From Paenibacillus swuensis (lineage in GTDB: Bacteria; Bacillota; Bacilli; Paenibacillales; DY6): a stretch of DNA of 64,000 nucleotides. Location: contig NZ_CP011388.1 in NCBI RefSeq assembly GCF_001644605.1, positions 582,501 through 646,500 of the forward strand, read 5' to 3'. Shown here piece by piece: positions 1 to 64,000 of this stretch (its first letter is position 1; each line of letters starts with the position of its first letter). A program made the position numbers and the translations under genes. The notes beneath the pieces are model-generated. The model was not told where the DNA came from. It saw nothing but the letters and a program-made list of their open reading frames with translations, and made no database searches.

Positions 1-1508
1 TATCCCGAAACTTCAGCATCAACCAACGAATAACTATAGATCAGACCGCCCGCGGACAGTTCATAGTATTCTACAACTGCTCTACATCCCCGCAAGGTAT
101 TGCCATGGTAAGTGACAGTAAACCTCACCCTCTCCTTAGACTCTTTCTCTATATGTAGAGATGCCTTCAGATCGGTACACCTTGAAAAATAAAAAACTTC
201 TCCTTCAGGCAGGCTCCACCCAGGTCCCATCGTTGCGTGGACGCGGCCAAGATCTGAATTGATTTCGTAGTACTCTCCCGCTGACAACGGCGTTGAAAGT
301 GCCAGCTCCGTTGGAAATCCAGCCCGGTGAAGCCTGCCAAGACCTGTAGCGTCGTATGCAAGATTGGCTAATGAATCGATCTGAACCGAATACCCGCCCG
401 CATTGGCTATAATCATGTGGAAATCGTCCGGAGCGCGCCACACATATCCCCCCGTCTCCGCAGGACATGCATATTCCTCTATATCTTCTTGAGCGAACCA
501 ATAAGCCATCCCGATAAACGCACCAAACGTAATCATATATTTATCATAATACCCGTAAGGTTCTGTGCCGTGTTTGCTTTCAATAGGAAAGCGGTTTTTA
601 AGGTGTCTGGGCGGTTCCATATCCAACCACCTCACGACAGACTCTACCGCAAGACTGGCCGCTCGCTTAAACTTACGCGCGCGAACATGATCTCCATAAG
701 AGAAGAATCTTTTGGCTTCATATTCAGCGTTGGCCGCAATTAACGCCTCATTAAACAGAAACTGACTGCTTCTACCCCCATAAGGGAATTCATAAGCTGC
801 CGATTGGGCGTACAACGTTACATTCCCGCCCAGTCTTAATAAATGATCCAACTGGTTCGCATATGGGCCTTTGTAACCGAACTCAAGCAACATTTGAACA
901 TGACAACGGGTTGTAATGTCATACAGCATCGGGCATCCGGGGTCCCTGTACATACCGGTCTCCGTGTCAAAATGTTGTATTTGGGCAGGCCAATGTTCCG
1001 CAAAATAATCTTTCGTATCCGTCAGTCCCCATTGCTCCCTGAGAAATTCACCTATCATATTATAGATATTTATATTATGGAGCTTTTTCTTGGAAGCTTC
1101 ATCTTTTGCAACATTCCTGTAATTCACATAGGGATCAAGTTGTATGAGGAGACGGTCCCATTGATGCAACTCCACATCACCTAGTAATGAAGCATCTTTC
1201 ATAATAAACAGCGAAAACATCATTTCTTTTATAGCAAAATCAGCCATATCATCGGGACGGGGTTGTACGATTTCATGGCAACATTCAGTCATCATCTGTT
1301 TCCAAAGCGATAGTAAATGCAGCCTGCGACCGCCGTGCAGCAAACAGGACAACACCGTTGTAAGACGTGAATAAGCATGAAGGTCCAACTCGCGTAAACC
1401 GTCCGCAGATTTCCTTCCCCGAATCTGTTCCAGGGTATAAGCATCGAAAGCCTTCTCCATTAGATCAAGATATTTGACTCGAATAGGTACATTATTTTCC
1501 TCAGTCAT
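1..1508 (-). CDS. Large uncharacterised protein, partial (C-terminus beyond left edge); possible glycan-active toroid enzyme
   Basis: Reading the minus strand from an ATG at 1508 gives about 502 codons without a stop to the window edge, so the gene continues outside. The start follows a strong GGAGGGAG ribosome binding site seven bases upstream. The first ~370 residues are Trp/Tyr/His-rich and look helical, with a phrase PYGGRSSQFLFNEA near residue 270 and several GYYDKY/AYWF-type aromatic motifs. From about residue 390 the sequence turns into short beta-type strands. This helical-toroid-then-beta-sandwich order is seen in polysaccharide lyases and heparinase II/III-like proteins, but I cannot place it in a named family; function is inference. 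No signal peptide is visible, so it would be cytoplasmic. It is divergent from the AraC regulator at 1654, which is its probable controller. Confidence 0.8.
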   Translation of the reverse strand, partial: MTEENNVPIRVKYLDLMEKAFDAYTLEQIRGRKSADGLRELDLHAYSRLTTVLSCLLHGGRRLHLLSLWKQMMTECCHEIVQPRPDDMADFAIKEMMFSLFIMKDASLLGDVELHQWDRLLIQLDPYVNYRNVAKDEASKKKLHNINIYNMIGEFLREQWGLTDTKDYFAEHWPAQIQHFDTETGMYRDPGCPMLYDITTRCHVQMLLEFGYKGPYANQLDHLLRLGGNVTLYAQSAAYEFPYGGRSSQFLFNEALIAANAEYEAKRFFSYGDHVRARKFKRAASLAVESVVRWLDMEPPRHLKNRFPIESKHGTEPYGYYDKYMITFGAFIGMAYWFAQEDIEEYACPAETGGYVWRAPDDFHMIIANAGGYSVQIDSLANLAYDATGLGRLHRAGFPTELALSTPLSAGEYYEINSDLGRVHATMGPGWSLPEGEVFYFSRCTDLKASLHIEKESKERVRFTVTYHGNTLRGCRAVVEYYELSAGGLIYSYSLVDAEVSG

Positions 1509-1653
1509 TGAAGGCTCCCTCCATAAATTCATGGCGTTCTCTCTTATTATATGGCCGATTTTGCGCATACACCATAAACGATAATTCTTTTGCCTTAACA
1601 AAAGTTAGATTTGGTATTAAGATGGAGGACAATACGTTCACAAGGGGAGAACC
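1509..1653. promoter_or_regulatory. Divergent control region between the partial gene and AraC regulator
   Basis: The 145-bp spacer between two divergent starts holds a perfect minus-strand -10 TATAAT (1546-1551) with no good -35 at the usual distance, a pattern common at activator-dependent promoters. A short inverted repeat CTTTTG-N6-CAAAAG lies at 1587-1604. That the AraC protein binds here is inference. Confidence 0.45.
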
Positions 1654-2418
1654 ATGCATATTATAAGTGCCACGTTGTATGAGGAGAATGAAGGATGGGG
1701 TCACGCTTCTTTTGTCCAGGATTATGATTTGTTGCTTCTGGTGACGGGGGGAGAGCTGATTTATACGATAAATGGTGACTCGCATCATCTTTCGGCAGGT
1801 CATGTGCTTTTGCTGCCCCATGGAACACGAAGAGAAGGCGCCGGGGTTCGTTCTAAATCTCACCGTAAAATGGCTGTCCGATTTCAACAAAATGACGCCT
1901 CTTCCGACCTGCCGATGATCGCCATGCGGAAGCCGATTGTTTATCCGACTGCCAAGTTAAGCTTTTGGAATGATCGAATGTATACCCTTCTTAAACACTG
2001 GAGCGAGAAACAACCGTATTACCCCTTACTCTGCACCAGCATCCTCAATGAGCTCCTCGTCACCGTATATAATGAACATCATACCCATACCCATACCGTT
2101 AAACCGTACCTTCGAATGGTCAGAGAATACATAACAACTCATTTTAACAGTCCCTTGGATATTGGTTTTTTGGCACAATTGGCGGATAAGAAGAAGTCTT
2201 ATCTCATTACCAGTTTTCGCAACCACTATGGGGAGCCCCCTATAGCATATATGCATCAATTGCGGATTGCCGAGGCTGAGAAACTATTGATTTCAACGAA
2301 TGCGTCGATTGAGTCGATTGCGGATCAGTTAGGGTATTGTGATGCTTCTTACTTTAATCGGATGTTCCGCCAACGAGTCGGTTTAAGTCCGGCCAAGTAC
2401 AGGTTGCAGCATAAATAG
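1654..2418 (+). CDS. AraC family transcriptional regulator with cupin-type sensor domain
   Basis: 254 residues, a usual size for two-domain AraC regulators. The N-terminal ~110 residues form a cupin-like beta barrel (DYDLLLLVTGGELIY, then LSAGHVLLLPHGTRREG), the usual ligand-sensing arm for sugars. The C-terminal ~100 residues contain two helix-turn-helix units (DIGFLAQLADKKKSYLITSF, and IESIADQLGYCDASYFNRMF) ending in the family signature GLSPAKYR. The ATG at 1654 follows AAGGGGAGA. It is divergent from the large partial gene at 1508, so activation of that gene by a carbohydrate signal is likely but not shown. Confidence 0.9.
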   Translation: MHIISATLYEENEGWGHASFVQDYDLLLLVTGGELIYTINGDSHHLSAGHVLLLPHGTRREGAGVRSKSHRKMAVRFQQNDASSDLPMIAMRKPIVYPTAKLSFWNDRMYTLLKHWSEKQPYYPLLCTSILNELLVTVYNEHHTHTHTVKPYLRMVREYITTHFNSPLDIGFLAQLADKKKSYLITSFRNHYGEPPIAYMHQLRIAEAEKLLISTNASIESIADQLGYCDASYFNRMFRQRVGLSPAKYRLQHK

Positions 2419-2421
2419 AAT

Positions 2422-2464
2422 AAAAAAAAAGCCAACCCGGTTAAGAACCGAATTGGCTTTCTTC
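2422..2464. terminator. Bidirectional intrinsic terminator between araC-like gene and pbuG
   Basis: A stem AAGCCAA...TTGGCTT with an inner CGGTT/AACCG pair is flanked by an A-run on the left and a T-rich tail on the right. It sits between two convergent genes and can stop transcription from both sides. Confidence 0.8.
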
Positions 2465-2481
2465 TATAACAATGCTATTTA

Positions 2482-3873
2482 CTAACCCGCGCTTCCGAAG
2501 AAAGCATAACGTAATACAACCAGAATTGCCAGAACCCACATCAACCAGTGTACCTTATACTGACCTTTACCGCTGATGCTCGCTACCGATGCCAGAATCA
2601 CGTAAGCCACGATCCCGAACGAAATTCCGTTAGCAATGTTATAAGTGAAAGGCATGAAGATGATCGTCAGGAACGCCGGAATCGCAACAACGTAATCTGT
2701 AAAGTCGATCTCTTTAATCGCTTGAAGCATGAGCAAACCTACAATGATCAGGGCCGCTGCCGTTGCGGAGCCCGGAATGATTGCCGCCAATGGCGCAAGG
2801 AACAGGGAAAGCAAGAACAGCGTTCCTGTTGTAACGGATGTAAGTCCTGTACGTCCGCCCTCAGCAATACCTGCGGAGCTTTCAACATAAGCGGTAATTG
2901 TGCTTGTCCCTAACAGCGCCCCGCCGGAAACACCGATTGCATCCACCATCATCGCTTTACCTACACGCTTATTGCCTTCTTCTTTGTTCTTCATCATGCC
3001 CGAACGGTTAGCCGTACCTACCAATGTACCGAATGTGTCAAACAACTCTACAAAGGTAAACGTTGCGATAACCGAGATAATACCTGCCGTCATCACACCC
3101 TCGAAGTCGAAATCCGCAAAGTTCAACTGTGTGAAGTCCGGAACCCAAGGCGTCATCTCCGTGGAGATTGGATTAATGTGACCCATTAACGCCGCAACGA
3201 CTGTTGTTCCAAGAATACCGAACAGAATCGCTCCGCGTACTTTCAGAACCATCAGGATGGAAATCAGTACCAAGCCGATTAACGCCAGTTGAACATCTTT
3301 ATTATGAAGATCTCCCATATGAAACACCGTTTCAAAATATAACAGATCCGTAAATTTGCCCTGCTCGATATCCTTCGTTGATTCAACCGCAACGGTCAGA
3401 AGTCCGCTGTTCTTGATTCCGATCATGGTAATGAAAAGACCGATACCCACCGTAATCGCATGCTTCAAGCTGTCCGGGATCGCGACAAGCATCGTTTGAC
3501 GGAACTTGGTAACCGTCAGTAGAATGAAGATAATACCTGAAATAAAGACAGCGGTTAGAGCCATCTCAAATGTGAAAGTACCTTGTGAACCTAAGATAAC
3601 TGCCGCAAAGTAAGCATTAAGACCCATACCCGGAGCCAAGGCTACCGGAAAATTCACGAACAAGCCCATAGCAATGGTCATAATTCCCGCCGCAATGGCC
3701 GTTGCCAAGAAGACAGGATACCACTCTACTCCTGTTGCTCCCGATCCGAATGCGCTCAGAATGTTGGGATTGACCGTAAGGATATAAGCCATAGCCATAA
3801 ACGTGGTCAAACCTGCCATAATTTCCGTTCTTACGTTCGTACCGTGTTCTTTGAGTTTAAAGAAACGATCCAT
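2482..3873 (-). CDS. pbuG: Guanine/hypoxanthine permease of the NCS2 (AzgA/PbuG) family
   Basis: 463 residues, polytopic, slightly longer than the ~430-440 typical of this family. The N-terminus carries the AzgA-type signature GLTTFMAMAYILTVNPNIL, and the middle carries FVELFDTFGTLVGTANRSG followed by GVSGGALLGTSTITAYVESSAGIAEGGRTG, the conserved substrate-site and DTxG segments. It imports purine bases by proton symport across the cytoplasmic membrane. Substrate choice is supported by the leader, which is a guanine-type riboswitch as upstream of B. subtilis pbuG. The start is an ATG at 3873 behind an AGGGGGAACAG ribosome binding site. Guanine or hypoxanthine rather than adenine is inferred from the riboswitch. 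Confidence 0.92.
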   Translation of the reverse strand: MDRFFKLKEHGTNVRTEIMAGLTTFMAMAYILTVNPNILSAFGSGATGVEWYPVFLATAIAAGIMTIAMGLFVNFPVALAPGMGLNAYFAAVILGSQGTFTFEMALTAVFISGIIFILLTVTKFRQTMLVAIPDSLKHAITVGIGLFITMIGIKNSGLLTVAVESTKDIEQGKFTDLLYFETVFHMGDLHNKDVQLALIGLVLISILMVLKVRGAILFGILGTTVVAALMGHINPISTEMTPWVPDFTQLNFADFDFEGVMTAGIISVIATFTFVELFDTFGTLVGTANRSGMMKNKEEGNKRVGKAMMVDAIGVSGGALLGTSTITAYVESSAGIAEGGRTGLTSVTTGTLFLLSLFLAPLAAIIPGSATAAALIIVGLLMLQAIKEIDFTDYVVAIPAFLTIIFMPFTYNIANGISFGIVAYVILASVASISGKGQYKVHWLMWVLAILVVLRYAFFGSAG

Positions 3874-3914
3874 TGTTTTCTGTTCCCCCTGTAAAATAAA
3901 TATATTGAAAACGC

Positions 3915-3948
3915 AAAAAACCGGAGTGCACTATATTGCTCTCAGGTT
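3915..3948 (-). terminator. Transcription attenuator of the pbuG riboswitch
   Basis: On the minus strand an AACC-GAG...CTC-GGTT hairpin is followed directly by a T-run, between the aptamer and the pbuG start. This is the expected expression platform: ligand binding should favour this terminator and switch pbuG off. Confidence 0.6.
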
Positions 3949-4012
3949 CCGAATAGATGGAAGCTTAAAACCGCGCACAAATAAGATGCACAACAGTATA
4001 AGACTTCCCCAA

Positions 4013-4075
4013 TCGTAGCCAGATCATTACGGTGACCTTGTAGAAACTCCCGAGCCAATTCCCAGGATTATACGA
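4013..4075 (-). ncRNA. Purine riboswitch aptamer, guanine type
   Basis: The minus strand shows the purine aptamer pattern: P1 arms TCGTA/TACGA closing the element, the core TATAATC after P1, the conserved loop block GTTTCTAC, and a P3 hairpin AGGTCA/TGATCT with loop CCGTAA. The junction before the P1 3' arm reads GGCTACG. The base in the specificity position (equivalent to position 74) is C, which pairs with guanine or hypoxanthine; adenine aptamers have U there. It lies about 140 bp upstream of pbuG and downstream of a good promoter. Confidence 0.93.
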
Positions 4076-4104
4076 AAGCTTTATGCAGTTATGAAGACCT
4101 ATTT

Positions 4105-4133
4105 ATCATAGTGCCGGTGTCGTATTTTGTCAA
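4105..4133 (-). promoter_or_regulatory. Sigma-A promoter of pbuG
   Basis: A consensus -35 TTGACA (4133-4128) and a -10 TATGAT (4110-4105) are separated by exactly 17 bp, placing the start site just before the riboswitch. Confidence 0.85.
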
Positions 4134-4209
4134 CCTAAAATAACGAAATATGAGCATAGGAAAAGCAATTAATGTTCGTCTTTAGGTACTATTTGGAAGG
4201 AGGATTCTG

Positions 4210-5142
4210 TTGAAGATTCAAAGATTGCTAGGCATTACCATGCTGTTGCTCAGCCGCAAGAGAGTAGGCGCTCAAGAACTGGCTCACCGGTTTGAGGTCT
4301 CGCTGCGTACCATATACAGAGATATTGAGGGTATTAATGCTGCCGGTATCCCTATTGCCTCGTTTGCGGGGAGTGATGGCGGATACGAGATTATGGACGA
4401 GTTTCGTATAGAGAGACAGCTTGTCACCTACGATGATCTGTCGTTCATTGTAACGGCATTGAAAGGGATGCAGTCTACATTGCAGGACCAGCACATGGAC
4501 CATTTGCTGGCTAAGATCAGCGCGCTGTTCGACAAATCCGACCGACAACGTTTGGAGGAGGAGGGAGAACAGCTGATGATCGGCGTGAACCCGTGGATGA
4601 GTGCGGTTGGGGATCAGGACAAGCTGGCCACGCTTCGGTTGGCCGCCCGGAACCGGAATGTGGCTTGGATTACCTATACAAGTTCGGAAGGAGTAACAGA
4701 GCAGCGAGCCGTAGAACCAATTGGGCTTGCCTGGAAAGGAAGCGCTTGGTATCTATACGCTTACTGCAGACTCCGAACGGATTGTCGAACGTTCAAGCTG
4801 TCCCGCATTCGTCACCTTCAGGTCGATATGGAAGTATTCCCGCGCCGAAAGGAGCGTTTGGAAGACCTCGATGCCAAGTGGGGGCAGAGGGAGCGCTCCT
4901 GCATCACCATGGTACTCCGCTTTCATCCGAGAGTCCGTGTTCGGGTTGAGGAATATTTTGGCCAGGAGCAAATTACGGTGGAGGAAGATGGATGGCTGCT
5001 TGTAAGATCGGAGCATCCTGAAGACGCATGGCTCCATGGGATGCTGCTTAGTTACGGACCGGATGTACATGTCCTGGAGCCGGAAACCCTGGCCGAGGAA
5101 ATCAGCGGTCAAGCCAAACGTGTTGTTGAGCTGTACAAATAA
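4210..5142 (+). CDS. YafY-type transcriptional regulator, HTH_11 plus WYL domain
   Basis: 310 residues. The first ~60 form a DeoR/HTH_11-like winged helix (RVGAQELAHRFEVSLRTIYRDIEGINAAGIP). A WYL domain follows from about residue 140 (NVAWITYTSSEGV...RAVEPIGLAWKGSAWYLYAYC...TFKLSRI), then a WCX-like C-terminal extension. WYL domains bind nucleic acid or small ligands and control HTH activity. The start is a TTG at 4210 preceded by GGAAGGAGGA, the only well-placed ribosome binding site. The gene just downstream encodes a DinB-fold protein, a pairing frequent in Bacillales, and its promoter has an operator-like palindrome, suggesting direct repression. Confidence 0.9.
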   Translation: MKIQRLLGITMLLLSRKRVGAQELAHRFEVSLRTIYRDIEGINAAGIPIASFAGSDGGYEIMDEFRIERQLVTYDDLSFIVTALKGMQSTLQDQHMDHLLAKISALFDKSDRQRLEEEGEQLMIGVNPWMSAVGDQDKLATLRLAARNRNVAWITYTSSEGVTEQRAVEPIGLAWKGSAWYLYAYCRLRTDCRTFKLSRIRHLQVDMEVFPRRKERLEDLDAKWGQRERSCITMVLRFHPRVRVRVEEYFGQEQITVEEDGWLLVRSEHPEDAWLHGMLLSYGPDVHVLEPETLAEEISGQAKRVVELYK

Positions 5143-5166
5143 TTTTGAATAACTTGATATTTTCTG

Positions 5167-5206
5167 CTGACAACATGCTGTCAGTGGTTACATTGCATAC
5201 TATACT
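5167..5206 (+). promoter_or_regulatory. Promoter with overlapping palindromic operator for dinB-like gene
   Basis: The palindrome CTGACAACATGCTGTCAG (5167-5184) has 6-bp inverted arms around ACATGC. Its right arm supplies a -35 CTGTCA (5178-5183), followed after 17 bp by a -10 TATACT (5201-5206). A protein on the palindrome would block RNA polymerase. The neighbouring WYL regulator is the obvious candidate; binding is inferred. Confidence 0.65.
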
Positions 5207-5252
5207 TGTTGGACGAGTTTAGTGTTCATTGAATAACCAAGGAGGAATGATG

Positions 5253-5756
5253 ATGTACACATCAGTGCAAAATTTTATTGCGGATTATACTTACGAGGCG
5301 GAGGGCACCCAGAAACTGCTGAATCTCTTGACTGACGAATCTCTTAAGCAAGAAGTGTTACCCGGTTATCGGACGCTTGGAAGATTGGCCTGGCATATCG
5401 TCACTACCGTTCCGGAGATGCTTCACAGAACAGGTCTGAAATTCGATGCGCCCTACATGGAATCCGATTCGCCGACGTCTGCTGCCGAAATCGCATCTAC
5501 CTACCGGACGGCCGTTTCATCCATGCTGGAAGCCATTCGCACCCAATGGACGGAGGAGAACTTGCTGGAGGAAGTTAATCTGTATGGGGATTTGTGGAAG
5601 AACGGATTCACCCTGGATGTATTCCTGAAGCATGAAATTCACCACAGGGGCCAATTGACGATTCTGATGCGCCAAGCGGGTCTGACGATTCCGGGCATTT
5701 ACGGCCCTTCCAAAGAAGAGTGGGCCGCGATGGGCATGGACGCTCCGGTTGTTTGA
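5253..5756 (+). CDS. DinB/YfiT-fold protein
   Basis: About 167 residues in a four-helix DinB/YfiT fold. The metal-triad histidines are visible in RLAWHIV and in the pair of LKHEIHHRGQ, the usual DinB arrangement. Members include thiol-dependent S-transferases and many damage- or stress-induced proteins of unknown substrate. Three in-frame ATGs follow AGGAGG (5240-5245); the third, at 5253, has the best spacing (7 nt), although 5247 and 5250 are possible and a TTG at 5229 is not, since it lies upstream of the ribosome binding site. The gene follows its probable WYL regulator. Confidence 0.88.
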   Translation: MYTSVQNFIADYTYEAEGTQKLLNLLTDESLKQEVLPGYRTLGRLAWHIVTTVPEMLHRTGLKFDAPYMESDSPTSAAEIASTYRTAVSSMLEAIRTQWTEENLLEEVNLYGDLWKNGFTLDVFLKHEIHHRGQLTILMRQAGLTIPGIYGPSKEEWAAMGMDAPVV

Positions 5757-5761
5757 CCGGG

Positions 5762-5786
5762 AGACCTCGAAAGAGGTCTTTTTTTG
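5762..5786 (+). terminator. Intrinsic terminator after dinB-like gene
   Basis: A short perfect stem AGACCTC/GAGGTCT with a GAAA-type loop is followed by an eight-T run. Confidence 0.9.
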
Positions 5787-5805
5787 TTGCGGTCTATCCG
5801 TTAAC

Positions 5806-6378
5806 TTATTTAAGAGTGGATACGTATTTCTTTAATGTTTCCCTGAACTTGACTAACTCTTCTTTGTGATTAACATTTAAAGTTACTTTTGGACCATAGC
5901 GATCGGAAACATAGTAAACCTTATCGATCAGAGGGATTAACGCTGTGATTTTTTTGAGTAGAGTCTGGTATTTAGTTCCGTCAGCTTCAGTAAACTGTTT
6001 ATTTTCTATATAGCTTTGTTGCATATTTTCACTTATGGTCTTCAGGTCTTTAGTTATAGGGGTTAACAATTGCGTATTCACCGAACGTCCTACAGTATCC
6101 GAATAAGCTTCAATGACAGACAGTTTAGTATGAATCTCACGGATATGCTCAATCGTCAACGTGCCTGTTTCATTCTCAAGTATAGAGTCATAAGTACTCC
6201 TAACCATGAATAGGGAATGTCCCGCTATGCTTTCGACTGTCATTTTCATTCCATGATCTACTTTATAACGGTAGTTATTAAACATATTGGTCAGACCAAT
6301 GAACAACACAATCATTAGCACGACTATGATTACTCGATTTTTCTTATCCTTATTTGTTAACGTTAGCAAGCTTGTCAA
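5806..6378 (-). CDS. Uncharacterised membrane-anchored protein
   Basis: 190 residues from a TTG at 6378. That start lies six bases after an AGGAGG box; the upstream ATG at 6414 would sit inside the guaA terminator hairpin and ahead of the ribosome binding site, so I reject it. The protein has a lysine-rich cytoplasmic start (TNKDKKNR), one membrane segment at about residues 16-33 (VIIVVLMIVLFIGLTNMF), and an outside helical domain of ~150 residues rich in Thr, Ser and Lys. I do not recognise a family. It lies downstream of guaA on the same strand but behind a terminator, so it may depend on read-through or an unseen promoter. Confidence 0.7.
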   Translation of the reverse strand: MTSLLTLTNKDKKNRVIIVVLMIVLFIGLTNMFNNYRYKVDHGMKMTVESIAGHSLFMVRSTYDSILENETGTLTIEHIREIHTKLSVIEAYSDTVGRSVNTQLLTPITKDLKTISENMQQSYIENKQFTEADGTKYQTLLKKITALIPLIDKVYYVSDRYGPKVTLNVNHKEELVKFRETLKKYVSTLK

Positions 6379-6396
6379 AAAATCGCCTCCTGAAAT

Positions 6397-6436
6397 AAAA
6401 ATACTCCCTTTCATCTTAACAGATAAAAGAGAGTAT
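6397..6436 (-). terminator. Intrinsic terminator of guaA
   Basis: On the minus strand an ATACTC...GAGTAT hairpin with a second TTTATC/GATGAAA-type inner stem is followed by TTTTTAT, starting about 12 bases after the guaA stop. Confidence 0.75.
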
Positions 6437-6447
6437 GATTACACTAC

Positions 6448-7986
6448 CTATTCCCACTCAATCGTAGCCGGCGGCTTCGACGTTACGTCGTACACGATGC
6501 GGTTCACGTTGTCCACTTCATTGACGATGCGTACGGAAATCTTCTCAAGCACATCCCAAGGGATGCGCGCCCAGTCGGCGGTCATGCCGTCGATGGACGT
6601 TACCGCGCGGATACCTACGGTGTAGGAATACGTTCTTGCGTCGCCCATGACACCTACGCTCTTCATGTTCGGAAGCGCGGTGAAATATTGCCAGATCTCG
6701 CGGTCCAGTCCGGCTTTCGCGATCTCTTCACGCAGGATGTAATCCGAATCGCGAACAATCGTTAACTTCTCCTCCGTCACTTCGCCCAGTACGCGAATCG
6801 CTAGACCGGGACCCGGGAAAGGCTGACGCCATACGATTTCGGCAGGTAATCCGCACTCTTCGCCGACTTTGCGCACTTCGTCCTTGAACAGAGTTTTCAA
6901 AGGCTCCACCAGTTTAAACTTCATATCTTCAGGCAATCCGCCAACGTTATGATGTGATTTAATGGTTTGCGCTGTAGCGGTGCCGCTTTCCACGATATCC
7001 GTGTACAGGGTCCCTTGCGCCAGGAAATCGAAGTCATCGAACTGCGTAGACTCTTCTTCAAATACGCGAATGAATTCCGTACCGATAATTTTCCGTTTAT
7101 GCTCGGGATCATCAACACCCTGAAGCTTACCTAGGAAGCGTTCCTGGGCATCGATTTTGACCACTTTCATATCAAATTTACCGACGAAGGTTTCCATGAC
7201 GCTCTCGGCTTCGCCTTTGCGCAACAAACCATGGTCGATAAACATACATGTGAGTTGATCACCGATCGCTTTATGGATCAAGATCGCTACAACCGATGAA
7301 TCCACACCGCCGCTTAACGCGCACAGCACTTTACGGTCGCCGACTTCCTCGCGGATTTCACGAATCGTGTCATCGATGAAAGTTTCCATAGACCAGTTGC
7401 CTTCACAGCCGCAAATCCGGTAAAGGAAGTTATGAATCATTTCGTTCCCTTGCACGGAGTGACGAACTTCAGGATGGAACTGCACCGCGAACATGTTCTT
7501 CTCCGGATGACTCATCGCCGCAATCGGGGCATGCTCGGTGGACGCGTCTACGACAAATCCCGCAGGAGGCTCAACCACCAAGTCCGAGTGACTCATCCAC
7601 ACGGTTTGTACCTTCTCCAGGCCATGAACCAGATGAGATGCATCTGTAAAGGAAACTTCCGCTTTGCCGTACTCGCGTTTACCCGCGCGTTCCACTTTAC
7701 CCGATAACTGGTGAGACATCAGCTGCATTCCGTAGCAAATACCGAAAATCGGTATGCCCAGATCATACACGGCCGGATCCACCAAAGGTGAATTTTCTTC
7801 GTACACACTGGCAGGTCCGCCTGAGAAAATAATTCCTTTAGGATTTAATTCTTTTAATTTCTCCGCAGTTGTATTGAAAGGCAACAGTTCACTGTATACG
7901 CCCATATCCCGAATCCGGCGAGCAATCAGCTGATTGTACTGTCCCCCGAAATCCATAACGACGATCATTTCATTTGGCTTGTCCAT
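6448..7986 (-). CDS. guaA: GMP synthase (glutamine-hydrolysing)
   Basis: 512 residues, the normal length. It converts XMP, ATP and glutamine to GMP, the last step of guanine nucleotide synthesis in the cytoplasm. The N-terminal class I glutamine amidotransferase has the nucleophile in [10 protein letters not shown] and the His-Glu pair in QFHPEVRHS. The ATP pyrophosphatase domain has the PP-loop SGGVDSSV near residue 228, and the C-terminal dimerisation domain ends in the conserved KPPATIEWE. The ATG at 7986 follows AAGGAGA. A good sigma-A promoter lies upstream, with no riboswitch visible there, unlike at the pbuG leader. Confidence 0.98.
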
Positions 7987-8031
7987 CGGAGTCTCCTTCG
8001 TAACATTACTTGTTCTCTAATTTAATTGTTA

Positions 8032-8061
8032 ATTATATAAAAGCCTGACGGACCCCGTCAA
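8032..8061 (-). promoter_or_regulatory. Sigma-A promoter of guaA
   Basis: Minus-strand -35 TTGACG (8061-8056) and -10 TATAAT (8037-8032) with 18-bp spacing. The same bases contain a TGACGG/CCGTCA hairpin that could weakly terminate the deacetylase transcript. Confidence 0.75.
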
Positions 8062-8124
8062 GGAACAGTTCTGAAGTAAGGACTCAACAGAAATTAATAT
8101 GCTCTACATATTGGATAATTATGT

Positions 8125-9411
8125 TTATATCGAAGCAAACAAAGAATCCCCGTTCAAAATACTAAGAACTTCTGTCAGCGGAACATAAAGGCGGCCATCT
8201 TTCAGAATTCCATCCGTCGGACCTTCCCAGACCGAATCTGCTGAGTCTAGGGTATAACGCATTTCTTGTTCCCCATAATGCCAACTCACCTCATCGGTAT
8301 CGGAGTTCCAAGTCAGATTGCCTTCCGTTTCGTTGGCTATAGATCGCAGCGCAACGAAGGCTTGTTCATTCTGATAGATCACCTCGGATTTCGGGAAACG
8401 AACCGATGCATCCCGCCACTTCGTCTCTAGATATCCTTTTGCCGGAGGTGCCGCCTGAATTTTTTCACGGACCGATACAGCGAGGTTGGGACCCTGGCTT
8501 TCTTTTTTCACTATGGGAGCAAAAGAACTCTCTCTGAGGAATTCCGCATACGACGTCGTCCGCTTCCACTTCGTCTGGGGACCAACCGCAAACACCACGG
8601 GCTTTACTTGTTCCGTCATGGCCGCGAAGTGATATCCCTTCTCTTTCAACATCTTGATAATGGCGGGGAGTGCCTTTACCGATTCCTCATGGCCTGTCCC
8701 GTCATGCATCAGCACTACCGCTTCATGCCCGAACTTGCTGGAGCGCACAGCTTCCACAATCTCGGATGCAGGCACATTGCGCCGTTTGGCATCCCGGCTG
8801 TCGATATTCCAGTCATGCACCTGATAACCTGCCTGGTCCATAAAGTAGAAATAGAAAGCATCGAAGTTCCGATACGTGCCGCCAGGTGCGCGCACCAGCT
8901 TCGGCGCCTCGCCTACCGCTTTCACAAAGGCGCGTTCCGTCCTTTGAATCTGCTCCCAGAACGCCGCGAAATCTCCATATATATCACTATATTCATGGTC
9001 ATAGGTGTGGTTTCCAAGCGCGTGACCTTCCTTTAGCACACGACGCACATAGTCCGGATGCGCTTGGACCGCTTCGCCTAATTGAAAGAAAGTAGCCTTC
9101 ACATCCTCGGCCGCCAGAATGTCCAGCACTTGCGGCGTCAATGCGCTTGGACCGTCATCAAAGGTCAGATACACCGTCTTTTGCTCCGGAACAACATAGG
9201 ATTGCTCCTTCAGAATTCGTTCCCCGCGCGCTAACTGCTTGTATAATTCCTCACCCGACGCAACCGTTCTCCGCTGTTCCGCACGGACGCTGTCTTTCAT
9301 AGCCGACAAAGCGATTACTCCTATACATCCAATCCACAGCAAAATTCGCAAAACGAAACCCGCAACCCCTGCCGCGCGCTGTAACTTCCGCAACCATCCG
9401 TTCCCGTCCAT
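8125..9411 (-). CDS. Membrane-anchored polysaccharide deacetylase with C-terminal copper-amine-oxidase-N-like domain
   Basis: 428 residues. A single hydrophobic anchor at about residues 15-37 puts the enzyme outside the membrane. The NodB domain (CE4) has all expected motifs: TFDDGPS (83-89, catalytic and metal Asp), NHTYDH (134-139, metal His), RAPGGTYR (~174-181) and LMHDG. CE4 enzymes remove N- or O-acetyl groups from peptidoglycan or other wall glycans. The last ~130 residues, ending GRLYVPLTEVLSIL, resemble the copper amine oxidase N-terminal-like domain common in Paenibacillus surface proteins. The ATG at 9411 sits eight bases after GGAGG. Substrate is unknown. Confidence 0.9.
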   Translation of the reverse strand: MDGNGWLRKLQRAAGVAGFVLRILLWIGCIGVIALSAMKDSVRAEQRRTVASGEELYKQLARGERILKEQSYVVPEQKTVYLTFDDGPSALTPQVLDILAAEDVKATFFQLGEAVQAHPDYVRRVLKEGHALGNHTYDHEYSDIYGDFAAFWEQIQRTERAFVKAVGEAPKLVRAPGGTYRNFDAFYFYFMDQAGYQVHDWNIDSRDAKRRNVPASEIVEAVRSSKFGHEAVVLMHDGTGHEESVKALPAIIKMLKEKGYHFAAMTEQVKPVVFAVGPQTKWKRTTSYAEFLRESSFAPIVKKESQGPNLAVSVREKIQAAPPAKGYLETKWRDASVRFPKSEVIYQNEQAFVALRSIANETEGNLTWNSDTDEVSWHYGEQEMRYTLDSADSVWEGPTDGILKDGRLYVPLTEVLSILNGDSLFASI

Positions 9412-9502
9412 TCATCCATCCTCCGTTAATCGCTAAAGTCGTTTTACTAGAGGATATGGAAGAATCACAATAAATATACTATTGCATCTCTCATGCCAAA
9501 AG

Positions 9503-9534
9503 AAAAACCTCTCAGAGTCCGCTCTGAAAGGTTT
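9503..9534 (-). terminator. Intrinsic terminator after bcp
   Basis: Stem AAACCT-TCAGAG / CTCTGA-AGGTTT with a minus-strand T-run. It ends the ABC-transporter/bcp operon. Confidence 0.85.
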
Positions 9535-9547
9535 AGTAGATGTGAAT

Positions 9548-10027
9548 TTACAAGGCTTGAACAGCTTCCAATACATCGGCAATATGGTTCTTAATCTTCA
9601 CCTTGCGCCATGCTTTTACTAGATTTCCTTCGGCGTCTATGAGGAAGGTAGAGCGCTCCACACCCATGTACTCCCGGCCATATAGCTTCTTTAGCGTCCA
9701 TACGCCGTAAAGTTCACAAACCGCGTGATCCGCATCCGATAACAAAGGAAACGGCAGATCATATTTGGCGATAAACTTTCCGTGCGCCTTCAAATCATCC
9801 GGGGAGATGCCAATGACCTCGGTGTTGTGCTTACGAAACTGACCGTTAAAGTCTCTGAAATCACAGGATTCCTGCGTACAAGTCGGGGTGTTGTCTTTGG
9901 GATAAAAGTAAAGCACCACATGCTTGCCTCGGTAGTCACTCAGTTTAATGTCCGCCCCGGTAGAAGACGGCAATGTAAAATCCGGAACGGGCTGACCCGC
10001 TTCAAGCGGAGTCTGGGTTTGGGACAT
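9548..10027 (-). CDS. bcp: Thioredoxin-dependent thiol peroxidase (BCP/PrxQ)
   Basis: 159 residues, typical of BCP. It reduces hydrogen peroxide and organic hydroperoxides in the cytoplasm using thioredoxin. The active site TPTCTQESCDFRD supplies the peroxidatic Cys50 and resolving Cys55, spaced by four residues as in E. coli Bcp. The start follows AGAGGTGA. It lies 36 bp after the second ABC permease on the same strand, so it is probably co-transcribed with the exporter, an arrangement of unclear meaning. Confidence 0.95.
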   Translation of the reverse strand: MSQTQTPLEAGQPVPDFTLPSSTGADIKLSDYRGKHVVLYFYPKDNTPTCTQESCDFRDFNGQFRKHNTEVIGISPDDLKAHGKFIAKYDLPFPLLSDADHAVCELYGVWTLKKLYGREYMGVERSTFLIDAEGNLVKAWRKVKIKNHIADVLEAVQAL

Positions 10028-10063
10028 GCTGATTCACCTCTTATGTTATCATTTCGTTTCCAA

Positions 10064-10849
10064 TTATGAACCTGCACCGCGGTAACGTTTCACACCGTAT
10101 TTCCAGACCGTCAGACCGATCCATAGAAATACCAGTCCTACCACAGGCGTCAACAACGAGAAGCCGCGGGACACCTCTTTGTGAAGGAAGAACGCAGCCG
10201 GGTAAATGCCGACAAAAGCAAACGGCAGAATCCAAGTAAGCAAGATCCGAATCGCTTTATTATAGATGGTGACCGGGTAACGGCCGTAGTTCTGGATATT
10301 CCACATCAGGGGCAAAATACCGGTCGGCGCGTCCGAGAAGAACGCGATGGCCGTCAAAGCCGTATAAATGCCCATATAGATCATAGATGCCCCCAACACC
10401 ATCACGATAAACACGAGAGGATCATACCACATCATCTGCAGATCCATCTGTGTCCATGCCCACCCCATGATGATCAGCCCCATCAGGGAACCGACCAGCG
10501 AAGGAGGGTCCATGTTCTCCAGCGTCACTTGAAACAGATTGTGAGCAGGACGGGTTAACACCCGGTCAAATTCGCCTTTCACGATGTATTTCTCGCTAAA
10601 ACCCCACAGGTTAAAGAAACATGAGAATATGCCGTAAGGCACCATGAAAAATCCGTAAATGAAAATAATTTCTTCCTGCGTCCAGCCGCCCAAGAGCGTT
10701 GTGTGCGTAAATACAATCAGGATAAAGAATAAGTTCATCCCTTGAAACATCAGATCGGCGAGCAACTCCACCGCTAAATCCGCGCGATAAGTCAACTTGG
10801 TTTTTACATAGTTTTTGAAATATTCACTGAATAATTGAACGTAAAACAT
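10064..10849 (-). CDS. ABC-2 type transporter permease (second subunit)
   Basis: 261 residues with about six membrane segments and no catalytic motif. Its start (10849) follows an AAGGGGGG box that overlaps the end of the preceding permease gene, which stops seven bases earlier. With its partner and the ATPase at 11643 it forms a heterodimeric ABC-2 exporter of the group once annotated as DUF990. The internal phrase GEFDRVLTRPAHNLF is characteristic of this permease pair. Exported substrate is unknown. Confidence 0.85.
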   Translation of the reverse strand: MFYVQLFSEYFKNYVKTKLTYRADLAVELLADLMFQGMNLFFILIVFTHTTLLGGWTQEEIIFIYGFFMVPYGIFSCFFNLWGFSEKYIVKGEFDRVLTRPAHNLFQVTLENMDPPSLVGSLMGLIIMGWAWTQMDLQMMWYDPLVFIVMVLGASMIYMGIYTALTAIAFFSDAPTGILPLMWNIQNYGRYPVTIYNKAIRILLTWILPFAFVGIYPAAFFLHKEVSRGFSLLTPVVGLVFLWIGLTVWKYGVKRYRGAGS

Positions 10850-10855
10850 CTCTCG

Positions 10856-11650
10856 TTACCCCCCTTGCACGAACAGGCGCTGTCTGGCCGTACGCCATGT
10901 CAGACCGATCGGAATAATCAGCACCGCGAACCAGATAACCTGGATGCCCAGAACCTGCAGCGCGGCTGTACCGACCGTCTTGCCCGTGAACACAGAGCCC
11001 GGCAAATACGTGATGGCTTGAAACGGCAACCACTCCATCAGCGGCTTGAACCACCCCGGGAAGAACGAGATCGGGACAATTAAACCCGAGAATAAATCGA
11101 CAATGACCCGCTTCATGCGCATCATGCCTTCATTATTCTCCACGAAGAAGGCGAACAATCCTGTAAGAATGTTAATTTGTGAATTAATCAGAAAACTGAA
11201 GAACAACATGACTAAGAAGATCGCCCAAGTGGCCGGGTCCGTCGGCAGCCGCACCGGAAACAGGAGCGTCACGAGCGCCATGCCCGGTATCATGAACAAC
11301 AGGAAGCGGAAGAGGCCTTCGCCGAGTCCTTGCATCATTTTGACCAAAAGATAGTTGTACGGCCGGATGAACTGAATAGCCACGCTCCCGTCCCGGATAT
11401 CATTCGCGATTTCCCGGTCCAGGTTGTTAAAGTAGAAAGCGCGGGCCATCCAGGATACAGCCACGTAAGTGGTCATCTGCCCCACAGACAGGCCGCCGAG
11501 CTGCTCCTGCGTTCCGTATATGGCTTTCCACAAGAAATAGTAGGCGCCGATATTAATGGCATAAATTAAAATACCGGAATAATAATTAACCCTGTACGCC
11601 AGCATCATCAGAAACCGGATCCGGATAAAGTCGGTATAGGCGCTAAGCAT
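10856..11650 (-). CDS. ABC-2 type transporter permease (first subunit)
   Basis: 265 residues with about six membrane segments (for example MTTYVAVSWMARAFYF, LLFMIPGMALVTLLF, WAIFLVMLFFSFLI). I chose the ATG at 11650 because it overlaps the stop of the ATPase gene in an ATGCTTAG junction and has a GGGTGAG box upstream; a longer frame from 11716 would overlap the ATPase by 74 bp without a ribosome binding site. The phrase IRDGSVAIQFIRPYNYLLVK matches the paired permease at 10064, suggesting the two diverged from one ancestor. Confidence 0.85.
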   Translation of the reverse strand: MLSAYTDFIRIRFLMMLAYRVNYYSGILIYAINIGAYYFLWKAIYGTQEQLGGLSVGQMTTYVAVSWMARAFYFNNLDREIANDIRDGSVAIQFIRPYNYLLVKMMQGLGEGLFRFLLFMIPGMALVTLLFPVRLPTDPATWAIFLVMLFFSFLINSQINILTGLFAFFVENNEGMMRMKRVIVDLFSGLIVPISFFPGWFKPLMEWLPFQAITYLPGSVFTGKTVGTAALQVLGIQVIWFAVLIIPIGLTWRTARQRLFVQGG

Positions 11651-12662
11651 GAATCGTCTCACCCGCCGTACCTGTTCGGTAAATTTCGCGTACGATGTCG
11701 TCGGTATTGGTTTCAATGATCTTGATATCGCGAATATCGGTTGAACCTACGACACGGCTTAGCACATCGGATACATTCACTTCCAGCGGAATCCACACTT
11801 TGGCTGTAACTTCATTCTCCGGAGACCATTCCACGTTCAAGCCCGCAGTTAATAGTCTTAATTTCTCCAGCTCGTAATGCCCCGCGAATTGGAACTGAAC
11901 TTCTTTCCCCTTGCCCCACTTCGCCTTCATATCGTCCAGTCCGCCGTCATAAATAATCTGACCGTCATCCAACATGATGACGCGGGAGCATAAAGCTTCG
12001 ATATCTTGTAAATCATGGGTGGTAAGCAGAATTGTGGTTTCATAGCGTTGGTTCAGAGATTTCAGGAATTCCCGGATTTCTGTCTTCACCACAATGTCCA
12101 AGCCGATGGTAGGCTCATCCAGAAACAGAATGGCCGGATTATGAATAAGCGAAGCCGCCAGCTCGCAACGCATCCGCTGTCCAAGACTTAGCTTGCGAAC
12201 CGGCCTGTTCAACAGTTCCTGAAGCTGCAGACGTTCCACAAGCTCGTCCAACCGGAGCTTAAACTCCCGTTCTCCCACACGATACACTTTACGCAGGAGG
12301 TTGAATGACTCAATCACGCCGATATCCCACCACAGCTGACTGCGCTGCCCGAAGACGACGCCGATATTCTGCACAAACTTCTCTCTGTCCTGATGAGGCA
12401 CGAACCCGTTTACCCGGACGTCTCCCGAGGTAGGCACCAGAATGCCTGTAAGCATCTTGATCGTTGTGGACTTCCCGGCGCCGTTCTCGCCGATATACCC
12501 GCATATTTCCCCCTTCGGAATTTGGAATGAAATATCTTTCACCGCGGAGACATGCGTGTATTCCCGTTTGAATAAATCTTTAAGAGCGCCTGAGACACCC
12601 TCCCGATTTTTCTGAATCTGAAAGTCTTTTCTTAACTCGCGCACATCTATTGCATGCAACAT
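11643..12662 (-). CDS. ABC transporter ATP-binding protein (ABC-2 exporter)
   Basis: 339 residues. Motifs in order: Walker A GENGAGKST, Q-loop region in GVVFGQRSQLWWD, signature LSLGQRMRCELAASL, Walker B PAILFLDEP with D-loop IGLD, and switch His in LLTTHDLQD. A C-terminal extension of about 90 residues follows. It powers the two downstream permeases; translation is coupled through an 8-bp overlap. The gene is divergent from the LCP gene at 12795, with 132 bp between the starts. Confidence 0.93.
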   Translation of the reverse strand: MLHAIDVRELRKDFQIQKNREGVSGALKDLFKREYTHVSAVKDISFQIPKGEICGYIGENGAGKSTTIKMLTGILVPTSGDVRVNGFVPHQDREKFVQNIGVVFGQRSQLWWDIGVIESFNLLRKVYRVGEREFKLRLDELVERLQLQELLNRPVRKLSLGQRMRCELAASLIHNPAILFLDEPTIGLDIVVKTEIREFLKSLNQRYETTILLTTHDLQDIEALCSRVIMLDDGQIIYDGGLDDMKAKWGKGKEVQFQFAGHYELEKLRLLTAGLNVEWSPENEVTAKVWIPLEVNVSDVLSRVVGSTDIRDIKIIETNTDDIVREIYRTGTAGETIHA

Positions 12663-12794
12663 TTGCAGAATCCTCCATCTTTCGACATATATTGTTTATC
12701 TTTTGTGGAAAAAAATTGCTCGTCCCCGTATAATAAGTGGGTATATGCATTTTACAGGTATCATTCGTGAACATCAAGGAAGGGAAGATACACT

Positions 12795-13823
12795 ATGCGC
12801 AGAACGATCAAGTGGGGAGTTTCCATCCTATCCCTCATTATTATAGCTTTTGTGGCCTATTACGGGTATGGATTGTATAATGCTGCAGACAAGTTCAGTA
12901 AAGACCCGGATACATCCCGTTTCGGAGACTTTATACCTGTGAAGGAGCAGGAGCCGCCGAAATGGGAAGGCCAGGAGCGCGTGAACATTCTGATTCTCGG
13001 CGGGGATGAAAGAGGCTTGCGCGCAAACGAAACGCCTCGCTCGGACTCCATGATGGTCGCTTCCCTGGACCCGGTGACGAAGAAGGGCTTCATCTTCTCG
13101 ATTCTGCGGGATACTTACGTTGACATTCCGGAACATCGGGATAATCGGGTGAATGTCGCGTTAACGCTGGGCGGTCCGGAGCTTGCGATGAAGACGGTCA
13201 GTGACTATTTGGGCATTCCCATTCAATACTACTTGTATACCGATTTCCAAGGCTTTATCGCATTGGTGGATTCCATCGGCGGGATTGATCTGGATGTGGA
13301 GAAAGATATGCATTATGTGGACGCTGCGGATGACCATGTTTACGATATTGATTTAAAGAAAGGCCTTCAACACTTGGACGGCAAAAAATCCCTTCAATAC
13401 GTTCGCTTCCGCCACGATGCGCAATCCGATTTCACTCGTACGGAACGGCAACGTAAATTCCTGAAGGCTGTCGCCGATAAGATGCAAACGACGACATCGC
13501 TGATGAAGCTGCCGGATATTATGAGCGATATCGCACCGTATGTTGAGACGAATCTGTCGGTAACCGATATGCTCAAGCTGGGACGGCTGGGCTATGAGAG
13601 CAAGGCTTCCGGTGTGGAAACCGTGCAGATCCCGCCGTCAGAGCTTATCTATGATGACCGTGTAGGCGGCGCTTCCGTCTTACGGGCCGATGAGGACAAA
13701 CTGCGCGATTATGTGCAGGAGCTGTTCGAAGCCGCACAGACGCCACCGGAGACGGAGCCCGCTGTGATGGGCGGCAATGACGGTGTGGACATCGTGGACA
13801 CGGTGGGAACTTTGGCAGAGTAG
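12795..13823 (+). CDS. LytR-CpsA-Psr (LCP) family cell-wall glycopolymer ligase
   Basis: 342 residues, one N-terminal membrane anchor (about 7-27) and an extracytoplasmic LCP domain. Conserved acidic and arginine positions appear in ILGGDERGLRANETPRSDSMMVASL, SILRDTYVDIPEH, DSIGGIDLDVEKDM and YVRFRHDAQSDFTRTERQRKFLKAV. LCP enzymes move undecaprenyl-linked teichoic acid or capsule polymers onto peptidoglycan. The ATG follows AAGGAAGGGAAGA. Given the exopolysaccharide locus at 27-45 kb it could attach that polymer, but it is unlinked to it here, so that is speculation. Confidence 0.93.
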   Translation: MRRTIKWGVSILSLIIIAFVAYYGYGLYNAADKFSKDPDTSRFGDFIPVKEQEPPKWEGQERVNILILGGDERGLRANETPRSDSMMVASLDPVTKKGFIFSILRDTYVDIPEHRDNRVNVALTLGGPELAMKTVSDYLGIPIQYYLYTDFQGFIALVDSIGGIDLDVEKDMHYVDAADDHVYDIDLKKGLQHLDGKKSLQYVRFRHDAQSDFTRTERQRKFLKAVADKMQTTTSLMKLPDIMSDIAPYVETNLSVTDMLKLGRLGYESKASGVETVQIPPSELIYDDRVGGASVLRADEDKLRDYVQELFEAAQTPPETEPAVMGGNDGVDIVDTVGTLAE

Positions 13824-13840
13824 GCACGGTAGAATGGTCA

Positions 13841-13880
13841 AAAAAAAAAGCAATCTCGCTGCGAGCGGGATTGCTTTTTT
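13841..13880. terminator. Bidirectional terminator between LCP gene and metE
   Basis: Stem AGCAATCTCGC...GAGCGGGATTGCT flanked by a nine-A run and a six-T run, between convergent genes. Confidence 0.9.
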
Positions 13881-13886
13881 CGTATT

Positions 13887-16169
13887 CTATGAGTGATGCA
13901 CACGGGCGAATTTCGTCGCCGCCACCATATTGCGCAAGGATGCAATCGTTTCACCGGCTCCGCGGGTTTTCAAACCGCAGTCCGGATTAATCCAGAACAA
14001 GCCTGGATCCAGCACACGTAAAGCGCGGTCAATCATGCTTGTCATTTCTTCCACGGCCGGCACCCTCGGACTGTGGATATCATATACGCCTAATCCGATA
14101 CCCAACGGGTAGGTGTTCGATTCGAAGCTATGAATCAGTTCGCCATGGCTGCGGGAAGATTCGATCGAAATAACATCGGCATCCATCGATTCGATCGAGT
14201 TCATCATGTCATGGAATTCGCAATAGCACATATGCGTGTGTATTTGCGTGGAAGGCTGCACTGTGCAGGTGGTCATCCGGAAAGCTTTCACCGCCCAAGT
14301 CAGATACTCGGCTTGATCCTTCTCCTTCAACGGCAGCCCTTCGCGAACCGCCGGCTCGTCAACCTGAATCATGCCGATACCCGAGCGCTCCAACGCTTCC
14401 ACTTCCTGCCTCAAAGCATAAGCCAACTGATAAGCAATCTGTTCCCGCGGCAGATCTTCACGGGTAAAAGACCAATTCATAATCGTAATCGGTCCGGTCA
14501 GCATCCCTTTCACCGGCCTTTGCGTCAAAGATTGCGCATACCTCGTTTCTTCAACGGTCATGCTCTCCGTAAAGGCCACATCTCCGTAAATAATAGGCGG
14601 CTTTACACAACGGGAACCATAGGATTGGACCCAGCCGTTCTGCGTAAACGCGAAGCCCTCAAGCTTCTCGCCAAAAAACTCAACCATATCCGTCCGCTCA
14701 AACTCCCCGTGAACGAGCACATCCAGTCCGATGTCTTCCTGCTCCCGAATCCATTCTCCAATCTGCTCACGGATGAAGTGATTGTACCGGTCAGGAGACC
14801 ACTCTCCTTTACGCCACAACAAGCGGGCTTTACGTACTTCAGCTGTTTGAGGGAAACTGCCGATTGTCGTGGTCGGAAGAAACGGCAGCTGCCATGTATC
14901 CCGTTGAATCGCATGGCGTTCTGAGAAAGGCAGACTTCGCACGAGAGGTTGCTTTAATATGCCTTTCACCGCCTGATGGATGTCGGCTCGATTCCGTTCG
15001 TCGGACAGTTGAATAGCCTTATGCGCTTGTTGACTTCTATCCATATGCTCACTAGTTAATGTGTCACTGTCGGCGGAAGCGGCCTTTGTCAGAAGGACAA
15101 GCTCGTCCAGCTTTTCGTCCGCAAAAGCCAGTGCGTTCTTGAGATGAGAACCAAGCTTAGCTTCATGGTCTACGGTCACGGGAACATGAAGTAAACTGCA
15201 GGACGATTGGATGATCAGGCTATCCTCTGAAACGTAACGGCTGATCTCATCGATGATTGCCTTCTTATCGTGAAGCGATGCCTTCCAAATGCTGCGTCCG
15301 TCGATGATGCCTGCGCCAAGTATTTTGCCTGTGGGAAAACCGTGAACTTGTAGCGCCTTCATATTTCCGGCATACCCGTGAACGAAGTCCAGCCCGATCC
15401 CTTGAACAGGTAACGCGACGATGTCGGAGTAATGTTCCAAGGACTCAAAGTACGTCTGCAGCATCACGTTCAAGTTTGGAGCGGAAGCCGTAAGCGTCTC
15501 ATAAATTCGCTTGAGCCTCGTCAAGTCGTCTTCGTCCAGCTTCGTTACGAGAATCGGCTCGTCCACTTGTACCCACTGCGCGCCTTCCGCGGACAATTCC
15601 TGAAGAACCCGCACATAAAGCGGGAGCAGCCGGTTAAGCCAGGAATCGATCTCGGAGGGATTGTATCCCTTGGACAACTTCAAGAAGGTTAACGGACCCA
15701 GGATGACCGGTTTACCCTCGATGCCAAGCTTCTCCTTGGCTTCACGGTAAGCGATCAAAGGTTTATTCTCTGTAAGCAGAGGCGATGTCCCGTTCAATTC
15801 CGGCACGATATAGTGATAGTTCGTGTTAAACCACTTCGTCATTTCACTAGCGGCCGCATCCTGCGTTCCACGGGCGATTCCGTAATAGACGGACAGGGGG
15901 ACCGCTCCGCCCTGATATGAAAACCGCTCGGGGACAATCCCGAACATCGCCGCTGTATCCAGCACATGATCGTAATAGGAGAAGTCATTGACAGGAATGA
16001 AATCCACTCCCTTCTCCTGCTGTTTACGCAAGTGTCCCAACCGAATGTCCTGCATCTGTTGTTGAAATTCATGTTCTTCAATCCGGCCCGACCAGAACGC
16101 CTCAAGCGCCTTCTTCCACTCCCGGTTCTCCCCGATCCGCGGATAGCCTAACACACTGCTTCTAACCAT
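13887..16169 (-). CDS. metE: Cobalamin-independent methionine synthase
   Basis: 760 residues, full length. It transfers the methyl group of 5-methyltetrahydropteroyltriglutamate to homocysteine in the cytoplasm. The zinc site is visible in HIHTHMCYCEFHD and later NPDCGLKTR; two homologous (beta/alpha)8 barrels are expected, starting with VLGYPRIGENREWKKALE. The ATG at 16169 follows AGAGGGG. The gene lies downstream of a LysR regulator on the same strand, with a predicted promoter and Met-box-like operator between them. I see no SAM riboswitch in the 116-bp leader. Confidence 0.98.
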   Translation of the reverse strand: MVRSSVLGYPRIGENREWKKALEAFWSGRIEEHEFQQQMQDIRLGHLRKQQEKGVDFIPVNDFSYYDHVLDTAAMFGIVPERFSYQGGAVPLSVYYGIARGTQDAAASEMTKWFNTNYHYIVPELNGTSPLLTENKPLIAYREAKEKLGIEGKPVILGPLTFLKLSKGYNPSEIDSWLNRLLPLYVRVLQELSAEGAQWVQVDEPILVTKLDEDDLTRLKRIYETLTASAPNLNVMLQTYFESLEHYSDIVALPVQGIGLDFVHGYAGNMKALQVHGFPTGKILGAGIIDGRSIWKASLHDKKAIIDEISRYVSEDSLIIQSSCSLLHVPVTVDHEAKLGSHLKNALAFADEKLDELVLLTKAASADSDTLTSEHMDRSQQAHKAIQLSDERNRADIHQAVKGILKQPLVRSLPFSERHAIQRDTWQLPFLPTTTIGSFPQTAEVRKARLLWRKGEWSPDRYNHFIREQIGEWIREQEDIGLDVLVHGEFERTDMVEFFGEKLEGFAFTQNGWVQSYGSRCVKPPIIYGDVAFTESMTVEETRYAQSLTQRPVKGMLTGPITIMNWSFTREDLPREQIAYQLAYALRQEVEALERSGIGMIQVDEPAVREGLPLKEKDQAEYLTWAVKAFRMTTCTVQPSTQIHTHMCYCEFHDMMNSIESMDADVISIESSRSHGELIHSFESNTYPLGIGLGVYDIHSPRVPAVEEMTSMIDRALRVLDPGLFWINPDCGLKTRGAGETIASLRNMVAATKFARVHHS

Positions 16170-16224
16170 CTTGTATACCCCTCTTCGAATGATTTTGATA
16201 AAAAAGGTAGTTGTTACAAGAAAG

Positions 16225-16253
16225 ATATCACGGAATGCCGGCTATAATGTAAA
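16225..16253 (-). promoter_or_regulatory. Predicted metE promoter
   Basis: Minus-strand -35 TTTACA (16253-16248) and a weak -10 TGATAT (16230-16225), 17 bp apart. The weak -10 fits a promoter needing an activator. Confidence 0.5.
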
Positions 16254-16273
16254 TCCATTAACCTATATCTGAT

Positions 16274-16290
16274 TATAGCTTCAGACTATA
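16274..16290 (-). promoter_or_regulatory. Met-box-like LysR operator
   Basis: The sequence TATAGCTTCAGACTATA is a perfect TATAG-N7-CTATA palindrome and differs at two positions from the streptococcal MtaR/MetR Met-box TATAGTTTnAAACTATA (known from comparative genomics). Its centre is about 64 bp upstream of the start site predicted from the -10, the usual activator position for LysR proteins. It overlaps the stop codon of the lysR-like gene. Confidence 0.7.
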
Positions 16291-17197
16291 CCAAAGCGGG
16301 ATGCAAAACCTGATGAAGCTCCTCAATATACGCCAGACCCAGCTTGGAAAGCGAGGCATTGCGATGGGAAATCCACCCGACATGAATCGTTTCATTGCAA
16401 TCCAGAGGAACCGGAATAATCTCATTGCCATTCAGATCCGCGCTTAGCACCCCTGTGGAAATCGTGTACCCGTTCACGCCGATGAGCAGGTTAAACAGCG
16501 TCGCCCGGTCGTTGACACGAATGCTTTTCCGATGGGTTAATGTGCTGAGAATTTCCTCCGAAAAATGAAAGGAATTGAAGTCTCCTTGGTCAAAAGAGAG
16601 ATAAGGATAATCCTCGAGCTGCTCGATGGTCACCACGGATTGCTTCGCGAGCGGATTGCGGATGCTGATGAATATATGCGGTTTGGCCGTAAATAAGGGG
16701 GTGAATTGCAGATTCTCGGTGCGCAGCAGCTTGTTGATTACTTTCTCATTAAACTCATTCAGGTAGAGGATGCCGATTTCACTGCGTAAACTTTTGACAT
16801 CCTCAATGATTTCGTAGGTCTTCGTCTCCCGCAATGCAAACTCATATTCGTCTTGGCCGTGATCCCGCACCAAATTTACAAAGGCGTTCACCGCGAACGC
16901 ATAATGTTGTGTAGATACGGAAAAATGCTGCGCTGAGGGCTTGGCATTAAGGTAACGGCTTTCCAGCAGCTCTGCCTGTTCGACGACCTGACGCGCGTAG
17001 CTTAGAAATTCCACACCCTCCTTGGAGAGCGAAATCCCTTTATTCGTGCGGTCAAAAATCGTAATGCGCAGCTCCACTTCCAGATCCTTGATGGAGTTGG
17101 ACAGACTGGGTTGGGAAATAAACAGCCGCTTGGATGCCTCGTTGATGGATCCTCTGTTCGCGACCTCGATCACATATTTGAGCTGTTGCAGCGTCAT
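16286..17197 (-). CDS. LysR family regulator, MtaR/MetR-like
   Basis: 303 residues. The N-terminal winged helix reads MTLQQLKYVIEVANRGSINE, then AASKRLFISQPSLSNSIKDL, followed by a linker helix and a periplasmic-binding-protein-type effector domain from about residue 90. The N-terminus closely follows the CpsY/MtaR style of Gram-positive methionine regulators. The ATG follows AAGGGGGA. It lies immediately upstream of metE, separated by the Met-box-like site, so control of metE is a reasoned inference. O-acetylserine, homocysteine or another precursor may be the effector; the sequence does not tell which. Confidence 0.88.
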   Translation of the reverse strand: MTLQQLKYVIEVANRGSINEASKRLFISQPSLSNSIKDLEVELRITIFDRTNKGISLSKEGVEFLSYARQVVEQAELLESRYLNAKPSAQHFSVSTQHYAFAVNAFVNLVRDHGQDEYEFALRETKTYEIIEDVKSLRSEIGILYLNEFNEKVINKLLRTENLQFTPLFTAKPHIFISIRNPLAKQSVVTIEQLEDYPYLSFDQGDFNSFHFSEEILSTLTHRKSIRVNDRATLFNLLIGVNGYTISTGVLSADLNGNEIIPVPLDCNETIHVGWISHRNASLSKLGLAYIEELHQVLHPALV

Positions 17198-17218
17198 TGG
17201 ATATCCCCCTTTGGCGAT

Positions 17219-17737
17219 CTAAATTAACTGTTTTATTAAATACAACAACAATTCATCATCCACCCTTACTGTCTCTCCCGGTCGGACTGCATTATTTCCA
17301 TACATCAGCCCCTCACCATCCAAGACATAACCTCTTTGACCGTACATTCTTTGCGCATTGCCGTAATCTTTATAAAGCCCTACACCTAGCCCAACATAAC
17401 TTGAATTCTCTGCCGCAATACCTTCTAATCTATCAAAAAGTGCTGATGCTATTCGTTTATTTCTGTACTGGGGAAACACGTTTAAATCGTTAATCTCGGG
17501 AATTTCCCTTGATACAAAATGAGGATACTTCGATATGTAAAGTAAATGACAGCAACCTGCCAGAATTCCGTCATAATAAGCTAATAGGGTTACTCTTGTG
17601 CCATTCTGATTTTCTTCTAGGCAACTCTCGTGATACCTGCTTTGCGTGAACCATGGATAATATTTTGCAAATTCCGTATTCAACATCTTTACTTCATTCA
17701 TCTCTGAAAGTTGCTTTATAGAAATTCTCTCATTCAT
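17219..17737 (-). CDS. GNAT family N-acetyltransferase
   Basis: 172 residues from the ATG at 17737, which follows AAGGAGAG; upstream in-frame codons have no ribosome binding site and would overlap the hemL leader. The acetyl-CoA loop appears as VFPQYRNKRIASALFDRLE and the C-terminal strand as YVGLGVGLYKDYGNAQRMYGQRGYV. An insert DGEGLMYGNNAVRPGETVRVDDE near the end is common in small-molecule GNATs. Substrate unknown. It ends 21 bp before the lysR start and may be co-transcribed with it. Confidence 0.85.
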   Translation of the reverse strand: MNERISIKQLSEMNEVKMLNTEFAKYYPWFTQSRYHESCLEENQNGTRVTLLAYYDGILAGCCHLLYISKYPHFVSREIPEINDLNVFPQYRNKRIASALFDRLEGIAAENSSYVGLGVGLYKDYGNAQRMYGQRGYVLDGEGLMYGNNAVRPGETVRVDDELLLYLIKQLI

Positions 17738-17875
17738 GAAGGCACTCTCCTTATATGAAGTGACTAAAATGCACCTCATTATAGCATTTTTTGCTAATTG
17801 GTATGGCGCGGTGGGAGAGGACTGTTCTTTTTGATACAATGAAATACAGCAGGTCAGAGGAAGGATGTTGTCACA

Positions 17876-19189
17876 ATGATTCGCACGCAATCGGAAAAAC
17901 TGTATTCACAGGCATTGGAACATATCGTCGGCGGGGTTAATTCCCCTTCCCGTTCCTTCAAGGCGGTGGGCGGCGGCGCCCCCGTCTTTATGAAACGCGC
18001 CCAAGGCGCCCACTTCTGGGACGTGGACGACAACAAATACATTGATTATCTCGCCGCTTACGGGCCGATTATTACAGGACACGCGCATCCGCATGTTACG
18101 GAAGCGATCGTGCGCGCGGCGCAGAACGGGACGTTGTACGGCACGCCGACGGAACTCGAAGTCGTGTTCGCGCGGATGCTGAAGGACGCCGTCCCGTCCA
18201 TGGACAAGGTCCGCTTCGTCAACTCCGGCACGGAGGCCGTCATGACCACAATCCGCGTGGCCCGCGCCTATACGAAGCGGCACAAGATCATCAAGTTTGC
18301 CGGGTGTTACCACGGCCACTCGGACCTGGTGCTCGTCGCCGCGGGCTCCGGCCCGTCCACGCTGGGCATCCCCGACTCCGCGGGGATCCCGCCAAGCATC
18401 GCCCAGGAGGTCATTACGGTGCCCTTCAATGACCTGGACGCGCTCCGCGAAGCGCTTGAGCGCTGGGGCGACGACATTGCCGCGGTGATGGTCGAGCCGA
18501 TCGTCGGCAACTTCGGCATGGTCATGCCCCACGTCGGTTACCTCGAGGGGCTGTGCCGGCTGGCGCGTGATAACGGCTCACTTGTCATCTACGATGAAGT
18601 GATCAGCGCGTTCCGCTTCCATTACGGCACAACGCAAACCTATGCCGCGGCGTTCAGCGATTTCGCCGCGATCGAGCCGGATCTTACCGCGCTCGGCAAG
18701 ATCATCGGCGGCGGACTGCCGATCGGCGCTTACGGCGGCAAGAAGCACGTGATGGAGCAAGTGGCGCCGCTCGGCCCCGCGTACCAAGCAGGCACGATGG
18801 CCGGCAACCCGGCCTCCATCTCGGCGGGCATCGCCTGCCTGGAGGTGCTGGGGCATCCGGGCGTGTACGACGCGATGGAAGCGTTGGCCGCGCGGTTGGC
18901 CGGCGGCATCGCGGAGTCTGCGCGCCGGCATGATGTGCCGCTGACGGTCAACCGCATCGGCGGCGCGTTCTCGACGCACTTCTGCGCAGGCAGCGTCACG
19001 AACTACGAGGAAGCGCAGGCTTCCGACGGGGAGCAGTTCGCCCGCTTCTTCCGGGCGATGCTGGAGCGGGGCGTGTGCCTCGCCCCGTCGAAGTATGAGG
19101 CGTGGTTCCTGACCACGGCGCATACGGATGCGGACATTGATTACACGCTGGAAGCGGCGGATCAGGCGTTTGCTTCGATGCGAGGATAA
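17876..19189 (+). CDS. hemL: Glutamate-1-semialdehyde 2,1-aminomutase
   Basis: 437 residues, class III PLP aminotransferase fold. It makes 5-aminolevulinate from glutamate-1-semialdehyde in the C5 tetrapyrrole pathway. HemL hallmarks: [35 protein letters not shown], the gate loop [16 protein letters not shown], and the PLP lysine in [17 protein letters not shown]. It stands alone rather than in a hemAXCDBL operon, suggesting it may be the second (GsaB-type) copy found in many Bacillales. Its body is strikingly GC-rich (43 of 60 bases are G/C at 18841-18900) compared with neighbours near 48-50%. Confidence 0.95.
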
Positions 19190-19197
19190 CAAAAAAA

Positions 19198-19239
19198 AGC
19201 GAGTCTCCGGGTTTGTTTAAACTTCGGGACTCGCTTTTC
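19198..19239. terminator. Bidirectional terminator between hemL and ADP-ribosylglycohydrolase gene
   Basis: Stem AGCGAGTC...GACTCGCT with an inner GTTT/AAAC pairing, flanked by an A-run and a T-run. Confidence 0.85.
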
Positions 19240-19261
19240 TAGTTAAACTCTGCCTATTCGA

Positions 19262-20689
19262 CTAGGCTTTCACCGTGAAATTCTGGGTATCCCCTTGCAC
19301 GCTTCTTTCACGTACGGCATCCTTTGGAACGGAGGCGCGCACAATACGGCTCATCTGGTACATTCGTTCGGCAAACGCGCTAATTCGGGTCTCTTTCTCA
19401 CCGGCAACTGTAGTATAGAACGTATCGTTGACCGGCTTTAGCCATTTATCAGGAATATTGCGGTATCCGGCCATGACGCCTGCCAAACAACCTGCGGTTG
19501 CTCCCGCACTGTCACAGTCCCATCCCTGCATAACCTGTGTGCATATTATTTTTTCGAAATCAACGTGTCCATACGAATCGACCCCATGAACCAAGGAATT
19601 GACGACAGAACAGCTTTCGTTAAATGTGCCGTTAAAGCCAAGATATCCCCATTTTTGATCAATTCTGTCGTACACTTTATGCCAATCCTTCTCTTCTATG
19701 GACCATTCCAAAGCCTCTCTCATACAAGCTGCATACCGGGAATGCCGCGGTAATTGATTGATGCCTGCTTGCACGACCTTAACCGGGTCTTGTTCATGAA
19801 ATGCTGCGGCAAGGGAAGCCGCAACCCACATTTCGGCGTACAAGCCTGTCTTGGCATGCGTAAGGCGCCCGTCCCGCCAGGCCATATCTGCCGCCAATGC
19901 CATCCTTCCGGGATTCACAAGACCGAAGGAATCCCCCCGAATCATCGCGCCGATCAACTCCTCGCCGTCGTTAAACAAAGCTACAAATTGATCCCATTCC
20001 TTCCCTACAGGCAAACTGTTGTAATGGTTCCACCATAAATTGGTTAATAGGCAGTATCGCGTATGCTCCGGCCCCCAGTTCCAGCCGTAAGGGATATTCT
20101 CCTTCCACAATGAGGCCATATCTTGTGTCCGAAATGCCGCGCCGTATTGCTCCAGCACTTTTAATCCCAACACCATATAGTTCAAATCATCGTCAGCCTG
20201 CACATGGGTCACGAAACCCTTCGTACTTTCCATGCAATCACGGCGTACCGGGCTTACTTGACTAGGGCTATAGGCAGGGACGAAATCCCGCAACGGCCAT
20301 GCGTCAACCCCTTCCAGGTAAGAGCGGATGTCCTTTAAAGTCCAGCCCATCTCCAATGGCTTGCCTAGAATGCACCCCAACATTTTTCCATATACGCCGC
20401 CATAGATCTTATCCCGTATTTCCATCTCATTAATATAAAGTGTTGCTTCGTCCTCTCGGTTCAGCGGTCGTTCCTCCCGGATTTCTTCCAGATGGTTTGG
20501 TTCATGATATGGAAAGTCTCCGCGCATCGGTACGTCGATGATTGAATTTCCAAATTCGAGTAATGCATCGTAACTGTCGGGTATTTGGTCAAGCTTCTCC
20601 TGCAAGCCTAGTATTTCATGACCTTGGGTTTCAAGCATGGAGATTCGATTGGAGCATGTTTTGCGAAGCTCAGAATATGGGATTAACAA
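19262..20689 (-). CDS. ADP-ribosylglycohydrolase-fold protein
   Basis: 475 residues: about 90 extra N-terminal residues, then the all-helical ARH/DraG fold. Recognisable motifs are GGVYGKMLGCILGKPLEMGW, the metal-site stretch QADDDLNYM and the C-terminal DCDSAGATAGCLAG. The first metal motif is DDDL where classical members have DDT, and the last is DxDS rather than DxDT, so activity on ADP-ribose is uncertain. Family members that lie in sugar-use clusters are common and mostly untested. The start is a TTG at 20689 placed eight bases after AGGAGG. It is 33 bp downstream of the glycosidase-like gene, clearly one operon. Confidence 0.85.
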   Translation of the reverse strand: MLIPYSELRKTCSNRISMLETQGHEILGLQEKLDQIPDSYDALLEFGNSIIDVPMRGDFPYHEPNHLEEIREERPLNREDEATLYINEMEIRDKIYGGVYGKMLGCILGKPLEMGWTLKDIRSYLEGVDAWPLRDFVPAYSPSQVSPVRRDCMESTKGFVTHVQADDDLNYMVLGLKVLEQYGAAFRTQDMASLWKENIPYGWNWGPEHTRYCLLTNLWWNHYNSLPVGKEWDQFVALFNDGEELIGAMIRGDSFGLVNPGRMALAADMAWRDGRLTHAKTGLYAEMWVAASLAAAFHEQDPVKVVQAGINQLPRHSRYAACMREALEWSIEEKDWHKVYDRIDQKWGYLGFNGTFNESCSVVNSLVHGVDSYGHVDFEKIICTQVMQGWDCDSAGATAGCLAGVMAGYRNIPDKWLKPVNDTFYTTVAGEKETRISAFAERMYQMSRIVRASVPKDAVRERSVQGDTQNFTVKA

Positions 20690-20722
20690 TAGTAACGCCT
20701 CCTATGAAATATATAGTTAATG

Positions 20723-22888
20723 TTATTGAACCGTAATTTTTACATCACCGTGATCTCTGTAGTGTTGAGCCCCAATGATGAACGACTCTCGGTGTTTAAG
20801 TCCGATACTCGTATCCATCTCAACCTGTTTCCAAGGAAGCCTCACATCAATCTCCTCCGGCAAACGGCCCTTCTCATGAAAATGAATGAAGAGTTCAACT
20901 TTACCTTCATCAACGCAATGAATTTGAACATCGACCGGTCCGAAGCTTGTTGGCATTTTTAACACTTCAATCGGAGACGTAAGCTCCATCCATTCAGGAG
21001 GAACCCCTTCCCCCACGATAAGCGTCCGATCTTTCTCATACAGGATCAGATCACGGAGCAGCAAGAAAAGTTCTGACGATACCCATCCGTGCGGATGACG
21101 GGAAGGCAACTTGTACCAACCTTCAATGGTGCTCCAAAACTCGGCTACATCATGATTGTCTTCGAGCCAACCGAATAAATTATTCACATAATGGTGCTCC
21201 AAATAATAATGGACTGTCTGCAGCGCCTTCTCCGCATCACCTAAAAGCAGATAATTATGCGCCTGACCTAGTTCAAAATATTTCCATAACGGTTCCGGAT
21301 TATAGGCGGCTTTCCCTTGCAAACGGTTTTTCTGCCACCAGGATTCAAATTTCTCCTGCACAAACACGTCGTCAGGCGAGAAGGCTTGGGTTGGCCAAAT
21401 CGCGCACGTGACATCGCGCTCATTGTCTCCGAAAGCAGAACGTCCATATTCGCGCAGCGCTTCCTGAATCTGAATTGCCTCTTCCTTGTATCGCGCGCCG
21501 TCATCTTTCAAACCTAATGCCTCTGCCAATTCGCTGATTGCCTTAAGTCCGAGATGAGCAAACCCGTTTACCCATATGACTGGAATATGTCCATCCATCC
21601 GTCCTTGAATTAATCCGTCTTTGGCAGGCTCGCAAACCAAATCCATATTGGCAGAACTTCTTTGATTCGGCAAACGCATTTCCACATCATAATAGTGATA
21701 CTCGGTTGTTTTCCTAAGCTTGACAATCCATTCGGCTCGCTCACGTAACGAAGGATAGACTTCTTCCAGCCATACCCTGTCCCCCCTTAGCAGATAATGC
21801 GTATAGTACGGCCAAATTCCCTCTCCGAAAGCGTCCCCTTCCGCACCGAATCCTCCCGCGAAGATTCGATCCTTCATACGTTCCAATTGTATTCTTACTT
21901 CATCGTGGAAACCTGCTTTATCCAAGGCATTCACTATATACACGCAGTCCCTTAACCAGAATAACGGATAAGTAATCGTAGCGATTCGGGCATCATGATC
22001 CACGCATGCAATCAACATTTGTGCCAAAATAGAATAGTACGCGTTAGTGTAACGAGCATCTGGAAGTTGAACCGTAACCTTCTTCAAGTTAGCTTCCCAA
22101 TATTGCTTTACTTTCCCAAGCTTCAGTTCATACGGCTGTTCATGGTACTGTTCAAAACGTGAAAGGTAATCGTATTCCATCGGATGCACAAAGAAATTAA
22201 ATTCAAACTCCTTCTCTTCCCCGGGTTTTAATTCAAGTGAATACCTAAATGCGCCGCTGCACAAGCCTTGTGAGTCCTCAACCCGGTCTTCAACCGGAAG
22301 CGTTCCTCCGCGGAGGAATTCCGAAATCTCCTTACCATCCCGATCAAATCCGCTGGTACCTATGTCTATCGGGGGCTGGTCAGCCAGCATCACGGTGTAA
22401 CCGTTTATATCCGCTCGGCCCTTCATGTTCATAGCCATGCTTCTGATTTGGCCGCCTGCCGGGCCGTAGCAACGCAGCACAACAAACATAGAAACTTTCG
22501 AGACCGCTTCACCCTTGTTCGTCACGTGAATTTTCAACGTATTAACGATATTTTGCAAATCATACACGCTCTCCGCAAATAGCTGTTGCTGAACTTGGAT
22601 GCCCGCGGCTTTCCATGTACTGTTGAGAATTGGCAAATAACCATCTTCCCACGCCCAATGCAGCCGATCCAGGGAGAATTCCTCCGGGGCATGTAATTTG
22701 TCGGCCATAGGGTCGTATATCCACAGGCTTACTCCGAATGTGCCGGCACCGGGAGAGAAACTGCCTCCAGGCTCGACAAACGTCTTCCTATGATCACGAC
22801 TGTGCGGCAATCCAATGACCGTGTGCTGATCGGATCTCGGCGGAATCCAATTCGGGTGCGAATCCAGCAAATCCTTTAGACGACTCAT
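20723..22888 (-). CDS. Glycosidase-like protein with beta-sandwich and (alpha/alpha)6 barrel
   Basis: About 721 residues from the ATG at 22888; a GTG seven codons upstream (22909) is possible, but the GAAGAAGGGA box sits between the two. The N-terminal ~270 residues look like a beta-sandwich; the rest has helical toroid motifs such as ITYPLFWLRDCVYIVNALDK, FGEGIWPYYTHYLLRG, WVNGFAHLGLKAISELAEAL and a closing WVSSELFLLLRDLILYE. This order is found in GH15/63/65/78-like enzymes acting on alpha-linked sugars. No signal peptide, so an imported oligosaccharide is the likely substrate. I cannot assign a GH family. Operon with the ARH-fold gene and probably regulated by the AraC gene upstream at 23053. 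Confidence 0.85.
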   Translation of the reverse strand: MSRLKDLLDSHPNWIPPRSDQHTVIGLPHSRDHRKTFVEPGGSFSPGAGTFGVSLWIYDPMADKLHAPEEFSLDRLHWAWEDGYLPILNSTWKAAGIQVQQQLFAESVYDLQNIVNTLKIHVTNKGEAVSKVSMFVVLRCYGPAGGQIRSMAMNMKGRADINGYTVMLADQPPIDIGTSGFDRDGKEISEFLRGGTLPVEDRVEDSQGLCSGAFRYSLELKPGEEKEFEFNFFVHPMEYDYLSRFEQYHEQPYELKLGKVKQYWEANLKKVTVQLPDARYTNAYYSILAQMLIACVDHDARIATITYPLFWLRDCVYIVNALDKAGFHDEVRIQLERMKDRIFAGGFGAEGDAFGEGIWPYYTHYLLRGDRVWLEEVYPSLRERAEWIVKLRKTTEYHYYDVEMRLPNQRSSANMDLVCEPAKDGLIQGRMDGHIPVIWVNGFAHLGLKAISELAEALGLKDDGARYKEEAIQIQEALREYGRSAFGDNERDVTCAIWPTQAFSPDDVFVQEKFESWWQKNRLQGKAAYNPEPLWKYFELGQAHNYLLLGDAEKALQTVHYYLEHHYVNNLFGWLEDNHDVAEFWSTIEGWYKLPSRHPHGWVSSELFLLLRDLILYEKDRTLIVGEGVPPEWMELTSPIEVLKMPTSFGPVDVQIHCVDEGKVELFIHFHEKGRLPEEIDVRLPWKQVEMDTSIGLKHRESFIIGAQHYRDHGDVKITVQ

Positions 22889-23003
22889 TATTCTACATCC
22901 CTTCTTCACGCTTCTGCGTTAATTCGTATCTCTGTTATCAATGTACAAGAAGACGTGCAGGAACACAGTACGCAAAAGGCAGAAGTTATTATCATATCGG
23001 AAC

Positions 23004-23034
23004 AAAAAAAAGGACCCTGTTGATTACAGGATCC
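23004..23034 (-). terminator. Intrinsic terminator after AraC regulator
   Basis: Minus-strand stem GGATCCTG/CAGGGTCC followed by an eight-T run. Confidence 0.9.
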
Positions 23035-23052
23035 CGGTGGTCATATCATGCC

Positions 23053-23934
23053 TTATAATGGTTCTTTGGGCGCCAAGCTTATCTGCATTCGATACTCCAA
23101 CGGCGTAATACCCATCTCCTTCTTAAACCATTTATAAACATATTGAATGCTGGACAGCCCCAACAGATCAGCCATTTGTTCAATGGGAATGATTGTATCC
23201 GCCAGTAATAATTTGGCCTTTCGCAGTCTAATGCTGGATATCAATTCCGCTAATGTTTCCCCTTTCTCTTCCTTATACAAACGAGATAAATATTTAGGAT
23301 GATAAAAGAAATGCTGTGCCACCAACTCTACGGTAATTGAATTGGAAATATGCGCCTCTACATACCGCTCAATTTCGGATAACACTTGACGGTTACGTTC
23401 TGATTTGTTCCAACTCGCGGGGATTTGTTTCGACGGGTTATCATTTACTTTACGATATAACTTAATATAAATTTCGCGAAGAATTCCGTCGATTACTGAC
23501 AAATATCCTGCCTGCTGGGCCACAATTTCCCGACAAATGTCCTCAAACCTAGTTTGGATTCTTGAATGTCGATGAAATGAATGCCGGCCCTTCCACTCCT
23601 TCGTAAACGCATTTAATCGTTCTGCTCCCGCTCCATCATGTCGGATCATTAGAAACATTAACTCAAACGGAACATCCGCATCGTGTGTTTCAAAGTGAGG
23701 TGTGCCGGGAGGGATGACAAACAGATCACCGGCATGGGCCTCATAAGTCTCTCCGCCGATCTGATAAATGCCCGTTCCTTGAAAGACATAGCCGATTTCC
23801 AACTCCTCATGGGTATGCATCTCACATTCCCACCGATCCTTGGCTTCCGCCAAATGCATATAGATGCATTGAAGCTCAGTCCCCCAGAAACATTCGTCCA
23901 GTTCGGACGACGTCAGATGAGTTTGTCTAATCAT
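23053..23934 (-). CDS. AraC family regulator with cupin sensor
   Basis: 293 residues. The N-terminal cupin has CEMHTHEELEIGYVFQGTG and HAGDLFVIPPGTPHFETHDAD, with metal-type histidines. The C-terminal DNA-binding part carries ITVELVAQHFFYHPKYLSRL and PIEQMADLLGLSSIQYVYKW, ending GITPLEYR. The start is behind AAGGAGGGAGA. It is followed on the same strand by the glycosidase-like/ARH operon after a terminator, making it the best candidate for that operon's activator. It begins 26 bp after the exporter gene at 23961 and may share its transcript. Confidence 0.9.
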   Translation of the reverse strand: MIRQTHLTSSELDECFWGTELQCIYMHLAEAKDRWECEMHTHEELEIGYVFQGTGIYQIGGETYEAHAGDLFVIPPGTPHFETHDADVPFELMFLMIRHDGAGAERLNAFTKEWKGRHSFHRHSRIQTRFEDICREIVAQQAGYLSVIDGILREIYIKLYRKVNDNPSKQIPASWNKSERNRQVLSEIERYVEAHISNSITVELVAQHFFYHPKYLSRLYKEEKGETLAELISSIRLRKAKLLLADTIIPIEQMADLLGLSSIQYVYKWFKKEMGITPLEYRMQISLAPKEPL

Positions 23935-23960
23935 GTTATCTCCCTCCTTGTGCTTGGAGC

Positions 23961-24899
23961 TTAAGCGCTCTCCTTCGTTACTGCGTCAACCTCATGCGGT
24001 ACCGCCTGTTGTCCGTTACTGCGGATAAACAACCAAACGCCGCCGATCAATAAAACACCCGCACCCAGTTGAATAGCGGTCAACGCTTCGCCCAGCAGGA
24101 AATACGCCAGAATCGTCGCCCCGATCGGCTCTCCCAGAACGGACATGGACACTGATGTGGCATCCATATATTTCAGCAGCCAATTAAAGATGTAATGTCC
24201 CAAAATCGTCGGAACTACAGCCAAAAGGGCGAATACGCCCCAGTCGACCGCCTTATATCCAAAGAAGGCGTAACCCTGTATCAGGCTGTAGAGCGCCAGC
24301 ACTCCGCCCGCCACCGCAAACACAGCAAAACTGTAGCTTACAGAAGACAGCTTGGAACGCAAGCTTTGCCCCAGAATCATATGCAGCGCGACAGCCGCCG
24401 TTCCGAGCACGGACAGCAAGTCACCTTGGAGTGCCTGGGGAGACAGTCCCCAATCCCCCCAACCGATGGCAATCGCGCCAACGACAGCAACAGCCATCCC
24501 TATGATTCGGGATAAGGAAGACCGTTGTTGAAATGCCCAGTACGAACCCAGCATCACCATGACCGGCTCCAAAGCCATAAAGGCGGTAGACGAGGCGACT
24601 GAGGTATATCGAAGCGATTCCATCCATAGCAGAAAATGAAGACCCAACGCGGCGCCGGATCCAACCAACAAACCGGTCGCTTTCCCTCCGAGAGTGAACA
24701 TTTCCGAACCTTTCCTCCATACAAAAGGGAGCATCAGCACATTCGTCATCCACAGACGGTACATCGCCATGATGGCTACCGGCGCGGCGGACCATTTTAC
24801 AAAAATGGAAGAAAAGGAAATGGCAATAATAGCTACGGCCAATATGAACATTAAAAGTAGAGGATTTAATCTGGACTGAGGTATAGAATTAGGTTTCAA
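23961..24899 (-). CDS. EamA/DMT family transporter
   Basis: 312 residues with ten predicted membrane helices in two EamA halves (first half begins LLMFILAVAIIAISFSSIFVKW; second contains GDLLSVLGTAAVALHMILGQ and ends with LGAGVLLIGGVWLFI). DMT proteins usually export amino acids, nucleosides or metabolites. The start is a TTG at 24899 after AAGGAGAAAG; the spacing is long (about 11 nt) but no better start exists. Substrate unknown. Confidence 0.88.
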   Translation of the reverse strand: MKPNSIPQSRLNPLLLMFILAVAIIAISFSSIFVKWSAAPVAIMAMYRLWMTNVLMLPFVWRKGSEMFTLGGKATGLLVGSGAALGLHFLLWMESLRYTSVASSTAFMALEPVMVMLGSYWAFQQRSSLSRIIGMAVAVVGAIAIGWGDWGLSPQALQGDLLSVLGTAAVALHMILGQSLRSKLSSVSYSFAVFAVAGGVLALYSLIQGYAFFGYKAVDWGVFALLAVVPTILGHYIFNWLLKYMDATSVSMSVLGEPIGATILAYFLLGEALTAIQLGAGVLLIGGVWLFIRSNGQQAVPHEVDAVTKESA

Positions 24900-24945
24900 A
24901 ATGTGCGCTTTCTCCTTCAGATCACTTAGATTCCACTATTGTACT

Positions 24946-24978
24946 AAAAAAAGCGCTCATCGGGGAGATGAACGCTTC
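24946..24978 (-). terminator. Intrinsic terminator after inositol-monophosphatase-family gene
   Basis: Minus-strand stem AAGCGTTCATC/GATGAGCGCTT followed by a T-run. Confidence 0.85.
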
Positions 24979-24991
24979 ACATTATATAAAA

Positions 24992-25855
24992 TTAGGATTT
25001 CGTTGCATCCTGAAGGGCTTGTGATAACGAGTCATGAATGCGGCCATTCGTGGTCAGAATGTTACGTACGCCGAGATGGTACGGATTGCCCTCAATATCG
25101 GTCACCTTGCCGCCCGCTTCCTGGATGAGCAGCGTACCGGCAGCCAGATCCCAGCTGCTTAGATTCATCTCCCAGAACCCGCTTAATCGTCCGGCAGCTA
25201 CATAAGCCAAGTGCAAAGCGGCCGATCCTCCCGCCCGGATGTTACGGACTTGCGGGGCCACCGCTTGCAATTGCGCCATGTTCGCCGGATAGGCTGTGAC
25301 AGGGTCCGCCGGAAATCCGGTTGCAAGTAAGCTGTCACTGAGCGTTGTTTCCTCTGAAACAGCTAACGTCCGATTACGAAGATAAGCTCCCTTGCCTTTC
25401 TCCGCCACAAATAATTCATCTCTTGAAGGATCATAAATCACGCCTACAATGACTTCGCCTTTATGGGCAAGCGCGATGGAGACCGAGTAGAACGGAAATT
25501 GGTGAACGTAGTTGGTTGTACCGTCAATGGGATCGACAATCCATAAATATTCCGCGGCGCTTACCTTCTCCAAAGCTTTCCTTGAAGCTTCCGGTCCCGC
25601 CTCCACCCCCTCCTCGCCAAGAAAAGCGTGATCGGGAAAGTGTGTCAACACCAGGTTGCGAATCAGCGCTTCGGCCCCCTTATCCATTTCCGTAACCAGA
25701 TCCTGCCGTGAGTATTTCGTATCTAAATGGGTGTATGTGCCCAGCTTGCTCTTGATCCATTCTCCGGCTTTGGCCGCGCAGTTAACCGCAACCGCCGTAT
25801 AGCTCTTGCTGCCGACTACATAAGGTACGGCCTTCTGATCCCCTACAGGTATCAT
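24992..25855 (-). CDS. Inositol monophosphatase family protein
   Basis: 287 residues. The magnesium/lithium-dependent phosphatase motifs are complete: FLGEEGVEAG, WIVDPIDGTTNYVHQFPFYS and SSWDLAAGTLLIQEAGG. Members hydrolyse inositol-1-phosphate, fructose-1,6-bisphosphate, 3'-phosphoadenosine 5'-phosphate or NADP; sequence alone does not decide which. The ATG at 25855 lies six bases after GGAAGGGGGA. Cytoplasmic, single-gene unit with its own terminator. Confidence 0.93.
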   Translation of the reverse strand: MIPVGDQKAVPYVVGSKSYTAVAVNCAAKAGEWIKSKLGTYTHLDTKYSRQDLVTEMDKGAEALIRNLVLTHFPDHAFLGEEGVEAGPEASRKALEKVSAAEYLWIVDPIDGTTNYVHQFPFYSVSIALAHKGEVIVGVIYDPSRDELFVAEKGKGAYLRNRTLAVSEETTLSDSLLATGFPADPVTAYPANMAQLQAVAPQVRNIRAGGSAALHLAYVAAGRLSGFWEMNLSSWDLAAGTLLIQEAGGKVTDIEGNPYHLGVRNILTTNGRIHDSLSQALQDATKS

Positions 25856-25952
25856 TTACATTCCCCCTTCCACAAGTTTTACATCGTAATGTATACGCCT
25901 CAAACAGCAAATCGTTTCATTTCTATATATATCGGATGCTTTAAACTGGAAA

Positions 25953-26774
25953 TTAAGCCCAATTCAAGCCTTCCGCGATCGTTTTGGCCGCAACACCCAG
26001 CATGGATATCCGCAATATCCATAGGAGTCCTTTGCCGCTCATCTTTCCAGCAATCCATGCGCCCAGCTTCCCTCCAAGCCATGCCCCCGGTGCAAGCGCG
26101 GCTACGCTCAGCCAATCCACGTCCCCGTTAAACATGTGCACGGAGCTGCCCAGAATGGAGGAGAAGAAGATGACGAACATGGATGTGGCCGTGGCAATAT
26201 GAGCCGGGTACCCGAACAGGATTACCATGACCGGCACGAATAAAGAACCGCCGCCGATTCCGAACAGGCCCGAGACCAACCCTACGAAGAATCCCAGAAT
26301 CAGAGCGGCAGCCACGGAATAACCGTAGGTGTACGTATGATTTTGGGCATCCGTAAACGATCTCTTAATGCTCCAGTGAATGTCCAAAGGCTTGATGTAA
26401 TCCCTGGCGATGAGCAGTCCTGCCATAGTCAGCATAAAAAAACCGAAAATTAATTGAAACCGATCGGGATTCAGCACGCCGGTCAAAGCCGCACCCACCA
26501 TGGATGCCGGTCCGCTTGCCGCAAAGTAGAGCCAACCGCCCTTATAGTCGATTTTCTTCTGTTTGCGAAATACCAGTGTCGATGATAAGGCGGTGATAAT
26601 CAGCACCGTCAGGGAGGTGCCCACGGCTTCGGTTGCCGTATAAGCGCGATTCAGCAGTGAGGGGCCCAAATACATGAGCGCCGGCACTGTAATGATTCCC
26701 CCGCCCAGCCCCACAACACTGCCAAACGTCGCTGATAGGATGCCGATAAGTAACAGGAGCAGTATGGTAAGCAT
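25953..26774 (-). CDS. TSUP (TauE/SafE) family membrane transporter
   Basis: 273 residues with about eight membrane segments and the twin TSUP glycine motifs: FGSVVGLGGGIITVPALMYLG near the N-terminus and VSGLFGIGGGSLFVPVMVIL in the second half. The family exports sulfite, sulfoacetate or related organosulfur anions; the substrate here is unknown. The start follows AAGAAGG. It is a lone gene divergent from the exopolysaccharide arm starting at 26964. Confidence 0.9.
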   Translation of the reverse strand: MLTILLLLLIGILSATFGSVVGLGGGIITVPALMYLGPSLLNRAYTATEAVGTSLTVLIITALSSTLVFRKQKKIDYKGGWLYFAASGPASMVGAALTGVLNPDRFQLIFGFFMLTMAGLLIARDYIKPLDIHWSIKRSFTDAQNHTYTYGYSVAAALILGFFVGLVSGLFGIGGGSLFVPVMVILFGYPAHIATATSMFVIFFSSILGSSVHMFNGDVDWLSVAALAPGAWLGGKLGAWIAGKMSGKGLLWILRISMLGVAAKTIAEGLNWA

Positions 26775-26963
26775 GAGGGACCTTCTTTCGGGATGAATGA
26801 TTATGTTTATAGTACCATAGCAAGGGTTTGCGCGGCTGAATTTTACAGTATATCCGTATCTTAAAGCCTATACCGCTGTTTTGTGCCTATGATATAATAA
26901 TAGTTAGTAAAATTTAGTGAATTGCTTAATGTTTATTCCAGAAACTAGGAATGGGGTGTGGAC

Positions 26964-27536
26964 ATGTTCGGAAACTATAAGCGACTGATTGAACGTTATA
27001 GAGAAGAGCGTATTTACATCTCTGAATTAGTATTCTCCCGTCTGGATGAGCCTCATGAATTTTATTTATTTCTGGCTGATTTCCATTGCGAGATCCGGGT
27101 ACCTGTAGAATCGGTATTATCGATGAAACGTATACGTTCACGGGAAGAGACGCTCTATCATATCTCCGTAAGCCACGGAGGGGATCTGCTATTGATTGTT
27201 GATCATAACCGGGGCAACCATTATATATATTGCAAGCGCGAGAGTTATACCCGCTTATTGAAGCATCATAACCTCGGCACGGACAGCATTCAAACTGGCG
27301 CCCTGGCTTGGGTTGCAGTTTCCCAAGAGCCCGTTGAGGCGAATTCTAACAACTTTCCTTCCAATGAACCGGTTACCGAGAACCAGGTGTTCCAAGAGGA
27401 GCCGACGGTTAGCACGGGATCCGCCTCTAACCGTTTGCCTTTACCTCCAAGAGCGAACAGGCACAGCAATGACCGAATGCTCTCCTTTCGTACAGCCACT
27501 CAATATATCCAAAGCTTTTTTACTTATTTTTTCTAA
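26964..27536 (+). CDS. Uncharacterised protein, first gene of the Wzz/BY-kinase arm
   Basis: 190 residues from the ATG at 26964 (a GTG two codons upstream is also possible; both follow AGGAATGGGG). No signal peptide, no membrane helix. The N-terminal ~110 residues are charged and compact (RYREERIYISELVFSRLDE, then SHGGDLLLIVDHNRGNHYIY); the remaining 80 are low-complexity Ser/Asn/Pro-rich and likely disordered, ending in an aromatic FFTYFF. I recognise no family. It stops 27 bp before the wzz-like gene, so a role in exopolysaccharide control or assembly is inferred from position only. A -10-like TATAAT lies at 26893-26898 without a clear -35. Confidence 0.75.
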   Translation: MFGNYKRLIERYREERIYISELVFSRLDEPHEFYLFLADFHCEIRVPVESVLSMKRIRSREETLYHISVSHGGDLLLIVDHNRGNHYIYCKRESYTRLLKHHNLGTDSIQTGALAWVAVSQEPVEANSNNFPSNEPVTENQVFQEEPTVSTGSASNRLPLPPRANRHSNDRMLSFRTATQYIQSFFTYFF

Positions 27537-27563
27537 ACAGCATGTTGTGATCGGGAGAGAGTT

Positions 27564-28268
27564 ATGAAAGCTATTCAAGTAAGTGAATTTCTGGCCCTGA
27601 TTAGAAAGCGACTCGGGCTCATCGTTCTTGTGACCGTTATAAGTTCATTAACATCCGCGTATATCACTATGTTCCACATTACGCCTATATACTCTAATAG
27701 CTGTACCCTACTCGTAAATGAACAGAGTAATTCAACCGACAGCGCTCTTCGTTTCGATGATATTCTCCTTTATGAGAAACTGTTGGGTACGTACAAGGAC
27801 ATTCTTAAGAGCAACCGGATTTTGAAACCTGTCACCCAATGGTACGGCCATGGTTTGACACCGGAAGAACTGGCGAGTTTAACTCAAATTACCACGAATG
27901 TGAATTCCCAGGTCATTACGATCTCTGTCCGGTTCCATGACTATAAAGCGGCAACCGACTTAACGAACTACATAGCATTAACCTTTAAAGATAATCTGCA
28001 AGACATTATGTCGGTGGATAATGTACAGATTTTAGATGAAGCCGAACTGAGAGACAACCCTTCTCCTGTAAGTCCTAACTTTATTCTAAACATGGCGGCC
28101 TCGGTGTTCCTGGGCTTGTCCACATCCGTTGCGTTCATTTGGCTCAGCTATGTCATGGATTCCAGAATTAAGAGTGAAGATGATTTAAAGGACTTATTAA
28201 GTTATCCGCTTCTGGGTTCTGTGCCTTCCTATCCGAAATCCACCCGTAATCAAACCATGCATCGCTAA
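27564..28268 (+). CDS. Polysaccharide co-polymerase / Wzz-type protein (EpsA/YveK-like)
   Basis: 234 residues with the Wzz layout: two membrane segments at about 17-37 and 172-196 flanking an extracytoplasmic helical region, and a short cytoplasmic C-tail (DSRIKSEDDLKDLLSYPLLGSVP) of the type that touches a partner tyrosine kinase. It controls chain length or secretion in Wzy-dependent polysaccharide systems and activates the kinase encoded 11 bp downstream. Same size and gene order as B. subtilis epsA-epsB. Confidence 0.92.
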   Translation: MKAIQVSEFLALIRKRLGLIVLVTVISSLTSAYITMFHITPIYSNSCTLLVNEQSNSTDSALRFDDILLYEKLLGTYKDILKSNRILKPVTQWYGHGLTPEELASLTQITTNVNSQVITISVRFHDYKAATDLTNYIALTFKDNLQDIMSVDNVQILDEAELRDNPSPVSPNFILNMAASVFLGLSTSVAFIWLSYVMDSRIKSEDDLKDLLSYPLLGSVPSYPKSTRNQTMHR

Positions 28269-28279
28269 CAGGAGCCCTC

Positions 28280-28921
28280 ATGAGACGAAACAATACACTA
28301 TCAAGTTCGCTTCACCCCAACGATTACGAAACACCTATTACGGAAGCTTACCGGACCATACGCACCGCCATTAAATTCGCCGCCGAAGATCAGAGCCGTA
28401 AGGTTCTGTTATTCTGCAGCTCTATTCCCGGTGAAGGCAAGACTTCCATTATAGCGAATCTGGGAAGGTTGTTTGCCCAGGATCATAAAGCGGTTCTGTT
28501 GCTGGACGGCGATTTGCGTCGGCCCCATCTACATTCCTTATTCGCGTTAAATAACCGTACAGGGCTGAGCTCTATATTATTGGGTTATTCCAACCCTGAA
28601 GAATCCGTGCAGTCAACACAGATTCCTAATCTGTCCGTTCTGACCGCAGGTCCGATCCAGCCCAATGCCGCCGAGTTGTTAGGCTCGCCTCGGTTAGAAG
28701 AAACCCTTTCCCTGCTTAAAGATGCCTATGACATTATCCTTGTTGATGCTCCCTCTTTATTAACCGTTTCCGATGCTCAGTTGCTGGCTCAGGTAGCCGA
28801 CGGCATCGTTCTCGTCATCAGAAGTCAGGTCACCCACAAAGAACAACTAATAAAGGCTCAACAGTTTCTTGAGCCTTTCCGTCCTAAAGTATTGGGCGCT
28901 ATCCTTAACGACCGCTCTTAA
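28280..28921 (+). CDS. BY-type tyrosine kinase (EpsB/CpsD-like)
   Basis: 213 residues. P-loop ATPase with Walker A SSIPGEGKTS (~47-56), Walker A' LLLDGDLRRP (~76-86) and Walker B IILVDAPS (~154-161). BY-kinases work with a Wzz-type activator and steer exopolysaccharide synthesis through autophosphorylation. The usual C-terminal tyrosine cluster is missing: the protein ends VLGAILNDRS straight after the fold. The 3' end overlaps the convergent aminotransferase gene by 17 bp. Confidence 0.92.
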   Translation: MRRNNTLSSSLHPNDYETPITEAYRTIRTAIKFAAEDQSRKVLLFCSSIPGEGKTSIIANLGRLFAQDHKAVLLLDGDLRRPHLHSLFALNNRTGLSSILLGYSNPEESVQSTQIPNLSVLTAGPIQPNAAELLGSPRLEETLSLLKDAYDIILVDAPSLLTVSDAQLLAQVADGIVLVIRSQVTHKEQLIKAQQFLEPFRPKVLGAILNDRS

Positions 28922-30074
28922 TCTCGCTTCTCCGCCTCTTATATATGGTCTTCATGCTTTCGATAACCCGCTCCATATCCGCATCGGTCATCCCCGTCCC
29001 GGAAGGGAGGCACAAGCCTGTGTGATAAAGCCGATCCGATGTTCCGGTCTGTCCATGACGGTAATAGCGGCATCCTTCGAATAAAGGTTGCGCATGAAGC
29101 GGTTTCCAAACAGGTCTGGACTCAATATGGAGTTCAGCCAGCGCATGAACGAAATCAAGCGCGGTTAATCCGCATGCTTCGGGATCGATGGTCAGCGTAG
29201 TCAGCCAGCGGGTGCTCCGCCCATAGGAACATTCGGGCATAAATATGAAGCCGTCCAACTTGCCCAAGGCTTGTCGGTAAGACTCGAAAATCTCCCTTTT
29301 GCGCGCGACACGATCATCCAGCACTTTCAGTTGACCTTGACCTACCCCCGCCAACACATTGCTCATTCTGTAATTGTAACCTGATTCCTTGTGCTCATAA
29401 TGAAGACATTGCTCTCTGGCTTGTGTAGCCCAGAACCGGGCTTTCTCCAGGTCCTCCAAGCGATCCGATACCAGCATGCCTCCGCCTGAGGTGGTTATAA
29501 TCTTATTGCCGTTGAAGGAATAGATGCCGTATCGCCCCAAGGTACCGCTGGCTTTTCCTTTGTAGTGAGCGCCCAGAGACTCAGCCGCATCTTCAATAAC
29601 AGAAACTCCGTACCGGTTACAAAGCTCCAGAATGGGATCATAATCCGCACTCTGCCCATATAGGTTCACCACTACCACCGCTTTAGGCAAGACGCCTGCT
29701 CGGTACGCATCATATAACGCTTCCTCAAGCGCAACTATGGACATATTCCACGATTCCGGATCGGAGTCGATAAAGACGGGAGTTGCGCCTAATTGAACAA
29801 TAGGATTGGCGCTTGCGACAAACGTAAGACTGGAACAGAACACGGTATCCCCGGCTTGTACGTCCGCTAACCTTAGCGCCAGATGTATAGCCGATGTGCC
29901 TGAGTTTAAAGCAACGGCCCCCGCGGCACCTGCATACTCCGCAACCGCTTGTTCAAACGCGTTTAACTGTGGACCGACCGTAGAGATCCAATTCGTAGCA
30001 AATGCCTTTTGCACGAACGCCTCTTCATATCCGCTCATATGGGGAGCCGATAAGTAAATCCGGTTCTCATGCAT
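28905..30074 (-). CDS. DegT/DnrJ/EryC1 PLP aminotransferase (PglE/EpsN-like)
   Basis: 389 residues from the ATG at 30074, seven bases after GGGAGG; this start overlaps the previous stop in ATGCATGA. The N-terminus RIYLSAPHMSGYEEAFVQKA resembles B. subtilis EpsN and Campylobacter PglE. The PLP lysine lies in FNGNKIITTSGGGML and the aspartate in VIEDAAESLGA. Expected reaction: transamination of UDP-4-keto-6-deoxy-GlcNAc to the 4-amino sugar, from glutamate, in UDP-bacillosamine synthesis. The dehydratase (38518) and acetyltransferase (30067) of the same route are in this cluster. Last gene of the minus-strand arm. Confidence 0.92.
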   Translation of the reverse strand: MHENRIYLSAPHMSGYEEAFVQKAFATNWISTVGPQLNAFEQAVAEYAGAAGAVALNSGTSAIHLALRLADVQAGDTVFCSSLTFVASANPIVQLGATPVFIDSDPESWNMSIVALEEALYDAYRAGVLPKAVVVVNLYGQSADYDPILELCNRYGVSVIEDAAESLGAHYKGKASGTLGRYGIYSFNGNKIITTSGGGMLVSDRLEDLEKARFWATQAREQCLHYEHKESGYNYRMSNVLAGVGQGQLKVLDDRVARKREIFESYRQALGKLDGFIFMPECSYGRSTRWLTTLTIDPEACGLTALDFVHALAELHIESRPVWKPLHAQPLFEGCRYYRHGQTGTSDRLYHTGLCLPSGTGMTDADMERVIESMKTIYKRRRSEIKSGR

Positions 30075-30732
30075 CCGCTTTCCTCCCATTCTCTTGCCGA
30101 GTCTTGATGACCTTGGCCGGTACCCCGACAGCTATGGAATGAGCCGGGATGGGTGTGGTCACGACAGCTCCCGCTCCGATGACAGCCCCCTCATGGACGG
30201 TCAGTCCCGGAAGAATGACGGAGCCTGCACCAAGCTCCGCTAACGCCTCTACTGTGACCTGACCGGAAACCGAGGTTCCCGGCATGATCGAAGCATAATC
30301 ATGAATAAGGCTGTCATGTCCGATGGTGCTTCCGTAATTAATCAGCACATGCCGGTCCAGTCGGACATCTGTACTGATGACCGTATGCGGGGCGACCAAG
30401 CATCCGGAGCCAATCTTAGCGGAGCCCGCTACGACCGCACTGGGATGGATAATCGTCGCAAACTTGCATGCGGGCCGTATGGATTCCATGCGCTCTACCA
30501 GATTCTGACGAACCGCCGAATTGCCGATGGCACAGATGAAATACACGTTCTCATCCACGTTGGCACAGACTTCATCCACGTTTCCCAATATGTTCATATG
30601 TTCATTTGCGGCATGATCGTCAGCGAATCCTAACAACGCCCATGGTTCTTGAAGGGTTTGGTTTACATCTTCAACCCATTGAGCCGTCTCCCTCGCTTGT
30701 CCTCCTGCACCTATTATAATCAATGGTTTCAT
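30067..30732 (-). CDS. PglD/NeuD-type sugar O/N-acetyltransferase (EpsM-like)
   Basis: 221 residues. An N-terminal Rossmann-like half (KPLIIIGAGGQARETAQWV) is followed by a left-handed beta helix of hexapeptide repeats (IHPSAVVAGSAKIGSGCLVA... INYGSTIGHDSLIHDYASIMPG... GAVIGAGAVVTTPI). This is the PglD/NeuD architecture that acetylates the 4-amino group of UDP-sugar with acetyl-CoA; the catalytic His is expected in the GHDS segment. It starts inside the stop of the sugar transferase gene (ATGA overlap), so the two are translationally coupled. Confidence 0.92.
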   Translation of the reverse strand: MKPLIIIGAGGQARETAQWVEDVNQTLQEPWALLGFADDHAANEHMNILGNVDEVCANVDENVYFICAIGNSAVRQNLVERMESIRPACKFATIIHPSAVVAGSAKIGSGCLVAPHTVISTDVRLDRHVLINYGSTIGHDSLIHDYASIMPGTSVSGQVTVEALAELGAGSVILPGLTVHEGAVIGAGAVVTTPIPAHSIAVGVPAKVIKTRQENGRKADA

Positions 30733-31340
30733 AGGTCACGCTCCAGCCTGTTTGCATTCCCTGTAAATTTGGGCATGGTTACATGGGTTTCGTTAGCCAC
30801 ATTCTCTCTTCTTACCACAATGTTTATCGTTCGCAACATAATATAGAAATCAAGCTTCAAGGAGTGATGATCCACATACCAAAGGTCGTGTTCAAACTTC
30901 GTTTCCCACGTCAGCCCGTTCCTTCCGTTAATTTGTGCCCAGCCTGTAATGCCTGGCTTCACATCATGTCTCCGGTGCTGCTCCTTGGTGTATAAACTTA
31001 AGTATTCCATAAGAAGGGGGCGGGGTCCTACCAGACTTAAGTCCCCTTTAAGAATATTTATAAATTGCGGCAATTCATCGATACTGGTAGACCGTATAAA
31101 TTTCCCGAACGAAGTCAGACGGAGCTCATCGGGAAGCAGTATGCCCGAAGCATCCTTGTTGTCGCTCATCGAGCGAAACTTGTAAAGCCCGAACGGTTTT
31201 CCGTACCTGCCGGGGCGTTGTTGTTTATACAGCACCGGCGAACCTAAGCGATAACGAATCAACAGAGCTACAAACACCATTAACGGCATGGCCAACAACA
31301 GAATCACAAGCGCTACACTCAAGTCTATTATCCGTTTCAT
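30729..31340 (-). CDS. Polyprenyl-phosphate sugar phosphotransferase, small PglC/EpsL type
   Basis: 203 residues, the size of the minimal monotopic phosphoglycosyl transferases. One N-terminal hydrophobic re-entrant segment (LSVALVILLLAMPLMVFVALLI) precedes the catalytic domain with KFRSMSDN, TSIDELPQFINILKGDLSLVGPRP and the PGITGWAQINGRNG block, including the DE dyad of this family. It transfers a sugar-1-phosphate, predicted here to be diNAc-bacillosamine-1-P, to undecaprenyl phosphate and so starts each repeat unit. It begins one base after the preceding gene's stop. Confidence 0.94.
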   Translation of the reverse strand: MKRIIDLSVALVILLLAMPLMVFVALLIRYRLGSPVLYKQQRPGRYGKPFGLYKFRSMSDNKDASGILLPDELRLTSFGKFIRSTSIDELPQFINILKGDLSLVGPRPLLMEYLSLYTKEQHRRHDVKPGITGWAQINGRNGLTWETKFEHDLWYVDHHSLKLDFYIMLRTINIVVRRENVANETHVTMPKFTGNANRLERDL

Positions 31341-31341
31341 C

Positions 31342-32505
31342 CTATGAAGACTCTTTGGTCAGAGAGTTGAACAGAGACAACTGCTTGCGAATCACTTCCT
31401 GTTCATTGAATCGTTCCACAGCGATTTCCCGTCCCTTCTTCCCATATCTGATCCGCATATCCTTGTCTTCAGTCAGCAGGTGCAGCTTTTCATATAAGGC
31501 ATCCGCGTTTCGCGCCTCCACCAAGTATCCATTCATCCCGTTGAATACTTCTTCCCGGCAGCCCCGGATGTTTGTCGCCACCACGGGGAGTTCCATAGCC
31601 ATGGCTTCAATAATCGAACGCGGCAGCCCTTCGCGATAGGAGGGTAATGTAAAGATGTCCGATACCGACATGATTTCAACAATATCCTTCCGGTAACCGA
31701 CCGGCATAATCCCGGGATGCTCCATTTGCTCCCTTAACAAATGGATGCTTTCCTGATCGGGCTCGCCCTTAAATAATTCCCCGATCAGAATCAGCTTCAC
31801 TCTCGGATTATGCTCGTAGAGTCTTTTGAATGCCTCGGTGATTTCAAAGATACCTTTTTCACGCACAAGTCTGCCTATGAATGTAATGACGATATCGCCC
31901 GGTTCAATTCGCAGCTCGGCGCGAAGTTCCTTCTGTGCCTCCGGATCGACCAAAGCTCTATTAAATTTGCCAAACAGATCTACCCCGTTACTAAGATGAA
32001 TGATTCGTTCTTCACGCATGAAACGGCTTCTCTTGCATAACTCATAATCCTCTTCGCTTTGCAACAGAAGCCAGTTGGTGCAGAATCTCGCCATCCATTT
32101 CTCCAGTTGAAAGAAGAAGGTGTAGGTGGATTTGGACATCCCCTCATGAAAATAAAAGCCGTGGGCTGTATATAGAATATGACGTACGCCGGCAAGTTTG
32201 GATGCGATCCTCCCCAATACGGCAGCCACTGGTGTATGTACGTGTACCACTTCATAACGCTCTTTGCGAATGAGTTTGTAGAGTTGGTAGGTTGCTTTGA
32301 TATTAAGGAGCGAGAATATTTTCCTTTCAAAAGGGATTTCGCGCATTTCCAAGCCTTCCTGGCGCAGAGCGGCAAACTTCCCGGTGTCGTTACAAGCGTT
32401 GTGTACCTTAAATCCGGCTTCCATCGATTTCAAGACCATCGGCTTCAGTAAAGCATCTGTAGAAACATCAATCGCACAAACTTGTAGTATCTTCGCTTTT
32501 CGCAT
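31342..32505 (-). CDS. GT4 glycosyltransferase (EpsD/PglA-like)
   Basis: 387 residues, GT-B fold. N-terminal acceptor domain with ILYTAHGFYFHEG and HVHTPVAAVLGRIASKLAGV, C-terminal donor domain with FIGRLVREKGIFEITEAFKRL and the EX7E motif in YREGLPRSIIEAMAMELPVVAT. Closest in style to B. subtilis EpsD and PglA, which add the second sugar to a lipid-linked bacillosamine-type primer. The start follows AAGGGGAT. Confidence 0.92.
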   Translation of the reverse strand: MRKAKILQVCAIDVSTDALLKPMVLKSMEAGFKVHNACNDTGKFAALRQEGLEMREIPFERKIFSLLNIKATYQLYKLIRKERYEVVHVHTPVAAVLGRIASKLAGVRHILYTAHGFYFHEGMSKSTYTFFFQLEKWMARFCTNWLLLQSEEDYELCKRSRFMREERIIHLSNGVDLFGKFNRALVDPEAQKELRAELRIEPGDIVITFIGRLVREKGIFEITEAFKRLYEHNPRVKLILIGELFKGEPDQESIHLLREQMEHPGIMPVGYRKDIVEIMSVSDIFTLPSYREGLPRSIIEAMAMELPVVATNIRGCREEVFNGMNGYLVEARNADALYEKLHLLTEDKDMRIRYGKKGREIAVERFNEQEVIRKQLSLFNSLTKESS

Positions 32506-32560
32506 TTCTTGTATCCCCTTAGCGTAGGTGTAGCCTCTGACTTGCTCTTCTTGCTCTTGG

Positions 32561-33568
32561 TCAAGTTGTGTAATACGATTTGTACCATTCTACGAATTTG
32601 CCGATCCCGTCTTCGAGTGTTGTTCCCGGCTGGAAATCGATTTCGCGGATAAGCTCTTCCACATCGGCAAACGTATCGGTTACATCGCCATTTTGCATCG
32701 GAAGAAACTCCTTGTTCGCCTGTTTGCCCAGTTTGCGTTCCAACGTTTCGATGAAATCCATGAGGCGGACCGGTTGATGGTTCCCGATATTGTAGATGCG
32801 ATAAGGCGCCTTGCTTGTGCCGGGATGTGTTCCGTCGTCCTCCGGGTTGGGGGCAGGCTTCTTCGCCAACAGACGTACCATGGATTCAATGATGTCATCA
32901 ATATAAGTAAAGTCCCTGCGCATGTTGCCATGGTTAAATACCTTTAGCGTCTCCCCCGTAACGATCGCTTTAGCAAATAGGAACGGCGCCATATCGGGCC
33001 TGCCCCAAGGTCCGTAGACTGTAAAGAAACGCAGTCCCGTCGTCGGTAATCCGTATAGATGGCTGTAGGAGTGCGCCATGAGCTCGTTGGCTTTCTTCGT
33101 CGCGGCGTACAGGCTCACGGGATGATCCACATGGTCTTGCACTCGGAAAGGCAATTGTTCGTTCGCGCCGTACACGGAGCTGGAGGAAGCATAGATCAGA
33201 TGGGGTAAACCATGCGACCGGCAGGCTTCCAGAATGTTCAGAAACCCTACTATATTCGAATCGACATACGCCCTCGGATTTTCCAGACTGTATCTGACCC
33301 CGGCTTGGGCCGCAAGGTGAAATACGGTATGGACCGGATGATCGGCCAGAACAGATTCCAACCCTTCCCGATCCTCCAGGGACAATTCCATAAATGTAAA
33401 ATCAGAAAACGGGAATAATTCATTTAATCTGGCCTTCTTGAGATTCACATCGTAATAATCGTTCAAGTTATCAATACCAATGACATGATGACCGTCCTTC
33501 AACAGTCGTAAGGACAGATGATATCCGATAAATCCGGCACATCCTGTAACGAACATTATTTTGCTCAT
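32561..33568 (-). CDS. Extended SDR NAD-dependent epimerase, UDP-glucuronate 4-epimerase-like
   Basis: 335 residues from the ATG at 33568 right after AAGGAGGTTCTT. The NAD motif FVTGCAGFIGYHLSLRLL, the acidic IDNLNDYYDVNLKKARL, the catalytic SSSSVYG...YAATKKANE and the FFTVYGPWGRPDMAPFLFAKAI block match the CapI/LspL group, which converts UDP-glucuronate to UDP-galacturonate. If right, the polymer contains an acidic uronic residue. UDP-glucose 4-epimerase activity is the alternative. Confidence 0.88.
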   Translation of the reverse strand: MSKIMFVTGCAGFIGYHLSLRLLKDGHHVIGIDNLNDYYDVNLKKARLNELFPFSDFTFMELSLEDREGLESVLADHPVHTVFHLAAQAGVRYSLENPRAYVDSNIVGFLNILEACRSHGLPHLIYASSSSVYGANEQLPFRVQDHVDHPVSLYAATKKANELMAHSYSHLYGLPTTGLRFFTVYGPWGRPDMAPFLFAKAIVTGETLKVFNHGNMRRDFTYIDDIIESMVRLLAKKPAPNPEDDGTHPGTSKAPYRIYNIGNHQPVRLMDFIETLERKLGKQANKEFLPMQNGDVTDTFADVEELIREIDFQPGTTLEDGIGKFVEWYKSYYTT

Positions 33569-33578
33569 AAGAACCTCC

Positions 33579-34664
33579 TTATTGGCTTGCCCGGCAATCC
33601 TCTTTGGCGACATTCCTTATCAGTTCCAAGAGAGATGCCGAGGTTTGCGTTAAAGCGTAGCTCTGCTCCACCCTGGCTCTTCCAAGGATACCCATAGTAT
33701 GACGCATCGGGCCGCTCTGAAGCAATTGCCTTAATGCATGTTCCCACTCATCCGGGGATGAAGCCAGAAAACCGTTCTCCCCATGACTTACGATGTCCTT
33801 GTTCACGCCAACGGGTGATGCCACCACAGGAAGGAAACATCCCATATACTGTATCAGCTTAAAACCGCATTTCCCTTGTTCCCACGGGTTATTTTCCAGC
33901 GGCATGATGCCGATATCCATATGAATCAATTCGGAAATTTCCGTTTCCTCCGACCAAGGGATGACCTCAAAACAATCAGGTAAAGGTATGGCGGGTTTAG
34001 CTCCGACCAGTCTCACTTTGGAACCATACCGATCACACAACTTGTCCAAAAGATCCACGTAAGGATAGAGATACTTCGTTGTGGACGGACTGCCAATCCA
34101 GCCTATGGTCAGAGTCTCCGAGGAACTTTTCCTTTCCACAGGATATTTATCCAGATTAATAACCGTAGGTAGGATGTGACTGCGCCCGCCTGATTGTTCG
34201 GCGAATGCCGCAAGATAAGGATTACCCGCCACCACGAGCGCTGCCTTCTTCATGAGCTGCGGAATTTTACGCGATAACAAGGTTCGGACCCACTTCTTGG
34301 GGTGATGGTCGTAGTTGTGAAATATGGCATCATCATAGTCCAAAATATAAGGCGTACGCCCGTTCAGTAACATTTGTTCAATGGGGTGAGGAATCCACGG
34401 TAACGCTTCTTTCTCAATCCATATCAGATCATAGGAACGGGACCGCAACAACATGGTGATGCGCTTAAAGTAACCTCTCATACGCTCCAGCGTAACGGAT
34501 TGACCGGCATATAGCCTATGAATATACCCATTACTCATCAGCGGGCTGATGGTCGCTTCAATCCCGTTCTTCTTGAGATCGTCCAGATACTGAAAGGTCC
34601 GATACCGGCTGCTGGCGGCTTGTTCGCCATATTTTGTCAGGAACAGTACGTTTAACTTCTCCAT
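33579..34664 (-). CDS. Glycosyltransferase, GT4-like
   Basis: 361 residues from the ATG at 34664 (GCGAGGGG upstream); a frame extends to 34739 but overlaps the preceding gene further and lacks a ribosome binding site. It overlaps the GT2 stop by 13 bp. GT-B features: NVLFLTKYGEQAASSRYRTFQYL at the start, LTIGWIGSPSTTKYL, and a donor domain with MPLENNPWEQGKCGFKLIQYMGCFLPVVASPVG. Sugar specificity unknown. Confidence 0.87.
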   Translation of the reverse strand: MEKLNVLFLTKYGEQAASSRYRTFQYLDDLKKNGIEATISPLMSNGYIHRLYAGQSVTLERMRGYFKRITMLLRSRSYDLIWIEKEALPWIPHPIEQMLLNGRTPYILDYDDAIFHNYDHHPKKWVRTLLSRKIPQLMKKAALVVAGNPYLAAFAEQSGGRSHILPTVINLDKYPVERKSSSETLTIGWIGSPSTTKYLYPYVDLLDKLCDRYGSKVRLVGAKPAIPLPDCFEVIPWSEETEISELIHMDIGIMPLENNPWEQGKCGFKLIQYMGCFLPVVASPVGVNKDIVSHGENGFLASSPDEWEHALRQLLQSGPMRHTMGILGRARVEQSYALTQTSASLLELIRNVAKEDCRASQ

Positions 34665-35590
34665 TGTCCCCTCGCCATTCCCGGAACTCTCTTCCACAGC
34701 CTGATATAAGCTTCCGTCGTTTCTCGTACCGTGGTCCATGATCCCTTAATCAATGCGTGAAAGCAACGAATGAGGGGTTCCCCAACTAACGTGCCGACCG
34801 TAATGAAGATGGCTTGTCCTATGGCAAAATGTTTAAATACATACCGAATCCGACTCCGCAACGAATACATCAACCGGGTGGCCTTCACCTGCTCCGAGGT
34901 CCCCCCGCCTTTATGATAAGCGTTCGCATCCGCCAGAAAGTAACTCGCATAGCCCGCATCCGCTACGCGCTTGGAGAAATCCACATCTTCCAGATACACA
35001 AAGAATTGTTCGTCAAATCCGTTTAATTGATGAAACAACGGTCTGGGCACCAGATAGAACGCCCCCATAATATGATCCACGCGTCTGTTGGTATCATGAG
35101 GCCATTCCGTCATCAGGTAATGATGAAACTTGCCGGGAAGCAACTTGTCTAAACCCAGAATCTTTACCCCCATCGATGCGAAGGTGGGAAAGCGGGCACA
35201 GGTATGTGAAACCTTCCCCTGCTCATTTCTCAATTGAACACCGACCACACCGACAGGTTCCGTTGTTGCGTCAAGGAATTGAGTTACCTTGTCCAACGTA
35301 TCCGCATTTAATATCGTGTCGGGATTCAGAAACAACAGGTAGTCGCCGCTTCCTGAAGCGGCGCCTTGATTACATGCCGCGCCAAACCCGGCGTTAACGG
35401 TATTGCGTACGATCTGAAGCCGATAAGGAAGGGAACCGAGACGCTCCAGCGAGTCATCGGTGGAGTGGTTATCCACGACCGTGACGTTCTGCACTTGTTT
35501 ACGGCCGGCATCATGCCGGAAGATCGACTGGATACAGTCGTAGATTTGAGCGCCTGCGTTCCAATTCACAATTACAATGTCAATGCCCAT
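34652..35590 (-). CDS. GT2 glycosyltransferase, rhamnosyltransferase-like
   Basis: 312 residues. GT-A fold with IVIVNWNAGAQIYDCIQSIF, a metal-binding region LLFLNPDTILN, acceptor loop FDEQFFVYLEDVDFSKRV and AYHKGGGTS, the pattern of WbbL-type rhamnosyltransferases. The last ~50 residues are hydrophobic (FAIGQAIFITVGTLVGEPLI) and may rest on the membrane. Its ATG overlaps the polymerase stop by 11 bp. Confidence 0.9.
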   Translation of the reverse strand: MGIDIVIVNWNAGAQIYDCIQSIFRHDAGRKQVQNVTVVDNHSTDDSLERLGSLPYRLQIVRNTVNAGFGAACNQGAASGSGDYLLFLNPDTILNADTLDKVTQFLDATTEPVGVVGVQLRNEQGKVSHTCARFPTFASMGVKILGLDKLLPGKFHHYLMTEWPHDTNRRVDHIMGAFYLVPRPLFHQLNGFDEQFFVYLEDVDFSKRVADAGYASYFLADANAYHKGGGTSEQVKATRLMYSLRSRIRYVFKHFAIGQAIFITVGTLVGEPLIRCFHALIKGSWTTVRETTEAYIRLWKRVPGMARGQWRS

Positions 35591-36995
35591 AATATCCTCT
35601 GTCCTTTGCCGGTCGTAAAGCCGTGTCGCGATCCAACCTAATTTTGTTAGCGTAAGAGATGCCGAATAACAACCAATATGTTAATACAATGGGCGTACTG
35701 GACATCTGAGCGAACATGTTGTCGATCAGGAACCCCAACATGCCAATGGCGCTGCCGAAGCTGTATCCTTTGACGAGCGAAGATGCCGTTCTGGTAAATA
35801 CATAGTACGTGTTATAGAAGAAGAGGATCCAGATAGAAATATAAGTCAGGAAGAAGATGAGGCCATTCTCCACAAACAGCTCAAGAAACGTGTTCTCCGC
35901 GGTAAACGTGGTGGCATCTTGGCTTGCATAGGATTTCATATAAGCCGGGTATTCATATTTAAACCGGCCGGGACCGACGCCGAAGAACAGGTTCTCCTTA
36001 ATCATCTGGAGCGCTGTGTCATATACATAGAAACGCTGAATGACGCTGCGGTCTCCGAAATCGGTCGTTTGCTGCAGCCTGTTCTGGAAGATGTCCGGAA
36101 GTAAAGGGAAGGCAACCGCAAGGAGCACGACAATGCCGATGCCCATCCATTTCACCCGTGGCTTAGTACCGAAGAAAATCAGGGTAATAAAGCTGATCCC
36201 AAGGCCGATCCACGCCCCTCTGGAGTAGGTGAACACAAGAGAAGGCAGAGCTCCAATCAAAAACAGGCACAATGTCCATTTCAGTTTACGATCCGGGTTG
36301 TAGAAGAGCATACCGATTGCAATACCAATCATAATAATTAAATATGCTCCGAAGTAAATCGGGTTATCGAAGGTTGAATAGACTCTTATTTTGCCAATCG
36401 TATACTCAAAGCTCGGTCCCCATGGTTGCAATGCCGCTATACTTGTGCCCACAACATACTGAAGAACTCCGTTATACGCGGTCACGATGGCTGAAACTAG
36501 CAATAGCAGAATGACTTTCCTTAATCGAGCCTCATGAGTTACATAGAACAGACCGATGTAAAACGTCATGAAATATACAATACTTTTGATCCACTCTTTC
36601 ACCATGACCGAAGGGTCCACATTCGCATTAAAGATCAGGGATGACGTGGAGAATACAAACAACATGATAATGAAGGTATTACCTGAAGTTGAAGTCTGTT
36701 TATCCTGTTCAAACCAGAGGAGCATGATAAACGCATAGATGACCATGAGTTCATTGAGACTCAGACCTACACTGTAATAAATTTTAAATATCGAAAAGAA
36801 CGGAATGAGCAAGAGCGTAACTCCCGTAAACGTTTCCCGGTAAAATAAGGATAACAGCAACAGTACACCCGCAAGCCACAAGACCGAAGTAACCAGGTTC
36901 ACCGAAAGCAAGCCCAGGAACGGACCGGCGATATAAAGCCACTTCACGGAGATGATCCTGGAAGAAGACAGCGCCCCACTCCCGGCTAGCTTCAT
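35580..36995 (-). CDS. O-antigen ligase/polymerase-like membrane protein (Wzy role)
   Basis: 471 residues, about twelve membrane segments, with the large extracytoplasmic loop and FTYSRGAWIGLGIS plus FFGVGPGRFKYEYPAYMKS typical of the Wzy_C/WaaL superfamily. In a locus with a flippase, a co-polymerase and no lipid A, it is expected to polymerise repeat units on the outer face of the membrane. Overlaps the flippase stop by 4 bp. Confidence 0.9.
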   Translation of the reverse strand: MKLAGSGALSSSRIISVKWLYIAGPFLGLLSVNLVTSVLWLAGVLLLLSLFYRETFTGVTLLLIPFFSIFKIYYSVGLSLNELMVIYAFIMLLWFEQDKQTSTSGNTFIIMLFVFSTSSLIFNANVDPSVMVKEWIKSIVYFMTFYIGLFYVTHEARLRKVILLLLVSAIVTAYNGVLQYVVGTSIAALQPWGPSFEYTIGKIRVYSTFDNPIYFGAYLIIMIGIAIGMLFYNPDRKLKWTLCLFLIGALPSLVFTYSRGAWIGLGISFITLIFFGTKPRVKWMGIGIVVLLAVAFPLLPDIFQNRLQQTTDFGDRSVIQRFYVYDTALQMIKENLFFGVGPGRFKYEYPAYMKSYASQDATTFTAENTFLELFVENGLIFFLTYISIWILFFYNTYYVFTRTASSLVKGYSFGSAIGMLGFLIDNMFAQMSSTPIVLTYWLLFGISYANKIRLDRDTALRPAKDRGYYGH

Positions 36996-38488
36996 CCCGT
37001 AGCCCCCTCGTTCGCAGGAATTCTACGTGCCTTGCGAACATAAGGAATAACCATGACAGCATAAATCATGAGAATCAGTATGTAGAGAGAGACTTTCACC
37101 CCGCTGTGCAACTCCAACATGAACAGAGTGAAGAATCCCAGTAGGATGAACAGAGTGATGTAAAATGAGCGGATTCCCTCGACAGGTCCCGCCAATCTAA
37201 GCACAAAGCCCTGCAGGAGCATCAAGTCCGTGCCTACCCTCAGCAACCATGCGATAGCTGCTCCAACCGCCCCGAAGTTTAGGATGAGCATACAGCAGAT
37301 CGGAAGATAGCCGATAATCTCCGCCAAATGCGCCTTGGCTGTCAGATCAGGCCTTCCTAGCCCCTGCACAAGCGCGTAAGGAATGTTGGCGATCCCGTTG
37401 AGGAACACGCCCATGGCCAGAATTTGCATCACGCGGTAACTTTGATCCGCAAACTCGACATTGAGCCAGATCTCCATTATTCCATGGGCAAAAGTGACGA
37501 CAGTCAAAATCACCGGAAACATAGCCAGCATCGCGGCCGTCACACCTCTGAGATACAACGGGCCGATTCTGTCCGCCTGATGGCCCTTCATGCCGCTAAA
37601 CGCCGGAAACAGTACACTGGACAGCGCGCTTGGAATCATAAGTATCTTGGTTACCATCTCATAGGGTGTGGCGTAGTAGGCCACTGCAGCGATTGAGGTT
37701 AAACCGCCCATTAACAACCTGTCCATGTAAACCATCATAGGGCTTAGCACATTCGAAACGGTCATCCACCCGGCAAAATGGAGTACTTCCCTGATCCGTC
37801 TGAACCGAATATGGGAAGGGTTGAGCATCTGAGCATTCAATCGTCGGCATAACAGGTATTGGACCATAAGAAATCCAAACCGGACGGCTACTAACAGACC
37901 GACAACGTCAACTAAGCGGTTGGAGTATGTAAACACCACGAACAGCGGTCCAAGGAACGTAATTAACCCCAACGGAAGTCGGATGGCATTGACGAGATCA
38001 AACCGCTCATACGCCTCCATGATCCCCTTGAGGGAAGCGGACAGTGTTAGAACCGGAATAGATACTGACAGGATATACATACTGTGGAGCGCTTCTTCTC
38101 TTAGGGCATCGGGTAAACGCATGACCGTATTGGCAATCCAGGGAGCCGTCAGAAACAGCACGGCGGCCCCCGTAAAGCCGAGCAACAGGATGACCGTTGT
38201 CGTTGTAGAAGCTAACTCGGCGATGTCCTGCTTGTGATTCAAGGCTCGCTTCTCGGCAATGATTCGTGTTAACGCTCGGCCCAGTCCCAGATCGAAGATA
38301 CTGAAATACCCAATGATCACCCAACATAAGCTGAGTAGTCCAAAACGCTCCGTACCCATCCTCTCTATCAACAACGGAATGGAGCCGATCGCGACTAGTA
38401 CCGGAAGTCCAATGCCCAACAAGTTATATATCGTGTTTTTGGTTATGGTTTGGGTACTCAGGTTATTCGGTCGGTTGACTTCGTTCAT
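36992..38488 (-). CDS. Oligosaccharide flippase (Wzx, MOP superfamily)
   Basis: 498 residues with about fourteen membrane helices. The N-terminal TKNTIYNLLGIGLPVLVAIG and GLLSLCWVIIGYFSIFDLGLGRALTR are signature Wzx/PST segments. It flips undecaprenyl-diphosphate-linked repeat units outward. Start after GGGGGAGAAGG. Confidence 0.93.
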   Translation of the reverse strand: MNEVNRPNNLSTQTITKNTIYNLLGIGLPVLVAIGSIPLLIERMGTERFGLLSLCWVIIGYFSIFDLGLGRALTRIIAEKRALNHKQDIAELASTTTTVILLLGFTGAAVLFLTAPWIANTVMRLPDALREEALHSMYILSVSIPVLTLSASLKGIMEAYERFDLVNAIRLPLGLITFLGPLFVVFTYSNRLVDVVGLLVAVRFGFLMVQYLLCRRLNAQMLNPSHIRFRRIREVLHFAGWMTVSNVLSPMMVYMDRLLMGGLTSIAAVAYYATPYEMVTKILMIPSALSSVLFPAFSGMKGHQADRIGPLYLRGVTAAMLAMFPVILTVVTFAHGIMEIWLNVEFADQSYRVMQILAMGVFLNGIANIPYALVQGLGRPDLTAKAHLAEIIGYLPICCMLILNFGAVGAAIAWLLRVGTDLMLLQGFVLRLAGPVEGIRSFYITLFILLGFFTLFMLELHSGVKVSLYILILMIYAVMVIPYVRKARRIPANEGATG

Positions 38489-38517
38489 ATGTATTTACCT
38501 TCTCCCCCTGAGAACAA

Positions 38518-40350
38518 CTAGTTGCTTTGCAGTGCCTGATTACGATAGGAAGGCACGATGTAGTTCAGCGCGTCTTTAATCTGGTCGGCGTTCCCGTCAA
38601 GCAGCTTCTCCAGTCGCTTAATCTTCAGTTCCAGCTCGGAGACGCTCAGGTTCCCGGGTAATCCGATAAAGATCTGGTTATGCACCGTCTTGGAAATTCC
38701 TTCTTCGTTGGTCAACAGCTCTTCGTACAGCTTCTCCCCGGGCCTTAATCCCGTGTAAACAATATCAATGTCCCTGCCTTCCTCAAGTCCGGATAGTCGG
38801 ATGAGATCTCTGGCCAAATCCACAATCTTCACAGGTTCTCCCATGTCCAAAATAAACACTTCGCCGCCTTTCACTAACGAACCTGCCTGAATGACAAGTT
38901 GGGAGGCTTCGGGTATGGTCATGAAGAAGCGATACATGCGGGGATCGGTTACGGTCACCGGGCCACCGCCCAGAATCTGTTGTTTAAAGAACGGAATCAC
39001 GCTGCCCCGGCTTCCGAGTACATTGCCGAAGCGAACGGCGGCATACTTGGTCTGGCTGTGCGCACCGATCGTCTGGACGATCATCTCCGCCACACGCTTT
39101 GTCGCGCCCATGACACTGGTGGGGTTTACCGCTTTATCCGTAGAGATCAGCACAAACCGCTCCACTCGATTACGATCCGCGCATTCGGCCATAATCTTGG
39201 TGCCGATAATATTGTTCTTAACGGCTTCCGCCGGGTTGCTTTCCATTAAGGGCACATGCTTATGCGCAGCGGCGTGAAAGACGACCTGCGGCCTGTATAG
39301 TTGAAATACATTCTCTATTCTTGTCGCATGCTGAATATCGGCAATCACCGTTTCAATGCGGATGTGAGGCACAAGTCTCCTCAATTCGGTTTCAATGGAG
39401 AAGATGCTGTTCTCCCCATGACCCAACAGAACAAGGGAGCTCGGATGAAATTGAACGATCTGCCGGCATAACTCCGAACCGATCGAACCGCCCGCGCCGG
39501 TAATCAACACCGTCTTCCCCTCGATGTAATTGGAAATTTGCCGTTGGTCCATACGAATCGGGTCTCTCTGCAGGAGATCTTCCACATCTACATCTTTAAT
39601 GGTGTTAATCGTAACTTTGCCGTTAATCAGATCGTCAATTCTCGGAATAATCTTTAGTTTGGCGGTTGTAAGCTTCGCCTGTTCAATGATGTCATGAATC
39701 GCTTTCTGAGGCGCGGAAGGGATTGCGATAATGATGTCATTAATGCCGTAAAGCTCTACAGCGGCCTGGATCCGCTCCCTGCCTCCAAGTACAGGGATCC
39801 CGCTGATCCTTAATCTGTGTTTTCTGGGATCGTCATCGATATAAGCAACTGGTTGAAGGGTGCGATGTCGTTTAAGCTCTTCGCATACCAACGTTCCGCA
39901 GCTGCCCGCGCCGATGATGAGCGCTTTTCTTAGCGTAGGGTCAGGAGTGTTGCGACGGTTTAACTTCACATGGACTCTCCAGAACAGCCTGATGGTTCCC
40001 GTTAACAGAATCATCGTTTCGAAAGAGAGGACAAATACCGAAAGGGGCACGACATAACCCAATATATAATAAGTGAATATGTAAGACAGCGCATTCCCGG
40101 CCATAACCGCACCAAAGATAAGCAACACATCCTCTACATTCGCGTATTTCCACATCCGATTATAGAAGTTAAATGCTATTAACAGCGCCGTACATATGCA
40201 AACCGTTAACAAGGCATTGATATAAAACTGATCCAAATAATGATCCGGAATGTCGCCGTAAAAGCGGAAAAAGTATGACAAAAAGATACTAAGTGTAACA
40301 ATGAAAATGTCGACAATTAATAAGCTTAAGAAACGATAACGGTAAGTCAT
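38518..40350 (-). CDS. FlaA1/CapD family UDP-GlcNAc 4,6-dehydratase, membrane-bound (PglF/EpsC-like)
   Basis: 610 residues: four N-terminal membrane helices, a CoA-binding-like domain (LRKALIIGAGSCGTLVCEEL), and an extended SDR with VLITGAGGSIGSELCRQI and STDKAVNPTSVMGATKRVAE, where Met replaces the usual catalytic Tyr, as in PglF/FlaA1. Expected reaction: UDP-GlcNAc to UDP-4-keto-6-deoxy-GlcNAc, the first step to bacillosamine. First gene of the minus-strand biosynthetic arm. Confidence 0.94.
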   Translation of the reverse strand: MTYRYRFLSLLIVDIFIVTLSIFLSYFFRFYGDIPDHYLDQFYINALLTVCICTALLIAFNFYNRMWKYANVEDVLLIFGAVMAGNALSYIFTYYILGYVVPLSVFVLSFETMILLTGTIRLFWRVHVKLNRRNTPDPTLRKALIIGAGSCGTLVCEELKRHRTLQPVAYIDDDPRKHRLRISGIPVLGGRERIQAAVELYGINDIIIAIPSAPQKAIHDIIEQAKLTTAKLKIIPRIDDLINGKVTINTIKDVDVEDLLQRDPIRMDQRQISNYIEGKTVLITGAGGSIGSELCRQIVQFHPSSLVLLGHGENSIFSIETELRRLVPHIRIETVIADIQHATRIENVFQLYRPQVVFHAAAHKHVPLMESNPAEAVKNNIIGTKIMAECADRNRVERFVLISTDKAVNPTSVMGATKRVAEMIVQTIGAHSQTKYAAVRFGNVLGSRGSVIPFFKQQILGGGPVTVTDPRMYRFFMTIPEASQLVIQAGSLVKGGEVFILDMGEPVKIVDLARDLIRLSGLEEGRDIDIVYTGLRPGEKLYEELLTNEEGISKTVHNQIFIGLPGNLSVSELELKIKRLEKLLDGNADQIKDALNYIVPSYRNQALQSN

Positions 40351-40416
40351 TAGGATCCACTGCCTTCTCTGGGGGAATTATGCGCTATTCGAATCCATGA
40401 TATGAGAATGTAATAA

Positions 40417-40450
40417 ACAATCATCCTCCCTCTGCCGAGAGGATGATTGT
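40417..40450 (-). terminator. Hairpin between the FN3/CBM gene and the epsC-like gene
   Basis: A perfect 12-bp stem ACAATCATCCTC/GAGGATGATTGT with a 10-nt loop follows the FN3-protein stop; the tail TTTATTAC is a poor T-run, so it may be leaky or act as an attenuator or RNA-processing site ahead of the polysaccharide operon. Confidence 0.65.
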
Positions 40451-40469
40451 CCGGCTAATTCATTAAAGG

Positions 40470-43400
40470 TTACTCAAATAAAATCTGATCCGCATACAAC
40501 GCTCCCGATCCGTCGCTCCCTGTTCCTGTGAGAAGCACGTATACCCTCGCGGTTGTAGTCCCGGCAGGAATGATACCGGTTTTGTCATAGCGGACATAGC
40601 CGCCGTTGGGTGAAGTAATGTCTATATATCCGCTACCTACAACTTGATTTACATTGTTATAGAAGTTAACAAATAATTGGGCTTTGGCATGATGCAATGA
40701 CGTTACGTTCAGATCGCCGCCCAGTCTGTAAGGCCTGCCCGCTTCGGCCGTGACAATTTGCGAAATCATGACGGTTGCTCCGGGATAGAGGTCTGTCGCC
40801 GCCAGGGATTGCGCAAACTGACCGGATACAACCTGGCCTTCCGCCTTGTTCCATTGAGGGCCAGTCACCCCTTGCGACGCGTAAGGGATCCATGAATCCG
40901 CGGTTCCGTTATTGGCAGTATACTGTTCAAAATCTTTGTTCTTAAGCATCCATTTGGTTGTTGCGAAGTGGAGATCATCGACAACGACAGAACCGGAACC
41001 ATGCTCCGATCCAGATCTGAGTATGGCGTAAACTCTCGCCTGAACCGCGGTTAACGGAATCGTGCCGCTTTTCTCCAGTGCCACAAACCCGTTCGTGGCA
41101 GAAACAACATCCACACTCGTGTTACCTACGATCTGATTGTTGCTATTATAGAAATTAATGAATAGCTGGGCCTGGCTACCTTGAATATGTTCCAGATTGA
41201 AGTTACCGGATAACTGGTACGGCTTTCCTCCTTGTACAGGAAGCAGCTGCCAAGCCATAATCGTATTTCCGCTTGCCATATTCTCCCCGGATAATCGGAT
41301 GGCGGAAGTCCCTGAAGTGATCGGCGACTCCGTAGCATACACATTTCCGGTAACACCCGCGGGAATGAACTTGGTCCATCCTTCCGCAAACCCCGTCGTC
41401 GCGCTCATGTTCTCAAAGCTTCCGTTCATAAGCGGAATCCCTTCCGTAATGAACTTGAATTGATCCACAAACAGAGATCCCGATCCTTGCTCCGCGATTG
41501 CTCGGATCATGGCGTATACCCTTGCACTTGTAGCGGTTGCAGGGATTGTTCCAATCTTCTCAACCTTCCTATAACGTTGAGTAGGAGACAGAATATCCAC
41601 ATTGGCGCTGCCGACAACCTGGTTGTTGACGTCGTAAAAATTTACGAACAGCTGAGCTTTAGCGTTAGTAAGTTGCTCCGCCAGAAGTTGAGAGGACACA
41701 TAATAAGGTTGATTCGGTTGCACATAGAACAACTGTGAAACCATGGCTGTTCCCTGGTTCGGCAACATGGAAGTGACGATCTTCTGCGCTTTGGCACCGG
41801 AGGCAACCTGTTCCCCCGTCAGCGCAAATTCAGTTAATGCTCCCGCGGGTGCAAATTTAGCCCAACCCTCGGCAACGTTATTGCTGCCTTCCGTTTCAAA
41901 GTCAGGGTTCAGCACAGCGTTGCGGCTAATGGCAAAAGCCATATTGTCCACGTATAATTTGCCGGATCCTTGATCCCCCGTAGCCCTCAGGATCGTATAT
42001 ACACGCGCGGTTGCGGCATCCTTCGGAATAAATGCCGACTTGCTTACCTTCGCGTAAGCTCCCGTGGCGGATTGGCTCTCCGCCGATGCGCTGGCAACGA
42101 CCGCATTCTGCGCGTTGTAGAAATTCACAAACACCTGTACCTTGGCATTGGTGAGCTCCTCAATTCTCAGGGAAGCACTTAAATCATAAGGTTTGCCTGC
42201 GGGTACCGGAATCAGTTGAGAGATCATGACCGTTCCGTTCAAAGGGATGGCGGTGGCCGCAATCTTCATGGCATACTTGCCGCTGTCCACTGGCGCGATG
42301 GTTCTCTGGATATCCGCCGTCGCACCCGCGGCCGTGAATTTGGTCCAACCATCCGCAACAGACGCGTCCGTCAACAATTCGAACCCCGGGTTCACCAGAT
42401 GATTAAACGGATCTTGCCCCGCGTTGGACGGCGGCAAGGTTACAGGCACGTTCAGGACCGCCTCAACCGGCGCCGAAGACGCGCTCTCTGTGCCGTAGGC
42501 ATTGTTTGCCGTCACTTGATAATGAAGTTTGATCGGAGCGGTAATAGGCATATCTTTCAGGAAACTATCCGTAAAGGTTAGTGATGTGACCGGCCCATAT
42601 ACATTAGCCAAGACGGATTGGTCCGATCCGGGCAAGGTCCGGTAGATGTTATACGCCTGCGCTTGTTCGGAAGCGGACCAAGTCAACCTGACCTCCTTAC
42701 CCGCAACCTCCGCCTTCAGATCGGCGGGAACGCGAGCGACGTTGGAATGCATGGTGAACGTCACCTTGTTGGAATAGTCCGATTCCAGAGCCTCTTCCTC
42801 CACTGCCGAAATGCGGTAAGTAAACGTGGTATCTTCAGTGTAAGTCGCGCCTATAATTTGCTCCAGCCAGCGCACGGAAGACGGCAGTTCCGCAATCAGC
42901 TGAAACGGCGCATCCTGTGTCTGACGGTATACTTTATAACCGACCGCGCCATCCACAGCGGACCAGTTAAGCTTTGCGACCGCCTGACTCAGCTCCCCTT
43001 CCAGCACGGAAGCACCCAAACTTTTCTTCAACGTTACTGATTGCGGCGTTGACATTAAGGATTCAGTTCCATAGGCGCTGATTGCTGTCACCGCGTAGTC
43101 ATATAAGGTGTTCTCTGTATAAAATTGTTCTTTCAACGTGTTGTCAGTAAAGCTGGTACCGGCAATGACAGGTTCCGGAGTCAAGAGGACATAGTCTTCT
43201 GTCCCAGAGACCTTGCGATACACCTTGTAACCTGCTGCTCCATCGGAAGAGCTCCACGAAAGGCTTACAATTTTCTTGGATAGGGCCGCGTTAAGACTTA
43301 ACGGGGAATCGGCCGTATTCTTGGGAAGCACTACTTCCGCCGGGGATGATTTCAACGACTCCCTTCCCTGTCCGTCCAATGCGGCAATGATGTAATATTG

Positions 43401-44840
43401 CTTCTTGTCCTTAGGTAAGCTGACGGCTACGGAAGCGTCTGTGTAAGGTGGCTCCAACACCCTGTCAAGCAATGTAAATCCTGTTTCTTTGGAGTCCGAC
43501 CGATAAATGTGATACCCGGAAGATCCCTCCTTGGAACTCCAGTTTAATTCCACCTGATGATCCACCATCACTGCGACTATGCCGGAAGGCCCGGACGGAG
43601 GCTTAAGAACTACGCTCACCGGAGTTGATTTCGCGGATTCCGTTTGATACGGATTGACGCTGGAAATCGTATAATAATAGACTTTGTCTGAAGTTACATA
43701 TAAATCTTGTAAGGAAGAATCCGCGAACTGATTGACCGCGACAGGCGCACTGTTCACCTTAGTAAACGGACCCTTGACGCTGCTCGATCGATAAACATTA
43801 TACTGCGTGGCATTGGTCGCTTGCGCCCAGGAAAGGTGTATAACATTATTCTCATTCAACGCGGTTACTTTACTGGGAATCGCCGGCACATTGGATGGAA
43901 TAACCACGGATTTCACGGCTGGCAGCGAGTTATTCTCCCATGCATCCACAGCCGTTACCGCATAGTAGTACCGTGTGTCTTTAATCACATGTTGGCGGTT
44001 GACGGGTACCGTAAATGCTGTGGACGTGACAGCATCGGACAGAAGGGTCTTCAACGGCGAAGACGCGCTTGTAGACCAGTGCACTTTATACTTTGCGGCG
44101 CCCGGTGAAGCCTGCCATTCAAGCTTCACACTTCCATCGGCATAAGACGCGCTCAGCTTCGCGGGAACTGCCGGCGGCAATTTCAAGATCATGACCGCCG
44201 CCGACTTGTTCGATTCCAGGTTAAATCGATCCACTGCAGTAACGAAGTAATACACAGGCGTCGAAGTCTTCACATTCAGGGAAGCGAAGCTGACATCCGT
44301 ATAAGCCGTCGCTGTTAACGGAACCGGGCCGCTGATCAACTGCGCGTTGCCTGTCTTGCTTAAGGCTCGATACACCTTATAGCCTGTCGCATCCTTAGCG
44401 GAAGTCCAGGTTAACAGGATCTTGTCCGACGCGTTAACAGCGCGAACAGATCCCGGGACAGCAGCTGTATTCTTCGGGTAAACGGCGCTTACAGACACCG
44501 AACCCTTCGATTCCACACCGGCGGAGTCCGTGGCGGTTACATGATATGTAAACCTCGTATCCTTAGTAATCCCGCCTACGCCTACCAAATCCACATAACT
44601 CAGTTCTCCGTTTACTGGCGAACCGATGAATTCATATTTCTTGGTAACATTGGAGTATCGATACACTTTGTAGCTTTGGGCGCCTGCAACGGCATTCCAG
44701 CTAATGTTTAATTTGTCTCCGGTCAGCTTGGCTTGGACACTGTTAGGGGGTTGAGACGTAGTCGCGCCTGAAGCTGGCATTACGGCTAATAGCTGGACCG
44801 CCAATATTATTGAAAGGACTAACGAGAGCGTTTTCTTCAT
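40470..44840 (-). CDS. Giant secreted protein: eight FN3 domains plus four carbohydrate-binding-like modules
   Basis: 1456 residues. A signal peptide occupies residues 1-25 (MKKTLSLVLSIILAVQLLAV...). Residues ~29-808 are eight FN3 repeats of about 97 residues, each with a core like LSWSxxxGAxxYKVYR. Residues ~813-1456 are four homologous modules starting near 813, 972, 1133 and 1297; each opens with NPGFE/NGSFE-like text, then EGWTKF, and ends with a QLFVNFY... ARVYxxLR block, the pattern of CBM4_9-like jelly rolls. No catalytic domain, LPXTG, or S-layer homology motif is visible. It lies directly upstream of the polysaccharide operon on the same strand and could bind the polymer at the cell surface; that is inference. 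The ATG follows GGAGG. Confidence 0.9.
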   Translation of the reverse strand: MKKTLSLVLSIILAVQLLAVMPASGATTSQPPNSVQAKLTGDKLNISWNAVAGAQSYKVYRYSNVTKKYEFIGSPVNGELSYVDLVGVGGITKDTRFTYHVTATDSAGVESKGSVSVSAVYPKNTAAVPGSVRAVNASDKILLTWTSAKDATGYKVYRALSKTGNAQLISGPVPLTATAYTDVSFASLNVKTSTPVYYFVTAVDRFNLESNKSAAVMILKLPPAVPAKLSASYADGSVKLEWQASPGAAKYKVHWSTSASSPLKTLLSDAVTSTAFTVPVNRQHVIKDTRYYYAVTAVDAWENNSLPAVKSVVIPSNVPAIPSKVTALNENNVIHLSWAQATNATQYNVYRSSSVKGPFTKVNSAPVAVNQFADSSLQDLYVTSDKVYYYTISSVNPYQTESAKSTPVSVVLKPPSGPSGIVAVMVDHQVELNWSSKEGSSGYHIYRSDSKETGFTLLDRVLEPPYTDASVAVSLPKDKKQYYIIAALDGQGRESLKSSPAEVVLPKNTADSPLSLNAALSKKIVSLSWSSSDGAAGYKVYRKVSGTEDYVLLTPEPVIAGTSFTDNTLKEQFYTENTLYDYAVTAISAYGTESLMSTPQSVTLKKSLGASVLEGELSQAVAKLNWSAVDGAVGYKVYRQTQDAPFQLIAELPSSVRWLEQIIGATYTEDTTFTYRISAVEEEALESDYSNKVTFTMHSNVARVPADLKAEVAGKEVRLTWSASEQAQAYNIYRTLPGSDQSVLANVYGPVTSLTFTDSFLKDMPITAPIKLHYQVTANNAYGTESASSAPVEAVLNVPVTLPPSNAGQDPFNHLVNPGFELLTDASVADGWTKFTAAGATADIQRTIAPVDSGKYAMKIAATAIPLNGTVMISQLIPVPAGKPYDLSASLRIEELTNAKVQVFVNFYNAQNAVVASASAESQSATGAYAKVSKSAFIPKDAATARVYTILRATGDQGSGKLYVDNMAFAISRNAVLNPDFETEGSNNVAEGWAKFAPAGALTEFALTGEQVASGAKAQKIVTSMLPNQGTAMVSQLFYVQPNQPYYVSSQLLAEQLTNAKAQLFVNFYDVNNQVVGSANVDILSPTQRYRKVEKIGTIPATATSARVYAMIRAIAEQGSGSLFVDQFKFITEGIPLMNGSFENMSATTGFAEGWTKFIPAGVTGNVYATESPITSGTSAIRLSGENMASGNTIMAWQLLPVQGGKPYQLSGNFNLEHIQGSQAQLFINFYNSNNQIVGNTSVDVVSATNGFVALEKSGTIPLTAVQARVYAILRSGSEHGSGSVVVDDLHFATTKWMLKNKDFEQYTANNGTADSWIPYASQGVTGPQWNKAEGQVVSGQFAQSLAATDLYPGATVMISQIVTAEAGRPYRLGGDLNVTSLHHAKAQLFVNFYNNVNQVVGSGYIDITSPNGGYVRYDKTGIIPAGTTTARVYVLLTGTGSDGSGALYADQILFE

Positions 44841-44977
44841 TCCATGACCTCCATAATAAGACTACTTGCAAAATATAAATAATATGTTGAAATATGATGT
44901 CGAAAGAGGATTGTAAAAGGTACGCATGTAGGACTAAAGTAGGGAACCTGTAGAGAGGATTTTAAATGTATAAATTT

Positions 44978-45007
44978 ACTATATCATAGGCTAATCCTGG
45001 CGGTAAA
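44978..45007 (-). promoter_or_regulatory. Predicted promoter of the FN3/CBM gene
   Basis: Minus-strand -35 TTTACC (45007-45002) and -10 TATAGT (44983-44978), 18 bp apart, leaving a leader of about 130 nt. Confidence 0.5.
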
Positions 45008-45066
45008 TACATATTTGGTCTCATTTCTGGCGTTATTCACATGTTTACATAAGCTTTAGAAACCAC

Positions 45067-45118
45067 AAAAAAAATGCCTCCCGAATTGTCGCATTCAGCA
45101 ACATTCGACAGACATTTA
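45067..45118 (-). terminator. Intrinsic terminator of fabI
   Basis: Minus-strand stem AAATG-CT-CGAAT/ATTCG-AG-CATTT followed by an eight-T run, 22 bp after the fabI stop. Confidence 0.8.
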
Positions 45119-45140
45119 TGAATCTCCTAGGTATTAAGAA

Positions 45141-45908
45141 CTAACCCATAATGTGGTAGCCGCTATCCACATAAATCACTTCGCCCGTGATGCCGCGGGA
45201 CAAGTGACTCAGCAAGAACATAGCCGTGTCCCCCACTTCAGCAACATCCGTAGTGCGGCGTAACGGCGCTTTCTCTTCCACTTGACGCAGAATCGAGTTA
45301 AAGTCCTTGATTCCCTTAGCCGCAAGGGTCCGGATCGGCCCTGCGGATACCGCGTTGACACGTACATTGTACTGTCCCAGATCCGCTGCCAGATAACGCA
45401 CAGAGGACTCGAGCGCGGCTTTGGCAACGCCCATGACGTTATAATTCTTCAGCGCGCGTTCCGCGCCCAGATACGACATCGTCATGATGCTGCCGCCCTC
45501 GGTCATCAGCGGGTACATCCGTTGGGCGACCGCCACAAGAGAGTAGGCACTGATATCATGGGCAAGAGCGAAGCCGGCGCGGGACGTATCGACGTACAAG
45601 CCGTCCAGCTCCTCGCTCTTGGCGAAAGCAATGCTGTGCACAAGACCGTGCAATACGCCGAACTGTTCCTTCAGCAGACCAGCCAGAGCGTCAATGTTCT
45701 CATCTACAGTAACGTCGCATGGCAATACCGTGGAACCCGGAAGCGTATCCGCCAACTTCTTCACACGTTCTTGAACTCTCTCATTCTCATATGTAAACAC
45801 AAGGCGCGCGCCTTGGGCCGCCAAGGATTGAGCAATCGCCCATGCTATGCTGCGATCATTGGCCACGCCCATTACAAGGATATTCTTACCTTCCAAAAGT
45901 TGACTCAT
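45141..45908 (-). CDS. fabI: Enoyl-[acyl-carrier-protein] reductase I
   Basis: 255 residues. It reduces trans-2-enoyl-ACP in fatty acid elongation with NAD(P)H. FabI-type cofactor motif LVMGVANDRSIAWAIAQSLA, and the Tyr-X6-Lys catalytic pair in YNVMGVAKAALE, followed by NAVSAGPIRTLAAKGI. The ATG follows GAAGGGA. I looked for a FapR box upstream and did not see a convincing one. Confidence 0.97.
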   Translation of the reverse strand: MSQLLEGKNILVMGVANDRSIAWAIAQSLAAQGARLVFTYENERVQERVKKLADTLPGSTVLPCDVTVDENIDALAGLLKEQFGVLHGLVHSIAFAKSEELDGLYVDTSRAGFALAHDISAYSLVAVAQRMYPLMTEGGSIMTMSYLGAERALKNYNVMGVAKAALESSVRYLAADLGQYNVRVNAVSAGPIRTLAAKGIKDFNSILRQVEEKAPLRRTTDVAEVGDTAMFLLSHLSRGITGEVIYVDSGYHIMG

Positions 45909-45993
45909 ATAGGTACATTCCCTTCTGTTGAAGTGCAGGATTTATGTAATTTAAGCTTTGTCCCCTTCAACGTACCCCATTTGAGCCTCAAAT

Positions 45994-46980
45994 TCAAGCG
46001 AAAACTTCCACGGATGCTTGATTTATGCGTTTGATTCCGTCGATTTTCGGCAGTTCCTCCATCAGCCGGAATAACGCTTCATCCTTCATTTTGGCTTCAA
46101 TCATAACATCCAGATAAGCCGTATCCGCCGCAATGTCCTTGAGGAAGGCTAATAATTGCTGCACATCCACATAGTCGGCATGACCGCGCGGATCTTTCTC
46201 GCTCTTGGGACTGGACACATGAATCTTAGGAGGAAGCGAGTCCATAGAAAACCCGCCCCTGTTCGCCTTCCAGGTTTCCAGCACACGGGTCCAGAAGCCG
46301 TAACCCGCATCACCCTCGTTATTAACGGCATGGTGGTGTATGTCCAGAACCATCGGTACGCCGACTTCCTCACAGACCGCGAGTGTCTCCAAAGCGTTGA
46401 ACGTCTTATCATCGTTCTCAAGCGTGATGCGGCGAATGATGCGTTCCTCCAGCGCATTAAACTGCCGGACGAATCGCTTGCCCGCCACATCCTTGTCCCC
46501 GTAAGAACCGCCGATATGAATGTTGCACATCGCGGCTTCATCCAATCCCATCGCTTCCAGCATGCTTACATGACGGTCCAGGTCCTCCACCGATTTACGC
46601 AAAATATCTTCCCGGTGCGTGCTTAACACCGTAAAATGATCCGGATGAAACGATACCCGCATACCGTGCTCCTTGGCATAATCTCCTGTTGCCGCAAAGG
46701 ACTCCGCAAGGGACGGGATCGGATTCCATCCTTCTAACAATTCATGGCCGAGCAACGGAATCAGCTTCGATGAGTATCGATAAACTTTGATATCATGCGC
46801 ACGGTTGTGCTTCAGTAACCTTAAAGAATTGTTGATATTCTCCGCGGCGAGACGCTCCAGCTTACGAATGGCCGCTTCCCGATCATTGAGCTTGGCGAAG
46901 TTGGTCGCGGTCATGGTTTTGGAAGGTGAGGCGTTATGGACGACCGTCGACATCGCCACATAGCCAAAACGTACGATCAT
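45994..46980 (-). CDS. uvsE: UV damage endonuclease UvsE/UvdE
   Basis: 328 residues. TIM-barrel endonuclease that nicks DNA 5' of cyclobutane dimers and 6-4 photoproducts. Family motifs: RFGYVAMS at the start, RYSSKLIPLLGHE, RVSFHPDHFTVL, MCNIHIGGSYGDK, LENDDKTF and MVLDIHHH supply the metal-binding His, Glu and Asp residues. Start after GGAGG. Common in spore formers. No LexA-type box was apparent upstream. Confidence 0.96.
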   Translation of the reverse strand: MIVRFGYVAMSTVVHNASPSKTMTATNFAKLNDREAAIRKLERLAAENINNSLRLLKHNRAHDIKVYRYSSKLIPLLGHELLEGWNPIPSLAESFAATGDYAKEHGMRVSFHPDHFTVLSTHREDILRKSVEDLDRHVSMLEAMGLDEAAMCNIHIGGSYGDKDVAGKRFVRQFNALEERIIRRITLENDDKTFNALETLAVCEEVGVPMVLDIHHHAVNNEGDAGYGFWTRVLETWKANRGGFSMDSLPPKIHVSSPKSEKDPRGHADYVDVQQLLAFLKDIAADTAYLDVMIEAKMKDEALFRLMEELPKIDGIKRINQASVEVFA

Positions 46981-47073
46981 AAGTACCTCCGATTCAAGAG
47001 TAAGATAACGATATTTTGCCCGACAGAAGGAATATTTATTAAAGTTATACAGAAAGGGAATGAGATTCCATGC

Positions 47074-47106
47074 AAAAAAAGATCCGGAAGGTCACCCTCC
47101 CGAATC
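47074..47106 (-). terminator. Intrinsic terminator of ddl
   Basis: Minus-strand stem GATTCGGGAGG/CCTTCCGGATC with GTGA loop and a seven-T run. Confidence 0.88.
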
Positions 47107-47125
47107 CTGTTATTCTGTATACATA

Positions 47126-48235
47126 CTATTCATTCGTGTAATTAATTTTCTGTTTCTCGGCATGACGCTCGACCGCGAGACTGATTAATTGATCCAGAAG
47201 CTCCTGGTAGGACAAGCCGCTCTCCTGCCATAGGAGCGGATACATGCTGAACGGCGTAAAGCCGGGCATCGTATTCACTTCATTGATGTAGATATGACCG
47301 TCCGATTTACGCATAAAGAAATCCATCCGGGCAAGCCCGGAACCGTCAATGGCATGGTAAGCCCGAAGCGCCATTTCCTGAAGTTTAGCGGCGGTTTCAT
47401 GCGAAATGTCGGCCGGAATGACCATAGCCGATTTGCCGTCGATATACTTGGCTTTGTAATCGTAAAATTCATTGGAAGAAACAATTTCCCCCACGACGGA
47501 AGCCCGCGGATCATCATTCCCCAGTACGCTCACTTCGAGCTCGCGCGCCTCGACATTCTCTTCAACGATGACCTTGCGATCATAACGGAACGCGAATTCC
47601 ACCGCTTCAATGAACTCTTCACGGTTCCGGGCTTTGGAAATTCCCACGGATGAACCGAGATTAGCCGGCTTTACGAAACACGGATAACCGACGGAAACTT
47701 CAATCTCCATCAGGAAGAACGGACGGTCCTTCTCCCATTGCCTTCTTGTGAAATGGCGGTATACGACCTGCGGTAGCTGCTCATGCGCGAACAACTTCTT
47801 CATCGTTACTTTATCCATCCCCACAGCGGAAGCCAACACCCCCGCGCCTACGTAAGGAATATTCGCCATCTCGAACAGACCTTGTATGGTTCCGTCTTCT
47901 CCGAAGGTACCATGGAGCAACGGCAGCACTACATCCACTTTAGAGGCGACTTGCTGGCTGTCCGTACTGATGCTTTGATCCCCGAATAAGGACGGAATAG
48001 GCAAAACCGCGCCCTCTTGCGTATTCGCTTCAAATTTTAACAATGAAATATTCTCTACCGGCGCTGTCAGTTCGGCTCCCGTTCTCCACTCGCCCTCTTT
48101 GGTAATATAGAACGGTTGGATCTCATATTTAGAAAGGTCGAAAGCTTTAATTACGGCCAATGCCGTCTGCAATGAAACTTCATGTTCTCCCGATTTGCCG
48201 CCGTATACTAATCCGACCTTGATCTTTTTCCCCAT
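47126..48235 (-). CDS. ddl: D-alanine-D-alanine ligase
   Basis: 369 residues from the ATG at 48235, which lies five bases after GGAGG; a TTG four codons upstream falls on the ribosome binding site. ATP-grasp enzyme for the peptidoglycan precursor dipeptide. Visible motifs: GGKSGEHEVSLQTA (first D-Ala site), PANLGSSVGISKA, the omega-loop NEFYDYKAKY, and EVNTMPGFTPFSMYP (metal and ATP site). The YDYKAKY loop is of the D-Ala-D-Ala type rather than the D-Ala-D-Lac (VanA) type. Confidence 0.97.
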   Translation of the reverse strand: MGKKIKVGLVYGGKSGEHEVSLQTALAVIKAFDLSKYEIQPFYITKEGEWRTGAELTAPVENISLLKFEANTQEGAVLPIPSLFGDQSISTDSQQVASKVDVVLPLLHGTFGEDGTIQGLFEMANIPYVGAGVLASAVGMDKVTMKKLFAHEQLPQVVYRHFTRRQWEKDRPFFLMEIEVSVGYPCFVKPANLGSSVGISKARNREEFIEAVEFAFRYDRKVIVEENVEARELEVSVLGNDDPRASVVGEIVSSNEFYDYKAKYIDGKSAMVIPADISHETAAKLQEMALRAYHAIDGSGLARMDFFMRKSDGHIYINEVNTMPGFTPFSMYPLLWQESGLSYQELLDQLISLAVERHAEKQKINYTNE

Positions 48236-48296
48236 CGGAACCTCCAAATGTAGTTAAAAATAATGTTGAATGTAAGTTGTTATAAACACAGATACT

Positions 48297-49286
48297 CTAA
48301 AAGAAATCAGCAATGTGAAAAAACCGGTATTGCGTACGGTCCGTCCAGGCGTAGGAATCCTTATAATCCCAGTAACGGCCTTTACTGTTGACCGTATGGG
48401 CATTCACAAGCGGCATGCCGTCAGCGTCCTTGCCTGTGACGAATGTGCTGTGCTGAAACCGCGAATCCCCTTCCCAGTCGTAGAAGATGACATCGCCGAT
48501 TTCCAGCTCCTTGGCCGATGGAACCCGCTCCGCGCGGAGACCCCTGTTCTTGCCGCTTCCTCCGGTGTTCAGGTAGTTCTGAAGACTGTGCGAAACCGCC
48601 CAGCTGTAACTCCACAACTCCTGCTCTTTGTGCCGGCCGCGATACCACCAGCCCGTTCCTCTTTGTCCAGTATAATTCATCGGCGCCCCGCCTGCAAAGA
48701 GACATTGCGACACGAAACTTGTGCAATCCACCTCAAATGTAAGATATTCGGGATTCGGTTCATCCCAATAGCGGTCCGCATATTGTTTGGCAGCTTCACG
48801 GTTATAACGAATCGGCTCCCTAATTGCTCCTGAACGCGCAAGCGCAGAGGGGTTCATGAAAGGAACGGAAGCGGAACCGCCCATATCGGGAGGTGTCACC
48901 GTATTCTCCGCCGATAAAGCATCCACTCTCATAATCTTCCAACCAACCGAAGCTTTGACCATGTGCAAACGTTCAAGTTCATTCCTGAATTCTGTAATGG
49001 CCTGATCTTTATGTTCATATCTAAACTGTTGGGACAGTGCCAGTTTCACACGAACTTCCTGTGCCGAGGAAGAGGAGCTCACAATTCTGGCCCGCGTTTC
49101 CCTTTGCTTTAAAGTGACACCGCGTTTGGACGTGTTCTTACGAAGATTAAGCAAGCGGGCGGCGCGCTCTTGAAGATCGGCATCGTCGTACACCAGAGCG
49201 GTAAGTCCGTTGATTCCGTATTCCAATTCAGCCCTGTTCCTCTCTTGGACATAGCGGTACAACGTTGATTTCCAATCGGGTTTCAT
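48297..49286 (-). CDS. Putative Amidase_6-type (YhbB-like) protein
   Basis: 329 residues. The N-terminal ~150 residues are charged and helical; the C-terminal half has a papain-like/Amidase_6 pattern with Cys in FEVDCTSFVSQCLFAGGAPMN, then RGTGWWYRG, GDVIFYDWEGDSRFQHSTFVTG and NAHTV. The Cys and the two His fit a Cys-His catalytic site. No signal peptide or membrane anchor is visible, so it may be cytoplasmic, spore-associated, or exported by another way. Activity on peptidoglycan is suspected only from family naming. Start after GGGAGGGACAGGC. Confidence 0.83.
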   Translation of the reverse strand: MKPDWKSTLYRYVQERNRAELEYGINGLTALVYDDADLQERAARLLNLRKNTSKRGVTLKQRETRARIVSSSSSAQEVRVKLALSQQFRYEHKDQAITEFRNELERLHMVKASVGWKIMRVDALSAENTVTPPDMGGSASVPFMNPSALARSGAIREPIRYNREAAKQYADRYWDEPNPEYLTFEVDCTSFVSQCLFAGGAPMNYTGQRGTGWWYRGRHKEQELWSYSWAVSHSLQNYLNTGGSGKNRGLRAERVPSAKELEIGDVIFYDWEGDSRFQHSTFVTGKDADGMPLVNAHTVNSKGRYWDYKDSYAWTDRTQYRFFHIADFF

Positions 49287-49394
49287 GCCTGTCCCTCCCG
49301 CTATTAATTAATAGAGTTAAGCATTTCATGAAAAAGTTACACCGCCGCATCTAAATATATGAACAAATCGACGCATTCATGATTAAAAATGGAC

Positions 49395-49423
49395 TTTACT
49401 GCAGCCCCGCAAGAAGGTATACT
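49395..49423 (+). promoter_or_regulatory. Sigma-A promoter of acnA
   Basis: -35 TTTACT (49395-49400), 17-bp spacer, -10 TATACT (49418-49423). Confidence 0.8.
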
Positions 49424-49450
49424 AAAGGTAGTTGTTCATTTTGAAATCGT

Positions 49451-49467
49451 GTTTCATACAATGAAAC
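49451..49467 (+). promoter_or_regulatory. GTTTCA-N5-TGAAAC palindrome in the acnA leader
   Basis: The 17-bp sequence GTTTCATACAATGAAAC is a perfect 7-bp inverted repeat around ACA, 27 bp downstream of the acnA -10. The same palindrome form occurs once more in the window, at the iclR-like promoter (53331-53347). It is a candidate IclR-family operator acting as a roadblock. Confidence 0.65.
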
Positions 49468-49506
49468 AGGTGGAGAGCATTTTATTACTAGGAGGCCAAA
49501 CTGTTT

Positions 49507-52233
49507 ATGTCGAAAAAAGATCATTTTTCCGTACGGACTTCGTTGTCCGTAGGCGGCAAGGACTACCAATACTATCGTTTGCAAGGGTTGGAAGAGAAAG
49601 GCATCGGTCAGGTTACCAAGCTTCCCTTCTCTATTAAAGTGCTGCTCGAGGCGGCTGTGCGCCAATTCGACGGCAGAGCTATAACGAATGATCACGTGAA
49701 ACAAATCGCCAACTGGGCGGACGGACGGGACAGCAACAAGGAAATTCCGTTTATCCCTGCACGTATTGTGCTGCAAGACTTTACCGGCGTTCCCGTTGTC
49801 GTTGATCTTGCAGCTATGCGGGATACCGTGAAACGCGCAGGCGGAGACCCGAAACAGATTAATCCTCTGGTTCCTGTAGATCTGGTTATTGACCACTCTG
49901 TTATGGTCGATGCTTTCGGCTCCAAAGACGCGCTCGAATACAACATGAACGTTGAATTCGAACGTAACAATGAACGTTACCGCTTCTTGCGTTGGGCACA
50001 AACCGCTTTTGACAATTTCCGCGCTGTCCCTCCGGCAACCGGTATCGTTCACCAAGTAAACCTGGAGTACCTGGCATCCGTGGCCGCTTGCAAGACCGTT
50101 GACGGCGAAACCGAAGTTTACCCGGATTCCCTCGTAGGTACGGATTCTCATACGACCATGATTAACGGTCTGGGTGTTGTAGGTTGGGGTGTCGGCGGTA
50201 TCGAGGCTGAAGCGGGTATGCTTGGCCAGCCGTTATACTTTGTCACACCTGATGTTGTAGGATTTAAATTTAAAGGCCAGCTGTCTGAGGGCGCAACAGC
50301 AACAGATTTGGCACTGACAGTTACCCAGATTCTCCGCAAAAAAGGCGTTGTAGGTAAATTCGTAGAGTTCTACGGATCCGGTTTGGATTCCCTGAGCCTG
50401 GCTGACCGTGCAACGGTAGCGAACATGGCTCCGGAATACGGCGCAACGATCGGCTTCTTCCCGGTTGACGGCGAAACCCTTGCTTACCTGAGAGAAACAG
50501 GACGTACGGAAGAACAAATCGCTTTGGTTGAAGCTTACTATAAAGCACAAGGCATGTTCCGTGAGGAATCCACACCGGATCCCGTGTTCTCGGACACAAT
50601 GGAGCTTGACCTTTCCACGATCGTTCCGTCCCTTGCGGGACCGAAGCGTCCTCAGGATCGCGTTGAGTTGACCAATATGAAGGACTCTTGGAATTCCATT
50701 ATCCGCACACCGATTGATAAAGGCGGATACGGACTGTCTGACGAGAAGATCGAAGAGAAGGTCGAAGTGAAACACAAGAACGGCGATGTGTCCACGATGG
50801 GCGCCGGTGCCGTTGTCATCGCGGCCATCACTTCTTGTACGAACACGTCTAACCCTTCAGTTATGCTGGGTGCGGGCCTTGTCGCCAAGAAAGCGGTGGA
50901 ACGCGGCTTGATGAAGCCGGGTTATGTGAAAACAAGCTTGACGCCGGGTTCCCTCATTGTAGCGGATTACCTAGACAAAACAGGCTTAATGGAGCCGCTT
51001 GAAGCGTTAGGTTTCCACGTGGCAGGTTACGGTTGCGCAACATGTATCGGTAACTCCGGTCCGCTTCCGGACGAAGTTAGTCAAGCTATTGCCGACAACG
51101 ATCTGACCGTTGCTGCTGTGTTAAGCGGTAACCGGAACTTCGAAGGCCGCGTTCACGCTCAAGTGAAAGCGAACTACCTGGCTTCGCCGCCGCTGGTTGT
51201 CGCTTATGCGATTGCCGGTACGGTTAACATTGATCTGGCCAACGATCCGATTGGATACGACCAAGAGAATGAGCCGGTTTATCTGAAAGACATCTGGCCT
51301 TCCTCCGATGAGATTAAAGAAGCGATTCGCGTCGGTATGAGCCCGGATTCCTTCCGCGCCAAGTACAGCAACGTATTCAACGCCAACGAGCGTTGGAATT
51401 CCATTCCGGTGCCGACAGGCGAACTGTACGAGTGGGATAAGTTATCCACTTACATCCAAGAGCCTCCGTTCTTCCAAGAGCTTGGTACGGAATTGGATGA
51501 CATTAAAGATATTCGCGCGGCAAGAGCGCTGGCCATGATGGGTGATTCCGTCACAACCGACCATATCTCCCCCGCGGGTAACATCAAGAGCGATTCTCCT
51601 GCAGGCAGCTACCTGATGGAGCATGGCGTGGCGAAAGCGGACTTCAACTCTTACGGTTCCCGTCGCGGTAACCATGAAGTAATGATGCGCGGCACATTCG
51701 CCAACATCCGGATTCGCAACCAAGTGGCGCCGGGCACAGAGGGCGGCGTTACGACTTACCTTCCGACAGGCGAAGTGATGTCCATCTATGATGCATCTAT
51801 GAGATATCAGGATCAAGGCACGAACCTGATCGTGATCGCGGGTAAAGAGTACGGGACAGGAAGCTCGCGTGACTGGGCGGCCAAAGGAACTTTCTTGCTG
51901 GGCGTCAAGGCTGTTATCGCGGAAAGCTTCGAGCGGATTCACCGCAGTAACCTTGTGGGCATGGGCGTTCTGCCGCTTCAATTCCACGAAGGTATGGGTT
52001 GGAAAACGCTAGGGATTACAGGAACGGAAACGTTCGAGATTCAAGGTCTGGGTAATGCCGTTCAACCCGGCCAAAATGTGAAAGTCACCGCAACACGCGA
52101 AGACGGAAGCACATTCGATTTCGACGCTATCGTTCGTCTGGACAGCATGGTGGATGTGGATTACTACCGGAACAGCGGTATTCTGCAAACTGTCCTTCGT
52201 CAAATGATCGCAGGCAGCAAACAGTCCGTGTAA
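49507..52233 (+). CDS. acnA: Aconitate hydratase A
   Basis: 908 residues, full length. It isomerises citrate to isocitrate in the TCA cycle using a [4Fe-4S] cluster, and in Bacillales also binds RNA when iron is low. Cluster ligands lie in [19 protein letters not shown] and [15 protein letters not shown]; other signatures are [22 protein letters not shown] and [19 protein letters not shown]. The ATG follows AGGAGG at a long 11-nt spacing. A palindrome shared with the nearby iclR-like gene sits in the leader. Confidence 0.98.
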
Positions 52234-52245
52234 TCATAAATTATC

Positions 52246-52289
52246 AAGCCCCGCGGGGTGCGCATCAGGCGCGCCTCGCGGGGCTTTTA
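52246..52289 (+). terminator. Intrinsic terminator of acnA
   Basis: GC-rich stem AGCCCCGCG/CGCGGGGCT with an inner pairing GTGCGC/GCGCGC and a TTTTAT tail, 12 bp after the stop. Confidence 0.88.
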
Positions 52290-52392
52290 TATGTATGTGT
52301 GCGAGGCGGTTGTTAGTGGGATTATGGCAAACATTTACGTTGAGGAGCATTCTAATTTCGTTGAATTTAGGACTATATAAGACCATCTGGAC

Positions 52393-52460
52393 AAATAAGG
52401 AAGCGATTTACCTTCGTGTGTTGTGAAGAGTGCACACGAAGGTAGTTCGCTTCCTTATTT
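52393..52460. repeat. Long inverted repeat, 28-bp arms, 12-nt loop
   Basis: The left arm (52393-52420) and the reverse complement of the right arm (52433-52460) agree at 26 of 28 positions; the arms begin AAATAAGGAAGCGA and end ACCTTCGTGTG. This is longer than a normal terminator stem and is in non-coding DNA. It may be a dispersed palindromic repeat or a bidirectional terminator for acnA and the iclR-like gene. Confidence 0.85.
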
Positions 52461-52559
52461 CCGTTATATCATAGGATTGGCCTGAGATTAGAGTAATGAC
52501 AATGGACCTCAAAGTAAAGTGTTACCGAGTGCTATGCGCTTCGGAGAAGCTTGCCGCTT

Positions 52560-53306
52560 TTAAGCTTTAACCATTCGGCCCAAGCGGGCCGCCGTTTCCA
52601 TAAGAACCGGCGCTTGCTCCCTCATCACTTCAGGCGTCATGCGGCTGGAAGGGCCGGACACGGCCAGGACAGCGATTAGCTGCTGCGACCGATTCAACAC
52701 CGGAACAGCGACCGCAGCCGCTCCGGGTTCCCGCTCCGCGACGCTGGTGGCGAAGCCAAGGCCGCGAATTTCATCCAACTGTTCGAGAAATTCGCTATGG
52801 GCTACATGCTCCGGCCAATGCTCGGAGCGCATGATTTCCGATCGGGTGCCCTCTTCTGCGAAGGCAAGCAAGATCTTGCTCGACGCCCCCACATAGAGGG
52901 GCATCCGGGCGCCGACAGGGGCTACCCGGCGAATCGCCTGATTGCTCTGTACAGCTTGAATCCTTACCCGCTCCTGACCGTCCCGTACATACAAACTAAT
53001 GGTCTCCTCCAACCGGTCCCGAAGCGCCTCCATTTCAGGCAGCCATAGTTGGGACGGTTCGTCCGCATTCGACATATTGGCTGAGAGCTCCAGAATCCGC
53101 AAACCAAGTCGGTATTTGTCCGTAGAATCATCCCTGATGACAAAGCCTCTGTTCTCAAGAGATGCCAACAATCGATGAACCGTACTCTTATGTAACCCGA
53201 CTCTGCCGGCAATCTCGGTCAGGCCAAGCTCCGTGTCATCCGTGAAACATATTAAGATATCCAAAGCGCGCTCTACCGCCCGCACCGTTAATTTCGAATC
53301 TTCCAT
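52560..53306 (-). CDS. IclR family transcriptional regulator
   Basis: 248 residues from the ATG at 53306 (GTGGAG box six bases upstream); a GTG four codons earlier touches the GGGAGG box. N-terminal winged helix (ERALDILICFTDDTELGLTE then LHKSTVHRLLASLENRGFV) and a GAF-like effector domain with SLYVRDGQERVRIQAVQSNQ, APVGARMPLYVGASSKILLA and GEREPGAAAVAVPVLNRSQQ-like text. IclR proteins respond to small organic acids or sugars. A palindrome right after its own -10 suggests autorepression, and the matching palindrome in the acnA leader suggests aconitase is a target; both are inference. Confidence 0.93.
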   Translation of the reverse strand: MEDSKLTVRAVERALDILICFTDDTELGLTEIAGRVGLHKSTVHRLLASLENRGFVIRDDSTDKYRLGLRILELSANMSNADEPSQLWLPEMEALRDRLEETISLYVRDGQERVRIQAVQSNQAIRRVAPVGARMPLYVGASSKILLAFAEEGTRSEIMRSEHWPEHVAHSEFLEQLDEIRGLGFATSVAEREPGAAAVAVPVLNRSQQLIAVLAVSGPSSRMTPEVMREQAPVLMETAARLGRMVKA

Positions 53307-53330
53307 CCGTATCTCCACCCTCCCGGGTTT

Positions 53331-53347
53331 GTTTCACTATATGAAAC
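53331..53347 (-). promoter_or_regulatory. GTTTCA-N5-TGAAAC palindrome at the iclR-like promoter
   Basis: GTTTCACTATATGAAAC (plus strand) has 6-bp inverted arms identical to those in the acnA leader (49451-49467). It begins 11 bp downstream of the predicted -10, so a bound protein would block initiation or early elongation. Confidence 0.68.
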
Positions 53348-53358
53348 TGTGTACCATT

Positions 53359-53388
53359 AGTATAAACGATTTTTGACCGTAAAGTAAA
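53359..53388 (-). promoter_or_regulatory. Predicted promoter of the iclR-like gene
   Basis: Minus-strand -35 TTTACT (53388-53383), 18-bp spacer, -10 TATACT (53364-53359); both hexamers equal those of acnA. Confidence 0.65.
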
Positions 53389-53588
53389 GAAAATCCCTGT
53401 TAAATTACAGCTATATTACAAGCAGATTACATTTTTATCAGACCATTGACCCACGCGACTTTAGACCCTATGATTGAGATAATACAAACTACTAAAACGC
53501 TTTCATTCATAACTTATACATCTTTCTTCCCAGAAAAATGTCCCTTGCACCCAGGAAGCCGACTTAGCAACAGACAGGGGGATTCACC

Positions 53589-54590
53589 ATGAAAACCATC
53601 ATCTTTTCTCCGGATTTCACGCCGATTCATGATCTGTTCGACATCGTTAACGCACGCGTGCGCAAGCAGCCATTGCTGTTGGCATCTGCCTGCCTGATCC
53701 TGTTACTGAGCAGCTGCGCTATCGCATTTCACGCGTTTATCGCTTACCGTTTGCTCAACCCGATCGTTGCGCCTATCGCCTCCAATCCACTGCTCGCCAA
53801 GGGAATGCCCTATGAGGATGTCACATTTCCAAGCGTTAACGGAAAGACGCAGGTGAACGGTTGGTACATACCCTCTGAGAATTCGACACAAACCGTAATT
53901 TTCAGTCATGGCTATGGCGCTAACCGCGAAGAGTACTGGGTACCCATGTATGATCTGGCTGAAAAACTGCACCTGCAGAATTACAATGTGGTCATGTTCG
54001 ATTACGGATTCGCCTCATCCGTCAGTAAACAAGTGGTGACCGGGGGCAGACAAGAATCGCAAGAACTGCTAGGCGCCGTGAAATTAGCCAAGGAGCGCGG
54101 TGCGGATAACATATATATCTGGGGCTTCTCTATGGGCGCAGGTACCGCATTGCAGGCCGCGCTGCAGACAAACGCCATCTCCGGGATGATACTGGACAGC
54201 ACGTTTATTCTGGATCCTGACACGTTATATCATAACCTGAAGAAATACATTAACGTTCCGAAGTATCCTTCGCTTTCCTTGGTGCGCTGGTCCTTCCCGT
54301 TCTTGAACGGCCCGAGAATGAATCAGATTCCGTATGAGCGGGTGAAGTCGACGAATTACAAGATGCCGATCTTCATGATCCACAGCACGCAGGACGAAAA
54401 GGCTCCATACAGCATTGCGCAAGGCATTGCCAAGAATCAGAACGTAGAGAAAGACTCCAACTTCTGGCTTGTGGATGACTCTATGCACGAGCTGATCTAC
54501 CGGATGCACAGCGAGCAGTATCTGAAGAAGACATTCTCCTTCTTGCGCGGAATATCGGATCCGGATGATGTGCAGTTGGCTTTGAAATAG
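53589..54590 (+). CDS. Membrane-anchored alpha/beta hydrolase
   Basis: 333 residues. A hydrophobic segment at about 30-53 (LLLASACLILLLSSCAIAFHAF) is a signal anchor or lipobox-like start; the catalytic domain should face outside. Alpha/beta-hydrolase motifs: oxyanion HGYGANREEYW, nucleophile elbow GFSMGAG, acid in MIHSTQDEKAPY, and His in DDSMHELIYRMH, giving a complete triad. Substrate unknown; BAAT/thioesterase or esterase activity is possible. An ACAGGGGGATTC ribosome binding site precedes the ATG. Confidence 0.88.
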   Translation: MKTIIFSPDFTPIHDLFDIVNARVRKQPLLLASACLILLLSSCAIAFHAFIAYRLLNPIVAPIASNPLLAKGMPYEDVTFPSVNGKTQVNGWYIPSENSTQTVIFSHGYGANREEYWVPMYDLAEKLHLQNYNVVMFDYGFASSVSKQVVTGGRQESQELLGAVKLAKERGADNIYIWGFSMGAGTALQAALQTNAISGMILDSTFILDPDTLYHNLKKYINVPKYPSLSLVRWSFPFLNGPRMNQIPYERVKSTNYKMPIFMIHSTQDEKAPYSIAQGIAKNQNVEKDSNFWLVDDSMHELIYRMHSEQYLKKTFSFLRGISDPDDVQLALK

Positions 54591-54603
54591 GTTATACAAA
54601 CAA

Positions 54604-54642
54604 AACAGCACCTTACCGCCATCTGGCGACTAAGGTGCTGTT
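54604..54642. terminator. Bidirectional terminator between hydrolase gene and folE
   Basis: 12-bp perfect stem AACAGCACCTTA/TAAGGTGCTGTT between convergent genes, with short A and T tracts. Confidence 0.82.
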
Positions 54643-54654
54643 GTTATGTTCTTG

Positions 54655-55251
54655 CTAATCCCTGATCAACGACAAGAACTCCGACCGCGCCGCCGGGTCC
54701 GTACGAAACAGACCGCGCACCGCCGATGTCATTGTCCTGCTTCCCGGCTTCTTCACACCGCGAGCGCACATGCACAGATGCTCGCCCTCGACCACAACCA
54801 TGACGCCGTGCGGCTGCAACACCTCGTCCATAATGTCGGCGATCTCCGACGTAATGCGCTCCTGCACCTGCAGCCTGCGCGTCACGGCTTCAACAAGGCG
54901 CGCCAGCTTACTTAATCCCGCGATTTTGCCGCTAGGAATGTAACCGATGTGCGCTTTCCCGAAAAACGGAGCCATATGATGCTCACACTGGCTGTAATAC
55001 ACGATATCCTTCACGATGACAAGCTCTTCGTGCTTCTCGTCGAATGTAACCCCAAGCACATCTCGAGGGTTCACGGAGTACCCGCCGAAGATCTCTTCGT
55101 ACATGCGAGTTACACGGGCCGGCGTCTCCAGCAGCCCCTCACGGTCCACATCCTCGCCGATCAAACGCAGAATCTCGCGAATATGCCCTTCAATCGCTTC
55201 CCGGTTCTCACCGACTTGATCATTCAGATAATCTTTAACTCCCGCCATCAT
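54655..55251 (-). CDS. folE: GTP cyclohydrolase I (zinc type)
   Basis: 198 residues. It converts GTP to 7,8-dihydroneopterin triphosphate, first step of folate (and queuosine) synthesis. Zinc ligands Cys89 and His92 in [11 protein letters not shown] and Cys160 in [10 protein letters not shown] are all present, and the C-terminal active-site block [12 protein letters not shown] is intact. Start after GGAGGGGG; two adjacent ATGs are possible. Confidence 0.97.
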
Positions 55252-55323
55252 TCAAAACCCCCTCCGGCTGCACCGTTGTTACCAATGCCTTCACAGAGGC
55301 CTTGTCTTGGCAGCTTGCATGAT

Positions 55324-55563
55324 TTATTTAAATTTCTTATTATTGTTCTTCATAAAGTTCTGATTCTTCATCATACCCTGCATTTTGTTCATCTGTTGCT
55401 TGTTGAGGTTGTATCCCATCTGCTTCGCCATCTGTTGGATCATAGCTGGGTCATTCTGCATCTTCTCCATCTGCTTGCGGAGATACCATACGCCAACTAA
55501 AAACCCGACAACTCCGCCCACCAACAACGTCACGATCGGAATTACAATGTTGTACCATTCCAC
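55324..55563 (-). CDS. yneF: YneF family (UPF0154) small membrane protein
   Basis: 79 residues. An N-terminal membrane helix (IVIPIVTLLVGGVVGFLVGVWYL) is followed by a basic, Met/Gln/Asn-rich cytoplasmic tail containing RKQMEKMQNDPAMIQQMAKQMG, the family signature. Function unknown in Firmicutes. The start is a GTG at 55563 after GGAGTGA. Confidence 0.92.
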   Translation of the reverse strand: MEWYNIVIPIVTLLVGGVVGFLVGVWYLRKQMEKMQNDPAMIQQMAKQMGYNLNKQQMNKMQGMMKNQNFMKNNNKKFK

Positions 55564-55670
55564 GGCTCGTTCACTCCAATTAATGTGTAATTAAGAAATC
55601 ATAGCTATCATAGCATGTCCGTTCGCAGGAAACAATTCACGAATTAAGGGCATCTGTGCCCTAAACCCGT

Positions 55671-56699
55671 TTAAGCAATAACACTTTCGATGAAAATCGT
55701 CGTATGTTTGGCCAAATCTATTTCTTTCACTTCAAAATCATCATCCGTCCCGTTCACAACACGCACAATCGGCCGAGACGGCAACCCTCTGTGTTGTCCC
55801 ACGACGACCCCCATCTCCCGCGAGGAAAGCCTTACCGAAACACCGGTCGGATACACCGAAACGGTTCGTAAGAAGTCGATTACTGTTTCACGGTCCAACC
55901 TCGATTCCGCCAGCGCCATCATATGCTCGCAAGCCTCATGGGGAAGCATCCGCTTGCCGCCGACACGCTCATCGTGCAACAAATTATCATACGTGTTCGC
56001 CACGGCTACAATCTTCGCATACAGATGAATCTGATCGGAACCCACCTCGCGGGGCACGCCCGTACCGTCCTCGGATTCATGATGTTGAAAGGCCACATGC
56101 GCAATCAGCAAATTGTACTCACGCTTGTTCTTCAGCAATTCAAATCCCCGCCAAGTATGATGCCTGCGCATATCCTCGCCGTCGTCGTTATAGCTGCCTA
56201 CCTTGCCGATATCATGCAATAATGCGCCGATGGCCAGCTCCTTCAGCTGCCCCGCATTCAGGTTCCGGTTTAACCCCATCAGCACCGACATCATACACAC
56301 ATTCATCGCGTGGACGTACATCTTATTGTCCTCCGTACGGATATCGGTAAGATGGACCAGCAACTCCCGGTTCTTCATCACGTCATCCAACAACTGGTCC
56401 ATCGTGAGGCTGACCGCCTTGGTGCTGAAATCCTTGCCGGAACGGAGCGCTTCCATCGTCTCGGCCATCCGCTTAATAACCGCGCGTTTCGTCTCGTCCG
56501 ATATCATCTCTTCGAACTCGATATCTTCAAAGTTCGGATCCTTGATATACACCATCGTTACACCAATCCGCTTAAGCGTATTGATCATAAATACCGTTAA
56601 CTGCACACCTTCCGAAAGCAACACCGTACCTGAGCTGGAATAGATGGTTTTACCCAGAAGATCGCCTTGCTCCACCGACTCAATATGAACACATTTCAT
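55671..56699 (-). CDS. HD-GYP domain protein (variant GVP motif)
   Basis: 342 residues from the ATG at 56699 (eight bases after GGAG). The first ~110 residues are an uncharacterised N-terminal region starting KCVHIESVEQGDLLGKTIYS, common before HD-GYP domains in Bacillales. The HD-GYP core has HAMNVCMMSVLMG, LLHDIGKV, HHTWRGFELLK, HHESEDGTGVPREVG and ANTYDNLL. HD-GYP enzymes hydrolyse cyclic di-GMP, but here the GYP triad reads GVP, so activity cannot be assumed. A C-terminal ~90-residue extension follows. Confidence 0.9.
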   Translation of the reverse strand: MKCVHIESVEQGDLLGKTIYSSSGTVLLSEGVQLTVFMINTLKRIGVTMVYIKDPNFEDIEFEEMISDETKRAVIKRMAETMEALRSGKDFSTKAVSLTMDQLLDDVMKNRELLVHLTDIRTEDNKMYVHAMNVCMMSVLMGLNRNLNAGQLKELAIGALLHDIGKVGSYNDDGEDMRRHHTWRGFELLKNKREYNLLIAHVAFQHHESEDGTGVPREVGSDQIHLYAKIVAVANTYDNLLHDERVGGKRMLPHEACEHMMALAESRLDRETVIDFLRTVSVYPTGVSVRLSSREMGVVVGQHRGLPSRPIVRVVNGTDDDFEVKEIDLAKHTTIFIESVIA

Positions 56700-56791
56700 T
56701 AGGTCCACTCCATGAATGACTTATTTACACAGATGTCTAAACTTTATGACAAAATAATCTAATTTCATCATAATACAAGTTCCCTTCGGAA

Positions 56792-57961
56792 TCACCCTGT
56801 TTTTAGTTTATTTATAGCTTTGTGTAAAGCTTCGGTAACCTGCGGATCTTGCTCTGTAGCAACAGCCCGTTCTAACGAGTCACGGGCTTCCGCGGTACCG
56901 ATTTTCCCGAGCGCCCAGGCGCAGGTTCCCCGAATCTCCGGCCGCACATCCTTCATCAGCATGTCCGTCAGCGCCGGAACGGACGTCGGGTCCTTGAAGT
57001 TGCCCAGCGCGATCACCGCATTGCGCTGGATTGGCTTCTTCCCTCGCCACGAGGCGGAAATTCCGCCGAATCGATCCTTAAACTCCTTGTTGGTCATCGT
57101 AAGCAACGGAACAAGCAATGGCTTGACCAACTCGGGATCCGGCTGCATATCCTCATGATGCGTCCAGTTCTTCTTCCGATTCTTCGGACAGACGATCTGA
57201 CACGTATCACAGCCATACAGCCGATTGCCGATCTTCTCCATCATCTCTTCGTCCACCCAGCCCTTGGTCTGGGTGACGAAAGACACGCAGCGGGAAGCGT
57301 TCAGCTGCCCGGGGGCCACCAGCGCGCCGGTAGGGCAGGCGTCGATACAGAGCGTGCAATCGCCGCAATCCTCCGTAATGGGCGTGTCGGGGGCGAAGGG
57401 GAGATTCGTAATCATCTCTCCCAAGTACACCCACGATCCCCATTCCGGCGTGATAATGGCGCAGTTCTTGCCGCTCCAGCCTACGCCCGCCCGCGCCGCC
57501 ACCGCGCGATCCACCAGAGCTCCGGTATCGACCATGCTTTCAAGGCGCGCCCCGGGAACCCGTTCCCGGATGAAGGCTTCCAGCCTTGAAAGGCGGTCGC
57601 GGAGCACCTGGTGGTAATCCCGGCCCCACGAGGTCCGGGAAATCATGCCGCGGCGCGCGCCCGGCTCGGACTTCGGCGGATTCGCCAGTTTGGACGGATA
57701 CGCCACCGCTATCGAAAGGATGGATCGCGGTTCCGCGAAGCTGAGCTCCGGGTATACACGCTTGTCCAAATCCGGCTCCTCAAAGCCCGATTCATAGCCT
57801 TGCTCCCGGTGGTTCCGCAATATATCCTTCATCTCCAGAAACGGATCGGCCGTCGTAAACCCAATGGAATCGATGCCGAGTCCGGGAGCGGCTTTCTGGA
57901 TGTCTTCTTTCAGCGTATGCCAGAACGCCGCCTCCTCAGGCACGCTCCCGGTCGTTGTCAT
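56792..57961 (-). CDS. queG: Epoxyqueuosine reductase
   Basis: 389 residues from the ATG at 57961 (GAGGTGA seven bases upstream). It carries out the last step of queuosine synthesis on tRNA, using cobalamin and two [4Fe-4S] clusters. Cluster cysteines are in CGDCTLCIDACPTGAL and in LYGCDTCQIVCPKN. The C-terminal ~100 residues are HEAT-like repeats (NAVIALGNFKDPTSVPALTDML), as in Bacillus-type QueG. Longer frame to 57991 would overlap lepB. Confidence 0.96.
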   Translation of the reverse strand: MTTTGSVPEEAAFWHTLKEDIQKAAPGLGIDSIGFTTADPFLEMKDILRNHREQGYESGFEEPDLDKRVYPELSFAEPRSILSIAVAYPSKLANPPKSEPGARRGMISRTSWGRDYHQVLRDRLSRLEAFIRERVPGARLESMVDTGALVDRAVAARAGVGWSGKNCAIITPEWGSWVYLGEMITNLPFAPDTPITEDCGDCTLCIDACPTGALVAPGQLNASRCVSFVTQTKGWVDEEMMEKIGNRLYGCDTCQIVCPKNRKKNWTHHEDMQPDPELVKPLLVPLLTMTNKEFKDRFGGISASWRGKKPIQRNAVIALGNFKDPTSVPALTDMLMKDVRPEIRGTCAWALGKIGTAEARDSLERAVATEQDPQVTEALHKAINKLKTG

Positions 57962-57977
57962 GATTCTCACCTCGCTT

Positions 57978-58580
57978 CTACAAACTTCCAATTTGCCTCA
58001 TTGGCCACAAGATAAAGTCCGCGCGCCCCTTAATCAACTCTTCGGAAACCGGCCCAAAAAACCGGCTGTCCTTGCTGGCGTAAAGATGACGATTATCTCC
58101 CATGACAAAATAGTGCCCGTTCGGCACGGTCATCGGCGGCACGTCATTCCCTTCCACTACAGTATCCGTATAATGTTCCATCGTTGTGACACCGTTAACC
58201 ATCACCCTGTGGTCGGCAATTTCAATAGAATCCCCGGGCAGTCCGATCACACGCTTTACCAAAAACTTCTTCTTCGGGTCGGCGGGCGAAGGATCCTCCA
58301 GAATCACGACATCACCGCGGCTGGGACCGTCCCAGAGATACACCATCTTGTTAACGAAAAGCCATTCCTTCTCCTTCAGGGTAGGTTCCATGGAATGACC
58401 CAATACGGTTGAAAGGTTGAACACGAACAGGTGTAACGCAATAACCAAAAGCAGGGCGAAACCGATCGATTGAATCCATTCCGCCGCACTCTTCAGCGCC
58501 CCGTACTTGCCTGATTGCGCGCTTGGGGTTTCCTCCGCGGATTGCAGCTGTTCAGCACCGTCCGCCGGTCTGTAGTCCAT
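57978..58580 (-). CDS. lepB: Type I signal peptidase
   Basis: 200 residues from the ATG at 58580, which overlaps the upstream TGA stop (TGATG) seven bases after GGAGGGG. One membrane helix (about 36-57, IQSIGFALLLVIALHLFVF) anchors an outside catalytic domain with Ser63 in GHSMEPTL and Lys109 in FLVKRVIGLPGD, the Ser-Lys dyad. It removes signal peptides from secreted proteins. Translationally coupled to the DUF402 gene. Confidence 0.96.
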   Translation of the reverse strand: MDYRPADGAEQLQSAEETPSAQSGKYGALKSAAEWIQSIGFALLLVIALHLFVFNLSTVLGHSMEPTLKEKEWLFVNKMVYLWDGPSRGDVVILEDPSPADPKKKFLVKRVIGLPGDSIEIADHRVMVNGVTTMEHYTDTVVEGNDVPPMTVPNGHYFVMGDNRHLYASKDSRFFGPVSEELIKGRADFILWPMRQIGSL

Positions 58581-59131
58581 CAAGCTTCCCCTCCGCTTAG
58601 CTTCCATGTGTTGTAATAGTGCTGCACAATATCATCCTGAAACGGCGGGATGCGATTGTTCACGCGCTCAAGCAGCTGTTTAAGCCCTTCTTGCACCTTA
58701 TGCTCCACAACTTCGGAATAGTGCAATTTCAGTCGATGCGTGTCATATTCATCCTGATCCACAACCTGGATATCTCCGTTCGAGTGGCGAATGACATCCA
58801 AGTCATAATCGATATACGTAATGACATTCCCGTTCTTGTAGGGCGGTGAGGCGACGTTGCAATAATAACGCACCCCTTGATCTTCTATAAGCGCAACTAC
58901 GTTAAACCATTGTCCGGGTATAAAGAAGGATACAGCCGGAATTCGGCTTACCCATTGCTTACCGTCGGCTTCCTGTATTTTCGTTTGGCTGTTGATCAGC
59001 ACCAGCATGGATTCCGACGCATGGTCCTTATGCAGCATTACTTCGGGCACCAGCCAATTTTCCAGCCACATGCGGTGCAGATGACCGTCGTGTTTAAAAC
59101 TCTTGATCACGGAAGACGAATAGGTTCCCAT
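58580..59131 (-). CDS. DUF402 nucleoside tri-/diphosphate phosphatase (Ntdp/UPF0374)
   Basis: 183 residues. DUF402 fold; the Ntdp group in Gram-positives hydrolyses nucleoside tri- and diphosphates. The start HRMWLENWLVPEV, central RYYCNVASPP, YIDYDLDVI and DQDEYDTHRL match the UPF0374 layout, including metal-binding acidic residues. The stop overlaps the lepB start by one base. Confidence 0.9.
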   Translation of the reverse strand: MGTYSSSVIKSFKHDGHLHRMWLENWLVPEVMLHKDHASESMLVLINSQTKIQEADGKQWVSRIPAVSFFIPGQWFNVVALIEDQGVRYYCNVASPPYKNGNVITYIDYDLDVIRHSNGDIQVVDQDEYDTHRLKLHYSEVVEHKVQEGLKQLLERVNNRIPPFQDDIVQHYYNTWKLSGGEA

Positions 59132-59254
59132 ATTGTTAAAGCCCTCTATCTCTATAAGTTATAGCTATTATAGCACAAAACCATACCCTTTTGGGGTCTG
59201 CGACCCTTGCGTAAATCCCATAAAAACTTAACCCGGAGCCCTTTTATTTCATAA

Positions 59255-59298
59255 CAAAAAAAGCACACCTGACAGCCCGTAAGGCTTAAGATCTGCTT
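59255..59298 (-). terminator. Intrinsic terminator after the 59.3-kb acetyltransferase gene
   Basis: Minus-strand stem AAGCA-CT-AGCC/GGCT-AG-TGCTT with a seven-T run. Confidence 0.7.
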
Positions 59299-59348
59299 AA
59301 ACAATTCAAACCATTTCACGTTATTATTTCCGGCAAAAGCCGCACATG

Positions 59349-59771
59349 CTATCCAGTAATGATACTCAGCTTCTTAAACGATCTGAGAAAATCACTCGCC
59401 CGGTACCCCAAAGACTCGTAAAGCGGCAACAGAAACTCGTTATGGCTGTCAACGGACACCAAGATCCGACTTACCTTGCGTTGCACAAACTTCTGTTTCA
59501 GGTTTGCAATCAGTGCTTTGCCGATGCCTTTACGCTGGTAGGCTTGTCCCACCGCAATCCGGTAATAGTAGCCTTGATTGTTGTCAATCGTACCGATAAT
59601 AATCCCGACAATTTCCTCATCGGACTCGGCTACGATCACAAGGTCGCTGTCCCATTTCAGTTGTCTCGCAAAAGCTTCCATCGTCTCGTCGTAACAGCTT
59701 TCCGTCAATACTTCAGACAGCAATTCCGTTACCGGAGCGTAATCTGATAATTGAAACGTTCGTAATAGCAT
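59349..59771 (-). CDS. GNAT family N-acetyltransferase
   Basis: 140 residues. The acetyl-CoA pyrophosphate loop VGQAYQRKGIGKALIANLKQ is clear (the GxGxA site), with IGTIDNNQGYYYRIAV before it and the C-terminal strand LLPLYESLGYRASDFL after. Substrate unknown. Monocistronic between the DUF402/lepB group and an AT-rich spacer. Confidence 0.88.
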   Translation of the reverse strand: MLLRTFQLSDYAPVTELLSEVLTESCYDETMEAFARQLKWDSDLVIVAESDEEIVGIIIGTIDNNQGYYYRIAVGQAYQRKGIGKALIANLKQKFVQRKVSRILVSVDSHNEFLLPLYESLGYRASDFLRSFKKLSIITG

Positions 59772-60055
59772 CCTAGTCTCTCCCGTACTCTGGATATAGT
59801 GATGTCATGCGACAATACGACAAATCTCGATGATACATTCTAATTGTAAAAAAAACAGCGGAAAAGTCAAGAGAATGTTAACTAGAGGTTAATATACTAG
59901 TGAAAACGCTTTATTTTGACGTAAATGGGCGCAATTCGGCTGTTTTTGACTATATTTAAAGTTAATATTTTCAGAAAAGAATAAATTTCCTACTAATTTC
60001 ACATGCTTTAATGTAGATTTTGATTCAATATGCCCAGGGAGGTGTAATTAGTACG

Positions 60056-60238
60056 ATGTACGAAGGCAGGCCTTTTCAAGAGTTGATGGACACGCAAATG
60101 GAAGAATGGCAGCAGCATGAATTGGAATATCACCACAGTCAGATGAGTGATTACTCTCCTTGGCTCAATGCGCAAGGGACGTCCCTTCACGGGCAAATTA
60201 TTAAAGAAATCGTAAATCGCGGCGGGATCGAGGATTAG
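60056..60238 (+). CDS. Small acidic uncharacterised protein
   Basis: 60 residues from the ATG at 60056. The nearest purine-rich box GGGAGGTG is 13 nt away, so the start is uncertain. Hydrophilic, with a helical MDTQMEEWQQHELEYHHSQM stretch rich in Glu, Gln and His and no membrane segment. I recognise no family. Codon use looks native and it sits in front of sodA on the same strand, though sodA has its own promoter. Confidence 0.6.
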   Translation: MYEGRPFQELMDTQMEEWQQHELEYHHSQMSDYSPWLNAQGTSLHGQIIKEIVNRGGIED

Positions 60239-60262
60239 CCGCCGACTTTAGAAACATACATG

Positions 60263-60291
60263 TTGATTTATTATATTAATTGGGTGATAAT
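60263..60291 (+). promoter_or_regulatory. Sigma-A promoter of sodA
   Basis: -35 TTGATT (60263-60268), 17-bp spacer, -10 GATAAT (60286-60291). Confidence 0.75.
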
Positions 60292-60356
60292 GTTGTTGAA
60301 CGTCGAGCAGACGATTGTTTGCCCGGCCATTACATATTATTGGGAGGTAGTTTATT

Positions 60357-60971
60357 ATGGCATTCGAATTACCGGCATTACCTTATCCGAACAACGCGTT
60401 GGAGCCTCATATCGACGAGCAGACGATGATGATTCACCACGACCGTCATCACAATACGTATGTAACCAACCTTAACGCGGCATTGGAAGGTCAAGCTGAC
60501 CTTCAGAATAAATCCATCGAAGAGCTGATCTCCGATATTAACGCATTGCCTGAAGGCATCCGCAACGCGGTTCGCAACAACGGCGGCGGCCATGCGAATC
60601 ATTCCCTGTTCTGGGAAGTAATCGGACCGAACGGCGGCGGCGAGCCTGCGGGAGCATTGGCTGATGCGATCGCAAGCGAACTTGGCGGTTTCGCGAAGTT
60701 CAAGGAAGATTTCGCGAAAGCGGGCGCTACTCGTTTCGGCAGCGGTTGGGCGTGGCTGAGCGTAACTGAAGGCGGCAAGCTTGAAGTTTCCTCCACTCCG
60801 AACCAAGACAGCCCGATTATGGAAGGCAAGACGCCGATCCTGGGTATGGACGTTTGGGAGCATGCTTACTACCTGAAGTATCAGAACAAACGCCCGGATT
60901 ACATGAACGCGTTCTTTAACGTAATCAACTGGGACGCGGTTTCCGCTCGTTACGAAGCGGCTAAGAAGTAA
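60357..60971 (+). CDS. sodA: Superoxide dismutase (Mn/Fe)
   Basis: 204 residues. It dismutates superoxide in the cytoplasm. Metal ligands lie in [24 protein letters not shown] and in [13 protein letters not shown] (Asp and His). The GSGWAWL motif and [10 protein letters not shown] stretch are of the Mn-type Bacillales enzyme. Start after GGGAGGTAG. Confidence 0.98.
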
Positions 60972-60987
60972 CTTGGATTTGACGAAG

Positions 60988-61020
60988 CGCCTCTTCACCT
61001 TTGGTGAGGGGCGTTTTTTT
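60988..61020 (+). terminator. Intrinsic terminator of sodA
   Basis: Stem CGCC-CTTCACC/GGTGAG-GGCG with a seven-T run, 16 bp after the stop. Confidence 0.88.
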
Positions 61021-61054
61021 GATGCTTAGATAGGGAGCGGTACCCTAACCCAAC

Positions 61055-61083
61055 AAAAAACCAGCCCGATTGTCGGACTGGTT
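61055..61083 (-). terminator. Intrinsic terminator after the 61.1-kb gene
   Basis: Minus-strand stem AACCAGTCCGA/TCGGGCTGGTT followed by six Ts. Confidence 0.88.
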
Positions 61084-61095
61084 CAGTCGTATATC

Positions 61096-61473
61096 TTAAG
61101 GGATTGGCGTCAATTGCGGGAGAAATGTCATTTCGGATTGCAGCGCTTTTTGGTTGGCGATCAGGTTGCCGTTAATGTCCAATGCGAATACGGTGGCCAC
61201 CACTTCATTCGGCGTCGGTGTTGTCGCTTGGTATTGCACTTCATACCCGATAAATCCGAATACGCTGAAGTTCCGCAAATCAATGGTGTTCGCCGGAACG
61301 AAGAACACGAATTGATACAACGGCTCACGGATTAGCAGGTTATTTACATAGAACGCATGCATCTGGATGGTCGCACCGTTCACCAGGCTTTCATTGCTGA
61401 TGCTCAAGGTATAACTCGCCGCCGTATTGCCGTAAACCCCGCCGTTGACAATAATGCCTGTTGTAAATGCCAT
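61096..61473 (-). CDS. Uncharacterised beta-rich protein
   Basis: 125 residues from the ATG at 61473, which follows GAGGTGAGTTTC. Strongly beta-type composition with many Thr, Asn and aromatic residues (GIIVNGGVYGNTAASYTLSI, then FVFFVPANTIDLRNFSVFGF), no charges clustered, no signal peptide, and a Pro-rich end FLPQLTPIP. This looks like a surface, spore-coat or appendage component, but no family is recognised. It has its own terminator. Confidence 0.72.
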   Translation of the reverse strand: MAFTTGIIVNGGVYGNTAASYTLSISNESLVNGATIQMHAFYVNNLLIREPLYQFVFFVPANTIDLRNFSVFGFIGYEVQYQATTPTPNEVVATVFALDINGNLIANQKALQSEMTFLPQLTPIP

Positions 61474-61562
61474 GAAACTCACCTCGCTTTTACACATCTT
61501 ATGCGAAGGTCACTTCTTGCACTTGGACAAAACAGGTATCCGCCCCGCAGGCGGTCCCCCAT

Positions 61563-62696
61563 TTATTTCAAGTATTCCTTCACGATGCGAAGGAATACGT
61601 TCGGGAACGCGTACTCCCGCCAGGACGCGGCATCCACCCAGGCGCAGCCCGGGGGCGGCCCGCTGTCCCCGGCGCCCGCCGCGGCCGCGTCGGGGCCCGG
61701 GGCGAGCTCGCACACATACACCCCCATATTCCAATGAATATGGGAGAATGTGTGCTCCGCCAACATCAGCCAGCGCAGCGGCTGTATGTCCAGCCCCGCC
61801 TCCGCGGCCAGCCCCGCGCGCAGCGCCTCCCCGGCAGCCTCGCCGCCTTCGGCGAAGGCCATGCCCGGCTCCGGCGCCGCGACGTGCGGCAGTTCCCACA
61901 TTCGCGCGAGCAGCCCGGTGTCCGGCCGCCTGCGAATGAGGAACTGACCGGCGCGCTCGCCGGTGCCGGCGATGACGGCCGCCAAGCGGTGCTCGGGGCG
62001 GGGCGGCTTAGCCTTCGTCTTGACGGGCAGGGACTCTTCCATGCCCTCAAGACGGCCGGCGCATTGCTCCATCACCGGACAGGTGAGGCAATGCGGCGAC
62101 TTCGGCGTGCACACCATGGCGCCCAGCTCCATGAGGGCCTGGTTGAAATCGCCCGCGCGCCCTTCCGGGATGAGCTGATAGATCAAGCTCTCCATGTAAG
62201 CCCTTGTGCTGCCCTTCATGATATCTTCCTCGATCAGGAAGTATCTTGACAGCACTCGCATGACATTGCCGTCTACGGCCGGCTCAGGCTTGTTGTACGC
62301 GATGCTTAAGATTGCGCCTGCCGTGTAAGGCCCCACGCCTTTCAAGCCGGAAATTTCCGGCTTCGTATCCGGTACAATGCCGCCGTAGGTCTCCATCACT
62401 TCCCGGACCGCGGACTGCAAATTCCGTGCCCGGGAGTAGTACCCGAGGCCCTCCCAGGCCTTAAGCACCTCATCCTCAGGCGCATCCGCCAATGCTTCAA
62501 TCGTCGGAAACTTCTCGATAAACCGATGCCAGTACGGAATCACCGTGTCGACCCGAGTTTGCTGCAACATAATTTCGGAAATCCAGATATAGTAAGGATT
62601 TTTGTTGCGCCGCCAGGGCAAGTCCCTTTTGTGAACATCATACCAAGCCAGTAAATTTGTACTGAAAAATCGTTGTCTCTGAGCTAAATCCATCAT
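61563..62696 (-). CDS. mutY: A/G-specific adenine glycosylase
   Basis: 377 residues. It removes adenine mispaired with 8-oxoguanine. Glu41 in ISEIMLQQT and Asp142 in EPAVDGNVMRV are the catalytic residues; the helix-hairpin-helix is LKGVGPYTAGAIL and the iron-sulfur cysteines are 196, 203, 206 and 212 (C-X6-C-X2-C-X5-C). The C-terminal NUDIX-like 8-oxoG domain is encoded by extremely GC-rich DNA (51 of 60 bases G/C at 61621-61680). No clear ribosome binding site precedes the two adjacent start ATGs. Confidence 0.97.
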   Translation of the reverse strand: MMDLAQRQRFFSTNLLAWYDVHKRDLPWRRNKNPYYIWISEIMLQQTRVDTVIPYWHRFIEKFPTIEALADAPEDEVLKAWEGLGYYSRARNLQSAVREVMETYGGIVPDTKPEISGLKGVGPYTAGAILSIAYNKPEPAVDGNVMRVLSRYFLIEEDIMKGSTRAYMESLIYQLIPEGRAGDFNQALMELGAMVCTPKSPHCLTCPVMEQCAGRLEGMEESLPVKTKAKPPRPEHRLAAVIAGTGERAGQFLIRRRPDTGLLARMWELPHVAAPEPGMAFAEGGEAAGEALRAGLAAEAGLDIQPLRWLMLAEHTFSHIHWNMGVYVCELAPGPDAAAAGAGDSGPPPGCAWVDAASWREYAFPNVFLRIVKEYLK

Positions 62697-62735
62697 CTAT
62701 TGTTACGGCATGCCTTGTCCCGACAAGCCTCTCCC

Positions 62736-62840
62736 TTATGATTTAATGTTTGTACTTAACGCAAATGAACCCGGCCGCCGCGGCTCGGGCTTGGAAGGTT
62801 GCAGGTGCTGAAACGGTTGCTGCGCAGTAGCTGTATCCAT
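62736..62840 (-). CDS. Possible 34-residue peptide between acpS and mutY
   Basis: On the minus strand an ATG at 62840 opens 34 codons ending in TAA; an AAAAAAAGGAT box lies about 11 nt upstream. The product is Pro/Gln/Arg-rich with no hydrophobic core (begins MDTATAQQPFQHLQPS). It fills most of the 186-bp spacer between two same-strand genes. It could equally be chance. Confidence 0.3.
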   Translation of the reverse strand: MDTATAQQPFQHLQPSKPEPRRPGSFALSTNIKS

Positions 62841-62882
62841 GGTGATGATAATCCTTTTTTTATCCAAGTTGAGTGTACGTGT

Positions 62883-63275
62883 TTAATTCTTCTCAATTAC
62901 CGAGAAAGCCGAAGCGAGTGATTCGCTGTGCGTGATGCTGATATGAATATGCAGCGGCACGTTCGCCATACCCAGTCGCTGCAAGGCGCTTTCACTTAGC
63001 GTGCAAACGGGTTTACCCTGCTCGTCGGGCATAATTTCCACATCCTGAAACCCGGTCTTGCGTCCAATGCCGGAGCCAAAAGCTTTCACAACCGCCTCTT
63101 TAGCCGCAAATCGTCCCGCAACGAATTCCGTCAGTCTCCCGTTCGCCTTCTCTTGCGCATAATCATATTCAGCCTGGGTCAGCACTCTGCGCATGAACAG
63201 GTCTCCGTAACGTTGCTGCAGTGTTCTGTCTATACGCCTGATCTCGATCACATCATGACCAATTCCGATAATCAT
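62883..63275 (-). CDS. acpS: Holo-[acyl-carrier-protein] synthase
   Basis: 130 residues. It attaches 4'-phosphopantetheine from CoA to acyl carrier protein. The Asp in GIGHDVIEI and the Glu in RFAAKEAVVKAFG are the magnesium ligands; HISITHSESLASAFSVIE closes the fold. Length matches AcpS exactly. Confidence 0.97.
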   Translation of the reverse strand: MIIGIGHDVIEIRRIDRTLQQRYGDLFMRRVLTQAEYDYAQEKANGRLTEFVAGRFAAKEAVVKAFGSGIGRKTGFQDVEIMPDEQGKPVCTLSESALQRLGMANVPLHIHISITHSESLASAFSVIEKN

Positions 63276-63388
63276 CCTGCATCCCGCCCTCTGGTAGTCT
63301 GATCGATTCCACTATACTTAAGTTTACACGATTTACCCGGCAAAATGAATCTTTCGTCCCCCCGCATGCCTATATATTGTTTCCAATA

Positions 63389-63577
63389 TTCTAACGAATC
63401 AAGGAAGTTCTTAGAAGTTAAAAACGCCCGCTATGAATTTCTAACGAATCGTAAACGTGTTTAAGTATGGAATGAGCAGGAATTTTAGTGTTTTTAGACC
63501 TTTAAGCGTGAATACGATTCGTTAGAATTCATGATTTGATCATTTAGTGCTCTAAGGCTTCGCTGAGTTCGTTAGAA
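63389..63577. repeat. Inverted and direct copies of TTCTAACGAATC
   Basis: The 12-mer TTCTAACGAATC occurs at 63389-63400 and 63439-63450; its reverse complement GATTCGTTAGAA at 63516-63527 and a 10-base version TTCGTTAGAA at 63568-63577. The middle copies are part of a longer inverted repeat, with GAATT(T)CTAACGAATCGTA at 63436-63454 matched by its complement at 63513-63530 around a ~58-bp centre. Confidence 0.8.
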
Positions 63578-63601
63578 CATATTACTTTTAATCCGTTCAC
63601 T

Positions 63602-63632
63602 AAAAGAACGCCTCTGTGAAGAGACGTCCTTA
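63602..63632 (-). terminator. Probable terminator of the right-edge DinB gene
   Basis: Minus-strand stem ACG-CTCT/AGAG-CGT followed by TTCTTTT. Confidence 0.5.
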
Positions 63633-63696
63633 ACTTGTGTTCATCCAGTAACTTTATGATGTGTTTAGTTTAGCGGGATACCAAAAACCAATCCGA

Positions 63697-64000
63697 TTAC
63701 TTGCCCGCTACCAGTTTCTTATACACCTTAATCATGCTGATATGCATACCCTCATGGTACAGATTAAACGTGAGGAATTCTTCTATCGAACCTAAACGCA
63801 TGCCCGCGGAAGTAACGTAAGGCGGATCAATCGTCTGATGCACCCGCTCCGGCAATGTCGTCTGGATGCGATGAAGCTGCTCTTGCAGCAACGTCTCCAG
63901 CTCCTGCAGCGTCGGCACGGGGTAATTAGTAGGGGTTTCCGGCGAAGTGCCGTTCCCAAATTGCTCGGAGAATCCGTCGGGGAGCACCATCGGCAGTCCC
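63697..64000 (-). CDS. DinB/YkkA-like protein, partial (N-terminus beyond right edge)
   Basis: At least 101 residues; the frame is open to the window edge (reading GLPMVLPDGFSEQFGNGTSP at the edge), so the internal ATG at 63990 is unlikely to be the start. PDGFSEQFGNGTSP and the C-terminal FLTFNLYHEGMHISMIKVYKKL are typical of DinB-fold proteins of the YkkA type; the conserved metal His is in LYHEGMH. Function unknown. Confidence 0.85.
   Translation of the reverse strand, partial: GLPMVLPDGFSEQFGNGTSPETPTNYPVPTLQELETLLQEQLHRIQTTLPERVHQTIDPPYVTSAGMRLGSIEEFLTFNLYHEGMHISMIKVYKKLVAGK

Follow-up and report, generated by a model that had tools for sequence, protein, structure and literature searches.

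Gene organization of the locus

The window, a stretch of 64,000 nucleotides of Paenibacillus swuensis DNA (contig NZ_CP011388.1, positions 582,501 to 646,500), carries on its minus strand a gene for a glycosidase-like protein (GH) and a gene for an ARH-fold protein, which lie behind a gene for a cupin-AraC regulator. In window positions, the features of the locus are as follows:

19188-19242, both strands: hairpin terminator acting in both directions, located between the ARH gene and a convergent aminotransferase gene (z -5.9 and -5.7)
19262-20689, minus strand: gene for the ARH-fold protein (475 aa; TTG start behind AGGAGG)
20723-22909, minus strand: gene for an unclassified glycosidase-like protein (728 aa as listed)
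23011-23035, minus strand: intrinsic terminator between the AraC gene and the GH-ARH pair (10 bp stem, T8, z -3.4)
23053-23934, minus strand: gene for the cupin-AraC regulator (293 aa; AraC-binding cupin and HTH_AraC domains)

The GH and ARH open reading frames were found where the original prediction, made from the sequence alone, had placed them, with a gap of 33 bp. The 728-aa frame opens with GTG at 22909, but the likely start of the glycosidase is the ATG at 22888 (721 aa); that of the ARH gene is likely the TTG at 20689 behind AGGAGG. The AraC gene had been assigned to the same operon, and its adjacency holds: an orthologue also adjoins the pair in genome G057, in divergent orientation. 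The shared operon does not hold, because the AraC gene has its own terminator (23035-23011) and is therefore a separate unit, leaving a transcription unit that consists of the GH-ARH pair only and is closed by the hairpin at 19188-19242. The convergent gene beyond this hairpin (17876-19189), which is glutamate-1-semialdehyde aminotransferase-like, has a GC content of 64% (82% at third positions) versus a window mean of 49.5% and may be a recent acquisition.

The ARH-fold protein belongs to a long-form subfamily

The 475-aa product matched PF03747 (ADP_ribosyl_GH) with an E value of 9.9e-40 and 137.4 bits against a gathering cut-off of 26.2, in agreement with the predicted ARH fold. Since the match begins at residue 97, the predicted N-terminal extension of ~90 residues (1-96) is real. 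Residues of the metal site are E113, A165-D166-D167-D168 and D391-C392-D393-S394; the corresponding motifs are E...SDDT...DSDS in ARH1 and E...[T/S]DDT...DTDT in ARH3 (PMC6309922). Both aspartate motifs had been called altered, and this proved correct for one of them: window ARH has A165-D166-D167-D168 (the DDDL of the original prediction) instead of the canonical [T/S]-D-D-T of ARH1, ARH3 and DraG, in alignment columns where shorter relatives carry T-D-D-T, whereas its D-C-D-S is an ordinary C-terminal D-x-D-[S/T] metal motif. Thirteen long-form homologues have in common the extension with an invariant E63-P64, as well as E113, D166-D167-D168, D391 and D393; the DDD motif and the extension are thus traits of the whole long-form subfamily and are not peculiar to the window gene. 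A second ARH protein of this genome (734 aa; L053:8314-10518, G000:C1 ~224.8-227.0 kb) gave a weak match to a mannanase-type galactose-binding domain, and its gene lies directly behind a cupin-AraC gene.

These data bear on the possibility that the protein is a conventional hydrolase of ADP-ribosyl-proteins or ADP-ribose conjugates, located beside a glycosidase gene by chance or for regulation. Such an enzyme would be expected to score far above the PF03747 cut-off and to keep E113 together with the DD pair and DxDS ligands, and window ARH does both, sharing with DraG, ARH1 and ARH3 the domain, the conserved Glu, the DD pair and the DxD[S/T] ligands. It differs from all three in its 90-residue extension, in ADDD for [T/S]DDT, in GC for GD ahead of LG in the conserved-Glu motif and in its catabolic gene context. 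We nevertheless regard this possibility as improbable: the [T/S]DDT motif has become ADDD; the protein scored 29.8 bits with the DraG equivalog TIGR02662 (ADP-ribosyl-[dinitrogen reductase] hydrolase), for which the cut-off is 337; no ADP-ribosyltransferase was recognised beside the pair; and glycosidase and sugar-transporter neighbours recur, as described below. The PADLOC anti-phage defence models matched neither the ARH protein nor the glycosidase, which also argues against an ADP-ribosyl hydrolase and led us to reject a defence role for the pair.

The glycosidase-like partner has a predicted (alpha/alpha)6 fold

No Pfam family matched the 728-aa protein above cut-off, searches of PDB sequences yielded no significant match, and the NCBIfam GH15-like model oligosac_amyl gave 36.7 bits against a cut-off of 820.7, so that the protein does not qualify as GH15 by profile. 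An AlphaFold2 model computed with 19 homologues reached a pLDDT of 89.8 and a pTM of 0.92 (with three sequences, pLDDT was 52.6) and predicted a beta-supersandwich, an (alpha/alpha)6 barrel and C-terminal strands, an arrangement similar to GH15, GH94, GH116 and GH78; the model thereby supports the (alpha/alpha)6 assignment of the original prediction. The top Foldseek matches were GH94 phosphorylases over the whole length (E 2e-17, TM ~0.57, 12% identity), followed by dextran dextrinase, GH116 enzymes including the exo-beta-D-arabinanase ExoMA2, glucodextranase and a bacterial glucoamylase. In VIA-align, the Z scores of GH78, GH15-type barrels, GH65 and GH94 differed by only a few units; the Z of 25.1 to 1lf6 (527 residues, rmsd 3.8) is consistent with the supersandwich plus (alpha/alpha)6 fold of GH15, and the GH116 structures 8ic6 and TxGH116 matched at 12-14% identity. 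The modelled protein resembles GH15 glucoamylase and glucodextranase and the GH94 phosphorylases in architecture but differs from them in that identity to all structural matches was 17% or less, in the absence of a Pfam match and in a score far below the cut-off of the GH15-like NCBIfam model. As no family stands out among the fold matches, it looks like a member of an unclassified (alpha/alpha)6 family of sugar enzymes.

Invariant among 17 glycosidase homologues were R320-D321 (within W-x-R-D), E357, D359, D439 (within G-x-M-D) and E583. On the basis of position and conservation, D439 is a candidate general acid and E583 a candidate base; the W-x-R-D motif is one that we take to resemble GH15. 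Hydrolysis by this protein is not certain, because its nearest Foldseek matches, along the whole length, are GH94 phosphorylases. That it is instead a GH65/GH94-type disaccharide phosphorylase, with the ARH protein acting on its product, is nonetheless a reading to which we give little credence, given that the invariant E583 sits at a possible position for the base of an inverting hydrolase, that the W-x-R-D motif seems GH15-like, and that VIA-align ranked GH78 and GH15-type hydrolases slightly higher, with identity to all of these at or below 17%.

The pair recurs, and DUF2961 alternates with ARH

Close homologues of the glycosidase were restricted, among 395 genomes of the order, to the window's genome, G057 and G291. 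A single-sequence search of genome contigs for the glycosidase returned no loci, a search of the contigs with a three-row profile returned 20 loci from several phyla, and later searches added L206; none of the plasmids searched carried the gene. The neighbourhoods of 23 distinct glycosidase loci (G291 being L059) were then compared by a six-frame profile scan. An ARH gene was found in the same gene run at 5 of the 23 (the window, L038, L060, L064 and L206). In G057 the AraC (45% identity), GH (53%) and ARH (70%) orthologues occur together, with 4 bp between GH and ARH, and the genes are contiguous in GH-then-ARH order in G057, L064 and L206; in L060 the pair members share one gene run with a transporter. 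These ARH partners fall in three deep lineages of the GH tree (window and G057; L064 and L206; L060). With a PF03747 density of ~1.1 per genome, the chance of at least five ARH neighbours is ~1e-9 if the loci are independent and ~2e-5 if three lineages are counted.

The original prediction proposed a survey of gene neighbourhoods and would have been undermined by a random adjacency not seen elsewhere. Most ARH genes in relatives do stand apart from a gene for this glycosidase, as adjacency without joint function would imply, but recurrence in three deep GH lineages in the same order indicates that the pair is not a chance adjacency and already contradicts this explanation, to which we assign a very low probability.

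Two further arrangements were seen. In L060, a single 540-aa open reading frame (L060:2397-4019), the first gene of the importer-GH run, combines a LacI helix-turn-helix, the extension and an ARH domain, the last in place of the sugar-sensor domain. In L208 (7221-8816, 9874-12138), on a distant GH branch, an ARH gene lies ~1 kb upstream of GH on the same strand, and its product has a signal-peptide-like N-terminus.

DUF2961 was present at 11 of the 23 glycosidase loci (L054, L056-L059, L062, L063, L066, L069, L071, L073) and never together with ARH (0/23); neither was found at the remaining 7, of which 3 lie on short contigs or contig ends. Pfam confirmed PF11175 (DUF2961) in L059 (E=3e-95), L066 (6e-43) and the unpaired L043 (4.5e-84), the calls in all other loci resting on a profile built in this analysis, and a profile scan of window positions 14001-30000 detected no DUF2961. 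The mutual exclusion of ARH and DUF2961 gave a p value of ~0.02 (0.024) uncorrected for relatedness and partly follows clades, and the alternation is thus suggestive only. DUF2961 corresponds to GH172, an alpha-D-arabino/fructofuranosidase family (PMC8605356, PMC10115798), some members of which are exo-alpha-D-arabinofuranosidases (PMC10115798). In L056 and L057 an apiosidase-like gene, of a furanose-related family, adjoins the glycosidase.

Transporters and secreted enzymes around the pair

No importer lies beside the pair in the window, as originally predicted; this absence is local and does not extend to the whole genome. Behind the pair, G057 carries genes for two permeases, a solute-binding protein and a secreted GH39-like protein that includes an F5/8C domain, so that an oligosaccharide ABC importer is contiguous with the pair, and the cluster also holds a GH42 beta-galactosidase. 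Orthologues of the importer, GH39-like and two-component genes of G057 were located in the window's genome 1.5 Mb from the pair, at G000:C1 ~2.094-2.103 Mb; identities are 65% for the GH39-like protein, 63-64% for the permeases, 51% for the binding protein, and 46% and 44% for the sensor kinase and the response regulator, respectively. Since the same gene set occupies two loci here and one in G057, the cluster was either split in this genome or joined in G057. In L206, the genes around the pair encode AraC proteins, a GH29-type fucosidase and a GHL6 protein.

Long-form ARH genes were also found with CUT1 sugar importers and ribokinase in Deinococcus, Mycolicibacterium and Agrobacterium, with ribokinase at L051, and, in three genomes of the order (L047, L048, L052), directly behind a nucleoside hydrolase of the inosine-uridine type and a BMP-type ABC importer; some lie behind cupin-AraC genes. 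Such neighbourhoods fit catabolism of ribosides and related furanosides and lend support to the reading that we rank second, in which the ARH protein hydrolyses ribosides or nucleosides, freeing ribose from nucleoside-like or N-linked ribosides, while the (alpha/alpha)6 protein does no more than remove a sugar decoration from that molecule. We consider this reading unlikely for the window protein, as the homologues in nucleoside operons belong to another ARH clade and neither a nucleoside hydrolase nor a ribokinase accompanies the pair in the window, G057, L064 or L206.

A clade test rejected the idea that the GH-paired ARH proteins form one clade; 4 of the 5, those of the window's clade, belong to a clade of six that also includes proteins from Deinococcus (L104) and Paenibacillales (L003). 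At L104 of Deinococcus aetherius, a gene for a 370-aa protein without a Pfam match (L104:6889-8001) shares one base with the start of the ARH gene and is followed by a ribokinase and a second ARH gene. As the 370-aa protein is weakly like the barrel (hhalign probability 30%), it was treated as a lead and left out of the pair count.

Proposed function and related systems

The original prediction favoured a novel sugar-processing enzyme over an ADP-ribose hydrolase. Half of its metal-motif argument has fallen, but the gene context (importers, secreted glycosidases and the GH172 partner) speaks for it, and the pair probably serves to degrade an unusual sugar and not to reverse the ADP-ribosylation of proteins. 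As a specific form of this reading, we favour by a narrow measure that GH-ARH is a cytosolic two-gene catabolic unit for an imported furanose-containing oligosaccharide, with the ARH protein acting as a metal-dependent furanosidase. The secreted GH39-like glycosidase, encoded at the second locus, would release the oligosaccharide, an lplB/ytcP-type ABC importer would take it up, and the two cytosolic proteins would cut it to monosaccharides. The (alpha/alpha)6 protein would be an exo-glycosidase whose candidate acid and base are D439 and E583, respectively, and the ARH-fold protein a binuclear-metal hydrolase of an alpha-linked furanoside of the ribo-, arabino- or fructofuranose type, filling the role held by the unrelated GH172 beside the same glycosidase in other bacteria. 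The AraC protein would sense an inducer from its own transcription unit. The substrate class, catalytic residues, furanosidase activity and regulation are those that we infer from genes and models.

ARH1 and ARH3 cleave only alpha-linked ADP-ribose, i.e. alpha-ribofuranosides (PMC6309922), and together with the exchange of GH172 as partner this makes it economical to suppose that the ARH protein supplies the furanosidase step. Against the scheme, the first Ser/Thr metal ligand is Ala in window ARH, and mutation of any single metal ligand abolishes the activity of ARH1 and ARH3 (PMC6309922); the added Asp (D168) may compensate for the lost ligand. The 7 glycosidase loci that carry neither partner also count against it. 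More tentatively, and with less confidence than in the catabolic unit, we suggest that the ARH-fold protein may itself be a sugar glycosidase, namely a binuclear-metal alpha-furanosidase, and that it replaced, or was replaced by, GH172 beside an undescribed GH family.

The closest known system is that of Microbacterium arabinogalactanolyticum, in which ExoMA1 (GH172) and ExoMA2 (GH116, an (alpha/alpha)6 beta-D-arabinofuranosidase) cooperate in the cytosol after ABC import (PMC10509167). By analogy, both systems would pair two cytosolic exo-enzymes behind an ABC importer, an (alpha/alpha)6 barrel with an N-terminal beta-sandwich and a furanosidase; the window pair differs in that its barrel protein matches no Pfam family and that an ARH-fold protein takes the place of GH172. 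A GH183 endo-arabinanase was not recognised here. The DFA I synthase/hydrolase operon of Bifidobacterium dentium (GH172, GH32 and ABC transporter; PMC8605356) likewise joins a regulator, a furanosidase, a second glycosidase and an ABC importer, but its second glycosidase is GH32 instead of an (alpha/alpha)6 protein and it has no ARH protein. Among open-licence papers, none whose title or abstract describes an enzyme pair of the GH-ARH kind came to light.

Bacteria commonly encode PF03747 proteins, and the name usually given to these is ADP-ribosylglycohydrolase. If the furanosidase reading is true, ARH would hold a carbohydrate-catabolic branch with the DDD metal motif as its mark, and there would be a new metal-dependent way of cutting furanoside bonds; if one large PF03747 branch processes furanosides, many annotations would be misleading. 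That ARH and GH172 alternate next to one unclassified glycosidase makes the furanoside reading directly testable.
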